Source: a virus. From it: a stretch of 49,311 bases of DNA. The notes under the pieces were generated by a model. The model was not told the DNA's origin. It did no database searches and saw nothing but the letters and a program-made list of their open reading frames with translations. Shown piece by piece: positions 1 to 49,311 of the stretch; positions within the stretch are counted from its first letter, which is position 1; the number at the start of each line of letters is the position of its first letter. The stretch lies in IMG/VR virus record IMGVR_UViG_3300022918_000171, positions 1-49,311 of that record; one strand, 5' to 3'. The position numbers and the translations under genes were made by a program.

Positions 1-1
1 A

Positions 2-331
2 AGAAAAAAATTAGAAGATAGTATTAAAAGCGCGCAAGCTCATAATCAAATGACAGATGAAACAAGAAATCAGAAAATGTTTTTAGACGCTTTACCAGCA
101 TATCAATCTCCTTCTGCAAGAATGGCAAATTCTCCCAGAGCAAGACCAGTTGCAACAAATGAAGAAAATTCAAATACGAATAACAACAATAGATCAGATG
201 CCGCCGCTACAAACAATAAAATGGAAATAACTATTAAAGGTATGTGTATTGAGTGCGGAAAAGTTTCAGAAGAAAGTGCGCAAGCAAGAGCAACTTCACC
301 AACCGCATTTCCTAACGGAAGGAATAGATAA
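2..331 (+). CDS. Hypothetical phage protein, 5' end missing (partial)
   Basis: The reading frame is open from base 2 through the ATG at 50 with no stop. That ATG has no ribosome binding site in front of it, so the gene most likely begins to the left of the window and only its last ~110 codons are visible. The visible part is rich in Asn, Ala, Ser and Arg, low in complexity, and probably disordered. It contains one CIECG knuckle (about residue 66 counted from the ATG), which alone is not enough to call a zinc domain. The stop overlaps the next start by one base (TAATG at 329-333), so it is transcribed with the baseplate genes. I do not recognise a family. A structural or assembly role is suggested only by its position. 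Confidence 0.6.
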   Translation, partial: RKKLEDSIKSAQAHNQMTDETRNQKMFLDALPAYQSPSARMANSPRARPVATNEENSNTNNNNRSDAAATNNKMEITIKGMCIECGKVSEESAQARATSPTAFPNGRNR

Positions 332-1206
332 TGGCTAAATTTGATCTAAATGAAACAATTAAATCTATTAATGAAGTTCAAAATAATTTAAACGGTAATA
401 CAAATTCAACGCCAACGAATTCTTTTAATCAAGATGGCTTTGGTTTGCCAGCATCTTATCAAGCAGATGGTAATGGACTTCCTTCTCAAAAAGTTCCAAA
501 TAATGTTGCAGGCAGAATTAAAAGAAATATAATAACATGGTTTGTTCCAGAATTTGGAGCAATTAAAATGTATATTAATCCTCAAGGAATAACTTATAAT
601 GATGCCAAAGTTATTAATAAAACAAGAACAAAAGGCGGATACGCTCTTCAATATTGGGGAGAAGATTTAACTACATTAACTATCAGTGGAACTACAGGCT
701 CTTCTGGTATTGAAGGCATCAATGTTCTTCGTGAAATATATCGAGCAGAGCAATTAGCATTCGATGGTTTTGGTCTTTCTCTCGCGGCAAATAACGCTCT
801 TGCTGGATCTGGTGCCGCAGGAATATCAAATGCTATTGGCGGCGCTTTAGGAGGTCTATTAGGAGGAGGATCTGCTACCGCCAAAGCGGGAGGAGTTGGT
901 TTAGTTGGAGGAATTTTAGGATTAAATTCTCCGAGCGCCAACTTGGCAACACAAAATATTCCTTCATTAGCGCAATTAGCATTCACAGTTGAAATGTATT
1001 ATGACGGTGTTGTTTATAAAGGCTTTTTTGAAAGTATGAGCGTTACTGAAAGAGCTGATAATTTTTGTTTTCAATATGATATTAAATTTACAGTAACTCA
1101 AAGACGAGGATATAGAACTAATTACTTTCCATTTCATAGAAGCGCAAATAATGGTCAGTCCGAATACACAACACCAAATTCTTTTTCTGGAGCAGTTAAA
1201 AAATAA
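331..1206 (+). CDS. Putative tail/baseplate protein (tube-initiator or hub-adaptor type)
   Basis: This is a 291-residue protein. After a polar Asn/Gly-rich N-terminus (about 1-65), residues ~70-135 show a pattern I associate with baseplate adaptor or LysM-type tail proteins: a short beta strand with a YINPQGI motif, a KTRTKGGY turn, then YWGEDL followed by a GTTGSSG loop and an IYRAEQ helix. Residues ~150-205 are an Ala/Gly-rich linker (GGALGGLLGGG). The C-terminal part (about 215-280) is again beta-rich. The start overlaps the previous stop by one base, and its own stop overlaps the next start in the same way. Its place just before the giant hub and the spike fits a component of the central baseplate. 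The family call is by pattern only; a structure prediction compared with T4 gp53/gp54 or siphophage Dit would test it. Confidence 0.55.
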   Translation: MAKFDLNETIKSINEVQNNLNGNTNSTPTNSFNQDGFGLPASYQADGNGLPSQKVPNNVAGRIKRNIITWFVPEFGAIKMYINPQGITYNDAKVINKTRTKGGYALQYWGEDLTTLTISGTTGSSGIEGINVLREIYRAEQLAFDGFGLSLAANNALAGSGAAGISNAIGGALGGLLGGGSATAKAGGVGLVGGILGLNSPSANLATQNIPSLAQLAFTVEMYYDGVVYKGFFESMSVTERADNFCFQYDIKFTVTQRRGYRTNYFPFHRSANNGQSEYTTPNSFSGAVKK

Positions 1207-4200
1207 TGTCATTTCTATCAAAACTTGGTGATGCGTTATCGAATTCTATTTCCGATAACTTATCGACAGGCGAAAATAATAACAAAAAAATTAATCTTGG
1301 TGATTTTTCAAAACAAGTAGATCATTCTGCTGAAAGAAAATACGTCGAAGAGGGGTATCTTCGCAAAGATCCTTTTAACGCTTCGCCAAAACAATTTGAT
1401 TTATTAATTCAACAGCCTACCGCAACAGTTTTAATAAAGAAAAAAATGTTTTCCTCAATGGGCGAAAACTTTAGAACTGATTACATGGATAATGAAGAAA
1501 AACTTTATTTTAAAACAATGAAGGTGTTATTTCAAAACAAATGCAATCAAATAGCTGCATTGGAAAAACTATCCAAAATACAAAACTTAACCGAAGCTAG
1601 TGGAAATGTTAATGAACAATTGATGCCATTAATTTTTGGATTGTCCGACGTTTTGTCAAATGGTTTTGAAAAAGGAGCAAATTTATTTGGAGGGTTAGGT
1701 TCTTCTAATCCATTTGCCAACAAAATTAGCGGATTTTCTCAAACAATTGATAAAATTAAAAAAATATATGCTTACAACTCTCCATCTAACTATACAAAAT
1801 GGATAACCGATAGTACAAATATAATTCAATCGCAATTTGGGCAAGGAACTGGAGTAATTGAAATAACAAATTTTGAAGGCTTTAATACGAATACTTCTAT
1901 TCGATTGGATCCGTCTTCAATGACTTTAAATATTAGTGATCCTTATCAAGCAATGCTAATAACGGAATACGATATTGAAAAAGCTATAGCTGATACAAAT
2001 AATTTTTTCAATGATAGTCAGGTTTTTCAATTTGGAAAAGAAAGCGCTGATGACATCATTGAAAAAGCAAAACAGCAATTAAACAATGTTCGCGCTTTAA
2101 GAAAAGCGGGAAATATTTCTTTTAAAGTCAATCCAGATACATTGATTGGAAAAAGATTGGTTGCTATAATAGATAGAACTGGCGTAGAAATAGTATTTGA
2201 TTACAATGAAAGCTCTGCTATTATTCCAGGTCTTGCAGGATCCACAAATAATGCCGTTCATATTAACGAAGGCTATTTAAAAGATGGATTATTTGCAGGT
2301 TTTGAAGGGTTGGATACTAACCCAAGTTCCAATGAAAATAGAAATAAAAATTCAGAAACAGAAGCTTCCATTTTCAAAAGATTAGTTGCAGCAATTTATA
2401 ATAAAATGCAACTCGAGAAAAATTCTCAAAATGCAATGATACAAAACAATCAAAAAACGAATGGAATAAGAAGAGAACTTCGATTTAATTTTCTAGGCAG
2501 ATTGATTGTTCAAGAACAAGATTCAATTCATGTTTATATTAATTCAAAATCAAGATACGATAGTAAAATACTAGCAGGCTTAAACTCAATGATGTCTGGA
2601 GCAGGCATGCTTCAAAATTTAAATAACACTGCTACTAATTTTAAAAATGCGGCTGATAGTTTATTTAATCCCGGAGCACACATTCCAACTCAAATAGAAA
2701 AATCTATTTATGTTGGAGATGAATTTCCTAATTATTTATGGAATGTTTTAAGAGATCAATTCGTAAATGAAAAAGAAGGAACTCATGTATATGGAGGAAT
2801 TATACAAACCGTATCTGATAGCTGGTCAGATGGATCTTTTAAAGTAGCTATAACCGCAGATGATAATGCTAGATATTTTAGCATGAGTAAAATAAATTTT
2901 CAACCCAGTGTGGATACCTACAATGGATCAATTTATGATCCTTTGACTCCATTCGATCAAAATTTTGATGATGTTGGTGGGTGGAGCGCAGAAAATCATA
3001 AATTATTAAATGAAAATATAACTCTCTTAAATCTTGGCATCTTAAAAAAGAAACAAGGTCCTAATGCTGGCGAAATTGCACACCCTAATAATGTTGTAGA
3101 GGATGCTTCGATAGATAAAAATAATGGATTAATTACAAGAGTAATGCATGCTCCGGACGGACTATCTTACAGATGGAAAAAAGGAATAGATGTATTTACA
3201 CAATATTCTCGTTCATTTGAGGATAATGATGTAAATAGGGTAGGAGCACCAAATATTTATTCTGAACCTTTTGCCGGATTAGATGTAATGAATACAATTT
3301 CTTTATTAATATCTGGAGTTCCTTATAATTTTGAAACTTATTATAATTCTGGACTAGATGTAGGTAAATTTACAAATGATAATTCATCATTTTTATCTGT
3401 ATTAAAAAGTAATTTAACAAAATCAAATGCTTTGTGGGGAAATTTTATACCATTTAAAAATTTAGTAGTTGATGAAAAATCATACGAAAGAATGGTTAGC
3501 TCAAAAGCTAGCGCAGCTAAGATCAATTCAGATATAGAAAATAAATTAAATAAACTTTCTGAAATAAATGAGGCGATTGTTGTTGCTGGAGCTGCTAATT
3601 TTCTTTCTTCAAATAGCGAAACTTACAATAGTAAGTTTGATGATTTAAAAGCTCAAGCTGATTTGCTAACAGAAGATGTCGATAAAAAATTAGCAGATGC
3701 ATTAGCGTACGAAAAAGATCAAAATGCAGAATTAAAGAAAATAGAGCAATTAGATGCTACTATAAATAGCGATGAAAATAGAAGATTTTTACGAAAAAAA
3801 ATGAGCATGCTTACAAGACGAATGTCATATGATGTTCGAGCGAATACAGATAAAAATCTATTTATAGTAGATGATAATTATGATAAAGATTATGATATTA
3901 TGGCTTATAATAAATCTGTTGCTGGAAGCATAGGTTTAATGGCTAATAATTATACAAATACTTCTGAAAAAATCCAAACTACTGCAGAGCTTTTAAACAT
4001 GGAAGTATTTTGTGATACTCAAGGTCATATAAGAGCTCGCTTTCCACAATACAATAGAATGCCAAGTTCTGTTTTTTATAAGATGATGAATTTAAAATCA
4101 TCAACTGGTATAGAAATCTATCCAAAATTTTTAAATGATTTTTTTGAAAATCAAATATCATCACTTAAAGTTAAAATTCAAGAGACAGAAGATTTTATTA

Positions 4201-5990
4201 GATTGTATTCGGCAATTATGGGATACTTCTCTGATGAAGAATGTATAAAATTCTTAAGATCTGGAAACAATGGATCTGAAACAGGAGAAGAGTTTTCTTT
4301 TATTTCAGAACAAAATGGTGGTATAACTAAAATTGATGAAATTTTAAAAGTTGCCAATAATGAAACTTCAAGTTTTACTGGCGCCCAAAATCAATCTATA
4401 AATAATTACGAAAACATAAGACTACAATCAATATCTAATAAAAGTAGTTTTGGTTCCGCACAAAAATATAAGTCTATTTTAAATTCTTTAAACAAACAAA
4501 ATTTAAAAAAAGAAGGTATTAATGCAAGCTCTAATGATGTAGATAGTTTATATACAAATACTATTGTTTCAAAAATATTATCAAGACTTAATAATAAAGT
4601 TAATATTAATGATTATGTAATTTTAAAAACTGCCGCAAATTCTCAAGTTGCAACCGGCTCAAAAAGAATAGATGTTTTTAAATTAACAAAAGATCTTCAA
4701 AATAAAATAAAAGAACGTCAATCGCTTTTAAAATTATTTTATGGAACATTGAAAAACTCTATAGAATATACATCATTAGATAATGATAATTCCATTACAA
4801 CAAAATTAATGCCTTCAGGAAATTTTGGTAATTCAAAAATACCAGAAGTATATGAACATATGATTGAAGATGAGAGTTTCGATGATTTGGGACCGGGCTC
4901 TGGCTCTAGATTTATAATAAAAGAAACTCAAATTATTAATATATCAGTTTCTAGACAATCTCCAGAATACACCAGCATTCAGGTCAATGGAATATTTAGC
5001 GATTTTAATCTTTCTGTCCCTTCAGAGGGGTCTGTATTTAACGGTGGAAATGTTCTAACATCCGCAGTCGCAGTTGATTATGATAATTGGAGAATGCATG
5101 GCTTTAAACCAGGAACAACTGTAAGCGTTCCATTTTTAAATGATCCGGAGACTCAATGCGCTCCTTACGCAAGCATGTTGTTAAATCGAGCCCGGAAAAA
5201 TGTAATACGAGGTAGCATAACTATCATTGGCAATGAATACATGCAGCCAGGAGAAGTTATTTACATCGAAAGCAGAGGAATGCTTTTTTATGTTGAATCT
5301 GTAAGGCATTCATTTTCATATTCTGGCGCAGGATCATTTACGACCGATTTAGATTTATCATACGGTCATACTCCCGGAGAATATATTCCGACATTTTTAG
5401 ATATCATTGGAAAATTAATTTATAAAAATAGAGATAAAGCAAATATTGTTGTAAAAAGGCAAAATTCATTTTTAAATGAAACTAATTTGGGTGTATTAAC
5501 TCTTCAAGAAAATGGTTTTAGTCAAGAGGATATTATTACGATCAATAACATGATGGCATTTGCCAAATATAAATTGGCGGGCGCCAATGATAAGAAAAAA
5601 ATAATTACAAAATTAGAATTAAGAATTTATTATACCGACGATCAATTAAGTTCAACGGAATTAGATACATTTGCAAACAAAGCAAGAGACATAATAATAG
5701 GAAAATCTGTTCCTAAAGAATTTGTAGAAATGAATAATAATAATTATTCAGATCCAATTGATTCAAATTTAGTTGTAGTCAAACATATTAATTTGAAAAA
5801 AGATAATAATCCATACTCTCCTTCACAAAAAGCAATAGATTCTGCTAAAAATATGGCAACTAGCTCTTTTTCATTTACAAATCCATTTTCTAAAAATACA
5901 GCAAACAAAGAGGCTGTAAAAATAAGAGATAATTTATTTGGATATATAGTAGATTGTTTTATATCAATAAAAGAAGGCGATAATGTTTGA
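1206..5990 (+). CDS. Giant baseplate hub-like protein (gp27/gpD-type C-terminal region)
   Basis: This 1594-residue protein is several times longer than a classic hub (T4 gp27 is under 400 residues). Residues ~1335-1390 carry the best recognisable segment: a beta-rich stretch with RGSITIIGNEYMQPGEVIYI followed by a strand pair ending LDLSYGH. This resembles the late-control-gene-D/VgrG/gp27 hub barrel. Residues ~767-875 are charged and helical with Leu/Ile heptads, a likely coiled coil. The N-terminal half is mixed alpha/beta with many Asn-rich loops. No cysteine cluster, signal peptide or membrane segment is evident. The stop overlaps the start of the spike gene by 8 nt, the usual hub-then-spike order. 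The hub assignment rests on that short segment and on synteny; the first ~1200 residues are unexplained and may contain additional domains. Confidence 0.6.
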   Translation: MSFLSKLGDALSNSISDNLSTGENNNKKINLGDFSKQVDHSAERKYVEEGYLRKDPFNASPKQFDLLIQQPTATVLIKKKMFSSMGENFRTDYMDNEEKLYFKTMKVLFQNKCNQIAALEKLSKIQNLTEASGNVNEQLMPLIFGLSDVLSNGFEKGANLFGGLGSSNPFANKISGFSQTIDKIKKIYAYNSPSNYTKWITDSTNIIQSQFGQGTGVIEITNFEGFNTNTSIRLDPSSMTLNISDPYQAMLITEYDIEKAIADTNNFFNDSQVFQFGKESADDIIEKAKQQLNNVRALRKAGNISFKVNPDTLIGKRLVAIIDRTGVEIVFDYNESSAIIPGLAGSTNNAVHINEGYLKDGLFAGFEGLDTNPSSNENRNKNSETEASIFKRLVAAIYNKMQLEKNSQNAMIQNNQKTNGIRRELRFNFLGRLIVQEQDSIHVYINSKSRYDSKILAGLNSMMSGAGMLQNLNNTATNFKNAADSLFNPGAHIPTQIEKSIYVGDEFPNYLWNVLRDQFVNEKEGTHVYGGIIQTVSDSWSDGSFKVAITADDNARYFSMSKINFQPSVDTYNGSIYDPLTPFDQNFDDVGGWSAENHKLLNENITLLNLGILKKKQGPNAGEIAHPNNVVEDASIDKNNGLITRVMHAPDGLSYRWKKGIDVFTQYSRSFEDNDVNRVGAPNIYSEPFAGLDVMNTISLLISGVPYNFETYYNSGLDVGKFTNDNSSFLSVLKSNLTKSNALWGNFIPFKNLVVDEKSYERMVSSKASAAKINSDIENKLNKLSEINEAIVVAGAANFLSSNSETYNSKFDDLKAQADLLTEDVDKKLADALAYEKDQNAELKKIEQLDATINSDENRRFLRKKMSMLTRRMSYDVRANTDKNLFIVDDNYDKDYDIMAYNKSVAGSIGLMANNYTNTSEKIQTTAELLNMEVFCDTQGHIRARFPQYNRMPSSVFYKMMNLKSSTGIEIYPKFLNDFFENQISSLKVKIQETEDFIRLYSAIMGYFSDEECIKFLRSGNNGSETGEEFSFISEQNGGITKIDEILKVANNETSSFTGAQNQSINNYENIRLQSISNKSSFGSAQKYKSILNSLNKQNLKKEGINASSNDVDSLYTNTIVSKILSRLNNKVNINDYVILKTAANSQVATGSKRIDVFKLTKDLQNKIKERQSLLKLFYGTLKNSIEYTSLDNDNSITTKLMPSGNFGNSKIPEVYEHMIEDESFDDLGPGSGSRFIIKETQIINISVSRQSPEYTSIQVNGIFSDFNLSVPSEGSVFNGGNVLTSAVAVDYDNWRMHGFKPGTTVSVPFLNDPETQCAPYASMLLNRARKNVIRGSITIIGNEYMQPGEVIYIESRGMLFYVESVRHSFSYSGAGSFTTDLDLSYGHTPGEYIPTFLDIIGKLIYKNRDKANIVVKRQNSFLNETNLGVLTLQENGFSQEDIITINNMMAFAKYKLAGANDKKKIITKLELRIYYTDDQLSSTELDTFANKARDIIIGKSVPKEFVEMNNNNYSDPIDSNLVVVKHINLKKDNNPYSPSQKAIDSAKNMATSSFSFTNPFSKNTANKEAVKIRDNLFGYIVDCFISIKEGDNV

Positions 5991-8004
5991 TCCAACCCCA
6001 GGGCTTTTAAAAAAAGGAGTTATTAGTTCTTATGACAAAGAAACTCGTGAAGTTAAAATAAAATTAAATGAGTCGCAGGCAATAAATGGAACAAATAATA
6101 CCCCAGTTGTTTGTCAAATGCCATTTGGTCTTTATTTTAATAACGGTATGTTTGTCGGAACGGATCCAATCATTGGAACACCTGTTGTTGTGGGTCAAGG
6201 AATAGGTAATAAATATTATATTGTTTCATTTCTTTCCGAAAATACATCTGCGATACCAGAAACAAAAAAAGATGAACTTTTAATAAAATCATCTGATAAA
6301 TCTAAAATAGTTTTAAGTAAAAATTCTGATATCTTAATAGGATCAGATGCAAATAAAATTCATATTAATACTGGCAGTATATCTAATCCTAAAACAAACT
6401 TAATAACATTTAATTTTGAAAATGAAAATCACTTTACTCAAGCTTCTAGAAAAATAAACGGTCTTATTAAAAGAGATATTAATTTTAATACGAATTATGA
6501 TCAAAATTCAAAACTAGAAAATGATGATTATGATAATAAATATAAAATCATTGGAATGGATCCTTCTGCAACATCCAACAACTCTTCTTCCGGAGCAAAT
6601 AAAAATCCTGGATTTGTAGAAAATAGAGAAATAGTATATGAATTTCAAAACTCATCAAATATTTTGAGTGATGAATTAGAAAGTTTCAATTATAGCACAT
6701 CTAAAAAAACAAATAATTTAAATTACTCATTTCCTAATAGAAGAAAATCAAGAGCCGATACACTTTCTTTAAGTTTGGTCGAACCTAATTTTTTAATGGA
6801 AATAACTAAAGGCACTGTAGTAGATATATTTGGAAATATATTAGATATAAACAGAAATCCTTTACCTATAGGTAAAGATAAATTTACAATTCGTCAGGAT
6901 AAGTCTGAAGATAAACAAAAATCTTTTCTTTTGATTAAAGAATTAGAAAGAAAATCAATAGGTTTTCATTTTGAAATGAATTCAAGAAAAAATTTTTTTG
7001 ATGAAAGTGGAAGAATATCATCTAAAGTAGATATTGATTCAAATGAAGATAATTCTAGATTAAGAAGTCGTTTCTTCTTTGATATTGATAAAGAGGGGCA
7101 ATTTAAAATGAATGTTCCAGCCTCTTCTGAAACGGGAAATATAAGTCTTCTTACCAGATATGAGAATTACTCTACCTTTGGAAAAGAAGATGAAGGAAAT
7201 CCTAATAAATTATTTTTTAGAAAAGATAATTTGGATATATTTTCAGATAGTTTTGCTTCTCCTGAAATTTCATTCGCTGATGTTGGTTTAAATTATAGTA
7301 AATCAAGAGGATCTATTTCAATTAAAGATGGAGATGCTGAAGCAACTCCAATTGATAGAATTACAAAATCGCACATAAAACATGGTATGGCTCATCATGA
7401 CATTTTAAAAACATGTTTTATTCATCAAAATAATCAATTCATTGATTATCAAAAAGGAACGGTCGCCTCATTAACCATAGATTTAAATCTAATACCCGAA
7501 CTGAAAAACATTGTTTCTGATAGCATTCAAACTTCCGGCAAAGAAGCGAACGCCGGAGGAAGGTCTGGTGTTATTAATTTTGATGGATCGTTGGAATTAA
7601 ATGTAGGAGCAAATACAGTAGATAGACAATCTCTTTGGCTGGATACGGCAGGCGGAGTTGTTGCAAATATTGGTAGAGATAAAAATATGAGATCCGCAGC
7701 AATAGGTATGTCAGGAGATTTGTATATGCAAATTGGTGGGTTTGGAATTGAGGCAGATAGCAGATTTGTAAAAGAAAATAATGGTTATTATGGAGCTGTT
7801 GTTGATCTTAGAATAAGTGGAGCTGGAGGATACGCACATATGATACGAATTGATAGCAATGGGATAAGTATAATGACACCAGGAAATATAGCAGTGCATG
7901 CCGCAGGTAATATGAAACTATCAGCAGATAGAAATATGGCGTTAGAAGCTGAAAATATTACTATTCAAAGAAGAACAGTTTTGAAAATGGGCGACTCTAT
8001 ATAA
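5983..8004 (+). CDS. Baseplate central spike (OB-fold N-terminus, beta-helix C-terminus)
   Basis: This 673-residue protein probably forms the membrane-puncturing spike at the tail tip. Residues ~1-90 look like the gp5/gpV/VgrG OB-fold: a strand GVISSYDKETREVKIKL, a central VVCQMPFG, and a GTPVVVGQGIGNKYYIVSF closing strand. The C-terminus (about 615-673) has short repeating strands, including GNIAVHAAGNMKLSADRNM and ALEAENITI, typical of the trimeric beta-helix of spikes. The middle (about 150-480) is a polar Asn/Ser-rich insert. No lysozyme domain is visible, unlike T4 gp5. I see no HxH apex motif at the very end, so an iron-binding tip is not supported. The start lies inside the hub gene (8-nt overlap), which fits co-translation of the two partners. 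Confidence 0.75.
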   Translation: MFDPTPGLLKKGVISSYDKETREVKIKLNESQAINGTNNTPVVCQMPFGLYFNNGMFVGTDPIIGTPVVVGQGIGNKYYIVSFLSENTSAIPETKKDELLIKSSDKSKIVLSKNSDILIGSDANKIHINTGSISNPKTNLITFNFENENHFTQASRKINGLIKRDINFNTNYDQNSKLENDDYDNKYKIIGMDPSATSNNSSSGANKNPGFVENREIVYEFQNSSNILSDELESFNYSTSKKTNNLNYSFPNRRKSRADTLSLSLVEPNFLMEITKGTVVDIFGNILDINRNPLPIGKDKFTIRQDKSEDKQKSFLLIKELERKSIGFHFEMNSRKNFFDESGRISSKVDIDSNEDNSRLRSRFFFDIDKEGQFKMNVPASSETGNISLLTRYENYSTFGKEDEGNPNKLFFRKDNLDIFSDSFASPEISFADVGLNYSKSRGSISIKDGDAEATPIDRITKSHIKHGMAHHDILKTCFIHQNNQFIDYQKGTVASLTIDLNLIPELKNIVSDSIQTSGKEANAGGRSGVINFDGSLELNVGANTVDRQSLWLDTAGGVVANIGRDKNMRSAAIGMSGDLYMQIGGFGIEADSRFVKENNGYYGAVVDLRISGAGGYAHMIRIDSNGISIMTPGNIAVHAAGNMKLSADRNMALEAENITIQRRTVLKMGDSI

Positions 8005-8028
8005 AATGATATTAATAATAGGAATATT

Positions 8029-8382
8029 ATGAAAATAAACAAAACACTGTATAATAAATTGTTGCTTCAAGCTGAAGAAGCCAAGCTTCACGGTATGGTA
8101 AAGCTCGCATCCGATGTTGTAAATTCGATAGATGCATTTTCTGAAGAAAATGCGCAAGAATATTCTCATGATCAAATGGAGAGCGATATTTCGTCTGATG
8201 CCTGGAAAATGGCAACACGAATTTTTAATTACTATCAGGTTAAAACAGCCGATATCGAAAAACTTAATAAAATTATAATTGAGTGTTCTGATAATTTTAT
8301 AAAATCTTTAGAAAAAGAAATAAATAAAAGCGGAAGTCTGATAGGCAAATCAGAACCAAATCTTCCAGGTGAAGAAAAATAA
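8029..8382 (+). CDS. Small helical protein of the baseplate operon, unknown function
   Basis: This 117-residue protein starts at an ATG preceded by AGGA (8020-8023) at good spacing. The sequence is predominantly helical and charged (MKINKTLYNKLLLQAEEAKL, later DIEKLNKIIIECSDNF) with a single cysteine, no membrane segment and a polar C-terminal tail ending in EEK. It lies between the spike gene and the membrane-segment protein. A chaperone or small baseplate component is possible from context, but no family is recognised. The lack of any interruption in the frame and the clean ribosome binding site support it as a real gene. Confidence 0.6.
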   Translation: MKINKTLYNKLLLQAEEAKLHGMVKLASDVVNSIDAFSEENAQEYSHDQMESDISSDAWKMATRIFNYYQVKTADIEKLNKIIIECSDNFIKSLEKEINKSGSLIGKSEPNLPGEEK

Positions 8383-8403
8383 TTTATATTGTTATATATA
8401 ATA

Positions 8404-8425
8404 ATGAAAGAAGGAAAATAAAATT
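8404..8425 (+). promoter_or_regulatory. Five-codon ORF and AAGGA ribosome site leading into an ATT start
   Basis: ATG at 8404 opens a five-codon ORF (MKEGK) that stops at TAA 8419-8421. The AAGGA at 8411-8415 lies inside it and is spaced 7 nt from an ATT at 8423, which is in frame with the long downstream gene. No ATG, GTG or TTG exists in that frame between its upstream stop (8405-8407) and the GTG at 8516, yet the intervening codons read like normal protein. Three explanations fit: ATT initiation, a +1 ribosomal frameshift at the GGA-AAA-TAA site, or a one-base homopolymer error in the AAAA run before TAA. Confidence 0.5.
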
Positions 8426-10576
8426 CCCTGCTCGCCGAATGATATAACACTTGATGGATCAGATACTCCTTCCGGACCAACAATACCAGGGATAGGAAAT
8501 CCGTTCGCTTTAAAAGTGCCATCAATCGCGCCACTAGTTGATGGAATGCCAGAAGATCTTCTTGACATTTTAAATAAATTACAATTATTAATACCACCGG
8601 GCGCACTCAAACCTGCATTATCTCCCAATTTTGGTAAAAATATTTTTGACGGTATAATGAAATTGCTTGATCAATTCATGCCATTTCTTATGCTCTATAA
8701 ATTTTTTCTTCCAATACTTAATATGATTATTTGTATCATTGAAGTATTGTGCGCGCTAACAAATCCATTCAAATTAATAAAGGCTTTAAAAAAACTATTT
8801 ACAATATGTATTCCTGAATTTTTGAATTTGTTTCCAATTTTCGCTCTCATATTAATGATCATCTCTCTTTTATTGTTATTGTTGGCAATAATAGAATACA
8901 TCATTTCTCAGATAATTAAATTTATTGAAATGTTGCTTAGAAATATCAATGCGTTGGTTAAAACATTTCAAACTGCTGACGAGGGTGTTTTAGAAATTGC
9001 TCAAAAAATTGGCTCTCTTCTTTGCATTTTTCAAAATCTATTTGTTATACTTTCTATATTTGCAATTATTATTCAAATAATAAAAGACATTCTTTCTATG
9101 ATTTTCAATATTCCGCCATGTCAAGATGGTGATGGTGAAGAAGGTGAAGATGGGTGTTGCACTCCCGATGTTTGCCCAGCAATTATAAAGAATGGAAATT
9201 ATACAAGAAATACTGGCATCTTACAGTACTTACCAAAAGTGGGCGCTAAAACGGATATTGTTTTGCCGGCGCCTTTTGATAGCTTTAATTTTGATATTAG
9301 GCAAGAGGCTTGGCAAATTTATGATACGGATCAAACTTTGTATCAAGAATTTATAAATATTGTTGATGCTCATGATGTCTCTCTTTCTCCCAAACCAATA
9401 TTTTTTCCTACAGACACTACTTATACTTTTGAAACAAATCATCGTCAAGCCGTTTATACAGTTGATTTAAAATTATTTTATGATCCTACTGGGTGGGGCA
9501 GAGATGGTCAAGCTAGAAATATTATTTTTAAAAATTGTGTTGTTCTTGAAAAACCAACATATTATTTATCAACATATGATAATAAAAAGATTTATGTAAA
9601 AAATGGTGTTCTAAAAATCGCTGGTGGTCAAGGCTACGAAGAAGATGGTAAGACAATTATAAATGGATTTAATGATGATGGATCTTCATCTGAAGAACAA
9701 GCAACATTAAACAATTTTATTCACGCAAAACCTGAATATTCTGCTAGCGCTCCGTTGTACCCTACAGACGCTAAGATATTTTCAAATATAGAATATACGT
9801 TTAAACCTAATTCATCAGCTTTGATGGGTAGAGGTATAATAACCGCTGGATGCGATCCTGGCTTAACTGCCGCTAGACAATTCATGGGTAATGTTGTATT
9901 CGGTGATATTGCAATGAAAACGGAACAAGTCCGAGAAATATTAGATGGTGATAGTTTTCCAAATATTCAAGATACTCAAGAGTGTCTAGCGGCAGCACTC
10001 ACAAACCTAAGAACAAATCCTACAGCTGAAAGCGTTGCTGAATTTAAAGCAGCAACAGATATTTGTTTAGGAAAACTTAAAGATAATACTACACAAACTA
10101 TTAAACAACTAATTGCTGTTGCATTCGACGCGGCTAAAAGCGATTTTACAATTACTCCTAATATTCAATTTACTAGCAAGCCTATTATAGTTAAAGTTAA
10201 TTTAAAAGAAAAAAATGGAGCATCTTTATCTTCAGGTTTGCCAGAAGAAATATCAAAAGATATGGCATCCAAAATTAATCCAATTATAACTTTTGGTCAA
10301 ATAACTAATTTTGAATACAATGATATTGAGCAAAATTTTGAAGCATCTTTAACTAGCGATCTTCCAGGTGGCGGATCAATAATGATTGGTTATGATGGCG
10401 ATATAATATCTAAAGATATCATTTCAACTGATGTAGATATTCCACCTGTTCGCGAACTAGTAAAACTAGATTATCAATTTATCTACACACCAGCATCAAA
10501 TATTGGCGACGCAGATGGCAGCGCAAGAAGAGATGAGACAGACGTTTCCAGAACATCTAATGGAGATGTTAGCTAA
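8423..10576 (+). CDS. Multi-hydrophobic-segment baseplate-operon protein (ATT start proposed)
   Basis: This protein has 717 residues if it begins at the ATT. A GTG at 8516 would give 686 but would discard a coding-like N-terminus that begins IPCSPNDITLDG and is followed by PSGPTIPGIGNPFALK. Three long hydrophobic segments lie at about residues 85-113, 131-163 and 197-229 and could span a membrane or form a hydrophobic helical bundle. A cysteine-rich acidic linker follows at about 233-251 (PCQDGDGEEGEDGCCTPDVC). The remaining ~460 residues look soluble and beta-rich. Its neighbours are baseplate genes, with one-base overlap to the next gene, so it is probably a virion component. I do not recognise a family. 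A membrane-inserted tail-tip component is an inference from the hydrophobicity and location. Confidence 0.65.
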   Translation: MPCSPNDITLDGSDTPSGPTIPGIGNPFALKVPSIAPLVDGMPEDLLDILNKLQLLIPPGALKPALSPNFGKNIFDGIMKLLDQFMPFLMLYKFFLPILNMIICIIEVLCALTNPFKLIKALKKLFTICIPEFLNLFPIFALILMIISLLLLLLAIIEYIISQIIKFIEMLLRNINALVKTFQTADEGVLEIAQKIGSLLCIFQNLFVILSIFAIIIQIIKDILSMIFNIPPCQDGDGEEGEDGCCTPDVCPAIIKNGNYTRNTGILQYLPKVGAKTDIVLPAPFDSFNFDIRQEAWQIYDTDQTLYQEFINIVDAHDVSLSPKPIFFPTDTTYTFETNHRQAVYTVDLKLFYDPTGWGRDGQARNIIFKNCVVLEKPTYYLSTYDNKKIYVKNGVLKIAGGQGYEEDGKTIINGFNDDGSSSEEQATLNNFIHAKPEYSASAPLYPTDAKIFSNIEYTFKPNSSALMGRGIITAGCDPGLTAARQFMGNVVFGDIAMKTEQVREILDGDSFPNIQDTQECLAAALTNLRTNPTAESVAEFKAATDICLGKLKDNTTQTIKQLIAVAFDAAKSDFTITPNIQFTSKPIIVKVNLKEKNGASLSSGLPEEISKDMASKINPIITFGQITNFEYNDIEQNFEASLTSDLPGGGSIMIGYDGDIISKDIISTDVDIPPVRELVKLDYQFIYTPASNIGDADGSARRDETDVSRTSNGDVS

Positions 10577-12243
10577 TGTCTGATGAGGAACTAGATCAAA
10601 ATAAATCATTTTATGATGACCAAAATTATCAATTTGATATAGATCAAATCTACAATGATTTTATATTAGAAATTGATGCAATAAGAAGTAATTCAACTTT
10701 CATACCTGACATTGCTACTAAATATATTAAATCTTTATTAAATAATGGAAGCGTAAAATTAAATATAGAAAATACACCACAAGAAAGCAGAGCTCATGCT
10801 TTTTATAGGTTAATAGGTTTTCCAGTATTAGCAGCTGATGGTTCATCGTATAGTCCTGGGCACGATTCGATGAAAGAAGATAGAAAAATAAACAAACAAA
10901 AAAAATTAAATATATGTCTTAATCCAATTGTTGGTTTTGATGAGCTAGTTTCTACTCGAGAAAAATACATTCAATCAATATTGAAAATTTTTTCAAAAGG
11001 CTCTTCTATAAGCGCTTCGGCTCTGGTTATATCTTCAGGCGGAGCCGGTCCTCAAGGTAGCCCAAATTTAAGAAAATTTATATCTCCTTTTGACAAAAAT
11101 AATTCACATAATGATATGGCGTCTATTAATCAAAGTTATGAAATAGAAAATAGCATATTAATAGGTGGCGATAATAAGAATCTTTCTACTTTAAAAGATG
11201 AAAATAATGAACAACCTACTTTAGTAAAAAAATATCATATAATTAAACCATTTATTGTAAATGGAAAAATTGATTTTATGGCAACTCCATCTACTAAAAG
11301 GGTATGTGTACCATTTACATATGATAAGTCATATACATTAATTTCAGATGGGGTTTTTGCAAAAAGACCTTTAATAGAAAAAATTATTAGGGAAAAATTA
11401 TTTACTAATAACACATCAAATTCTGAATACGAAAAAAGAGTTAATAACTATATTCAAAATATATCAACAATTAAAGACATTAAAGTTGTTGATAGGATTT
11501 CTACTTCTGATTTTGAATATTCTGACAGAGAACAATTTGCTAATTATTTAAAAATGATTCAAGAGATGATGAATAAACTCATCGAAGCGGCTGACATTGT
11601 TAAGAGTACTCAAGAAAAATATTTATGGCTTCCTGAAACTTCAAAAAATGGTCCAGAAGGAGGTCTTAAAGTAAAGCCTTTATTTTTTCCTAAAGAAAAA
11701 GACCAAGAAAATTTATTAACTGAAGCAGATAAAGCCATCTTATTAAGAACGGCTAAAGTTATGGCTAATAACTTTACTTCTAAAAATATTGAAGATAAAA
11801 ATCCAAATAATAAAGATTATTCTTTTGATAATTTTACCAAAACATTTAATAAAGATACTACTGAATCCATGGGAGATGTATCAGCTGCCACATTAGACAA
11901 AATATCAAAAGACAGAAAAAATTATATTGAAAAAGCAAATGCTGCGTCAAGAACAATAGAAATAATAATGGGAGAGTTTAGTGGACTTGGTCTGTGTGAT
12001 ATTTTTGCTATACAGGGAGCTTTACATATTCTTCCATTAAGATATCTATTGGGGCTTATAGATGATGATGCATTTGATAGAATGAATAAGATATTAAAAA
12101 CAAATATTGAAAGTTCAGATAGAAGCTCTCCTGATGAAGCTTTAGAAGAATTATCTTCAATCGTTTTTGATTTTTACGGAATAATGGATAAAATTTATAT
12201 TGATAAACTTATCAATGGCATCGAAAACATTAATAATGATTAA
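10576..12243 (+). CDS. Unknown structural protein of the baseplate operon
   Basis: This 555-residue soluble protein begins at the TAATG overlap with the previous gene. The N-terminus is acidic and helical (SDEELDQNKSFYDD). Residues ~60-110 contain a short segment with HAFYRLIGFPVLAADGSSY. There is a central Ser/Gly-rich loop near residues ~150-170 (ISSGGAGPQGSPN). The C-terminal third is helical, with a hydrophobic core segment (GLGLCDIFAIQGALHILPLRYL region, about residues 472-492). It lies between the hydrophobic-segment protein and the gp25-like wedge gene, which makes a baseplate wedge role likely by synteny, but I cannot match it to a T4 protein. Confidence 0.6.
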   Translation: MSDEELDQNKSFYDDQNYQFDIDQIYNDFILEIDAIRSNSTFIPDIATKYIKSLLNNGSVKLNIENTPQESRAHAFYRLIGFPVLAADGSSYSPGHDSMKEDRKINKQKKLNICLNPIVGFDELVSTREKYIQSILKIFSKGSSISASALVISSGGAGPQGSPNLRKFISPFDKNNSHNDMASINQSYEIENSILIGGDNKNLSTLKDENNEQPTLVKKYHIIKPFIVNGKIDFMATPSTKRVCVPFTYDKSYTLISDGVFAKRPLIEKIIREKLFTNNTSNSEYEKRVNNYIQNISTIKDIKVVDRISTSDFEYSDREQFANYLKMIQEMMNKLIEAADIVKSTQEKYLWLPETSKNGPEGGLKVKPLFFPKEKDQENLLTEADKAILLRTAKVMANNFTSKNIEDKNPNNKDYSFDNFTKTFNKDTTESMGDVSAATLDKISKDRKNYIEKANAASRTIEIIMGEFSGLGLCDIFAIQGALHILPLRYLLGLIDDDAFDRMNKILKTNIESSDRSSPDEALEELSSIVFDFYGIMDKIYIDKLINGIENINND

Positions 12244-12257
12244 TTGGGCATTTCTAT

Positions 12258-12689
12258 ATGAGTTTTGATCTTAAGATAAAAAATTATGATCTTTCGGTTG
12301 AGCAAGGAAAGGTTAAAACCGTAGAGGGTACAGATAAATTAATTCAAGACATATTAAAAATATGTTTAACTGAAGCTGGCTCAAATCCCATGCATCCATC
12401 ATACGGCTCTTATGTATCCAAATCTATAATTGGTAGTGTTTTGGAAAATGATATATTGATAACTATAGCTAGAGATCAACTATTTGTAGCTTTACAAAAT
12501 TTAAAATCATTACAAGAAATGCAAATACGCTCCTCTCAAAGAGTTTCTCCAGAAGAACAAATTGCTTCTATTTTAGGAGTTTCAGTAGAAAGAAATGCAA
12601 TTATGCCAACGCTATTTGATATAAGAATTAAAGTAGCCGCAAAAGCATTTAACATTGTTAGCACGGAATTTAATATTAATATTATATAA
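12258..12689 (+). CDS. gp25-like baseplate wedge protein (GPW/gp25 family)
   Basis: The 143-residue length and pattern are those of the gp25/W family: an N-terminal strand region (FDLKIKNYDLSVEQGKVKTV), a helix with DKLIQDILKICLTEAGSN, the family-typical short loop PMHPSYGSYV (pattern N-P-x-x-P-x-Y-G), then a helical stretch and a C-terminal strand (FDIRIKVAAKAFN). In T4, gp25 binds gp6 and gp53 in the wedge and helps start sheath assembly. Here it is immediately upstream of the J/gp6-like gene, the usual order. Although related by fold to lysozyme-like proteins in old annotations, no enzymatic role is expected. Confidence 0.85.
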   Translation: MSFDLKIKNYDLSVEQGKVKTVEGTDKLIQDILKICLTEAGSNPMHPSYGSYVSKSIIGSVLENDILITIARDQLFVALQNLKSLQEMQIRSSQRVSPEEQIASILGVSVERNAIMPTLFDIRIKVAAKAFNIVSTEFNINII

Positions 12690-12720
12690 TATATCTTTAG
12701 GCGTAATTACATATTAATGT

Positions 12721-15700
12721 ATGGCAAATATCAGGTCGTTAGAGCAAATAATAGCAGGAATGCTCGATTATTATCGTATAAAACAACCAGATGCTGACAC
12801 AAAGCCAGGCACTGTAATAAGAGATTTATTTATAGAAGCTCCTGCTACTCAGTTATCTATTCTTTATGATGAGTTAAGCGGTATATCAAATAAACAATCA
12901 ATACGACTTGCTAGTGGTACAGATTTAGATAAACTGGCAAAAAATTTTGGTCTAACAAGACGTCAATCGACATCTGCGACTGGTATTGCGTTATTAACAT
13001 TTTCGTCTATAAATTCTCCAGTTTCTATAAACTCTTCTGGAATTATTGTTGCAAATAATGGTATAACATTTTTTTGCAACACATCTACAGTTGTTTCTCC
13101 AGAATCATCTAATTTCTATAAATCAATCGCCTCTAAATATAAAGACCAATTAAGTTTTGCAGGAATAACAGATCAATATGCTGTTGAAGTTTCAATTACT
13201 TCTAATTCAACTGGAGAAATTGGTAATATAGGAAAATTTTCATTATCTAGTACAACTATAAATGGTGTTTCTAACATAACCAATATCAATCAGTTTTCTG
13301 GTGGAACTGATGTAGAAGGAGATGCCGCATTTAGAGATCGAGTGCTTGGAAGTTTTAATGGCGCAAGTGTTGGGACTTCTTTAGGTTATTTAAATTCTGC
13401 TTTGTCTGTAAATGGGGTTATTGATAGTCGGGTAATAGAGCCAGGCAACATATTAATGACTAGAGACGGAACTGTAGTAAAAAATATATCTGGTAAAGAT
13501 ACAATTGTTTCGGAAGGCTCTGGAGGCAAAGTAGATTTAATTATCTTAGGAAGCATTTTAACTGAAAATTCAGAAAGTTATATTTTTAAAAACAAAAGTA
13601 ATGATAATAATATAACTAATATTAAAAATGATATTATTTTAGGGCAAATACCCGGAGATCAAAATAAAACAATAAATAAAAAAAGAGCTGATAATATTAA
13701 AAACGAAACTTTACCTTCTCAGCCCGTAGAGAAAATTATGCAGATTTCAGGATCTGTTAGCGGATCAAATTTCAAAGAAAAAACATCTGATATTTATGGT
13801 AGAGTGTATGGAAACTACGAGCTTGTAAAAGACAAAGGTGAGTTTGCTGGCAGCGCATGGTCTTTTGATAAATTACATTGGATATCTAATAATGTAAATT
13901 ATCAGGAAGATAAAGTAAAAGGCAAAGCTTACGGTCAAGATAGCACTACTTATACAGAGGTAATAGAAATTCCATCTATAGAACAAAGCATTTCAATAAG
14001 AGATGAAAACTCTATTATTACTCAAGACCGTTCAATTATTCAATTACTTCACACACCCGCAACTAATATAACTAAAGTAGTTAATTTAACCACTGGAGAA
14101 AGATATATTGTATCTAACAATAATTTAGATAAAACTCCCGAATATAATTTAACTGGTCGTATTAAAATTAATGGAAATACGCTTCCATCAAATAGTGATA
14201 TTTTGCAAGTTGATTATAATTGGATTGTTGAGTATGATCAATATTCTGATTATGATGGATTGAAATTAAATAAAAATAATAGAAATTCCGTTGATAGCAT
14301 TGATTGGGGATACTCTTCTCAAGTAAAAGATGAGATGATTGAATTTAATTCTAATTCTAACTATTTTACTGGTTTTAGTCAGTTTCCAATATCAAGCATC
14401 ATCTCTGTTTGTAAATTTAATTTATCATATGGAACTGTATCTAAAATAAATGAAGGAATTTATTCTAATAATTTATACGTTGACGTTGTAAATTTGCAAT
14501 CACCAGCAACAGAGATATCATCCATAAAAACAATATCTTCAAATAAAGAGCTTTTTAAAACTGCACAATCCAGCGGATCGTTTTTTAATTTCGCAGAAGT
14601 AGTGGGAAGTGATGTGTTTTATACAACGAGAATTATATTGCCATCTGATACTTCAGCATCTGTTGGAGATAAAGTATTAATTCATCTTGATGATACTGAT
14701 GTATTTAATGTTAATAATGTTTTAGGATCTAGTAATGGAAATATTATAACAATATCATCATCATCTGTAGATACTGAAAATTCTAAAATAATAATGAAAG
14801 TTTCTTACATAGCAAATGTTTCCGAATTATTTTCTGGCGCTATCAGCTCTTTGCCTGCTACAAAAAAAGCTAACGGTTTTACATTTTCAAACGTAATTAA
14901 TGAAAGCAATATTTCAAATTCATTAATAAAAGAAAATCAAATTGTACAAAGAAATCTATCTAATCAATTTTATGTTGATTTAAATTTAAATTCACTAGAT
15001 TTTAATTTATCCGAAACATCGATTGTATCGGTGATAAAATTATCAGATGGAACTCAATATTGGGATTCCAATGTATCTGGTACCATTTTAACAAACAGTC
15101 TAAACACCTATCAAATAGTGCTTGATGGCTACAATCTTCCATCAATAGGAGATCGTGTTCTCATTACTTACAGCCCTATAAGCATAAGAAAATTTCAACC
15201 TTTTAGTTTTCAAAACAAAGTATTAAAACACAAAACATCTACTTTGGATTATGATACATCAATAAATAAATTTTTTATTAATATTAATGCTTGGGAAGAT
15301 GTATTATCTAATTTGAGTTTTGAAATTTTTGATGAAAATACACAATCATCAGTTTTATCTGCTAATGATGGTTATTTAATATCAGATGGGTATTCAGCTA
15401 AAATATACTCATTGAGTTCAAATTTTTCTACTATTTTTGATATACAAAATAAAAAACTAATAATAAAATCTAATTTATTTCCATCAAATAATGGTGATTA
15501 TAACATATCATCAATTGATAATTTAAATAATTTTATAACTATAAATAATAATTACATTTTTGAAGGTTCAAATTTATCAATTACAAGAGTCTTAAATAAT
15601 AAAGAATTATGGAATGAAAATTCTTATATAGATATTCCAAATAACAGACTTGTTATCGGCAATACTGCTACAGCAGTTGTAGGAGATTTAGTAGAAATAA

Positions 15701-16782
15701 CTTTATTTGAATATAATAATTTAATTCAAATGCCTACCAGATTAATAGCTAAAGTATCTGATCAAGTATTAAATAGTGGCGTTTTGAGTATAGTAGGGAC
15801 AACATTTCATAAAGCGAAATCAATAGTTTTTAACGCTTCGAACAGTGGTTTAAAAATAAATTTAGCTGAAGCTATTAAAAAAGATTTAAATTTACCTTCA
15901 TCATCAGATATACCTTCTTTTATTAAAGTTATAAAAATAATAAAATTAGAAAAAGTAAGTACTATAAGTTCATCAAATGATGAAGTGATATCAATTTTAA
16001 ATACTTTTGATACTTTAGGCTCGAAACAAAAAAATAATTCTTTATATTCTAAAGATATTTTATCAGATTTAAGTTTATCTAATTTTGATATTGTATTACC
16101 AAATACTATAAATAATCTAAATGATAAAATATCAATTGGTGATAAGTTGCGAGCAACTTTTTATTATATAAAAGAAAATAATATAGAAAATTTATCATTC
16201 GTAAGAAATGATACAGTTTATTCTAACAATAAGTTTGCAATAATAAATAAAATTTATGTTAGTAGTGGGTTTAATTCATCACAATCAGCAAAATTAACAA
16301 TAAGTTCTTTTACTCAACCAAGTCAAGCTTCAAAATATAAAGTAAAATATAACTATATTGCGCCCAAAACAAATGAAAGAATTTCTATTAACTATAATTA
16401 TAATAGGCTTATATCAGACGTTTCATTCAACATAGAAAATACTAGACCAATAAATGCAGATGTTTTAGTAAAAGCAGCCCAACCAATAAATTTAGATTTA
16501 ACAATGAATATTGTAATTGAAGATGATTATAAAATCTCGTCTGATAATATTGTCAAATCTTTAAAAGATAGATTTATATCTGAGCTTACAAGCGAAGTTT
16601 TAGGTGATATAGTAGATGGTACATCGTTAATAACAATAGCTGAAAGTATTAAGGGTATAGCTAGAGCTCGTATTATTTATTTTAATAAATCTGGTGAAAT
16701 GGGAAAGGTTCTTCTTTTGCAAGCCAAAGAAAATGAATATTTTATATCAAATAATATTATTATAAATACGGAAAGCAGATAA
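12721..16782 (+). CDS. Baseplate J-like wedge protein with a very large internal insertion
   Basis: This 1353-residue protein is about two to three times the usual length for the J/gp6/gp47 family. Residues 1-~260 match the family: a helix with PGTVIRDLFIEAPATQL, then LASGTDLDKLAKNFGLTRR, and the hallmark FSGGTDVEGDAAFRDRVLGSF at about 193-213. The C-terminal ~115 residues also match, with a DVLVKAAQPINLDLTMNIVI strand, a helix, then GTSLITIAESIKGIARARII. Between them lie ~900 residues of beta-rich sequence that contain four GD-centred units at residues 649, 810, 988 and 1140. No strong ribosome site is visible: a TTTAGG at 12695-12700 is too far away. The stop overlaps the next start (TAATG). 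The protein is likely to form the inner ring of the baseplate, with extra domains protruding. Confidence 0.8.
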   Translation: MANIRSLEQIIAGMLDYYRIKQPDADTKPGTVIRDLFIEAPATQLSILYDELSGISNKQSIRLASGTDLDKLAKNFGLTRRQSTSATGIALLTFSSINSPVSINSSGIIVANNGITFFCNTSTVVSPESSNFYKSIASKYKDQLSFAGITDQYAVEVSITSNSTGEIGNIGKFSLSSTTINGVSNITNINQFSGGTDVEGDAAFRDRVLGSFNGASVGTSLGYLNSALSVNGVIDSRVIEPGNILMTRDGTVVKNISGKDTIVSEGSGGKVDLIILGSILTENSESYIFKNKSNDNNITNIKNDIILGQIPGDQNKTINKKRADNIKNETLPSQPVEKIMQISGSVSGSNFKEKTSDIYGRVYGNYELVKDKGEFAGSAWSFDKLHWISNNVNYQEDKVKGKAYGQDSTTYTEVIEIPSIEQSISIRDENSIITQDRSIIQLLHTPATNITKVVNLTTGERYIVSNNNLDKTPEYNLTGRIKINGNTLPSNSDILQVDYNWIVEYDQYSDYDGLKLNKNNRNSVDSIDWGYSSQVKDEMIEFNSNSNYFTGFSQFPISSIISVCKFNLSYGTVSKINEGIYSNNLYVDVVNLQSPATEISSIKTISSNKELFKTAQSSGSFFNFAEVVGSDVFYTTRIILPSDTSASVGDKVLIHLDDTDVFNVNNVLGSSNGNIITISSSSVDTENSKIIMKVSYIANVSELFSGAISSLPATKKANGFTFSNVINESNISNSLIKENQIVQRNLSNQFYVDLNLNSLDFNLSETSIVSVIKLSDGTQYWDSNVSGTILTNSLNTYQIVLDGYNLPSIGDRVLITYSPISIRKFQPFSFQNKVLKHKTSTLDYDTSINKFFININAWEDVLSNLSFEIFDENTQSSVLSANDGYLISDGYSAKIYSLSSNFSTIFDIQNKKLIIKSNLFPSNNGDYNISSIDNLNNFITINNNYIFEGSNLSITRVLNNKELWNENSYIDIPNNRLVIGNTATAVVGDLVEITLFEYNNLIQMPTRLIAKVSDQVLNSGVLSIVGTTFHKAKSIVFNASNSGLKINLAEAIKKDLNLPSSSDIPSFIKVIKIIKLEKVSTISSSNDEVISILNTFDTLGSKQKNNSLYSKDILSDLSLSNFDIVLPNTINNLNDKISIGDKLRATFYYIKENNIENLSFVRNDTVYSNNKFAIINKIYVSSGFNSSQSAKLTISSFTQPSQASKYKVKYNYIAPKTNERISINYNYNRLISDVSFNIENTRPINADVLVKAAQPINLDLTMNIVIEDDYKISSDNIVKSLKDRFISELTSEVLGDIVDGTSLITIAESIKGIARARIIYFNKSGEMGKVLLLQAKENEYFISNNIIINTESR

Positions 16783-19700
16783 TGGAAAGTTTAAGAATAT
16801 TAGATCTAACCGTAGTTGATACTTCCAATTTAGAAATTTATTTTTCAAGTAATCTTTCTAAATACATTTCTAAAGAAAATGTTTTTATATTTTCTGAGAA
16901 AGATGGTATTGAAAATCCTGATGTTTTATCTTTATCAATTAAAAATAATTTATTATCAATAGAGTGCGAACCTTTAACTTCTTTTAATTCTTATTATATT
17001 TTATTTAAATCTACGCCTTCTTACCCTTTCGTTTCTTTAAATCAAGATGCGGTCTTACCAGAAGATGGCGTATCAAATAAATATATATTTGTTGCTCCTT
17101 TGGATAATGATAATCCAATTAAAAGTTATTTAAAATCTTATCTAAATGGAAATTTGTATAATATAGAGGATAACAATTCATTAGTTTCAAAACATATTGA
17201 TGCGCTTTCTATTAATTTTTCAAAAGCTTTATATGATATTGGGCAGACAAAAAATGAAAATTATATTTCATTTACTGTAGAAAATGAGCAAAAAATAAGA
17301 GGAGAAGGTGGATTTGATAGACTTAACGAAGAAAGCGCGTATGATTTATTAAGAGTAGGATTAACACCATCTTCAGTAAAATCAAATCAAACTATTAAAA
17401 ATATTTTTGATGAAAAACCATTTTCTTTACAAGCAGATAATTCTTTAGAGTTGCTTAAGCCAGGCTCTGTGGATGAGGAAAATGTATTTAATATTAATTC
17501 ATTAATTTTAAATTTAAAAAAACTTCCTATATTAAAAGTTTCTAAAATTTATTTTATTCTTAATAATTCTAATATATCATACACATATGATATACCTAAA
17601 TTAGGTTATCAAATTAGGTCATCAAGATATGATGCAAATTTTGCATCTTCTAATGGCTCTTTATTAGAAAATCAAATACTTTTAAATAGCGAAATATTAA
17701 ACGATGAAAGTTTTTCAATAGAAGATGTTTTAAATGTTGAAGTTGAATTTGAATATAAAAATTTAGGTAAAATAATTTCGCCAGAAACAATTCGAGTATT
17801 TTCCAATAAATCTATTTTTAGGGAAACTTTACCTGCAATAACAAAAGTTTTTAACTTTAAAAATGCACCGATCATTATTAATAATACAAATTCAAAAATA
17901 GGAGGAGTTAAATTTAATAATTTAAACTCTCAAAACCCTAATGAACCGCACCCAGCTTTTCTAAATGAAATAGAGTTTAATTTATCGGCATTGCCATTTT
18001 TGCCTGGTCAATATTCAATTGATTACAATACTTCTACAATTTATGTTTATGGCTCAGAGATCAAAAAAGATGGAACAGGAGAGTTTCCACCCACCGCAAA
18101 TTATACATATCAATTAACTCACAAAGAAAATATAGATTTTACATATGATGAAACGTCATATGAATTATCGGCATTACCTTTTGGTAATTTGGTGGAAAAT
18201 GAAGCAAATATATATTTTGAATATGAGCAAGTGCTTGTTCCAAATATTGATTATAAAATTTCTTTACATAAAGAAGTGTTGGACGAAAGAGTGAATAATA
18301 ATTTATTGGCTCTCAATTGTATTAAAACTCAGATGCTGCCAATAACCAATGTATTTAAATTGTTTAATGAAACATCTGGAGAAATTTACACGATAAATAG
18401 ATGGGATGATGAAAGAATATATTTTAATTATATTAACGCCCCAAAAATAATTTCACAAAAAGCAGAGGCTGTATCTTTTAGAGAAATTTTTAATGAAAAA
18501 TTATTTATATCTGGAACAAGTATAAATTCTTCTTCTTTGACAATTGCAAAATTTAAACTTAATAACAGTAAAATAGTGTCTGGTACTGAAGATGCAATTG
18601 GTTCTTCAATAAATTCATCTGTTTATTTTTCTAATAAATCTATCTTTGATAAAGAGCGTTATTTTGATCTTAATATTCAGTTGGATGATAATTTAAATAA
18701 ATTACAGAATTATAATGAATATTTAATTGATTATAATTCTGGTATAATTTATGTTTGTGTTCAAGAATATAGAAATATAAATTACGGATCTGTATCGTAT
18801 AAAGATAGCGCCATTTTAACTAAAAATAAACATATATTAAGTCCAGATAATATTTATTATAATTTTAATAAATTGTCTTCAAATAATAAAAAATTTGAAT
18901 ATTCATCGTTTTCTGATGATTTAGTTTTTGTTCAAAATTTAGATAACTCTGCTGAAGGATCAATTGATAGAGAAGGTTTATATCCTTATCAAATATTTGA
19001 TCAAAGAATTGGTGTTTTTGATGGATCCTCAGTAATTAATAATTTAGCAAATGATGTTAAATTTATAAGAGGAATTTATGAAAATAATGATATTAAAAAT
19101 AATATTTTCCCCTTAAGTTTTTCATCTGACGATAATTTTAATGTTAATACAATTAGTAAATCTTTATTTACAAATATAAATTCTAATGGATCTGACTACA
19201 GTATAAATACAGATATTTTTAGTTCATATATTTCTAGCAATTTAAATTATGAATTTGAGATAATTAGAGTTTCTGATAACGCAATTTTATCAGCTTCATC
19301 ATTTAATATTATTGATAATAAAATAAAAATTATTTTATCTTCTTCTAATAATCCGGAAAGCGATCAAGAAGTATATGTAAAATATACAATATCAATAAAT
19401 AATTTATCTAAAGTTTTCATAGATTATGATAAATCAAATTTATCGATAGATTATACTTATTTAAATGATGAAATAATTATTAGTTATGAGTATGGTGATA
19501 ATGAAATTGATTTTAGAAAATCTAAAACTGTATTAAAAAATGATACATATTATGTTTCATATAAAGTTGGCGCGCTGCGTCAAGCTTTAAATTCTAACTT
19601 TGGCAATATGTTAAATATAGACGAGCTATCAGAATTTGATTCAAATTTTGATAGAGAAAGATATAGGGATGCTTTAAATGCAGCATTAGGATCATTTTTA

Positions 19701-22700
19701 CAAGGTCCTACTATTGCGGCAATAAAAAACATTGGAAAATCTATATCTCATATAGATCCTCTTATTGTTGAATCTATATTTTCGGGATGGTCTCTTGGCA
19801 ATAGCATTTTAAATCCAAAGCAAATTAAGACAACAGGATCCTTTGAACTCTTACCAGGAAAATATGAGAATGGAGTTTTAATAAATGATCCATCTCAAAC
19901 AATTTCAGTAGAGGCATCTTCTAATCTTAGATTAGAAGACGGAACATTCGAATGTAATGTAATTCCCCATTGGAATGGGATTGATAATCAATCAACATTA
20001 GATATAGAAATAAAAAAGAATAATGTAAGTATTTCTTCAAATGAGATATTTGTAGGATCTTCAGAAAAACATCCAAATTTATTAATTAATAAATTTTCAA
20101 TAAATAAAAACTCTATTGATCGTGGCACTCCTAATATGAATAAGGATGGCGTATTTATTTATTATGACAAAGATATTTCTGGAAATTTTGATAGGTGGTA
20201 TATCAATATTATTGATGGATATGTTTCTGGAACTTCACCAAAATATAATATTAATATATTTTCTGATGGAAAATTTTACGATGCTAAATCATTAAATGAT
20301 TCTTCACAAGTAAAATTAACAACTTTAAATAAAAAATTAAGTATTGAAACAATACCTTCATCAGTATCTAATTATAAATTAACTTTTATTTCAAATATTG
20401 AAAATTATATATTTGATTATGGTGAAAAGAATTCAAATAGATTTTCTTTATATAAAGATGTTAGCGGATATTTAGTATTTAAAATTATCGATAATAACTC
20501 TAAAACTTATTCTATAAGTGCAGATGTTTCTAATTGGAAAGAAAATGATATACATCAAGTTGCTTGTAGTTGGAAAATAAATTCCAAAAATAATAAGGAT
20601 GAAATGCATCTTTTTATAGATGGTTTTGAAATGCCTAATATTATAAAATACAATCAGCAGCATCATCCGTATTTGCATCAAAAATTTAGAACAATAGATG
20701 TTGAGCAAATTTTGCAAAATAGTTCTAAAGATATTCTTTCATCTACAGATCTTTCTGTGATTGCAGGAAGTAATCAAGTGTCATCTCTTACGAATTTTTC
20801 GAACTATAATATTAATATAGGCGATAGTTTTATTATCAATGAGACAGGCTTCAATACATCTGGTTATCTTATAACCGCTATATCTGGACAACAAATAACA
20901 TTAAATACAGTTATGCCTTTAACTGTAAATAATGCAAAATTTAATATCAATAAACAAATTATTCCAGTAAGTTCTAATATAGACTTATTAAGCAGATTTA
21001 CTGTATCAAAATTTTTATCAAAACTAGACGGTTATTCCGGAGTTGCGACAAACAATAGTAATGTATTTTCATCTCCAATTGATTTTCAATCAATCAATAT
21101 AAAGCCTGGCGATTATTTAAAAATAGATGATGTTAATTATAAAGAAATTTATACAATATTAGATATTAATAATTCAACTCTTTATATAGATCAAAAATTT
21201 AATCAATCAGGATCAAATCTTTTGTTTAAATTATATTCCTCTGATGAGGAAATAGAACTTCCTGGAATTTATTCTAGTAATCCTTACTATAGTATAGATA
21301 AAGTAAATGATCAAAATAATTTAATTTTACTAAATGGAGTATCTTCAACAGATTTACTTATAATAAAAAATTACGGACTTGTTTTTGAAAAGGTTAAAAG
21401 CAGTTATTTTGTTTGGGGAGATGGCTATGAAAATATTTTGAAAACAAAATTGCCACCTCCAATATCTATTAATTCTATTAAAATTAATAAAAATTTATTA
21501 AATTTAAATATTGGATTAAGTAATTCTACTATCATAGGTGGAAACTATACACAATCCATATATGAAATAGATCAGCCGATCCCATCTCAAAGCGGAAGAT
21601 ATTTAGAGTTTGCGTTATCTGGATCGAATGTTGATTTTACAGTACCGGTATCCATAGAAATATATGGTTCAAATCAAGGCTCATTAATTAATGAAAGTTT
21701 AACATTTAATAAGTACGAAAAAAAACAAACAACGAATCAGTATTCATCAATTGATCACATTGATATTGTTGTAAAACCCTTGAATGCCACAAAATCTGGG
21801 ACTATTCTAAGCGTTAAAGAAAAAAATAATTTAACATTCATAGAAGGCGGCGACCTTGGAGCGGCAATTAGATATGCCTATCCCTTAAACCATGGTGTAA
21901 ATTTGCAACATTCAGGCTCTAACATGGTTAGTGATTTAAATAAAACATTTAGTGATTATCTTATTGGTAGCTATTTATTTATAAGTTCTCCATCGCCATT
22001 GTTTGGTTATTATCAAATACAAGAAATTTCTAATGATCGTAAGTCATTAAAAATAATTCCAACTAATGCATCTGCTTCATTACCACTTCCTAATTTTTCA
22101 AATGGCGTGTATCAAATATTTACAAGCTCAAATGATAAATCTGGATTTCAAAATGGGTTTATATTATTAGAAGAAAAAAATAGTCCTGGAAAACCTTATA
22201 TTCTTAATAAAGGTTTATACGAAATTGAATATTTTAAATATTTAAATATAGTTTTTAAAAAACAAAAATCCTCTCTATATTTAGGATCTTCAACAGAAGA
22301 AAAAAATCAATTTAATGGAGTATTAGATAATGTTAAAATTTATTCAAGTTCGTTAAAAGATATAAGAATAGGAGAAACCGCCCCAGAAGGAACTCAATCT
22401 ATAACCAAAAATTTTAATCTAATCAAAGCTCAACCCGTTCAAAAAAACGAGCTATTAAATGTTAATTTTAACACAACGCCATTTGAAAATAAATCTAATT
22501 ATTACATTAATGACAATAATAATTTTCAAAACTTTGGAAGTATATTGAATGATGCATTTTCAAACAACGTTGTTATAAACGATGCTCCAATCATTATTTC
22601 AAATGATGGCATATTAAATACTCAAAAAGAAGGTACCATAGAATTTTGGACTAGTCCTAGTTATGATACATACAATGATCCAAATGAAAGATTTTATTTT

Positions 22701-23870
22701 GATGCATTTTCTGCGGTTGTAGAAGAGGTAAATTCTTTTGATAATGTTAGCATAAAAATTAATTCATCAATTGATAAAATATTAAGTGTAAAATTAAAAA
22801 ATGGAAATAATTCTATAGATTATTTTGCAGGAGGTTCTTTAGAAATAGATAATTCGGATCTTTTAATAGAAGAGGCTACAAGTTTTAATAAAACTTCTGT
22901 TTTAACAACTAAAAACATACTACAGATTGCATCTGTAAAAGTAGTTGGAGATTTGTCTGAAAAAGAGTATTTTAATAATGGAACATTCGACGCAAATAAT
23001 AAAATTATTTATCTAACATCAGAATTGCCATATAATAATACTTTGGTTATTATCAAATACAAAGAAGTTTCTTATAACAAATCTATAAATGGTCAAATTA
23101 TAAAACTGGGTAAAAAATTACCAAACAATATATCTAAAGTTATAGTTTCCTATATACCTTCTGGTAATTCTGGAGATAGATTATCTATTTTTAAAGATAA
23201 GTTTGGTTATTTGAATTTTTCAATAATTGCTTCTAACATTGATTATGTTGTGCGGGCTCCTATTAATTGGAGCTCTGATAGTTGGCATAGAATAAAAGCT
23301 ACATTTAAAATAAATGGCAACAAAAATTCAGATGAATTAAAATTATTTATTGATGGATATCAATATTCAAGTGTTTTATATGGTTCTGGAATTACTTTCA
23401 ATCAAAACTCTTTTGTCTATGGCTCTACTTATATTGGCGACGGCTATGGATCAAATCTTAATATAAAATTTAAAGATAGCGTAAATACTTTATATATAGG
23501 TTCGGATTATCAAAAGAGATACGGAATTTTTTCCATTATAGATAATTTAAAAATAAGCAATATATCCAGACCAGGGTATGCTCCTTTTGGAGAGCCTATT
23601 GATGCTAATTATAATACTAATCTAAATGTGGTTCAACCAGTTGTAGAAGATCTTTATACAACGTATTTATTGAATTTTGATAATTCACTTAAGCTTGCAG
23701 ATGATTTTTCTAATTTAAAAGGTAAAAATAATGGAAGATTTGATTTTCAAGTTAATATATTCGATAATTTTGATATAGTTAAAGAAAACGCAAAATCAAA
23801 ATCAATACTTCAGACTTTAATTAAAAAACTAAAGCCGGCAACCAGCAAAGTTTTCATAAAATTTCTATAA
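16782..23870 (+). CDS. Giant tail/baseplate protein with LamG-like lectin domains
   Basis: This 2362-residue protein is the largest in the window. The N-terminal ~800 residues are beta-rich with many Asn/Ser/Ile repeats and short strand-turn units typical of phage wedge-to-fibre connectors. Two ConA/LamG-like jelly-roll regions can be read. The first is at about residues 1010-1290 (SLYKDVSGYLVFKIID, then DIHQVACSWKI and DEMHLFIDGFEMPN). The second is at about 1945-2270 (GTIEFW, LSIFKDKFGYLNFSII, SWHRIKATFKI, DELKLFIDGYQYSS, IIDNLKIS). A stray closing unit (SLYLGSST then LDNVKIYSSSL) at about 1830-1860 probably belongs to the first domain, which would then be interrupted. Such domains usually bind sugars, so host-surface binding is a reasonable inference. 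It overlaps the J-like gene by one base. Confidence 0.7.
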   Translation: MESLRILDLTVVDTSNLEIYFSSNLSKYISKENVFIFSEKDGIENPDVLSLSIKNNLLSIECEPLTSFNSYYILFKSTPSYPFVSLNQDAVLPEDGVSNKYIFVAPLDNDNPIKSYLKSYLNGNLYNIEDNNSLVSKHIDALSINFSKALYDIGQTKNENYISFTVENEQKIRGEGGFDRLNEESAYDLLRVGLTPSSVKSNQTIKNIFDEKPFSLQADNSLELLKPGSVDEENVFNINSLILNLKKLPILKVSKIYFILNNSNISYTYDIPKLGYQIRSSRYDANFASSNGSLLENQILLNSEILNDESFSIEDVLNVEVEFEYKNLGKIISPETIRVFSNKSIFRETLPAITKVFNFKNAPIIINNTNSKIGGVKFNNLNSQNPNEPHPAFLNEIEFNLSALPFLPGQYSIDYNTSTIYVYGSEIKKDGTGEFPPTANYTYQLTHKENIDFTYDETSYELSALPFGNLVENEANIYFEYEQVLVPNIDYKISLHKEVLDERVNNNLLALNCIKTQMLPITNVFKLFNETSGEIYTINRWDDERIYFNYINAPKIISQKAEAVSFREIFNEKLFISGTSINSSSLTIAKFKLNNSKIVSGTEDAIGSSINSSVYFSNKSIFDKERYFDLNIQLDDNLNKLQNYNEYLIDYNSGIIYVCVQEYRNINYGSVSYKDSAILTKNKHILSPDNIYYNFNKLSSNNKKFEYSSFSDDLVFVQNLDNSAEGSIDREGLYPYQIFDQRIGVFDGSSVINNLANDVKFIRGIYENNDIKNNIFPLSFSSDDNFNVNTISKSLFTNINSNGSDYSINTDIFSSYISSNLNYEFEIIRVSDNAILSASSFNIIDNKIKIILSSSNNPESDQEVYVKYTISINNLSKVFIDYDKSNLSIDYTYLNDEIIISYEYGDNEIDFRKSKTVLKNDTYYVSYKVGALRQALNSNFGNMLNIDELSEFDSNFDRERYRDALNAALGSFLQGPTIAAIKNIGKSISHIDPLIVESIFSGWSLGNSILNPKQIKTTGSFELLPGKYENGVLINDPSQTISVEASSNLRLEDGTFECNVIPHWNGIDNQSTLDIEIKKNNVSISSNEIFVGSSEKHPNLLINKFSINKNSIDRGTPNMNKDGVFIYYDKDISGNFDRWYINIIDGYVSGTSPKYNINIFSDGKFYDAKSLNDSSQVKLTTLNKKLSIETIPSSVSNYKLTFISNIENYIFDYGEKNSNRFSLYKDVSGYLVFKIIDNNSKTYSISADVSNWKENDIHQVACSWKINSKNNKDEMHLFIDGFEMPNIIKYNQQHHPYLHQKFRTIDVEQILQNSSKDILSSTDLSVIAGSNQVSSLTNFSNYNINIGDSFIINETGFNTSGYLITAISGQQITLNTVMPLTVNNAKFNINKQIIPVSSNIDLLSRFTVSKFLSKLDGYSGVATNNSNVFSSPIDFQSINIKPGDYLKIDDVNYKEIYTILDINNSTLYIDQKFNQSGSNLLFKLYSSDEEIELPGIYSSNPYYSIDKVNDQNNLILLNGVSSTDLLIIKNYGLVFEKVKSSYFVWGDGYENILKTKLPPPISINSIKINKNLLNLNIGLSNSTIIGGNYTQSIYEIDQPIPSQSGRYLEFALSGSNVDFTVPVSIEIYGSNQGSLINESLTFNKYEKKQTTNQYSSIDHIDIVVKPLNATKSGTILSVKEKNNLTFIEGGDLGAAIRYAYPLNHGVNLQHSGSNMVSDLNKTFSDYLIGSYLFISSPSPLFGYYQIQEISNDRKSLKIIPTNASASLPLPNFSNGVYQIFTSSNDKSGFQNGFILLEEKNSPGKPYILNKGLYEIEYFKYLNIVFKKQKSSLYLGSSTEEKNQFNGVLDNVKIYSSSLKDIRIGETAPEGTQSITKNFNLIKAQPVQKNELLNVNFNTTPFENKSNYYINDNNNFQNFGSILNDAFSNNVVINDAPIIISNDGILNTQKEGTIEFWTSPSYDTYNDPNERFYFDAFSAVVEEVNSFDNVSIKINSSIDKILSVKLKNGNNSIDYFAGGSLEIDNSDLLIEEATSFNKTSVLTTKNILQIASVKVVGDLSEKEYFNNGTFDANNKIIYLTSELPYNNTLVIIKYKEVSYNKSINGQIIKLGKKLPNNISKVIVSYIPSGNSGDRLSIFKDKFGYLNFSIIASNIDYVVRAPINWSSDSWHRIKATFKINGNKNSDELKLFIDGYQYSSVLYGSGITFNQNSFVYGSTYIGDGYGSNLNIKFKDSVNTLYIGSDYQKRYGIFSIIDNLKISNISRPGYAPFGEPIDANYNTNLNVVQPVVEDLYTTYLLNFDNSLKLADDFSNLKGKNNGRFDFQVNIFDNFDIVKENAKSKSILQTLIKKLKPATSKVFIKFL

Positions 23871-23898
23871 TTAAAATAGCATCATTTCAGGAATAATA

Positions 23899-26800
23899 AT
23901 GATAACTAAAAGAAATCCAGTATCTACAGTAAAGCCTATTTGGACAGATGCGCAGGAAGTATCGGATGAAGATTTAAATTCTGAACAAAATTACAATGAT
24001 GTAATTCAATCTTCTAATATAGTAAATCATATTGGAAATGGCATTTTACCGCAAAATTTAAATCAAAATTCTCTTTTTGAAAGTTCAAAAGTTTCTGGAT
24101 TATTAGATGGAAAACCTTTGTATTCACAAAGCCAACCATCAGACAATGTCTATGGAAATCAATTACAAATAGAATTAAGTTCTTCGCTAGCATCTGGAAA
24201 TCGATCTATAAAAGTTGCTATAATAGGATTAGATTTTAATAATTCCTTACAATATGAAACTTTTGTTTTTAAAAGCAATGAAATACAAGTTTCAAAAAAA
24301 CATTTTACTCAGATACTTTTGGTATTGACAAATGATTTATTAGGTCAACCTTCGGTTTCTTTAAACTTAGGTGGCATTCTATCTATAAAAGAAGCTCAAT
24401 CATTTTATTTATCAAGAGATGTTTTATCGGTTTCTCAAGATATTGAGCCAAATTTATTTTTTAGAGATTTCTTTTTAGATGGATTTATATCATTGCAAGC
24501 AATGCTTCAAACTGCATTGCCATTCTATGATATAGATAATTTAAATATTTTTACAGGAGAGAAAAATAGATATACATTATCTAAAAATGATGTAATTACT
24601 CAAATTGGTCAAAAGTTTTTAAGTACATCTGATAATATTCAAAAAATTACATTATTAATGTCTTTGGAAAATTCTGACAATCCTTCTGATGAAGTTTGGA
24701 ATGGTGATTTAGTTGTAAGCGTTTATGAACTACAAAGTTCGTTAGCTTGTTCAACTGATTTATCACCAAATCTAGATATAGAATTCTCTCCATCTAGCAA
24801 TGCACTATCTCAAATAAGCGTAAATTATACTAGTCTTTTAAATCAGGGTTATAAATTAAACTCTGTTCCACAGCCTATTGATTTTGTTTTCAGCAATACT
24901 TCAATCGCCAATAAGAACGGAGTATCTAAAAATTCTTATTATGCAATTTGTATAAAAAGACAAGGCTCTGCAAATAAATCAGACATTATTTTTTCAGCCG
25001 GATCAAATCGATCTAAAAATTCTAGAATAACAACTTTTACTGGTTCTATTTGGGTTGATTTACCAGAAGAGGATTTATGGTTTCAAGTTTGGTCTGATGC
25101 CGCAAAAATAACTGATGGTCAAGCTTATGAAAATGGTCATGGCGTTATTCTTCCTAAAATTATAATTGACCCAGAAACTCAATCAAATATTGATTATTCT
25201 TTAGGAGGTATAAATTTCGCAGGCGGAAATGTTTATAATGCAATTCTTACTTCTACCCAAAATGAAACAGAATTTGTGGCGGATCAAAGAACGGGCGATC
25301 CTCTTGCCAGTAGAAAAGAAAATGTCCCCCTAATTAATTTAATTAATGATATAGAACTTACATCTATTAAAAATATTTCAGATCCTTTGGTAATAGGATC
25401 TATAGTTGATAAAAATATTAAATATATAGACAGTAGCAATTCCACGATATCCGCCAATCTATACTCTGGAACGCTTGTTGGAAATAATCTCATTATTAAA
25501 ATAGTTGATGATTCAACAGATATTGTTCGTTTTGATAGCGCCACTAATGCGCTAGTTCCAGCTATATTAAATGGAAATTTGTTAGGATCAAAATTAAATA
25601 TAAATAATAAAATTTATAGAATATGTGATGCAACAATCAATACGATGATTGTTGGAGATATTAATGGTGATGGGGTAGTCGATGCTAAAGATCTAGAATT
25701 ATTTAATTATTATAATGGTTATGATTTAAATAAATCTTTACCTCTAAACAGTTCAATAACAACTGATGGAACAACAACATCTTTTGAAAACGGATATATT
25801 GTATCTACAAATGCATTTAAATCTGAATCTTCTTTATCTTTTCAAATAGTTAACTCTCAAACCGGAGCAGTATTAGGATCTGCGAATGATGGTTATTTAC
25901 TTCCTAACGCAATGAATGCCAGCCTTTCTAGTTTTGGAAGTTCTACTTTTAATTTTTCATCTATATCAAATTTAACTAACTATAAATTAGTTATTATTTC
26001 TTCTTTAGAAGAAAATAAAGGAGCTTTTACTGTTGTTAGTAATAACAACAATGTTTTAACTTTAAATAAAATATTATTGAATTCTCAAAATATATTTGAG
26101 ATGTTGCGGGCTGATGTAGATGGGGATTTTAATTTATCATCAAACGATGGTTATTTAATTCAAAATTATATAAATAAAAATAATGTTTTTTCTTCTTCGC
26201 CATATCCTGGACCAACTACAAATGCCTATACAAAAATTGGAACTAAATTTAATGCTATTCTAATAAAATTAGAAAAGTTTTTGGATAGACATGATGACTA
26301 TTCATCTACCCCCAATACAAGATCTTTAAACATACACCCTATTCAAGATATCCTTTTCGATGATTTAGATTTACAAAATCGAGATTATTATAATGATCCT
26401 TTATCATTTTCAATAGAAAAACAATTAGTTTGGTACGAAGATTTCGTGATATCCAATTCTAATTTAAGATTTGTTTCTGCAACATTCGAGAATTCAAATC
26501 AAGTTTTTCATAATTGCGAAATTGTTGGAGTTGAAACATTTTCTTATAAAGATATTGATTCCGTAGCCTCAATAAAAAATGATTATTATTTTCCGAATAA
26601 TCTAATTTTAAATAATAATAGTCAATTGATTTTAGAAAACGGAGACTATTTTAAAATAGACTTTGAAGTAGGAACAATTATTATGGAGGTTCCAGACAGC
26701 GTGTACGGGACTGAACAATCAATAAATCTATTGGATAGCTTTGTTGCCGATTATACTGGAGATGGAATTACCAGACTTGGCTTTCCAGCAATGAAATTTG

Positions 26801-27750
26801 CTGATTGTTCTAGTGTTGGTTTAGATGCTTTGGATTTAAATCAAGTAAGATTTTCCGTATCTGTTCAATCGTTTTCTCCAAATTTAAATGGAATTACTTC
26901 TGAAACTTATGAAGGTGTGGTTGTAGATGGAAAAATTGGAGTTTCAGTTGATTATTCTACTGGTCTTCTTTCGCTAAATTTTAGTAATCTATTTGAAGAT
27001 AGTGTATTAAAGACTCTTAATACTAAAATACAAATTCAAGTTTTTTTAAAAAAAGCTGGATTTAATAATAGTGCCCTATTCGTTGAATCTGAAAAAATTC
27101 AAAATATGCTAAGTCTTGTTAGCAATTATAGCGGATCAGGAATTAATAATTTAGTTAATTTTGATGGAAACTTCATTGCTGGTGGCGATCTTTCTGGCAC
27201 ATCTTCAAATCAAAGTGTTGTAAGAATTCAGGGAAGACCAGTATCTAGCTCTGCACCATCATTGAATCAAGTTCTTCAATGGAACGGTAGTGCATGGATT
27301 CCTGCCACTGTTGCTTCAGGTGGCGGAGGTGGTTCAAGCACCATAGTTCAAGACGGAGCTAACTATTCTAACACTTTGAATATTGCTGGTTTCACCAATA
27401 CAGGAAACACAAGTTCCAATACCTATGTGGTCGGCGCAACATTTGAATTTGACAAAAGCTCTTTCAAAGGTGCAGGTCCAGGCATTAGAGTTATCAATTT
27501 AAAGATAATAGCAGAAACTACAGGACCTCAAATGAGCATTCAGTTGTTGAATGTTACTACCAGTACAGTAGTTACAGGATCTACATTAACTACTTCAAGT
27601 GTTTCTCCAGCACTATTGACATCTGGAGATTTGACTGCCGCCTTAAGCGCCGGCAGCGCAATCTATCAAGTACAAATCAAAATGGATACAGGCTCCAGCC
27701 CTGACAGAGTTACGCTCGATTATGCTGGTATGAAAATAGTTTGGTCATAA
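23899..27750 (+). CDS. Tail fibre / adhesin with dockerin-like calcium loops
   Basis: This 1283-residue protein starts at an ATG with AGGA (23889-23892) upstream. The N-terminal ~450 residues are mixed beta and probably attach to the baseplate. Two dockerin-type calcium-loop motifs occur: D587-I-N-G-D-G-V-V-D-A-K-D598 followed by LELFNYY, and D739-V-D-G-D-F-N-L-S-S-N-D750 followed by GYLIQNYI. Between them lies a small beta module with ANDGYL at 662-667. The C-terminus (from about residue 1090) has a fibre repeat of the form GDLSGTSSNQSV, then IQGRPVS, then QVLQWNGSAWIP, a glycine run (GGGGG) and a final beta domain. That end is notably richer in G+C than the rest of the gene. A host-binding fibre is the best reading; no lytic or depolymerase motif was recognised. 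Confidence 0.7.
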   Translation: MITKRNPVSTVKPIWTDAQEVSDEDLNSEQNYNDVIQSSNIVNHIGNGILPQNLNQNSLFESSKVSGLLDGKPLYSQSQPSDNVYGNQLQIELSSSLASGNRSIKVAIIGLDFNNSLQYETFVFKSNEIQVSKKHFTQILLVLTNDLLGQPSVSLNLGGILSIKEAQSFYLSRDVLSVSQDIEPNLFFRDFFLDGFISLQAMLQTALPFYDIDNLNIFTGEKNRYTLSKNDVITQIGQKFLSTSDNIQKITLLMSLENSDNPSDEVWNGDLVVSVYELQSSLACSTDLSPNLDIEFSPSSNALSQISVNYTSLLNQGYKLNSVPQPIDFVFSNTSIANKNGVSKNSYYAICIKRQGSANKSDIIFSAGSNRSKNSRITTFTGSIWVDLPEEDLWFQVWSDAAKITDGQAYENGHGVILPKIIIDPETQSNIDYSLGGINFAGGNVYNAILTSTQNETEFVADQRTGDPLASRKENVPLINLINDIELTSIKNISDPLVIGSIVDKNIKYIDSSNSTISANLYSGTLVGNNLIIKIVDDSTDIVRFDSATNALVPAILNGNLLGSKLNINNKIYRICDATINTMIVGDINGDGVVDAKDLELFNYYNGYDLNKSLPLNSSITTDGTTTSFENGYIVSTNAFKSESSLSFQIVNSQTGAVLGSANDGYLLPNAMNASLSSFGSSTFNFSSISNLTNYKLVIISSLEENKGAFTVVSNNNNVLTLNKILLNSQNIFEMLRADVDGDFNLSSNDGYLIQNYINKNNVFSSSPYPGPTTNAYTKIGTKFNAILIKLEKFLDRHDDYSSTPNTRSLNIHPIQDILFDDLDLQNRDYYNDPLSFSIEKQLVWYEDFVISNSNLRFVSATFENSNQVFHNCEIVGVETFSYKDIDSVASIKNDYYFPNNLILNNNSQLILENGDYFKIDFEVGTIIMEVPDSVYGTEQSINLLDSFVADYTGDGITRLGFPAMKFADCSSVGLDALDLNQVRFSVSVQSFSPNLNGITSETYEGVVVDGKIGVSVDYSTGLLSLNFSNLFEDSVLKTLNTKIQIQVFLKKAGFNNSALFVESEKIQNMLSLVSNYSGSGINNLVNFDGNFIAGGDLSGTSSNQSVVRIQGRPVSSSAPSLNQVLQWNGSAWIPATVASGGGGGSSTIVQDGANYSNTLNIAGFTNTGNTSSNTYVVGATFEFDKSSFKGAGPGIRVINLKIIAETTGPQMSIQLLNVTTSTVVTGSTLTTSSVSPALLTSGDLTAALSAGSAIYQVQIKMDTGSSPDRVTLDYAGMKIVWS

Positions 27751-27764
27751 TAAGGAATAATTGA

Positions 27765-29141
27765 ATGGCACATAAATTTGCAACAAATTACGTAATAGAA
27801 AATACTTCAGATTATATTTCTTCTTTTTGGAAATTAACCAGAGTTATGAAAGCGGCAGGTTGGCTCGTCAAGGCTCACAGCGATGGTGTAACCAAAACAG
27901 CTGCAGGAAATAATTCTAATGATAGCTGGGGTACTAATGCAGATCCATTGCTTGATGCCCTTCCAGGCACCTTTAAAACGGCAACCCAATGGACGGTTAT
28001 GCAAGGACCGTCCACCTTTAAAGTTCCGCTTACTACCAATCCTGGAGCCATGATTCGAGGCGAGCGAGTTGTTCAAGCGAGCTCTGGTGCCATTGGAGAG
28101 CTATTGGGTATCGTATTTGATTCTGGCGCTGGCTACGCTGTTGTTGCTCCAAGAACTGGAACGTTTAATAGCACTAACGTATTTACTGGATCGCAATCAG
28201 GATTATCATTTACTCCAAGTAGCACAATCCTTGAATTTACTCGCGAAGTAATGATGGCAAAGTATACAACCAGTACTTCCGCGATACAAATGTATTATAT
28301 TTGTGCTGATAAAGTCGGCGAGAGTGCCCAATTATTTTCTACTTTAGCATCTTCTGCAGGATGCACGGCAGTAATTCCACCAGGATGCGGCGGAACATCG
28401 AATGCATTTCCTACGCTCGCAACAGTTGTTAGAGGTAGTGCGGGCGCAGCGACGGCACAAGCTATATTCAATAACGCACCTTCTGGATATTCTCAAATAG
28501 GGTGTGCCAACATGGTAGGAAGCTCTACTGAAACTGTTGATGGAAGTTTTTATGTAGCCTTAAATTCTTCATCAAGCACCACGATGGAAGGTCTAATGTT
28601 TACCAGAATGGATAATACAGAACCAGGCGATTTAGATCCTTACGTTTTTTATTTCCCAATGTCTGCCTCACCCAGCTCTTGGACGCGCACTCTGGCTGCC
28701 GCAACAACTTCTTCTAATACATTATCATCAGCATCAATACTTACTTCTGGTACTGCAATAGTTGGTGTTGGATATCAATCAAGAGGATCTGGAATATCTG
28801 GTAAAGATATTGTTAGTTCTTATGTTGGAACTACTTTATCGGTAGGAACAAGTCCAATTGTTTCGTACTACTATAGCAGTTCGTTAAACGTAGTCAATAA
28901 TCTTTCAGCTACCCCCACATTTGTTAGATTGCCTATATGGCTGGTATCTACTAAACAAACTCTTACCAGCAATTTCCCACAAGTCAAAGGAACGATGAGG
29001 TGGCTGTTTCTATCAGGCATTGGTAATAAATTAGACCTATTTGATTCTAGAAAAACTATTTGTGTTTCCTCGGTAGCAAGCGCTGGTACACCAGCAGTAT
29101 GCCTTGGTCCTTATGATGGAACTACTATTCCGTTAGGTTAA
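27765..29141 (+). CDS. Tail-tip or fibre-associated structural protein, unknown family
   Basis: This 458-residue protein starts at an ATG preceded by AAGGA (27752-27756). The N-terminus (AHKFATNYVIENTSDYISSF) is followed by a Gly/Ser/Thr/Ala-rich, beta-strand-dominated sequence without membrane segments or coiled coils. Several cysteines are scattered in the middle (YICADK, SAGCTAVIPPGCGG, IGCANM). Base composition is clearly different from the flanking genes: one 60-base line (28381-28440) is about half G+C, whereas some lines in the baseplate genes are near 10%. It sits directly after the fibre gene and before a small partner gene. A distal receptor-binding or fibre-cap role is inferred from position and composition only. 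Confidence 0.55.
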   Translation: MAHKFATNYVIENTSDYISSFWKLTRVMKAAGWLVKAHSDGVTKTAAGNNSNDSWGTNADPLLDALPGTFKTATQWTVMQGPSTFKVPLTTNPGAMIRGERVVQASSGAIGELLGIVFDSGAGYAVVAPRTGTFNSTNVFTGSQSGLSFTPSSTILEFTREVMMAKYTTSTSAIQMYYICADKVGESAQLFSTLASSAGCTAVIPPGCGGTSNAFPTLATVVRGSAGAATAQAIFNNAPSGYSQIGCANMVGSSTETVDGSFYVALNSSSSTTMEGLMFTRMDNTEPGDLDPYVFYFPMSASPSSWTRTLAAATTSSNTLSSASILTSGTAIVGVGYQSRGSGISGKDIVSSYVGTTLSVGTSPIVSYYYSSSLNVVNNLSATPTFVRLPIWLVSTKQTLTSNFPQVKGTMRWLFLSGIGNKLDLFDSRKTICVSSVASAGTPAVCLGPYDGTTIPLG

Positions 29142-29142
29142 T

Positions 29143-29520
29143 ATGGCTGAATACATTAGTCAACAATTAATGTACCAAGATGGTATTTCTATTGCCAATC
29201 AAAGTAATAGCTATTCTGGTACGCAAATTTTTGAAAGCCAAATTCAAGAAATTGATAAGGGGCTTTTAGCCAAAGGTCAAGTAAACGAGTTGTATGATAT
29301 TTATTATACATTTATAGAATATGATAAAGGTAATTTAATTAATACCATTACTGGAATTGATACGGCAGCTTATAGTTATACACAATATTTTAAGATGCGT
29401 GGATTCTATACAACAGATAGTAGTTATGAAACCTGGACCTCAGCTAATTTACCAAACCTAAATCCTCCAAGTGGTAATGCGCTGACAGACATCGTTATTG
29501 TTGCCGTTTGGTTTGCTTAA
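29143..29520 (+). CDS. Small tail-fibre-associated protein, unknown function
   Basis: This 125-residue protein begins one base after the previous stop. It is polar and aromatic-rich in the middle (YDIYYTFIEYDKG, YSYTQYFKMRGFYTT), without cysteines or membrane segments, and ends with a short hydrophobic strand (DIVIVAVWFA). The tight spacing suggests it is translated with the 458-residue protein and may be its chaperone or a small tail-tip subunit. No family is recognised. It is the last gene of the structural block: a hairpin and the first glycosyltransferase follow. Confidence 0.55.
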   Translation: MAEYISQQLMYQDGISIANQSNSYSGTQIFESQIQEIDKGLLAKGQVNELYDIYYTFIEYDKGNLINTITGIDTAAYSYTQYFKMRGFYTTDSSYETWTSANLPNLNPPSGNALTDIVIVAVWFA

Positions 29521-29529
29521 AAATTATGG

Positions 29530-29551
29530 GCGTGTTATATAGTTAACACGC
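29530..29551 (+). promoter_or_regulatory. 8-bp inverted repeat abutting the glycosyltransferase start
   Basis: GCGTGTTA (29530-29537) and TAACACGC (29544-29551) are exact reverse complements around a 6-nt loop, ending directly before the ATG at 29552. A TTATATAG box lies across the left arm and the loop. There is no T-run after it, so it is not a normal intrinsic terminator, and no Shine-Dalgarno sequence is visible for the next gene. It could be an operator, a promoter element or a hairpin that limits translation. Confidence 0.5.
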
Positions 29552-30670
29552 ATGAAAATACTAATCAAACAATTTCTTGGAAAAAATCATAGTTGGAGTG
29601 TTTGTGGTTGGGGAATTGCTCGAGCACTTAAAAAACTAAATCATGAAGTTCATTTGTTTTCAACAGATGGTATAGATCATTTTCCATTAGATCTTAAAGA
29701 AAATTTAATTGGTTATTGCAATTCTAATTCATTTACTTTAATCTCGGGAAGAGATGCAGATAAAAATTATGATATGCAAATATCATATACAGCTCCACGC
29801 AATTTTCCATTTTATCTTTCAAATGGTTCTAAAAATAGATTTGGCATTTGGACTTATGAGTGGAATGGTAAAAATGTATTACCCTCGGGATTTGCAAAGA
29901 ATCATCAACATTGTGATGCTATTTTGGCGCCATCCAATTTCTCAAAAGATATTTTTATTAATTCTGGTGTTCCTGAAAATAAAATAAAAGTTATACCACA
30001 TGGTATTGACAAAACTCAATATGTTGGGACATCAACAATTCAATTAAATACAAATAAAAAGTTTAAAATACTTGCAAATATAGCGCAAAATCATAAAAGA
30101 AAAAACATACCTGGTCTCTTAGAGGTATACGGAAAAGCTTTTACTAAAAATGATGATGTTTGTTTGATTTTAAAAGGCAAATCTAAGAAAGTAGAAAATA
30201 CTTTTGATGTTTCTTTAGATGATTGTATTAAAAATTTTAAAAAACAATTTCCGAATCATGCAGAATATAAAATATATACAGAATTTATAGATGATATTTC
30301 TTCGCTTTACAGAAGTGTAGATGCAGTATTTACCATGAGCCATGGTGAAGGATTTTTTTTTCCAGGTTTAGAGGCGGCAGCTAGTAAAAAAATAACAATT
30401 GCTCCAAATTATGGAGGTCAATTAGATTTTTTAAATTTAAATAATTCTTTATTAATTTCGGGAACAGAAGAAAGAGCGGATCCCAAATCGATGTACTGGG
30501 AACAGAAAAACAATGCAGTTTGGTTTAGACCGGATATAGATGATGCGGTTGATAAGCTTCGGCATGCTTATGAAAATTTCGAAGACTTTAATTCTAACAT
30601 AGATAATAAATCTATTATAGAAAATTATAAATGGGATAACATTGTTCAACAAATGTTAAAATTAACATGA
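29552..30670 (+). CDS. Glycosyltransferase, GT4-like (GT-B fold)
   Basis: This 372-residue protein has the two-domain GT-B layout. The N-terminal part ends with a segment SNFSKDIFINSGVPENKIKV followed by PHGID, typical of the linker before the donor-binding domain. The second domain starts with a KILANIAQ strand. It contains the E-x7-E donor motif, seen as HGEGF then PGLEAA (E266 and E274), the usual site for the nucleotide-sugar. It probably transfers a sugar from an NDP-sugar to an unknown acceptor. It is the first gene of a sugar island, ends in an ATGA overlap with the next glycosyltransferase, and lacks a clear ribosome binding site because an inverted repeat occupies that position. Substrate cannot be told from sequence. 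Confidence 0.8.
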   Translation: MKILIKQFLGKNHSWSVCGWGIARALKKLNHEVHLFSTDGIDHFPLDLKENLIGYCNSNSFTLISGRDADKNYDMQISYTAPRNFPFYLSNGSKNRFGIWTYEWNGKNVLPSGFAKNHQHCDAILAPSNFSKDIFINSGVPENKIKVIPHGIDKTQYVGTSTIQLNTNKKFKILANIAQNHKRKNIPGLLEVYGKAFTKNDDVCLILKGKSKKVENTFDVSLDDCIKNFKKQFPNHAEYKIYTEFIDDISSLYRSVDAVFTMSHGEGFFFPGLEAAASKKITIAPNYGGQLDFLNLNNSLLISGTEERADPKSMYWEQKNNAVWFRPDIDDAVDKLRHAYENFEDFNSNIDNKSIIENYKWDNIVQQMLKLT

Positions 30671-31377
30671 AACCTAAATTATCTATTTGTATATGCGTTT
30701 TTAACAAAAAGAGTTTTACTATTAATTGCATTAAGGATTTATTGCATTTAAAAGATGTAGAAATCATTATCGTAGATAATGCTTCTTCTGATGGAACAAA
30801 AGAAGAATTGGAAAATAGAAAAGATATTATCTATTATAGATCTGAAAAAAATTTAGGATTTGCTGGAGGATCAAATATTGCATATAATTTATCCACCTCT
30901 GATAATATCATGTTTTTAAATAACGACATTAGTGTTAGATCTAATAAAGAAGATTGGGTCAATATTATTATTGAAAATTGTCATAGGGGTCTTGTAGGTC
31001 CAACAATGGGACAATTAGATAAAAATCTTAATTTTATTAAAGAAAGTAATTCTTATCTCAATGGTATATCTTATATGTCTGGTTGGTGTCTTTCTTCTTC
31101 GAGGGGAAATTGGGAAAAATTACATATACCTAGAAAAACAAAAAATATATTTAAGTGGCAAATTTTTTCAGAAGAATATTTTGCCTATTTCGAAGACACA
31201 TCTTTAAGTCTTAAGGCTAGGCAAATAAAAATTCCATTTATAATAATTGATGTTCCTGTTGTTCATTTTAAAAAACAAACATCATGCCAATTAAATACAG
31301 GATCACTTTATTCTAATTCAAGAAATATTTTTTTAAAAAATTGGGGAACAAAAATTAAAAAATTAAAATTCGATTGA
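30667..31377 (+). CDS. Glycosyltransferase family 2 (GT-A fold), first copy
   Basis: This 236-residue protein has an N-terminus with a typical GT2 start (LSICICVFNKK), the UDP-binding VDNASSDGT at residues 36-44, then NLGFAGGSN at 62-70 (rhamnosyltransferase-like) and a DxD-equivalent FLNNDI at 83-88. Around residue 165-180 a YFAYFEDTSLSLKA segment supplies the ED motif common near the acceptor site. It overlaps the GT4 gene by 4 nt (ATGA). The second GT2 gene in this island is only distantly similar, so they probably make different linkages. The target (tail protein, capsid, DNA base or host surface glycan) is unknown. Confidence 0.82.
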   Translation: MKPKLSICICVFNKKSFTINCIKDLLHLKDVEIIIVDNASSDGTKEELENRKDIIYYRSEKNLGFAGGSNIAYNLSTSDNIMFLNNDISVRSNKEDWVNIIIENCHRGLVGPTMGQLDKNLNFIKESNSYLNGISYMSGWCLSSSRGNWEKLHIPRKTKNIFKWQIFSEEYFAYFEDTSLSLKARQIKIPFIIIDVPVVHFKKQTSCQLNTGSLYSNSRNIFLKNWGTKIKKLKFD

Positions 31378-31406
31378 TATATATTTGTAAAAATAAGTGG
31401 AAAAAA

Positions 31407-32411
31407 ATGAGTAATGTTATAAACAAAATATTAATTTACGTAGGCGGGATAGCGGTGCTTCTGGCTTTTGGTTTTGTAATTTTTAAACAAAACCAAATTA
31501 CCCAACAACAACAACAAATAAGCGCTTCAATCATTGAGCAAAAAACATTGCTTGATAATATAGTAAGAGGCAAAGGATCATACGCTACCTCTGAAGAGGT
31601 AGAAAAATTCTTAAAATCACATGGGTTTAATACACAATACATCAAAGACGATCTTAAAAAATTAGATGCGAAAGTAAATTCTGGTAGTGTAGTTGTTGTA
31701 AATAGCGGCACTGGAAATGTACCGAAAACTGATATACCTTCTAGCAGCCAAGGACCAGAAGAAAATAAACCAACACAAGATCAGCTAAAATGTCCTATGT
31801 GCGATCCTTTTGGATATCTTGCAAGACAACAAAATTTAGATCTGGTAGAAAAATTTGATAATACAAATGTTCCATTTGGTCAAATAGGCTTTTCATCATG
31901 GAAAGAAAAACCTTGGTCTCTTAATGTGTTTCAAAGGCAGTACAAAGTTTTGACAGTTGTAGGTGTAGATGAAAATGAAAGATCGTATTATTATAATAAA
32001 TTTTCTTTGACGGTAGATGGCAAAGAATATGATTTGAAAATTGCTACTTCAGAAAATAAACAAGTTTCTCCAAGCGCCTCAATGCATTGGTTTAACCCTC
32101 ACCTTTTTATTGGTGCTGGCGCAGGCTATAATTTTTCTAATACTTCAGCAAATGCTAACGCATCACTTTCATTAGGAATATCTTCTTATGGTAGATTTAA
32201 GACAACGCCTGATTTAAGTTTATTTCAATTAGGTATAGGTTATGATGCGGCAACAAAAAGACCACAAGTTTCAATAGCCCCTATCAATGTTAATATTGGA
32301 AATTTAATAGGAACAAGATTGATATCTAATACTTATATTGGTCCTGCATTCAATGTAAATATTCCAAATGGAAATATGTCAGCGACAATGCAATTAAGCA
32401 TAGGTTTTTAA
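31407..32411 (+). CDS. Membrane-anchored protein with beta-rich, barrel-like C-terminus
   Basis: I chose the ATG at 31407 (334 residues). A TTG at 31374, overlapping the previous stop, is possible but would put a charged 11-residue extension before the membrane segment. Residues ~7-26 (KILIYVGGIAVLLAFGFVIF) form one transmembrane or uncleaved signal anchor, followed by a Gln-rich coiled-coil-like stretch (QQQQQISASIIEQK) and a linker. A CPMC pair lies near residue ~130. The C-terminal ~110 residues alternate polar and hydrophobic residues with glycine turns and end NMSATMQLSIGF, i.e. with a C-terminal Phe, as outer-membrane barrel strands do. It lies inside the glycosyltransferase cluster. 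Function unknown; a host-envelope protein is an inference. Confidence 0.6.
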   Translation: MSNVINKILIYVGGIAVLLAFGFVIFKQNQITQQQQQISASIIEQKTLLDNIVRGKGSYATSEEVEKFLKSHGFNTQYIKDDLKKLDAKVNSGSVVVVNSGTGNVPKTDIPSSSQGPEENKPTQDQLKCPMCDPFGYLARQQNLDLVEKFDNTNVPFGQIGFSSWKEKPWSLNVFQRQYKVLTVVGVDENERSYYYNKFSLTVDGKEYDLKIATSENKQVSPSASMHWFNPHLFIGAGAGYNFSNTSANANASLSLGISSYGRFKTTPDLSLFQLGIGYDAATKRPQVSIAPINVNIGNLIGTRLISNTYIGPAFNVNIPNGNMSATMQLSIGF

Positions 32412-33196
32412 TGTTAAAAATATTGACGCTTTCTTGGGAAGGTAAATCAAAGTTGGAAAAATTATATCCAACTTTATTAAAAAATTTATGTAATGTAGAT
32501 TGGGAGTGGCACGTAAAAGATAACGGAAGCTCAGATGAAAGTTATCGATTAAATGAAATTTGGAAAAATGATAAAGTTAATATTATAAAATATAAAGATA
32601 ATAAAGATAACTTTGCTCAAGGATGCAATTTTCTTTTTAAAGAAAGTTCTCCGAAAGATGATGATTTAATTCTTTTATTAAATAATGATATCGTTTTCAA
32701 CGATGAAAAATCATTATCAAATATGATGGATATCATAAAAAATGATAAAGTCGGAGCAGTAGGAGCTAAATTAAAATATAACAATAGCAATCTCATACAA
32801 CATGCTGGCGTTGTTTTTGCTAGAAACGGATTTCCAATTCATTTTAAAGCTAATCAAAATGATGATATCAATAGCTCTTCGAATAGAGAATTTCAAGCTT
32901 GTACAGGAGCTCTTCTTTTAATTAAATCAAAATATTTTGTTATGGATAATAAATATTTTTGGTGTTTTGAGGATATAGATACCTGCCTTGATATAAAATA
33001 TAATCAAGGAAAAAAAATTGTTTGTTGTGGTCAAACAAATGTTGCGCATGAAGAAAGTGCGACTCTAAAAAAGAACCCGGTAAATAAACTTTATCTTAAT
33101 CAAAACCTTTCTTATTTTTCTTCAAAATGGAATAAAAAAATAAATATAGATTACGATATATACTTTAAAAATAAACAACACAACATTTATGAATAA
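32411..33196 (+). CDS. Glycosyltransferase family 2, second copy
   Basis: This 261-residue protein begins at a TAATG overlap. It shows VKDNGSSDES at about 35-44 (donor-binding), a NFAQGCN segment near 67-73 and LLLNNDIVF (NND at 91-93) in place of DxD. Further on, a FWCFEDIDTCLDIKY stretch contains the ED motif, and HEESAT near residue 225 completes the acceptor region. It ends 8 nt inside the next gene. It is more divergent at the N-terminus than the first GT2 copy (ILTLSWEGKSKLEKL instead of a classic V-strand). Acceptor and sugar are unknown. Confidence 0.78.
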   Translation: MLKILTLSWEGKSKLEKLYPTLLKNLCNVDWEWHVKDNGSSDESYRLNEIWKNDKVNIIKYKDNKDNFAQGCNFLFKESSPKDDDLILLLNNDIVFNDEKSLSNMMDIIKNDKVGAVGAKLKYNNSNLIQHAGVVFARNGFPIHFKANQNDDINSSSNREFQACTGALLLIKSKYFVMDNKYFWCFEDIDTCLDIKYNQGKKIVCCGQTNVAHEESATLKKNPVNKLYLNQNLSYFSSKWNKKINIDYDIYFKNKQHNIYE

Positions 33197-34094
33197 AAAT
33201 AAAATATTGATTACTGGCTCTTGTGGTTTCATAGGAGCTAACCTAACAAGAAAATTATCTTATGAAAAATATAAGATTGCATCACTTGATCGTGGTGATA
33301 TAAATGATGTGTCCTCTATATACAGCAATAAAAATCACAAGTTTTATTTAGCAGATTTGAAAGATAAACATATATTAGATCAAATTTTTCAACTTGAAAA
33401 ACCAGAAATAGTCATTCATCTTGCTTTAGATAAAGATGATGATTGCTTAGCAACATCAAACCTAATTGAAGCTTCATCAAAATTTGGTATTTCAAAAATT
33501 ATTTACTCTTCTGATAGCGGAGTATATGGAGTTAATGAAAGTATTTCATCTATTAGATTAGATGAAAAGTCAAAATTAAATCCAACAACTAAATTCATTG
33601 AAAATAAAATAAACTGTGAAAATTTAATAAAAAATTCTAAACTGGATTATACGATAGCTCGACTATCTACAAATTACGGATCTAGACAAAAATCATATAA
33701 TCTAATACCTGGTATAATAAAAGCAGTTTTAAAAAATGAAGAGGTGCAGATACCATCTGCATTATCTTCACAGGAATATACTCATGTTCATGATACATGC
33801 TCAGCTTTTGTTAGCATGATGGAGAATATTTCTAAAAATGAAATATATAATGTTTCATCTAATCAAGAATTTGGAGATATGGAATTGGCACATGAAGTAT
33901 GTTCTATTTTAGAAAAATATCATGGTACTAAATGCCAGCATTTAGTAAAATATGGATCTGAAAAAAGTCAATTCGAAGTGAATATGAATTCAGATAAACT
34001 AAAATCAATAGGTTGGCAGCCTCTTGTGAAATTCAAACAAGGGGTCGAGCAAACAGTTGATTGGTTTATGAGTAATCAATGGTGTCTTAAATAA
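33189..34094 (+). CDS. NAD-dependent epimerase/dehydratase family protein (SDR), catalytic Tyr replaced
   Basis: This 301-residue extended SDR has the Rossmann motif TGSCGFIGANL (G10-x-x-G13-x-x-G16), a D-containing second strand (SLDRGD) and an HLAL strand. The usual YxxxK catalytic motif is found as F136-I-E-N-K140 within PTTKFIENKINCE, so the tyrosine is a phenylalanine. The upstream SSDSGVYG (107-114) serves as the serine region. Enzymes of this family convert NDP-sugars (4-epimerases, 4,6-dehydratases, reductases). Without the tyrosine the usual hydride-transfer chemistry should be impaired, so it may be inactive, regulatory or use another acid/base. It closes the sugar island, starting 8 nt inside the preceding GT2 gene. 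Confidence 0.8.
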   Translation: MNKNKILITGSCGFIGANLTRKLSYEKYKIASLDRGDINDVSSIYSNKNHKFYLADLKDKHILDQIFQLEKPEIVIHLALDKDDDCLATSNLIEASSKFGISKIIYSSDSGVYGVNESISSIRLDEKSKLNPTTKFIENKINCENLIKNSKLDYTIARLSTNYGSRQKSYNLIPGIIKAVLKNEEVQIPSALSSQEYTHVHDTCSAFVSMMENISKNEIYNVSSNQEFGDMELAHEVCSILEKYHGTKCQHLVKYGSEKSQFEVNMNSDKLKSIGWQPLVKFKQGVEQTVDWFMSNQWCLK

Positions 34095-34106
34095 AAGGAA
34101 AGTAAT

Positions 34107-35465
34107 ATGGGAGCAACCTCAATAACTGAAAATGATGAAAAAAAAGAAATCGAAGATGACATTTCAAATGTCGAAATAAAAGAAGAGCCTAAAATGGACA
34201 TGGAAAAATTAAAAGCTTTGAAAGCAAAAGCTGCAGAAAAAAATGGAGATAAAATGGCAGCAAAAATAGTGGCACCAAAACAAAAATCATTACGAATTGG
34301 TGTTGTTGCGTCTGGTCAAGGTGGCGGTCGTTTAGGCGAAGCTTTATTTAATCTTGGGTATGATACCATCGCTCTTAATACCGCTTCTCAAGACCTTAAA
34401 TTTCTTAAGCTACCTGATAGCAACAAGCTTCTACTAGAGAGTGGTAGTGGCATAGGAGGCGCCGCAAGAGAGCTTTCCATTGGCGAACACGCCGCGCAAT
34501 CAAACTCAACAGAGATTATGGAATTGGTGAATGATAAACTTTCCGATTGTCAAGTTTATTTATGCTGCTTTTCATTGGGAGGCGGGTCGGGCTCCGGATC
34601 AGCAGAAACATTAATTAATTTGCTAAACGAAACTGGAAAGCCAATTATAGCTTTATGCGTACTTCCAATGGGATCGGAAGATCTTAAAATGAAACAAAAT
34701 AGTTTAGAGACTTTATCTAAACTTGCTAGACTTACTGAAAGTAAAGTAATATCCAATTTGATCGTTGCTGATAATTTTAAAATTGAAAGTATATTAGCAG
34801 ATACTAATATGTTAAATTTTTATGAAACCGCAAACAAATCTATTGTTGAAATTTTTGATAAATTTAATGTTCTCTCATCAGAAAACTCTCCTCTAAAAAG
34901 TTTAGATCAAAGTGAGTTTGCAAAAATTACATTAGGCGGAGGCGGCTTGTCTATATTCGGATCTATGAATGTAGAAAATTATGAAGAAGATACTGCAATT
35001 GCAGAGGCAATAATTTCTAATTTAAACGGAAATCTTTTGGCTGACGGATTTGATTTAAAGCAAGCGAAATATGTAGGTTTTATGGTTGTTGCCGGAAAAG
35101 AAGTGTGGGCGAAACTACCATCACAAAGCATAAATTATGCAGTTAGTTGTTTGGGAGAGCTTTGTAATGGTGAAATTTTTAAAGGTCTTTATGTAATGGC
35201 TGATATGAAAGAAGAGGATGGAATTAAAGTATTTTCATATTTTAGTGGGTTAGGGTTGCCTGATGAAAGACTCTCATCTTTAAAATCGGAAATAAAAGAA
35301 CTAGCTTCTAAAGCTAAAGTAAAAGAAGAGGGGCGCTCACTAACTCTTAAATTAGATACTGGATTGACTGACACTGCTACAGCGGCGGAAAAAATCAAAG
35401 CCAAAATTGCTAATAACAAAAGTGCATTTGGAAAATTGATGGGGAATTCTGACAGACGCAAATAA
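34107..35465 (+). CDS. FtsZ/tubulin-family GTPase (phage-encoded cytoskeletal protein)
   Basis: This 452-residue protein has a good ribosome site (AAAGGAAAG) before the ATG. After a charged ~60-residue extension comes a tubulin-type GTPase core: IGVVASGQGGGRLGEAL (63-80, T1), NTASQDLK (91-98, equivalent to FtsZ NTDAQ), SGSGIGGAA (112-120), and the signature LGGGSGSGS (157-165; family consensus GGGTGTG). Then IALCVLPMG (181-189) and a helix near 235-252. A C-domain segment SLDQSEF holds D267 and E270, in the position of the T7 catalytic acids, followed by a FtsZ-like GGGGLSIFGSM. It should bind GTP and polymerise. Known phage relatives (PhuZ, TubZ) position DNA or partition plasmids. This one is longer than PhuZ (about 315 residues). 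It sits between the sugar island and the replication genes. Confidence 0.85.
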   Translation: MGATSITENDEKKEIEDDISNVEIKEEPKMDMEKLKALKAKAAEKNGDKMAAKIVAPKQKSLRIGVVASGQGGGRLGEALFNLGYDTIALNTASQDLKFLKLPDSNKLLLESGSGIGGAARELSIGEHAAQSNSTEIMELVNDKLSDCQVYLCCFSLGGGSGSGSAETLINLLNETGKPIIALCVLPMGSEDLKMKQNSLETLSKLARLTESKVISNLIVADNFKIESILADTNMLNFYETANKSIVEIFDKFNVLSSENSPLKSLDQSEFAKITLGGGGLSIFGSMNVENYEEDTAIAEAIISNLNGNLLADGFDLKQAKYVGFMVVAGKEVWAKLPSQSINYAVSCLGELCNGEIFKGLYVMADMKEEDGIKVFSYFSGLGLPDERLSSLKSEIKELASKAKVKEEGRSLTLKLDTGLTDTATAAEKIKAKIANNKSAFGKLMGNSDRRK

Positions 35466-35483
35466 ATAACCCCAATTGAAATA

Positions 35484-35522
35484 AATATCCTCTACTCGAT
35501 ATATTGTTGAGTAGAGGATATT
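35484..35522. repeat. Perfect 14-bp inverted repeat with 11-nt loop
   Basis: AATATCCTCTACTC (35484-35497) and its exact reverse complement (35509-35522) flank an 11-nt AT-rich loop. It begins 19 nt after the stop of the FtsZ/tubulin-like gene and ends 4 nt before the ATG of the interrupted zinc-knuckle gene. There is no T-run after the stem, so it is a weak candidate for an intrinsic terminator. Alternatives are an operator, an RNA processing site or a DNA-binding site related to the neighbouring GTPase. Confidence 0.7.
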
Positions 35523-35525
35523 GCT

Positions 35526-35771
35526 ATGCAGCGCGTTTCGTTTGAAACTATGATGAGTAGAGTTTTAGAAAAAGCCAAAGATAAAAATTTTGTTATAAAC
35601 TTTCAGGAAGATAATGAGGAACAATAATTTAAAAATACTAAAAAAGGTCATAGATATTTTAAATATTACTGCCCTAGTTGCGGTTGTAAAAAAATTACAA
35701 ACGTAATTGTTAGAGGAAAAAGTTGGTTAAAAATAACAGAAGGCAAACCAATGGTTAAAAACATTTTATGA
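35526..35771 (+). pseudogene. Small zinc-knuckle protein gene interrupted by an in-frame TAA
   Basis: From the ATG at 35526 a frame reads 33 codons (start MQRVSFETMMSRVLEKAKDK), hits TAA at 35625-35627, then continues in the same frame for 47 more codons. The second part contains YYCPSCGCKKITNVIVRGKS (C-x2-C-x-C) and ends at TGA 35769-35771. That final stop overlaps the ATG of the helicase gene as ATGA, the arrangement seen between most neighbouring real genes here, so the second part is probably meant to be translated. No start codon occurs right after the TAA. Either the gene is broken by one base change, the stop is read through, or the base is a sequencing error. Confidence 0.55.
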
Positions 35772-37264
35772 ATAAAATAGTTATTATAAATAATAAGACT
35801 TGTAAATTAGAATTAGATGATGAAAAAATCTTAAACAAAATTAAGTATGAACTCTCATTTATACAAGAAGGTTATCAATACAGTGTAATGCATAAAGAGC
35901 ATTCTTGGGATGGTAGAGTTTTCCTTATAAAGAATAAAAACAATTCTTTTAATTACCCACTCTTAAAAAGAGTAAAAACTCTATTAGATACACACAAAGT
36001 AATCTACGATATAGAAGATAATCGAAAACCATTTATTAAATCCAACCCATTAGATATATCAAAACGATTAAAAGAAATTGGGATGATTCCGAGAGATTAT
36101 CAACAAGATGTCTGTAATTTGATTAGTCAAAATGATAATGGTATATGCAGATTAGCTACGGCTTCTGGTAAAACAATGTTATCAGCATTGGCAGCAGCAA
36201 ATGAAAACAAGCACACACTAATTCTAACAATAGGAATTGATATTTTATATCAATTCCATTCTTTGTATGAAAAAATCTTTAAAGACAATAAAGAAGTTGG
36301 TAAAATAGGTATATGTGGAGATGGTCAAGTTATTATTGGCGACAAATTTACAATAGCAACAACATTCACAATTGGGCGAGCACTAAAGTTATCTAAAAAA
36401 GATATGAAATCTGAAGATAATGATGTCGAGGACGAAAAATTTGATGAAACAAATTCTGAAAAAATATTAGAACTGATTGGTAAAACTCAAATGCTAATAT
36501 TAGATGAATGTCATTGCGGATCTACTGCCACTATGAAGGCAATATATAAAGCATTACCAAATAACGGTATTGAAAAAATAATAGGATTGTCTGGAACTCC
36601 ATTTAGAAATGGGACTGAAGATCTCGAGATAATAAATTATCTTGGTGAAAAAATAGCTGATATATCTTCTTCTTTTTTAATAGAAAAAAATGTCTTACCT
36701 CAACCAATAATTAAATTTATTAATGTTCCATCATTTTCAATGTTTTCTAAAACATATCATGAAATATATAGAGAAAAAATTGTAGATAATAATCTTAGAA
36801 ATAATATGATTTTAAATAACACAAAAGAACTAGTATCAAAAGGTTATAAAACCTTAGTTCTTTTTAAAACAATTGATCATGGTAAAAATTTATTAAAACT
36901 TTTTAAAGAAAATGGCGTTAGGTGTTCTCTTTTATCAGGAAAAGATAAATTTGATAAAAGGAAAAAGGTCAAAGAAGATCTTGAATTGAATAAAATAGAT
37001 GTATTGATATTAAGTACGATAGGTGATATAGGTCTTGATATTCCATGTCTTGCTGGTATGGTTTTGGCTGGTAGCGGAAAATCATTTGTTAGATGTCTTC
37101 AAAGATGTGGAAGAATCTTAAGACCTTTTCCTGGAAAAAAAATAGTTGCCATAGTTGATTTTTATGATGATGTAAGATATCTTAAAGGACATGCCAAAAA
37201 AAGATTAGAAACATATCAATCAGAACCGGGATTTAAATTAATATTACCAAAGAATTTAAAATAA
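35768..37264 (+). CDS. UvsW-like superfamily 2 DNA/RNA helicase
   Basis: This 498-residue protein has an N-terminal ~90 residues resembling the small DNA-binding domain of T4 UvsW (HSWDGRVFLIK), then RDYQQD (Q-like motif). Motif I is LATASGKT (129-136), motif II the DECH box (D246-H249), motif III SGTPFR (275-280), motif V region LILSTIGDIGLDIP, and motif VI LQRCGRILRP. UvsW-type helicases unwind branched DNA and R-loops and move replication from origin-dependent to recombination-dependent initiation. Residues ~210-232 are an acidic insertion. It is the first gene of the replication cluster and overlaps the preceding frame by 4 nt. Confidence 0.85.
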   Translation: MNKIVIINNKTCKLELDDEKILNKIKYELSFIQEGYQYSVMHKEHSWDGRVFLIKNKNNSFNYPLLKRVKTLLDTHKVIYDIEDNRKPFIKSNPLDISKRLKEIGMIPRDYQQDVCNLISQNDNGICRLATASGKTMLSALAAANENKHTLILTIGIDILYQFHSLYEKIFKDNKEVGKIGICGDGQVIIGDKFTIATTFTIGRALKLSKKDMKSEDNDVEDEKFDETNSEKILELIGKTQMLILDECHCGSTATMKAIYKALPNNGIEKIIGLSGTPFRNGTEDLEIINYLGEKIADISSSFLIEKNVLPQPIIKFINVPSFSMFSKTYHEIYREKIVDNNLRNNMILNNTKELVSKGYKTLVLFKTIDHGKNLLKLFKENGVRCSLLSGKDKFDKRKKVKEDLELNKIDVLILSTIGDIGLDIPCLAGMVLAGSGKSFVRCLQRCGRILRPFPGKKIVAIVDFYDDVRYLKGHAKKRLETYQSEPGFKLILPKNLK

Positions 37265-37266
37265 AT

Positions 37267-37860
37267 ATGAATAACAAATTTTCAGACTATGAATTATCAT
37301 CAATACCTAATGATAATTATAGAAAGCTGTTTGATAAATTCAAACGAATAGAAACTGTTCAGGTTTCCGAATGGAAGAAACCTGAAGTGCTTGGATATTT
37401 TTGTAAAAAATATTATGATTACTATCAATCAAAATATAATTTCAAATTTAATACTCCGCAACCATCAAAATGTTTCGAGATTTTTATGGTATCTTCTTTA
37501 GCGGGAAAACTATCATCTGATCCTATCATTTTAAAAAATTATATAGATTGGTCTTTTAAAGAAGTGGTGCCAAAAGCAAAAAGAAAATTAACATCAATAT
37601 CTTTCTTAAATAAAGATGATGTTTTATCATTTTATAAAATGAATGTGCTAAATTTTAGCAGCGCTGTCAAAATAAATAGGGCATCAGAATTAAATGATGA
37701 TGTTAAAAATTTAGTTTCAAAATTCAATTTAAATATAAAGACTTATGGAGAGTTGGCATTTTTATATAATATGGAAAATGCGCCAGATAGTGTCGTAAAT
37801 CTTTTGCATGAAGTTGAAAAATTTGGTATTTCAAAATTAATAATAGAAAGTATAGTATAA
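37267..37860 (+). CDS. Hypothetical protein in the replication cluster
   Basis: This 197-residue protein lies 2 nt after the helicase stop and overlaps the next start by one base. It is basic and aromatic-rich, predicted mostly helical (e.g. YFCKKYYDYYQSKYNFKF, then KLIIESIV at the C-terminus), with no cysteine cluster or membrane segment. No motif I recognise. Its position between a UvsW-like helicase and the loader/replicative helicase suggests an accessory replication or recombination protein; a helicase-loader analogue such as T4 gp59 is one possibility but nothing in the sequence proves it. Confidence 0.6.
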   Translation: MNNKFSDYELSSIPNDNYRKLFDKFKRIETVQVSEWKKPEVLGYFCKKYYDYYQSKYNFKFNTPQPSKCFEIFMVSSLAGKLSSDPIILKNYIDWSFKEVVPKAKRKLTSISFLNKDDVLSFYKMNVLNFSSAVKINRASELNDDVKNLVSKFNLNIKTYGELAFLYNMENAPDSVVNLLHEVEKFGISKLIIESIV

Positions 37861-38216
37861 TGGAAATAGAAAAAGGTTTTTACGTCAAGTGTTTTTTAAA
37901 GAACGGGTTTGCTGTTGAAGGAATAGTTATTGCTTGGTCAGATGAAGAAATTGAAATTGAATGTATAATTGATAATTCAATTACTTTAATTCATAATCCA
38001 AAAGAACAATTAGTTATAACTAAAATTTCTTTAAAAGATCCTCAAGAGGTAATGAATAAAAATAAAAAGATTAGTCAATCTATTGAAGATAAAAATGATT
38101 TACAGGATGTCGCTATAGATGATGAAGAGGAAAATAATTTTCCCAAAGAATATAAAGAAGTAGGGCAGGTTGCTTATGGCTATCCAGGATTTTTCAAAGA
38201 CCAAAGCGCTAAATAA
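37860..38216 (+). CDS. Small Sm-like-fold candidate protein
   Basis: This 118-residue protein has residues ~5-57 in an Sm/Hfq-like five-strand order: GFYVKCFLKNGFAVEGIVIA (Sm1-like, with G and NG turn), a short polar turn, IEIECIID, then ITLIHNPKEQLVITKI. The remaining C-terminal half is acidic and probably disordered (DDEEENNF). It begins at TAATG with the previous gene, and its end overlaps the loader gene start by about 40 nt in another frame. Hfq and LSm proteins bind RNA as rings; a role in RNA handling is suggested only by the pattern. Other small beta-barrels (SH3-like, Tudor) would look similar. Confidence 0.5.
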   Translation: MEIEKGFYVKCFLKNGFAVEGIVIAWSDEEIEIECIIDNSITLIHNPKEQLVITKISLKDPQEVMNKNKKISQSIEDKNDLQDVAIDDEEENNFPKEYKEVGQVAYGYPGFFKDQSAK

Positions 38217-38886
38217 TATTCCATCTAAAAAATTAGATGAAGTAATAGCGAGCATTAATGTATCAGATGATACAGATTTAAATAAAAATAAAAAAGTCAA
38301 TATAGTTAATAGGTACTATGATAGCAATATTCCAATTGAATATTGGAAATTTAAAATGGATAAAGACTTCTCTGGAGATCCAAGGTTATTAGAAAAATAT
38401 AATCAATATACATTAGATATTAAAAACACATATTTTAATGGAAAATCATTATGTGTCGCAGGCACCCATGGTGGTGGTAAGACTACAGTTTTATCTTGCG
38501 TCCTTAAATTAGCAACACTAAAAGGTTATAGTTGTCTATATACAACTATGGTTGATATAGTGTCTGCTTTAACTCAATCTGATAGTGATGAAAAATCAGC
38601 AGCCAAAAGAGAATTAACAATGGTCGATTTTTTATTCATTGATGAATTGGATTATCGTTTTTTTAATTCTGATAATGCTAAAGATCTATATGGAAGAACA
38701 TTTGAAACAATATTGAGAGCGCGTTTGCAAAACAAGTTGCCAACTTTATTGGCGACCAATTCTCCAAACGTGAAAGAAAATTTCATATCCTTATTTAAAG
38801 ATAGTTTGGGATCTTTGCTTAATAGGGTTGAAATGTTTTCTGTAATGCCTGGTGAAGATTTTAGAAAGAAAATGGTGGAAAAGTGA
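38176..38886 (+). CDS. DnaC/IstB-like AAA+ helicase-loader ATPase
   Basis: I take the ATG at 38176 (236 residues), spaced 6 nt from AGG at 38167-38169; a TTG at 38170 would add two residues. Walker A is GTHGGGKTT (96-104), Walker B FLFIDELD (152-159), and sensor 1 is LLATNSP (about 193-199). A C-terminal NRVEM segment supplies the arginine-finger region of DnaC-like ATPases. The first ~85 residues are variable and lack the cysteine cluster of some DnaC relatives. It lies directly upstream of the DnaB-like helicase (GTGA overlap), so loading that helicase onto DNA is the natural inference. Overlap with the Sm-like gene is unusually long (41 nt) for this region. Confidence 0.8.
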   Translation: MAIQDFSKTKALNNIPSKKLDEVIASINVSDDTDLNKNKKVNIVNRYYDSNIPIEYWKFKMDKDFSGDPRLLEKYNQYTLDIKNTYFNGKSLCVAGTHGGGKTTVLSCVLKLATLKGYSCLYTTMVDIVSALTQSDSDEKSAAKRELTMVDFLFIDELDYRFFNSDNAKDLYGRTFETILRARLQNKLPTLLATNSPNVKENFISLFKDSLGSLLNRVEMFSVMPGEDFRKKMVEK

Positions 38887-40268
38887 GTTCATTTGAAGAT
38901 TTAGATTTAGTTATATTAAAAGGGTTAATATCAGATAAAGATAAAGCGACATCATTTGTTTATGAGAATGCAGATGCGAAACTTTTCAGTCCTGATGTTT
39001 GGGCGTTTGCAAATATCGCAATGTCTTATATTAGAACATATAAAGAAGTCCCTACATTACAAGCTATTTGTGATAAGTTAAAAAAAGATGGAAAAGAAAG
39101 AGCTATTGATGGAATAAAAAACATTTGGTCAAAACTTGAATCAACAGAAATGTTGCCACAAGAATTCGCATTCAATGTTGATAAACTAAAAGATAGATAT
39201 CGGGAGAGAGAATTATCATCTTTAAAAGAGAGACTTACAGGCGCTAATGCAGAAACTGCAGTTAAAGATATTCAATCAACATTACAAAAAATACAGCAAT
39301 CTAAAAATGTTCAAACTTTTGAAAATAAAAGTGTAAGAGATTATCTTCCTACATTTACTGAAAAATTTAAATCCAAAAGAGATAATCCAAATTTTGAACA
39401 TGGTTTGAAAACTGGTTTTAGTTATATAGACATAGCTACTAACGGTTTAAGAGAAGCTGATTTTATTTTATGCGCAGGAAGCTCTGGCGCCGGAAAAAGT
39501 ATTTTAATGAATTCTCTATCTACTTCTATATGGTTGGGAGAAAACAAAATAACTGATACTACATTTAAAAAGGGAGCCGATTGTATATATTTTAGTTTAG
39601 AGATGCCTTATGAAGATTGTTTCTTTAGGTTTCTTTCAGGTCTTGCTGGAGTACCTTCACGATCTATTGAAAACGCAAAACTTACGAAAGAAGAGTTTGG
39701 CAAAATAAAACAAGCATTGGATTTTATTAAAAGATATCCTTATGATTTTAAAATTGTAGATTTATCTGATCCTAATTGTAATGATTTAGACGTTGTCTTA
39801 GAAGAAGATGGAAAGCATTATGATTTAATTACGGTAGATTATTTAAATATTATGCAATCCAATAGCGGAAAACAAGAAAGCGATCATTTAATGCAAGGCG
39901 CTATTTCTTATGAACTAAGAATGTTAGCAAGAAAACATAAGTCTATTATGCTAACTGGAAACCAATTAAATAGAGCTACGGGCGGTGGAGAAAAAATTGG
40001 TCTTCATAGACTTTCACGAGCAGGACAAATTGCTACCAACTGTACACTAATTATGCAAATTGAAGATCGTGAAAATGAGTCAAAATATTCTGATATGTCT
40101 ATTCATATTATTAAAAATAGAAGAGGTGCTAAAGGAAGCTTCTCTATGCTTAAAAATCTTGCTTGCTCAACTCTTACAGATATTCCTGTAGAAGAAGATG
40201 ATTTTAATAAAAACGAATTCACAGATTTAGAAGACATCTCTGAAGATGTTGATGGTTTGGATTTTTAA
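38883..40268 (+). CDS. DnaB-like replicative helicase
   Basis: This 461-residue protein starts at GTG 38883, overlapping the loader's TGA. Residues ~1-110 form a helical N-domain (DLDLVILKGLISDKDKATSF) like DnaB/gp41. A linker helix follows, then a RecA-like core: TGFSYIDIATNGL (177-189), Walker A GSSGAGKS (199-206), YFSLEMPYED (236-245) with the catalytic Glu, LITVDYLNIM as Walker B, LTGNQLNRA, and an RNRRGAKGSF-type tail (written KNRRGAKGSF). It should unwind DNA 5'-3' at the fork as a hexamer, fuelled by NTP. T4 gp41 is the functional counterpart. The acidic last ~30 residues may contact partners. Confidence 0.87.
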   Translation: MSSFEDLDLVILKGLISDKDKATSFVYENADAKLFSPDVWAFANIAMSYIRTYKEVPTLQAICDKLKKDGKERAIDGIKNIWSKLESTEMLPQEFAFNVDKLKDRYRERELSSLKERLTGANAETAVKDIQSTLQKIQQSKNVQTFENKSVRDYLPTFTEKFKSKRDNPNFEHGLKTGFSYIDIATNGLREADFILCAGSSGAGKSILMNSLSTSIWLGENKITDTTFKKGADCIYFSLEMPYEDCFFRFLSGLAGVPSRSIENAKLTKEEFGKIKQALDFIKRYPYDFKIVDLSDPNCNDLDVVLEEDGKHYDLITVDYLNIMQSNSGKQESDHLMQGAISYELRMLARKHKSIMLTGNQLNRATGGGEKIGLHRLSRAGQIATNCTLIMQIEDRENESKYSDMSIHIIKNRRGAKGSFSMLKNLACSTLTDIPVEEDDFNKNEFTDLEDISEDVDGLDF

Positions 40269-40270
40269 AC

Positions 40271-40453
40271 ATGAGTCAAAGTAAAACAATTATTGCGGAG
40301 GCGGTGCGCTGCGAAGTAGATGAAGACAGTGGAAAGTTTTACATTGTTTTTGAAGTTTTGGATCCTGTATTTAAATTAAAGTTAAAAAAAGAATGGGTTA
40401 ATGATATAGAATTCGAAATGGTAGGTAAGACCTTGACACTGGGTGAAGAATGA
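40271..40453 (+). CDS. Small hypothetical protein
   Basis: This 60-residue protein starts 2 nt after the helicase stop and ends in an ATGA overlap with the next gene. The sequence is beta-rich and charged (SKTIIAEAVRCEVDEDSGKF then YIVFEVLDPVFKLKLKKEW). One cysteine, no membrane segment. No family recognised. The overlap arrangement on both sides is the main support for it being real. Confidence 0.5.
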   Translation: MSQSKTIIAEAVRCEVDEDSGKFYIVFEVLDPVFKLKLKKEWVNDIEFEMVGKTLTLGEE

Positions 40454-40758
40454 TTATATTACACATGTTGGCGATTTTTGGAATGACCTTCGCTTTGAAG
40501 GAATTGGATGGTCCTTTTAATATTATTTCTAGATTTAGAAATCTTCTTTTTAGAACAAAATATATAAAAACTTTTTTCTATAAATTATTTGAATGTTATT
40601 ATTGTTTAGGTATGTGGTCTTCAGCAATTGTTTATTTAATTGCTACACCTTTTATTTTATTTTCTTATAGAAATCTTGTTATATATTGTTTTGCCGGAGC
40701 GATAACTTGCATTATTTTATCAGCTTTGCTAACTAAACTTTACGAAGAAAGTGTATAA
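40450..40758 (+). CDS. Small membrane protein with CxxCxGxW motif (DUF1360-like)
   Basis: This 102-residue protein has an N-terminal hydrophobic stretch (about 1-15) and two clearer membrane segments at about 52-72 and 78-95. Between the charged loop and the second segment is FECYYCLGMWSS, a C-x2-C-x-G-x-W pattern that I associate with the DUF1360 family of small membrane proteins. Function of that family is unknown. It sits among DNA-replication and zinc-ribbon genes and is translationally coupled to the 60-residue gene in front. The two cysteines could bind metal or form a disulfide. Confidence 0.6.
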   Translation: MIILHMLAIFGMTFALKELDGPFNIISRFRNLLFRTKYIKTFFYKLFECYYCLGMWSSAIVYLIATPFILFSYRNLVIYCFAGAITCIILSALLTKLYEESV

Positions 40759-40761
40759 TAC

Positions 40762-41073
40762 ATGCCCACCTACAACCACATTTGTAATTCCGAAGAATGT
40801 CAGCATGAATTTGAAGATTTTTATTCCATAACAAAAGATCCTCCAACCACTTGTCCGAAATGCAACAAAGAAACTGTTGTTAGAGTTATTTCCGACAATA
40901 GTTCCCGAGGTATAGTAGAACTTACAGGACAAGAATATAAAGATAAAGTTATGGCTGACGCATCTAAACTTAAGAAGGATGCGCAAAAATCAGAACGCGT
41001 CTATTCAAACCTTTTAGGTGAAACTAAATATGAAGCTTTAACTAAACAGTTAGATAAAAATAAAAAGAAATAA
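40762..41073 (+). CDS. FmdB-type zinc-ribbon protein, first copy
   Basis: This 103-residue protein begins MPTYNHICNS, the typical FmdB start (MPTYxYxC). Zinc ligands are C8 and C13 (C-x4-C) and CPKC at 31-34. After residue 45 it is charged and helical (KYEALTKQLDKNKKK at the end). FmdB-like ribbons are common in phages and are thought to act as small regulators or scaffolds, but no function is established. A strong hairpin follows it, so it likely ends a transcription unit. It is longer at the C-terminus than the second copy. Confidence 0.8.
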   Translation: MPTYNHICNSEECQHEFEDFYSITKDPPTTCPKCNKETVVRVISDNSSRGIVELTGQEYKDKVMADASKLKKDAQKSERVYSNLLGETKYEALTKQLDKNKKK

Positions 41074-41090
41074 AATTCTATTGATTGATT

Positions 41091-41127
41091 AAAAGAAGAA
41101 TGTCAAACATTGACATTTTTCTTTTTG
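41091..41127 (+). terminator. Strong hairpin with T-rich arm (terminator candidate)
   Basis: A 16-bp stem pairs 41091-41106 (AAAAGAAGAATGTCAA) with 41110-41125 (TTGACATTTTTCTTTT) around a 3-nt loop, with a single G-T pair. The descending arm is itself T-rich and is followed by one more T before G. It is placed 18 nt after the FmdB gene stop. In a + strand transcript this should end or pause RNA polymerase, but the T-run is interrupted by one C. Confidence 0.6.
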
Positions 41128-41137
41128 TGTGTAAATT
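41110..41137 (+). promoter_or_regulatory. Sigma70-type promoter candidate overlapping the hairpin
   Basis: TTGACA (41110-41115, consensus -35) is followed after 16 nt by TAAATT (41132-41137, 4 of 6 matches to TATAAT). It would transcribe the second zinc ribbon, the 46-residue protein, the sigma factor and nrdBA. The -35 lies inside the descending arm of the hairpin, so termination and restart would be combined at one place. Consensus -35 hexamers are rare by chance in such AT-rich sequence. Confidence 0.45.
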
Positions 41138-41160
41138 GTATACCTACGCAAAGGAAAAAC

Positions 41161-41352
41161 ATGGCAACTTATATTTATAAATGTGAAACTCACGGAGAAT
41201 TTGAAGCGGAGCACTCTATCAAAGATAAATTAGAAGAATGTCCTCATTGTAAAGCAGAAGGAAAAGAAAATGTTCCTGTCGAGCGATTAATTGCAGGAGG
41301 CTCTTCATTCATTCTTCAGGGGTCCGGTTGGGCATCAACTGGATACAGTTGA
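41161..41352 (+). CDS. FmdB-type zinc-ribbon protein, second copy
   Basis: I start at the ATG at 41161 (63 residues) because AAGGA (41151-41155) precedes it and the product begins MATYIYKCETHGEF, a typical FmdB start. A longer in-frame reading from 41110 would begin in the hairpin. Ligands are C8, H11 and CPHC at 27-30, so one knuckle is C-x2-H rather than C-x2-C. The tail SSFILQGSGWASTGYS matches the usual FmdB ending (FxLxGxGW). Its stop overlaps the following small gene (TGATG). Confidence 0.82.
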   Translation: MATYIYKCETHGEFEAEHSIKDKLEECPHCKAEGKENVPVERLIAGGSSFILQGSGWASTGYS

Positions 41353-41492
41353 TGAATAAATTAGAAAAACAAACACTTAAAAAAGTAATAGATTTATTAA
41401 AATTAATATCATCTTCTGATGACCAAGAAATAAGAAATGCCGTGATTGAAAGCGTCGTAGAAATTTTAGAAGAAGAGATTTTAAAAAATTAA
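41352..41492 (+). CDS. Small acidic helical protein (46 residues)
   Basis: This short gene starts at the ATG at 41352, sharing a base with the TGA of the zinc-ribbon gene. The product starts MNKLEKQTLKKVIDLLKLIS and ends VVEILEEEILKN, one or two amphipathic helices with Leu/Ile at heptad-like spacing. Such a peptide could dimerise or bind a partner such as the sigma factor encoded next, but this is speculation. The stop/start overlap is the main evidence that it is expressed. The following 48 nt up to the sigma gene hold nothing I can assign. Confidence 0.5.
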   Translation: MNKLEKQTLKKVIDLLKLISSSDDQEIRNAVIESVVEILEEEILKN

Positions 41493-41540
41493 ATTATTAG
41501 CAATAATGATACATAAACTTACCCCCGAAAGCAAGACCAA

Positions 41541-42170
41541 ATGATAAACATTGAACAGGCAGATAAATTAATGGAAAACTTCGTTAATGCCAGAGAGAAA
41601 TACAATTCTTCTAAATCAAAAACAGATTTAAAAGAGCTTAAAAAGCATGAAGAAATTTGTATTAAAGAATTCGATTATCTTATTAAAATGCGTACAGGTA
41701 AATATAGACTTTTTTCTAATTACGAAGATTTAAATCAAGAAGGGCGCGAAGCCCTTCTTAATGCTATGAAAACATATAAAGCGGATATGGGTAATTGGTT
41801 TGCTTGGGCGCATCAGTATATTCATACAAAGATTTCTCGTGCCGCGAATCAGCATACAACAATACGATACCCACTCAAGGTAGCAAAAGAAATGGCTCCT
41901 CATAAAGAAGTCTTTATGCCAGAAGTTATTGAACAAAATTTTGTACCAGATGCTATCGCAGAAAACAGCGAATTAAAATCAGCAATAGCTGATGCTATTA
42001 ATTTATTAAATGATGAGCAGCAAAAAATAATGTGTATGGCATTTGGATTAGAGGGCGACCGCCCTATGTCAGTAAATAAAATTTGTCGTTCTTTACGAAT
42101 TCCTCGAGCCATTTGTGTAAAAGAAATGGAAAACAGCATTAACGCAATTAAAGAAAATATTAAACTATGA
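41541..42170 (+). CDS. Phage RNA polymerase sigma factor (late-type, gp55-like role)
   Basis: This 209-residue protein shows sigma70 region 2 (SNYEDLNQEGREALLNAMKT at about 59-78, then GNWFAWAHQYIHTKISRAA), a short region-3-like IRYPLKV, and a region 4 helix-turn-helix (LNDEQQKIMCMAFGLEGDR, then MSVNKICRSLRIPRAICVKE, and a final helix). Length fits small alternative sigma factors; T4 gp55 (185 residues) is a functional parallel, directing host polymerase to late promoters. It would recognise a phage-specific -10 element. No clear ribosome site precedes the ATG (CCCCCGAAAGC upstream), so expression may be low or coupled. Confidence 0.8.
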   Translation: MINIEQADKLMENFVNAREKYNSSKSKTDLKELKKHEEICIKEFDYLIKMRTGKYRLFSNYEDLNQEGREALLNAMKTYKADMGNWFAWAHQYIHTKISRAANQHTTIRYPLKVAKEMAPHKEVFMPEVIEQNFVPDAIAENSELKSAIADAINLLNDEQQKIMCMAFGLEGDRPMSVNKICRSLRIPRAICVKEMENSINAIKENIKL

Positions 42171-42186
42171 AACGGAGAATTACTTA

Positions 42187-43167
42187 ATGAGTATCTTAAC
42201 ACCAAGAATGACCTATGCACCTTTTGAATATCCGAAAGCGTATGAATTTTGGGAGCTTCAACAACAATCACATTGGCTTCATTCTGAAATTAATATGGCT
42301 TCTGATATTAATGATTGGAAAATGAATTTAACAGAAACTGAAAAAAATGTAATTGGTTTTATTCTTAAAGGCTTTACTCAATCCGAAGTATTTATTCAAG
42401 AATATTGGGGTCAAATGGTTGGAAAATGGATTAAGAAGCCTGAGGTGCAAATGATGGCAGCAACATTTTCTGCTTTTGAAAGTATACATGCGGTATCGTA
42501 TGCTTATTTAAATCAGTCATTGGGTCTTGAAGATTTTGAAGCTTTTCTTTATGAACCTACGGCAAAAGCTAAAATAGATAGGTTGGTTGAGACAAAGGGA
42601 AAAACAAAACAAGAAATAGCAAGAAGTCTTGCAATATTTTCTGCCTTTAATGAAGGGGTTAATTTATTCTCTTCATTTGCAATCCTTTTGAATTTTTCGA
42701 GATTTAATAAAATGAAAGGTCTTGGTCAGATTATATCTTTTAGTATTAAAGACGAAAGCCTTCACTCAGAAGCGGGAGTATGGCTTTTCAATACTATTGT
42801 TTCAGAGTTTCCAGAAATTTGGACTGATGAATTAAAAAAAGATATTTATGATGCTGCTAGATTGACAATTGAATTGGAAGATGATTTTATTTCAAAAGCA
42901 TTTGCTTCAGGCGATATAGAGGGTCTTACTGAAAAGGATATGAAAAATTTCATTCGCTTTAGAGCTAACACAAAATTAAATGATTTGGGACTTAAAAAAG
43001 TTTGGAAAAATATTGACAAAGAAGCTTTGGATAAAATGAGTTGGTTCGATGTTTTATCCGGTGGAACATCGCACGGTGATTTTTTCGCATCTAGAGTTTC
43101 TGATTATTCTCGTGGCACAATAGATTTTTCTAATATATGGGACGAAGAAGAGGTAAAAGATAAATGA
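42187..43167 (+). CDS. nrdB: Ribonucleotide reductase class I, beta subunit
   Basis: This 326-residue protein has a ribosome site CGGAG (42173-42177) before the ATG. Helical metal-binding core: E98 and H101 in AFESIHAVSYAYL, E156 in FNEGVNLFSSF, E190 and H193 in KDESLHSEAG. The radical tyrosine is Y105, at the +7 position from E98 as in E. coli (E115/Y122). The first ligand, 31 residues before E98, is E67 rather than the Asp of standard class Ia enzymes. It forms the diiron/dimetal subunit that generates the radical for the alpha subunit, giving dNTPs for phage replication. It overlaps nrdA by 4 nt (ATGA). Confidence 0.9.
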   Translation: MSILTPRMTYAPFEYPKAYEFWELQQQSHWLHSEINMASDINDWKMNLTETEKNVIGFILKGFTQSEVFIQEYWGQMVGKWIKKPEVQMMAATFSAFESIHAVSYAYLNQSLGLEDFEAFLYEPTAKAKIDRLVETKGKTKQEIARSLAIFSAFNEGVNLFSSFAILLNFSRFNKMKGLGQIISFSIKDESLHSEAGVWLFNTIVSEFPEIWTDELKKDIYDAARLTIELEDDFISKAFASGDIEGLTEKDMKNFIRFRANTKLNDLGLKKVWKNIDKEALDKMSWFDVLSGGTSHGDFFASRVSDYSRGTIDFSNIWDEEEVKDK

Positions 43168-44861
43168 GTAAATTAGAAGAGCTTAAATTAAATGGAGATG
43201 CTCCAGAGTGGATGCAGGATTCTGGATTTAAAACTTTGCAAGGCGGATACCTTCTTCCAGGGGAAACTCCCAAAGGAATGTATTTGCGAGTCTCTAAAGC
43301 TGCAGCATCTTATTATAAAGACGCTTCAAAATGGGAAAAGAAATTTTTTGATATTATGTGGAAGAATTGGCTTTGTCTTGCTAGTCCTATAGCTGCTAAT
43401 ATGGGTACAGATCGTGGTCTTCCAATTTCTTGCAATTCAATTCATGTTGGAGATAGTGTTAACTCTATCTTTCATAAAAATCACGAACTAGCAATGCTTT
43501 CTAAAAAAGGAGCAGGTGTTGGAATTTATCTTGGAGATGTTCGAGGACGTGGCGCCAATATTTCAGGCAACGGATCTTCAGAGGGAGTTATTCCTTGGTG
43601 CAAGGTTTATGATACAACAACTTCTGCAATTAGTCAAGGTAGCACTCGAAGAGGCGCGTCCGCAGCGTATCTTCCAATTGAACATTCAGATATTGAAGAG
43701 TTTATTAATATTCGTCGCCCCACTGGAGATATGAATCGCAGATGTTTAAATCTTAATCATGGCGTTTGTATAAGTGATGAGTGGATGAATTCAATGATAG
43801 ATGGAGATCAAAAGAAAAGACATCTTTGGCAAGAAATTTTGAAAAATCGAGTAGAAACTGGAGAGCCTTATATGTTCTTCACAGACAATGTAAATTCACA
43901 AAATCCAGATTGTTATAAGGAAAAGGGTCTTCATGTTTCAACTTCAAATATTTGTTCTGAAATAACTTTATATACAGATCCAGATCATAGTTTTGTTTGT
44001 TGCCTTTCTTCTTTAAATCTTGTGAGGTATGAAGAATGGAAAGATAGTGATGTTGTAGAATTAACGGTTAGATTTTTGGATGCGGTTCTAGAAGAATATA
44101 TTCTTAAATCAAAAGATGTATATGGTTTTGAAGCTTCAAGAGCCTCTGCAATTAAAGGTCGAGCTATAGGTATTGGTGTCCTTGGGTGGCATAGTTTTTT
44201 GCAAGAAAAAATGATACCATTCGAAAGCTTTGATGCAATGATGCTTAATGCTGAAATATTCAAAACAATTAGAGAGCGTTCTGACAAAGAAACAAAAATA
44301 TTATCGGAAGAGCTTGGAGAGCCTGAATGGTGTTCTGGTCATGGACGCAGAAATACTCATTGCCTTGCGGTAGCTCCTACTGTTAGTAATTCAACAATAT
44401 CTGGAGGGTACTCTGCTGGCATCGAACCTATTGCAGCAAATATTTTTTCACAGAAATCTGCAAAAGGAACTTTTATTAAGAAAAATTCTACCTTAGAAAA
44501 ATTGCTTGCCTCAAAAGGAAAAGATTTGTTAGAGGTATGGAAATCGATTAACGAAAAATCGGGTAGTGTGCAGCATCTTGGTTTTCTTTCTGCTGAAGAA
44601 AAAGAAGTTTTCTTAACTGCTCGTGAAATTAATCAGCACGCAATTATTAAACAAGCGGCTCAACGTCAAAAATATATTGATCAAGCACAATCAGTAAATT
44701 TATTTTTTGCATCTAATTCAAGTCCAAAATATATTCATGAAGTTCATATGGCGGCATGGAAATCTGGGTTAAAAACTTTATACTACCTTCGTTCAGAAGG
44801 TGTTATTAAAGGTGATATGGCTTCAAGAACAGAAGACGAATGCAAAGCATGTGAGGCGTAA
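43164..44861 (+). CDS. nrdA: Ribonucleotide reductase class I, alpha subunit (short form)
   Basis: This 565-residue protein is shorter than the ~750 of E. coli NrdA because the N-terminal ATP-cone region is absent. Active-site residues are all visible: C90 in ISCNSI, the radical loop N262-I-C264-S-E266, C279/C280 in FVCCLSSLN, the tyrosine pair Y540-Y541 in LYYLR, and the C-terminal redox CKACEA (C560, C563). An AKGTFIKKN loop and an IAVAPT-like strand (LAVAPTVSNS) support the 10-stranded barrel. It should reduce NDPs to dNDPs. Lack of the cone means no dATP-shutdown of overall activity. It follows nrdB and precedes dam in one operon. Confidence 0.92.
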   Translation: MSKLEELKLNGDAPEWMQDSGFKTLQGGYLLPGETPKGMYLRVSKAAASYYKDASKWEKKFFDIMWKNWLCLASPIAANMGTDRGLPISCNSIHVGDSVNSIFHKNHELAMLSKKGAGVGIYLGDVRGRGANISGNGSSEGVIPWCKVYDTTTSAISQGSTRRGASAAYLPIEHSDIEEFINIRRPTGDMNRRCLNLNHGVCISDEWMNSMIDGDQKKRHLWQEILKNRVETGEPYMFFTDNVNSQNPDCYKEKGLHVSTSNICSEITLYTDPDHSFVCCLSSLNLVRYEEWKDSDVVELTVRFLDAVLEEYILKSKDVYGFEASRASAIKGRAIGIGVLGWHSFLQEKMIPFESFDAMMLNAEIFKTIRERSDKETKILSEELGEPEWCSGHGRRNTHCLAVAPTVSNSTISGGYSAGIEPIAANIFSQKSAKGTFIKKNSTLEKLLASKGKDLLEVWKSINEKSGSVQHLGFLSAEEKEVFLTAREINQHAIIKQAAQRQKYIDQAQSVNLFFASNSSPKYIHEVHMAAWKSGLKTLYYLRSEGVIKGDMASRTEDECKACEA

Positions 44862-45667
44862 TGAAATCAATATTGAGATGGGCGGGAAGTAAATCAAGAG
44901 TATGCAAAGAAGTTATTAATGAGTTTCCAAAATTTGAAGGAACATATTATGAACCATTTTTAGGATCGGCAACAGTATATATTAATACTGATTTTAAAAA
45001 TCAGGCTATATTAGCAGATAGCAATACAGAGTTGGTAAATTTTCTAGATTGCATTAAATCCGATTATGAAAAAGTAATTTCTGAATTTTCAAATTTTAAA
45101 AATGAAGAAAAAGAATATTATCAAATAAGAAAATTGGACCGCGAAAAAGATTATTCAAAATCAAATAAATTTTTTAGAGCAGCTCGTTTTTATTATTTAA
45201 ATAAAACATGTTTTCAAGGTTTGTGGCGTGTGAATTCATTTGGTTATAACAATGTTCCTTACGGGAAATTAAAAAACATGTCTCATGATATGAAATTAGT
45301 TCAGAAATTTTCTGATAAATTACAATCAGCTACAATATTGGAAGCTGACTTTGAAAAAGTTTTAATGACAGCAAAAGATGGTGATTTTATTTATTTAGAT
45401 AGTCCGTATTATCCCGTATCAGAAACTTCTAATTTTGTCTCTTATACAAAAGAAGGATTTCGCCATAAAGAGCATTTGAATTTAAAACAACAAGTGGATA
45501 TTATGACAACTAAAAATGTAAAAGTTTTAATGTCTAATTCTGATTGTGACACAATTAAAAATTTGTATAAAGATTATTCTATAAAAGAAATTTATACAAA
45601 CAGATCTATTTCTGCAGAAAATCACGGAAGAAAAACAATCAAAGAATTACTGATTAAAAACTATTAA
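44861..45667 (+). CDS. dam: D12-class DNA adenine N6-methyltransferase
   Basis: This 268-residue protein has motif I RWAGSKSR (6-13) and EPFLGSATVY (31-40), ADSN at 52-55, the D12-typical LNKTCFQGLWRVN (113-125), and catalytic motif IV as YLDSPYYP (D180-S-P-Y183), i.e. DSPY where DPPY is usual. It starts at TAATG with nrdA. It would transfer methyl from SAM to adenine N6, perhaps at GATC, for protection against restriction or for DNA packaging/timing signals; the recognition site cannot be read from sequence. Size and order match T4-type Dam enzymes. Confidence 0.87.
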   Translation: MKSILRWAGSKSRVCKEVINEFPKFEGTYYEPFLGSATVYINTDFKNQAILADSNTELVNFLDCIKSDYEKVISEFSNFKNEEKEYYQIRKLDREKDYSKSNKFFRAARFYYLNKTCFQGLWRVNSFGYNNVPYGKLKNMSHDMKLVQKFSDKLQSATILEADFEKVLMTAKDGDFIYLDSPYYPVSETSNFVSYTKEGFRHKEHLNLKQQVDIMTTKNVKVLMSNSDCDTIKNLYKDYSIKEIYTNRSISAENHGRKTIKELLIKNY

Positions 45668-45685
45668 CCTCGTTATATCTTCTTT

Positions 45686-45910
45686 ATGGAGATAGATTCA
45701 AGTTATTATCATGTGTCCAATTTTATATATGAAGAAGACTTTAAATTAGTAGAGAAGTTTTTGTCAATATATAAAATTGGATTTTTTACAAAAATACCAA
45801 ATTTTCATTTTATGATTTCCGCTCCAGGGAAAAATATTTATTTTACTAAAAACTGTTCTGAGGTTTTAAAATGTATTTCTAAATTTAAAAAAATAGAAAA
45901 TTTTACATGA
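45686..45910 (+). CDS. Small hypothetical protein (74 residues)
   Basis: This small protein starts 18 nt after dam, with a TTATAT box at 45673-45678 upstream and no clear Shine-Dalgarno. The product is basic and aromatic (EIDSSYYHVSNFIYEEDFK, then KIENFT at the end) with one cysteine-containing segment (TKNCSEVLKCISK). No membrane span and no recognised domain. It may be a small regulatory protein typical of phage middle genes. Confidence 0.45.
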   Translation: MEIDSSYYHVSNFIYEEDFKLVEKFLSIYKIGFFTKIPNFHFMISAPGKNIYFTKNCSEVLKCISKFKKIENFT

Positions 45911-45935
45911 GGGTAATTTAAAGGCATTTTAAAAG

Positions 45936-46304
45936 ATGGAGATAAAGCTGCGTCTCAACTATAAAGATAATACTCATCAAATAGAAGAGGAAGAAAAATT
46001 TAAATTCCTTCAATGCCTTTTAGAAATGCTTGGCTTTGAAGATGAAATATTGCAAGCTAATTATTCAGATCTAACTATAGAAGAAAAAATTAATTTTTCT
46101 CAAATGTTAGATAAAAACAAACTCCGTGTTATAGACACAGGTGATGTGGAAGTTTATATGGAAGATGACCTTCTTGCAAGATGGCATAAACCTACTTATA
46201 AACTAAAAAGAGATTTTTCTAAAGATATAAAAAACCAATTATATCAGGAAATGGTGTATAATTTTTATACAATATTCGACGAGGACATTGAAACATCTGA
46301 ATAA
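45936..46304 (+). CDS. Hypothetical acidic protein (122 residues)
   Basis: The ATG at 45936 is preceded by AAAGG (45919-45923) at long spacing. The product is acidic, mixed strand and helix: EIKLRLNYKDNTHQIEEEEK, then FLQCLLEMLGFEDEIL and EDDLLARWHKP near residue 77-87. It ends DEDIETSE, 9 nt before the PhoH gene. No motif or family recognised. Good coding continuity and tight spacing support it as real. Confidence 0.55.
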   Translation: MEIKLRLNYKDNTHQIEEEEKFKFLQCLLEMLGFEDEILQANYSDLTIEEKINFSQMLDKNKLRVIDTGDVEVYMEDDLLARWHKPTYKLKRDFSKDIKNQLYQEMVYNFYTIFDEDIETSE

Positions 46305-46313
46305 AAGAGATAT

Positions 46314-47618
46314 ATGAAGAAAATTTTTGTACTAGATACTTCGGCACTTGTTAGCAATCCACATGCATACGAGCACTTTGAAGATGCTGATATTATACTT
46401 CCAATAGCAATATTATCTGAATTAGATAATTTAAAAAAACAAATGAATGAGGCTGGTAAAAATGCCAGAAAAGCAACTAGAAGTTTAGATGAGCTTACAT
46501 CAGGAAACTCTGATATTGTCAATGGTATTAAAGTTGAAGGAAATTGTCTATTAAAAATAGATGCTAAATTTAGAGATTTAAATCAAAAAGAATACGAAGG
46601 GTTAGGAGATCCAAATTATGGAGATACTCAAATTCTTGCTTGCGCTCTCGATTGGATGAAAGAATGCGCAGACACAACGCTTGTGTCAAATGACATTAAT
46701 CTTCGAATGAAAGCTAAGTCCAGAGGGCTTAAAGCAATTACATTAAACATTTCAGATGCTCAGTACGAAGATATGTATATGGGTTTCATTGATGAAATGA
46801 ATGATCAAGCAGTTGCAGATATTCATACAGAAACATATATTGATCCTCAAGATTATGAGTTAAATCTTTATCCAAATGAATTTGTTAATTTTATTTCAGA
46901 AGATGGCGAGGTTCTTAATTCGGCAAGAAGAACAGCGCCAGACAAACTGAAAAAAGTTTCATTTCAAAGCCCTTGGGGTCTGGTTCCTAGAAATAAAGAA
47001 CAAGAGCTTGCCATCAATCTTTTAATGGATCGTAATGTGGATCTTTGTACAATAGTTGGTATGGCTGGTTCTGGAAAAAGTTTGCTTTGTGTGGCGGCTT
47101 GTTTAGAGCAGGTAATTAATAAGAAGTTTTATGAAAAAATGATTATTTATCGACCCATACAAAGCGTTGGTCAAGAGCTTGGTTATTTGCCTGGCGAATT
47201 GTCTGAAAAAATAGCTCCACACTTTTCTGCCATCATGGACAGCTTCGAAGTATTGTTCTCTGCACAAGGAGCAACTTGGAAAGCTAATCTTGAAATGTAT
47301 CAGAAAAAAGGAAAAATAGAGTTAGATGCAATTACCTTTATTAGAGGGCGCAGCATTTCTAATGCTATTATTCTTTTGGATGAAGCACAAAATTTAAGCA
47401 AAGAAGATATTAAAACTCTTTTAACAAGAGCTGGAGAAGGAACTAAAATTGTTATTACTGGAGATCTTCTTCAAATTGATAATAAAAATTTGGATGCTAT
47501 GAATAATGGTTTATCATATGTTATTGATAAATTTAAAAAATCAGAATTATCAGGTCATATTACTTTAACACAAGGTGAAAGATCTGCTCTTGCTACTGAA
47601 GCCGCAAAACTTCTTTAA
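46314..47618 (+). CDS. phoH: PIN-PhoH fusion protein (RNase/ATPase)
   Basis: This 434-residue protein has an N-terminal PIN domain at about 1-150: FVLDTSALV (first Asp D8), ILPIAILSELDNL (with Glu/Asp) and LVSNDINLRMKA. These acidic residues form the usual metal site of PIN ribonucleases. From about 225 is the PhoH ATPase: GLVPRNKEQ, Walker A GMAGSGKS (249-256), YRPIQSVGQELGYLPG, Walker B LLDEAQN (354-360) and VITGDLLQID. Such PhoH2-type proteins couple ATP-driven RNA unwinding to RNase activity. phoH is common in marine phages and is a frequent phage marker gene, though its role there is unclear. An intrinsic terminator follows. Confidence 0.88.
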   Translation: MKKIFVLDTSALVSNPHAYEHFEDADIILPIAILSELDNLKKQMNEAGKNARKATRSLDELTSGNSDIVNGIKVEGNCLLKIDAKFRDLNQKEYEGLGDPNYGDTQILACALDWMKECADTTLVSNDINLRMKAKSRGLKAITLNISDAQYEDMYMGFIDEMNDQAVADIHTETYIDPQDYELNLYPNEFVNFISEDGEVLNSARRTAPDKLKKVSFQSPWGLVPRNKEQELAINLLMDRNVDLCTIVGMAGSGKSLLCVAACLEQVINKKFYEKMIIYRPIQSVGQELGYLPGELSEKIAPHFSAIMDSFEVLFSAQGATWKANLEMYQKKGKIELDAITFIRGRSISNAIILLDEAQNLSKEDIKTLLTRAGEGTKIVITGDLLQIDNKNLDAMNNGLSYVIDKFKKSELSGHITLTQGERSALATEAAKLL

Positions 47619-47641
47619 AAGATATTAATTTTAATTTAATA

Positions 47642-47672
47642 AAAACACAACATTTTTGTTGTGTTTTTTTTT
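47642..47672 (+). terminator. Intrinsic (rho-independent) terminator after phoH
   Basis: AAAACACAAC (47642-47651) pairs exactly with GTTGTGTTTT (47658-47667) around a 6-nt loop, and the run of nine T (47664-47672) follows. This is the clearest terminator in the window and marks the end of the replication/nucleotide unit 23 nt after the phoH stop. Confidence 0.85.
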
Positions 47673-47679
47673 ATACTGA

Positions 47680-47687
47680 TATATAAG
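47680..47687 (+). promoter_or_regulatory. TATATAAG box downstream of the terminator (promoter candidate)
   Basis: TATATAAG lies directly after the terminator and 13 nt upstream of the next ATG. It resembles the AT-rich -10 (late) element of T4-type phages and sits where a new transcription unit must start. Similar TTATAT boxes precede several other genes in the few gaps of the window. In AT-rich DNA such boxes arise easily by chance, so this is a candidate only. Confidence 0.35.
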
Positions 47688-47700
47688 TTTCGAGGTGTAT

Positions 47701-47940
47701 ATGGAACAAAGTACAGAATGTTTATCACAAGAAGATCAAGATAATTTAAAGAAGATTTCTGAAGCGAAAAAAGATGCTCAGACAAATGCTGAAATGGCAT
47801 TTCTAAAAAATGAAAATTTAGAATTAAAATATCGTTTATTTGTTTCTCAAATATTTAAAAAATATAATTTGAAAGATGACGACCAAATTTTAGATGATGG
47901 AACATTCAAGCGTTCTGTTGAAGAAGAAATCGGAGAGTAA
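47701..47940 (+). CDS. Small coiled-coil protein (79 residues)
   Basis: I use the ATG at 47701; the GTG at 47695 overlaps the ribosome site GAGG (47692-47695). The product is strongly helical and charged, with Glu/Lys/Leu heptads (KKISEAKKDAQTNAEMAFL then KNENLELKYRLF) and an acidic tail, so it probably dimerises. It begins the unit behind the terminator and shares one base with the next start (TAATG). No family recognised. Confidence 0.55.
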   Translation: MEQSTECLSQEDQDNLKKISEAKKDAQTNAEMAFLKNENLELKYRLFVSQIFKKYNLKDDDQILDDGTFKRSVEEEIGE

Positions 47941-48173
47941 TGGATTTACAAAATGTAAAAGATCTCATTGCAATGAGAGATTATATAATTTCATATGTTT
48001 CTAGTCCAAAAGCAGAAACAAGAATAGTTAATTATTTAAACAATTGTTTGTCAATGATTGATAAAAAAATAATTTCATATTTATCTTCAGAAGAATTTAA
48101 AAAATTCATAAACTATGAAGGTTATGATGAAGACCGCCGATTTAATTTAGCCAAATTAAATAAGGTAGTATGA
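47940..48173 (+). CDS. Small helical protein (77 residues)
   Basis: This small protein starts at TAATG with the preceding gene and ends in an ATGA overlap with the next. It begins MDLQNVKDLIAMRDYIISYV, contains KAETRIVNYLNNCLSMIDKK and ends with a basic segment (DEDRRFNLAKLNKVV). Mostly helical with one cysteine, soluble. Function unknown. The overlaps at both ends support it as a real gene of the last operon. Confidence 0.5.
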   Translation: MDLQNVKDLIAMRDYIISYVSSPKAETRIVNYLNNCLSMIDKKIISYLSSEEFKKFINYEGYDEDRRFNLAKLNKVV

Positions 48174-48337
48174 AAATAAATTTCGATGATGGTTCTTTTG
48201 TAGAAATCAAAAAGAACGATGGTAAAATTATTTTAATAATTCAGGCAAAAGATCACTCTAATGAATTTAAAAAAATAACTAATGTCATAGAAATAACAGA
48301 TGAGGAGTTTAAAAAACTTATTTCTGATTGTCAATAA
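48170..48337 (+). CDS. Small hypothetical protein (55 residues)
   Basis: This short ORF starts at the ATG at 48170, overlapping the previous TGA by 4 nt. The product starts MKINFDDGSFVEIKKNDGK, a beta hairpin-like beginning, followed by IILIIQAKDHS and a helical end (EITDEEFKKLISDCQ). It is 20 nt ahead of the tail-fibre gene. No family recognised. Confidence 0.45.
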   Translation: MKINFDDGSFVEIKKNDGKIILIIQAKDHSNEFKKITNVIEITDEEFKKLISDCQ

Positions 48338-48357
48338 TATTATAGCATATTTTACAA

Positions 48358-49311
48358 ATGGCAACAAAATATCCCGCACAAATAGATAACTCTCTTACAC
48401 TACCCCTTGTTAGTGATAACATCACACCCGTTAGTTCTAAGACTGTAAATGACTTGCGCAATGCCATAATTTCTATTCAATCAGAGTTAGGAACCAAACC
48501 ATCTGGAACCTCATCTACTGTTAAAAACAAATTAGTAGAATTAGAAAATGCTTTCATTGGCGGTGGAGGTGGCGGCATTAGTTTGTCAGGTGATTTGGGC
48601 GGAAACCCAATGGATATCAAAGTAATTGGTATTCAAAGTATTCCAGTTTCTAACACTACTCCAACTACTGGGCAAGTATTAAAATATAATGGAACACAAT
48701 ATGTTCCTGATTCTGTAGCTCCAACAAACTCTAGTTATCTTACTTTAACTTCAGACGGAGCATTATCAAATGAGCGTGTTTTAACTGCAGGGGCAAATGT
48801 TAGTTTTGTGGATGAAGGACCGGGCAACGCATTAACTATTAACGTTGCTAGCTCGGCTCCTTCAGATGCTACCACAGAAGAAAAAGGTATTATTAGGTTA
48901 AATGGAAATTTAGGTGGAACAGCCGCTTCCCCTATAGTTACAGGTATTCGAACTGTAACCATTGGCGCTACTGCACCAATTAATGGTCAGGTACTGACTG
49001 CGGTTTCTGAAAGCACTGCAGCCTGGCAAACTCCTAACCCAGCTATTGGTGATGCGTCTACGGATGCAAAAGGAATTATCAGATTAGCAGGTAATCTTGC
49101 TGGCAACGCCACGACTCCTATTGTTACAGGTATTCGAGCAGTAACTGTTAGTTCCAGCGCTCCAGTTACCGGGCAGGCGTTAATTGCCACTTCAGAAAGC
49201 GCAGCATCTTGGCAAACCATTTCATCACCAGTTGCAGGAAGTGCCACACCAAACGCATTATCATCAACAACAGGCTCTGTTGGAGTTGCAACAGCATATT
49301 CACGTCAAGAC
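48358..49311 (+). CDS. Second tail fibre, truncated by the right edge (partial)
   Basis: At least 318 codons are visible and the frame is open at the right edge. The N-terminus (MATKYPAQIDNSLTLPLVSD, then NDLRNAIISIQSELGTKPSG) is typical of fibre proteins, then a glycine run (GGGGGG), then fibre repeats: GDLGGNPMDI, GIQSIPVS, GQVLKYNGTQYVPD, followed by two close 62-residue repeats with KGIIRLNGNLGG and KGIIRLAGNLAG. The same repeat occurs once near the C-terminus of the 1283-residue fibre at 24-28 kb. Base composition is richer in G+C than neighbouring genes. It probably forms a receptor-binding fibre; the distal tip lies outside the window. Confidence 0.8.
   Translation, partial: MATKYPAQIDNSLTLPLVSDNITPVSSKTVNDLRNAIISIQSELGTKPSGTSSTVKNKLVELENAFIGGGGGGISLSGDLGGNPMDIKVIGIQSIPVSNTTPTTGQVLKYNGTQYVPDSVAPTNSSYLTLTSDGALSNERVLTAGANVSFVDEGPGNALTINVASSAPSDATTEEKGIIRLNGNLGGTAASPIVTGIRTVTIGATAPINGQVLTAVSESTAAWQTPNPAIGDASTDAKGIIRLAGNLAGNATTPIVTGIRAVTVSSSAPVTGQALIATSESAASWQTISSPVAGSATPNALSSTTGSVGVATAYSRQD
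48865..49236 (+). repeat. Two tandem 62-codon fibre repeats
   Basis: The unit starting at 48865 (SDATTEEKGIIRL region) and the unit starting at 49051 (DASTDAKGIIRL) are 186 nt apart, exactly 62 codons. They align through G-N-L-x-G-x-x-x-x-P-I-V-T-G-I-R and G-Q-x-L. Amino-acid identity is higher than DNA identity, so the copies are old or under selection. An extra, more diverged copy lies just upstream within the same gene (about 48580-48720). Confidence 0.75.

Follow-up and report, generated by a model that had tools for sequence, protein, structure and literature searches.

What kind of tubulin does this phage encode, and what might it be used for? The gene lies in a linear window of 49,311 bases that is the whole of IMG/VR virus record IMGVR_UViG_3300022918_000171 and probably a fragment. 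The open reading frame has no internal stops, whereas many stops interrupt the reverse strand of the same stretch (Table 1). The product passes the curated cut-offs of the Pfam profiles Tubulin (PF00091; 4.4e-15, 56.9 bits against 33) and TubZ-like_C (PF22453; 5.5e-7, 30.1 bits against 26), and its match to the tubulin superfamily is far above chance. The preliminary description had read a tubulin/FtsZ-superfamily GTPase from the motifs LGGGSGSGS, NTASQDL, D267 and E270. Those motifs are present as quoted, the active site is intact, and the assignment to the superfamily stands. Across 59 homologues, 48 positions are invariant. These include the glycine loops (in the T4 loop, G158-G160 and G162), N91-T92, D96-L97, D222-N223 and D267, and position 270 is either E or D. 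The nucleotide loops and the T7 acidic residue are thus complete, and on sequence grounds this is a real, intact tubulin-type GTPase gene.

Table 1. Features of the tubulin locus, in window coordinates
Feature	Positions	Strand	Remarks
NAD-dependent nucleotide-sugar epimerase, upstream neighbor	33189..34094	+	
Phage tubulin gene (TubZ-like fold, own clade)	34107..35465	+	452 aa; ATG at 34107, TAA ending at 35465
N-terminal extension, residues 1-61	34107..34289	+	charged, conserved in relatives
NTASQDL, residues 91-97 (T2 region)	34377..34397	+	TubZ-type NTxxxDL
LGGGSGSGS, residues 157-165 (T4 glycine loop)	34575..34601	+	
D222-N223, guanine-side loop	34770..34775	+	invariant
T7 loop D267-x-x-E270	34905..34916	+	
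C-terminal tail, residues 414-452	35346..35462	+	basic
Perfect inverted repeat just past the tubulin stop (14-bp arms, 11-nt loop)	35484..35522	.	
UvsW-like DNA helicase, downstream neighbor	35768..37264	+	
DnaC-like helicase loader of the conserved block	38170..38886	+	
DnaB-like replicative helicase of the conserved block	38883..40268	+	

The motifs had initially been judged closer to FtsZ, a view that did not survive comparison. Against the FtsZ equivalog model TIGR00065 the protein scores 57.1 bits, where the cut-off is 295.2. Its guanine loop reads DN, as in TubZ, whereas FtsZ has PN, and its NTxxxDL motif is that of TubZ rather than the NTxxQAL of FtsZ. An AlphaFold model built from 59 sequences (mean pLDDT 78.4, pTM 0.72; core near 90, both ends low) has the tubulin-type two-domain fold, and PDB matches span nearly the whole core. 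Foldseek places TubZ at the top (2xka, E 3.7e-25; 4ei7, TM 0.82; range for the two structures 0.76-0.82, TM values by target length), followed by FtsZ and CetZ, which share the superfamily fold and GTPase motifs but match below TubZ and branch separately from the window tubulin. In phmmer searches of the PDB a Bacillus TubZ/RepX chain was best (5e-17), then FtsZ (2e-12), with phiKZ PhuZ far weaker (2e-4); pXO1-type TubZ entered the comparison as PDB matches only.

Phylogeny, one of the checks suggested at the outset along with profile search and structure prediction, sets the phage tubulins apart as a family. In two trees they form one clade (100/99) that is separate from PhuZ, FtsZ and plasmid TubZ. 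The PhuZ and FtsZ clades are each supported at 100/100 and the window tubulin is outside both, which bears out the early claim that it is distinct from PhuZ. The deeper placement is not firm: the sister group differs between the two trees, being either a planctomycete protein or a group that also includes viral sequences (L007/L009), with support of 80/53 versus 88/80 and differing membership.

Both of these possible neighboring lineages are worth describing. The viral sequences belong to a second virus-encoded TubZ-like group (L007, L008, L009, L011 and L023; 381-487 aa) with its own well-supported branch, and one member is on a 224-kb contig. The planctomycete protein, from a Planctomycetota MAG contig (L126, positions 811-2751), has 646 aa and combines a histone-H1-like, Lys/Ala/Thr-rich N-terminus with a tubulin domain; a second tubulin-like ORF follows (L126:2778-3956). 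The contig is apparently chromosomal, as an ATP-synthase-like operon adjoins. Matches occur in 5 of the 199 genomes of a Planctomycetota sample, and only one other (G195) is close.

With the branch established, we can ask how common the family is. Used alone as a query in a single-protein scan, the window tubulin found no matches among viral contigs. The neighboring UvsW, in turn, retrieved four contigs, the tubulin homologue being just upstream of uvsW in every one, at ~51% identity; one of these contigs has 301 kb. An alignment of these five tubulins then recovered 75 viral loci at 37-55% identity. In all, ~60 distinct homologues (35-57% identity) come from IMG/VR contigs that reach 481 kb in length. 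All 14 records of 301-481 kb carry exactly one copy, and the carriers are many very large uncultured phages. One family member had already been deposited (A0A6J5RW92 in UniProt/BFVD, from an uncultured Caudovirales phage; 54% identical and of equal length) under the name "FtsZ Cell division GTPase". Among the searchable open-licence papers, we found neither a study of this protein nor a description of the clade. Close tubulin pairs have dN/dS of ~0.02-0.06, values that are approximate because many pairs have a high or saturated dS; by this measure, the family is under purifying selection.

This conservation bears on another early suggestion, namely interference with host FtsZ, for which there is no positive evidence. 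Under such a scheme the protein would act as a decoy, stopping division either by co-assembly with host FtsZ or by blocking it. The two proteins do share a superfamily, although no result speaks for a decoy, and we think the idea very improbable: the entire GTPase machinery is retained under purifying selection in a protein that misses the FtsZ equivalog cut-off widely, branches apart from FtsZ and has a TubZ-like fold.

The window encodes baseplate, UvsW-like, helicase-loader, DnaB-like, ribonucleotide reductase, sigma-like, DNA methyltransferase and PhoH-like proteins, and the phage is therefore a tailed phage with a baseplate. We considered whether it is simply T4-like, and dropped this, given that T4-type features are confined to the UvsW-like and baseplate-type matches and that, among cultured phages, both the tubulin and the Baseplate_J protein match only Bacillus phage G. 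A search for the T4 Gp23 capsid protein gave no matches anywhere, control included, and so carries no weight. The sole cultured-phage match of the tubulin is phage G gp138 (25.8% identity over 76%), and the same protein was again the only one when a relative of the window tubulin was the query. However, gp138 has neither the N-terminal extension nor the conserved tail, its gene neighbors differ, and it falls outside the family clade, where it groups with a metagenomic sequence (L018). The multisubunit RNA polymerase profile matched none of 14 family records, and phage G was also negative, but this is a weak test (the cut-off is 23.4 bits, and even the phiKZ control scored no higher than 27.8). 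Among the called plus-strand genes of the window, 29 end in TAA, 10 in TGA and none in TAG, and TAG stops are rare in relatives (78 of 1,211 genes encoding 100 aa or more). Recoding of TAG was considered and dropped, as the standard code gives intact genes and relatives do use some TAG stops.

PhuZ positions and rotates the chimallin nucleus in nucleus-forming phages and, to our knowledge, nearly all work on phage spindles concerns phages of this kind. PhuZ tubulins of jumbo phages are already known (PMC7950403, PMC12908238), "tubulin homologues (PhuZ)" have been reported in huge phages (PMC7162821), and two distinct tubulin/FtsZ representatives have been reported in jumbo phages (PMC7824862). 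Like PhuZ, the window tubulin is the product of a single tubulin gene in a large tailed phage and is likely an intracellular positioning filament. PhuZ differs in forming its own clade, in having no N-terminal extension and in its length (315-327 aa in five references). The protein had been described as long, which is correct relative to PhuZ; for a TubZ-type protein its length is ordinary (plasmid references, 370-448 aa). The chimallin profile matched in four of five PhuZ phages but in none of 24 window-family records, a comparison to be read in the knowledge that records may be incomplete, that a few are near-copies and that a very diverged shell could escape. Given this difference, the tubulin is unlikely to serve a phage nucleus in the way known for PhuZ. 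Tyrosine-integrase domains, the only integrase type searched for, are absent from 14 large family records, which leans toward a role in lytic growth.

We consider it probable that the tubulin forms a filament, driven by GTP, by which huge phages without a recognizable nucleus shell position their DNA or virions in the course of lytic growth. Centering of phage DNA, as suggested in the preliminary description, or its movement is plausible and comes near to this reading. Polymerization, dynamics, cargo, partner and timing are what we infer for the window protein, and the steps might be as follows. The protein would be an active, polymer-forming GTPase whose core resembles TubZ. In a head-to-tail stack of subunits, Asp267 of the T7 loop of one would complete the GTPase site of the next, to give a dynamic filament (known filaments have 2-4 strands in TubZ and 3-5 in PhuZ). 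During lytic infection, phage DNA or virions would be moved or held in position by this filament, much as PhuZ does, but in phages in which no chimallin shell is seen.

The charged N-terminal extension and basic C-terminal tail noted early on are real and conserved in relatives. In the model, the extension is mostly low-confidence or disordered apart from a short helix at residues 32-44, in which L35, L38, K39 and K41 are conserved, and S61 is invariant in the 59 homologues. The final 14 residues of the tail follow the pattern S-x-F-[GNS]-[KR]-[LF]-x4-D-[RK]-R, with F441, D449 and R451 invariant in the same set. The tail of c-st TubZ touches upper subunits, governs filament shape and binds partners (PMC5322520). 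Because it does so, we propose that the conserved basic peptide of the phage tubulin could contact neighboring subunits and/or a phage partner.

In Bacillota plasmids and in phage c-st, TubZ is the GTPase of type III plasmid partition. The obvious question is whether the phage protein could be a partition motor of this type, passing a plasmid-like prophage or pseudolysogenic genome on to daughter cells with a diverged or distant TubR and centromere. The resemblance is considerable: the best solved structures, the TubZ-like_C domain, the DN and NTxxxDL motifs, a similar length and the flexible C-terminal tail are all shared (PMC5322520), and plasmid TubZ relatives are the main other matches. 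In addition, a review ties the tubulin/FtsZ-like proteins of some jumbo phages to segregation during pseudolysogeny (PMC7824862). On the other hand, identity to TubZ is only ~25%, the clades are separate, the phage family has its own conserved tail and N-terminal extension, and in these huge phages the gene has sugar genes on one side and uvsW on the other. Most plasmid relatives have a gene of ~80-120 aa directly upstream, in the tubR position. In the window and most phage relatives this place is held by the epimerase, and otherwise by unrelated genes, so that the early remark that no TubR-like gene adjoins the tubulin is upheld. No small gene family was found to recur beside the tubulin across the phage clade, although Pfam has no dedicated family that the plasmid proteins at this position match, and a distant TubR could escape. 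Around the gene there is no iteron array, only two-copy, chance-like repeats. Judging from the occupied tubR place and the iteron search, a plasmid-type TubZ system is unlikely, and with tyrosine integrases absent from the 14 large relatives, we give the partition motor a small probability overall.

We surveyed the neighborhoods of 63 distinct tubulin loci. The gene had been described as sitting beside replication genes, which is true of its downstream side: uvsW is 1-7 genes downstream at all 41 loci where the sequence continues for 6 kb or more past the tubulin, DnaB is within 10 kb at 37 of 38, and the loader and DnaB of the window follow uvsW. Upstream, however, sugar-metabolism genes are present at 51 of 51 loci. 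In the window only 12 nt separate the epimerase stop from the tubulin start (median upstream gap in relatives, 23 nt), whereas the spacer before uvsW is 302 nt and has a hairpin inside it. Hairpins of differing sequence occur at the matching place in four relatives (L036, L045, L075 and L086); no T-run follows the one in the window. Because of these unequal distances and the hairpin, the tubulin may end the upstream run of glycan genes. The arrangement suggests, but does not prove, that it closes a sugar-gene transcription unit, in which case its tie to the replication genes would be positional only.

This location provides no direct link to DNA movement, and is thus a point against a filament that positions DNA. 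It could instead indicate a filament that organizes envelope, glycan or lysis functions. Besides the invariable sugar-gene run, a GH25 lysozyme or amidase lies between tubulin and uvsW at 15 of 41 loci, and in four distinct genomes (L103, L104, L107 and L109; e.g., L104:8798-11272) the tubulin ORF is in frame with an upstream group-1 glycosyltransferase, giving 800-824 aa. These may be real fusions or may contain an internal start, as the sequence fits both, and the fused ORFs may still yield a separate tubulin. In L110, L111 and L116, the glycosyltransferase and tubulin are separate genes. The argument for an envelope, glycan or lysis role draws on neighborhood alone, neither the window nor most relatives have the endolysin, and phage gene order often mixes functions; we regard this role as improbable.

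A more ambitious version of the positioning filament combines several claims: that the family, in phages of 300-480 kb, adds a third and widespread lineage to the phage tubulin spindles, that it works with neither a chimallin nucleus nor TubR, that the C-terminal peptide joins it to cargo, and that some relatives have fused it to a glycosyltransferase. Taken jointly these are tentative, and we hold the combination to be possible rather than probable. What gives the question weight is a conserved single-copy tubulin in a fixed genomic slot in many huge phages that show no chimallin. It would mean that intracellular transport by phage tubulins extends beyond phages with a nucleus, and it offers a clean comparison: the same superfamily, with no recognizable nucleus shell and no TubR.

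Several smaller features of these neighborhoods deserve mention. In the window, a frame at 35526-35771, in the tubulin-uvsW gap, has one in-frame TAA and, in its second part, a CPSCGC zinc-ribbon-like motif; its end overlaps the uvsW start, and it is possibly a broken small gene. The UvsW-like proteins of L098, L101, L107, L109, L111 and L114 have 790-922 aa, and the gene upstream of the tubulin in L076 and L082 encodes 660-700 aa. Both are 200-400 aa over the usual length, which suggests inteins or added domains. Lastly, the window has two small zinc-ribbon (FmdB-like) genes side by side (40762-41073 and 41110-41352); they belong to one family, and such genes recur downstream of DnaB in many relatives.
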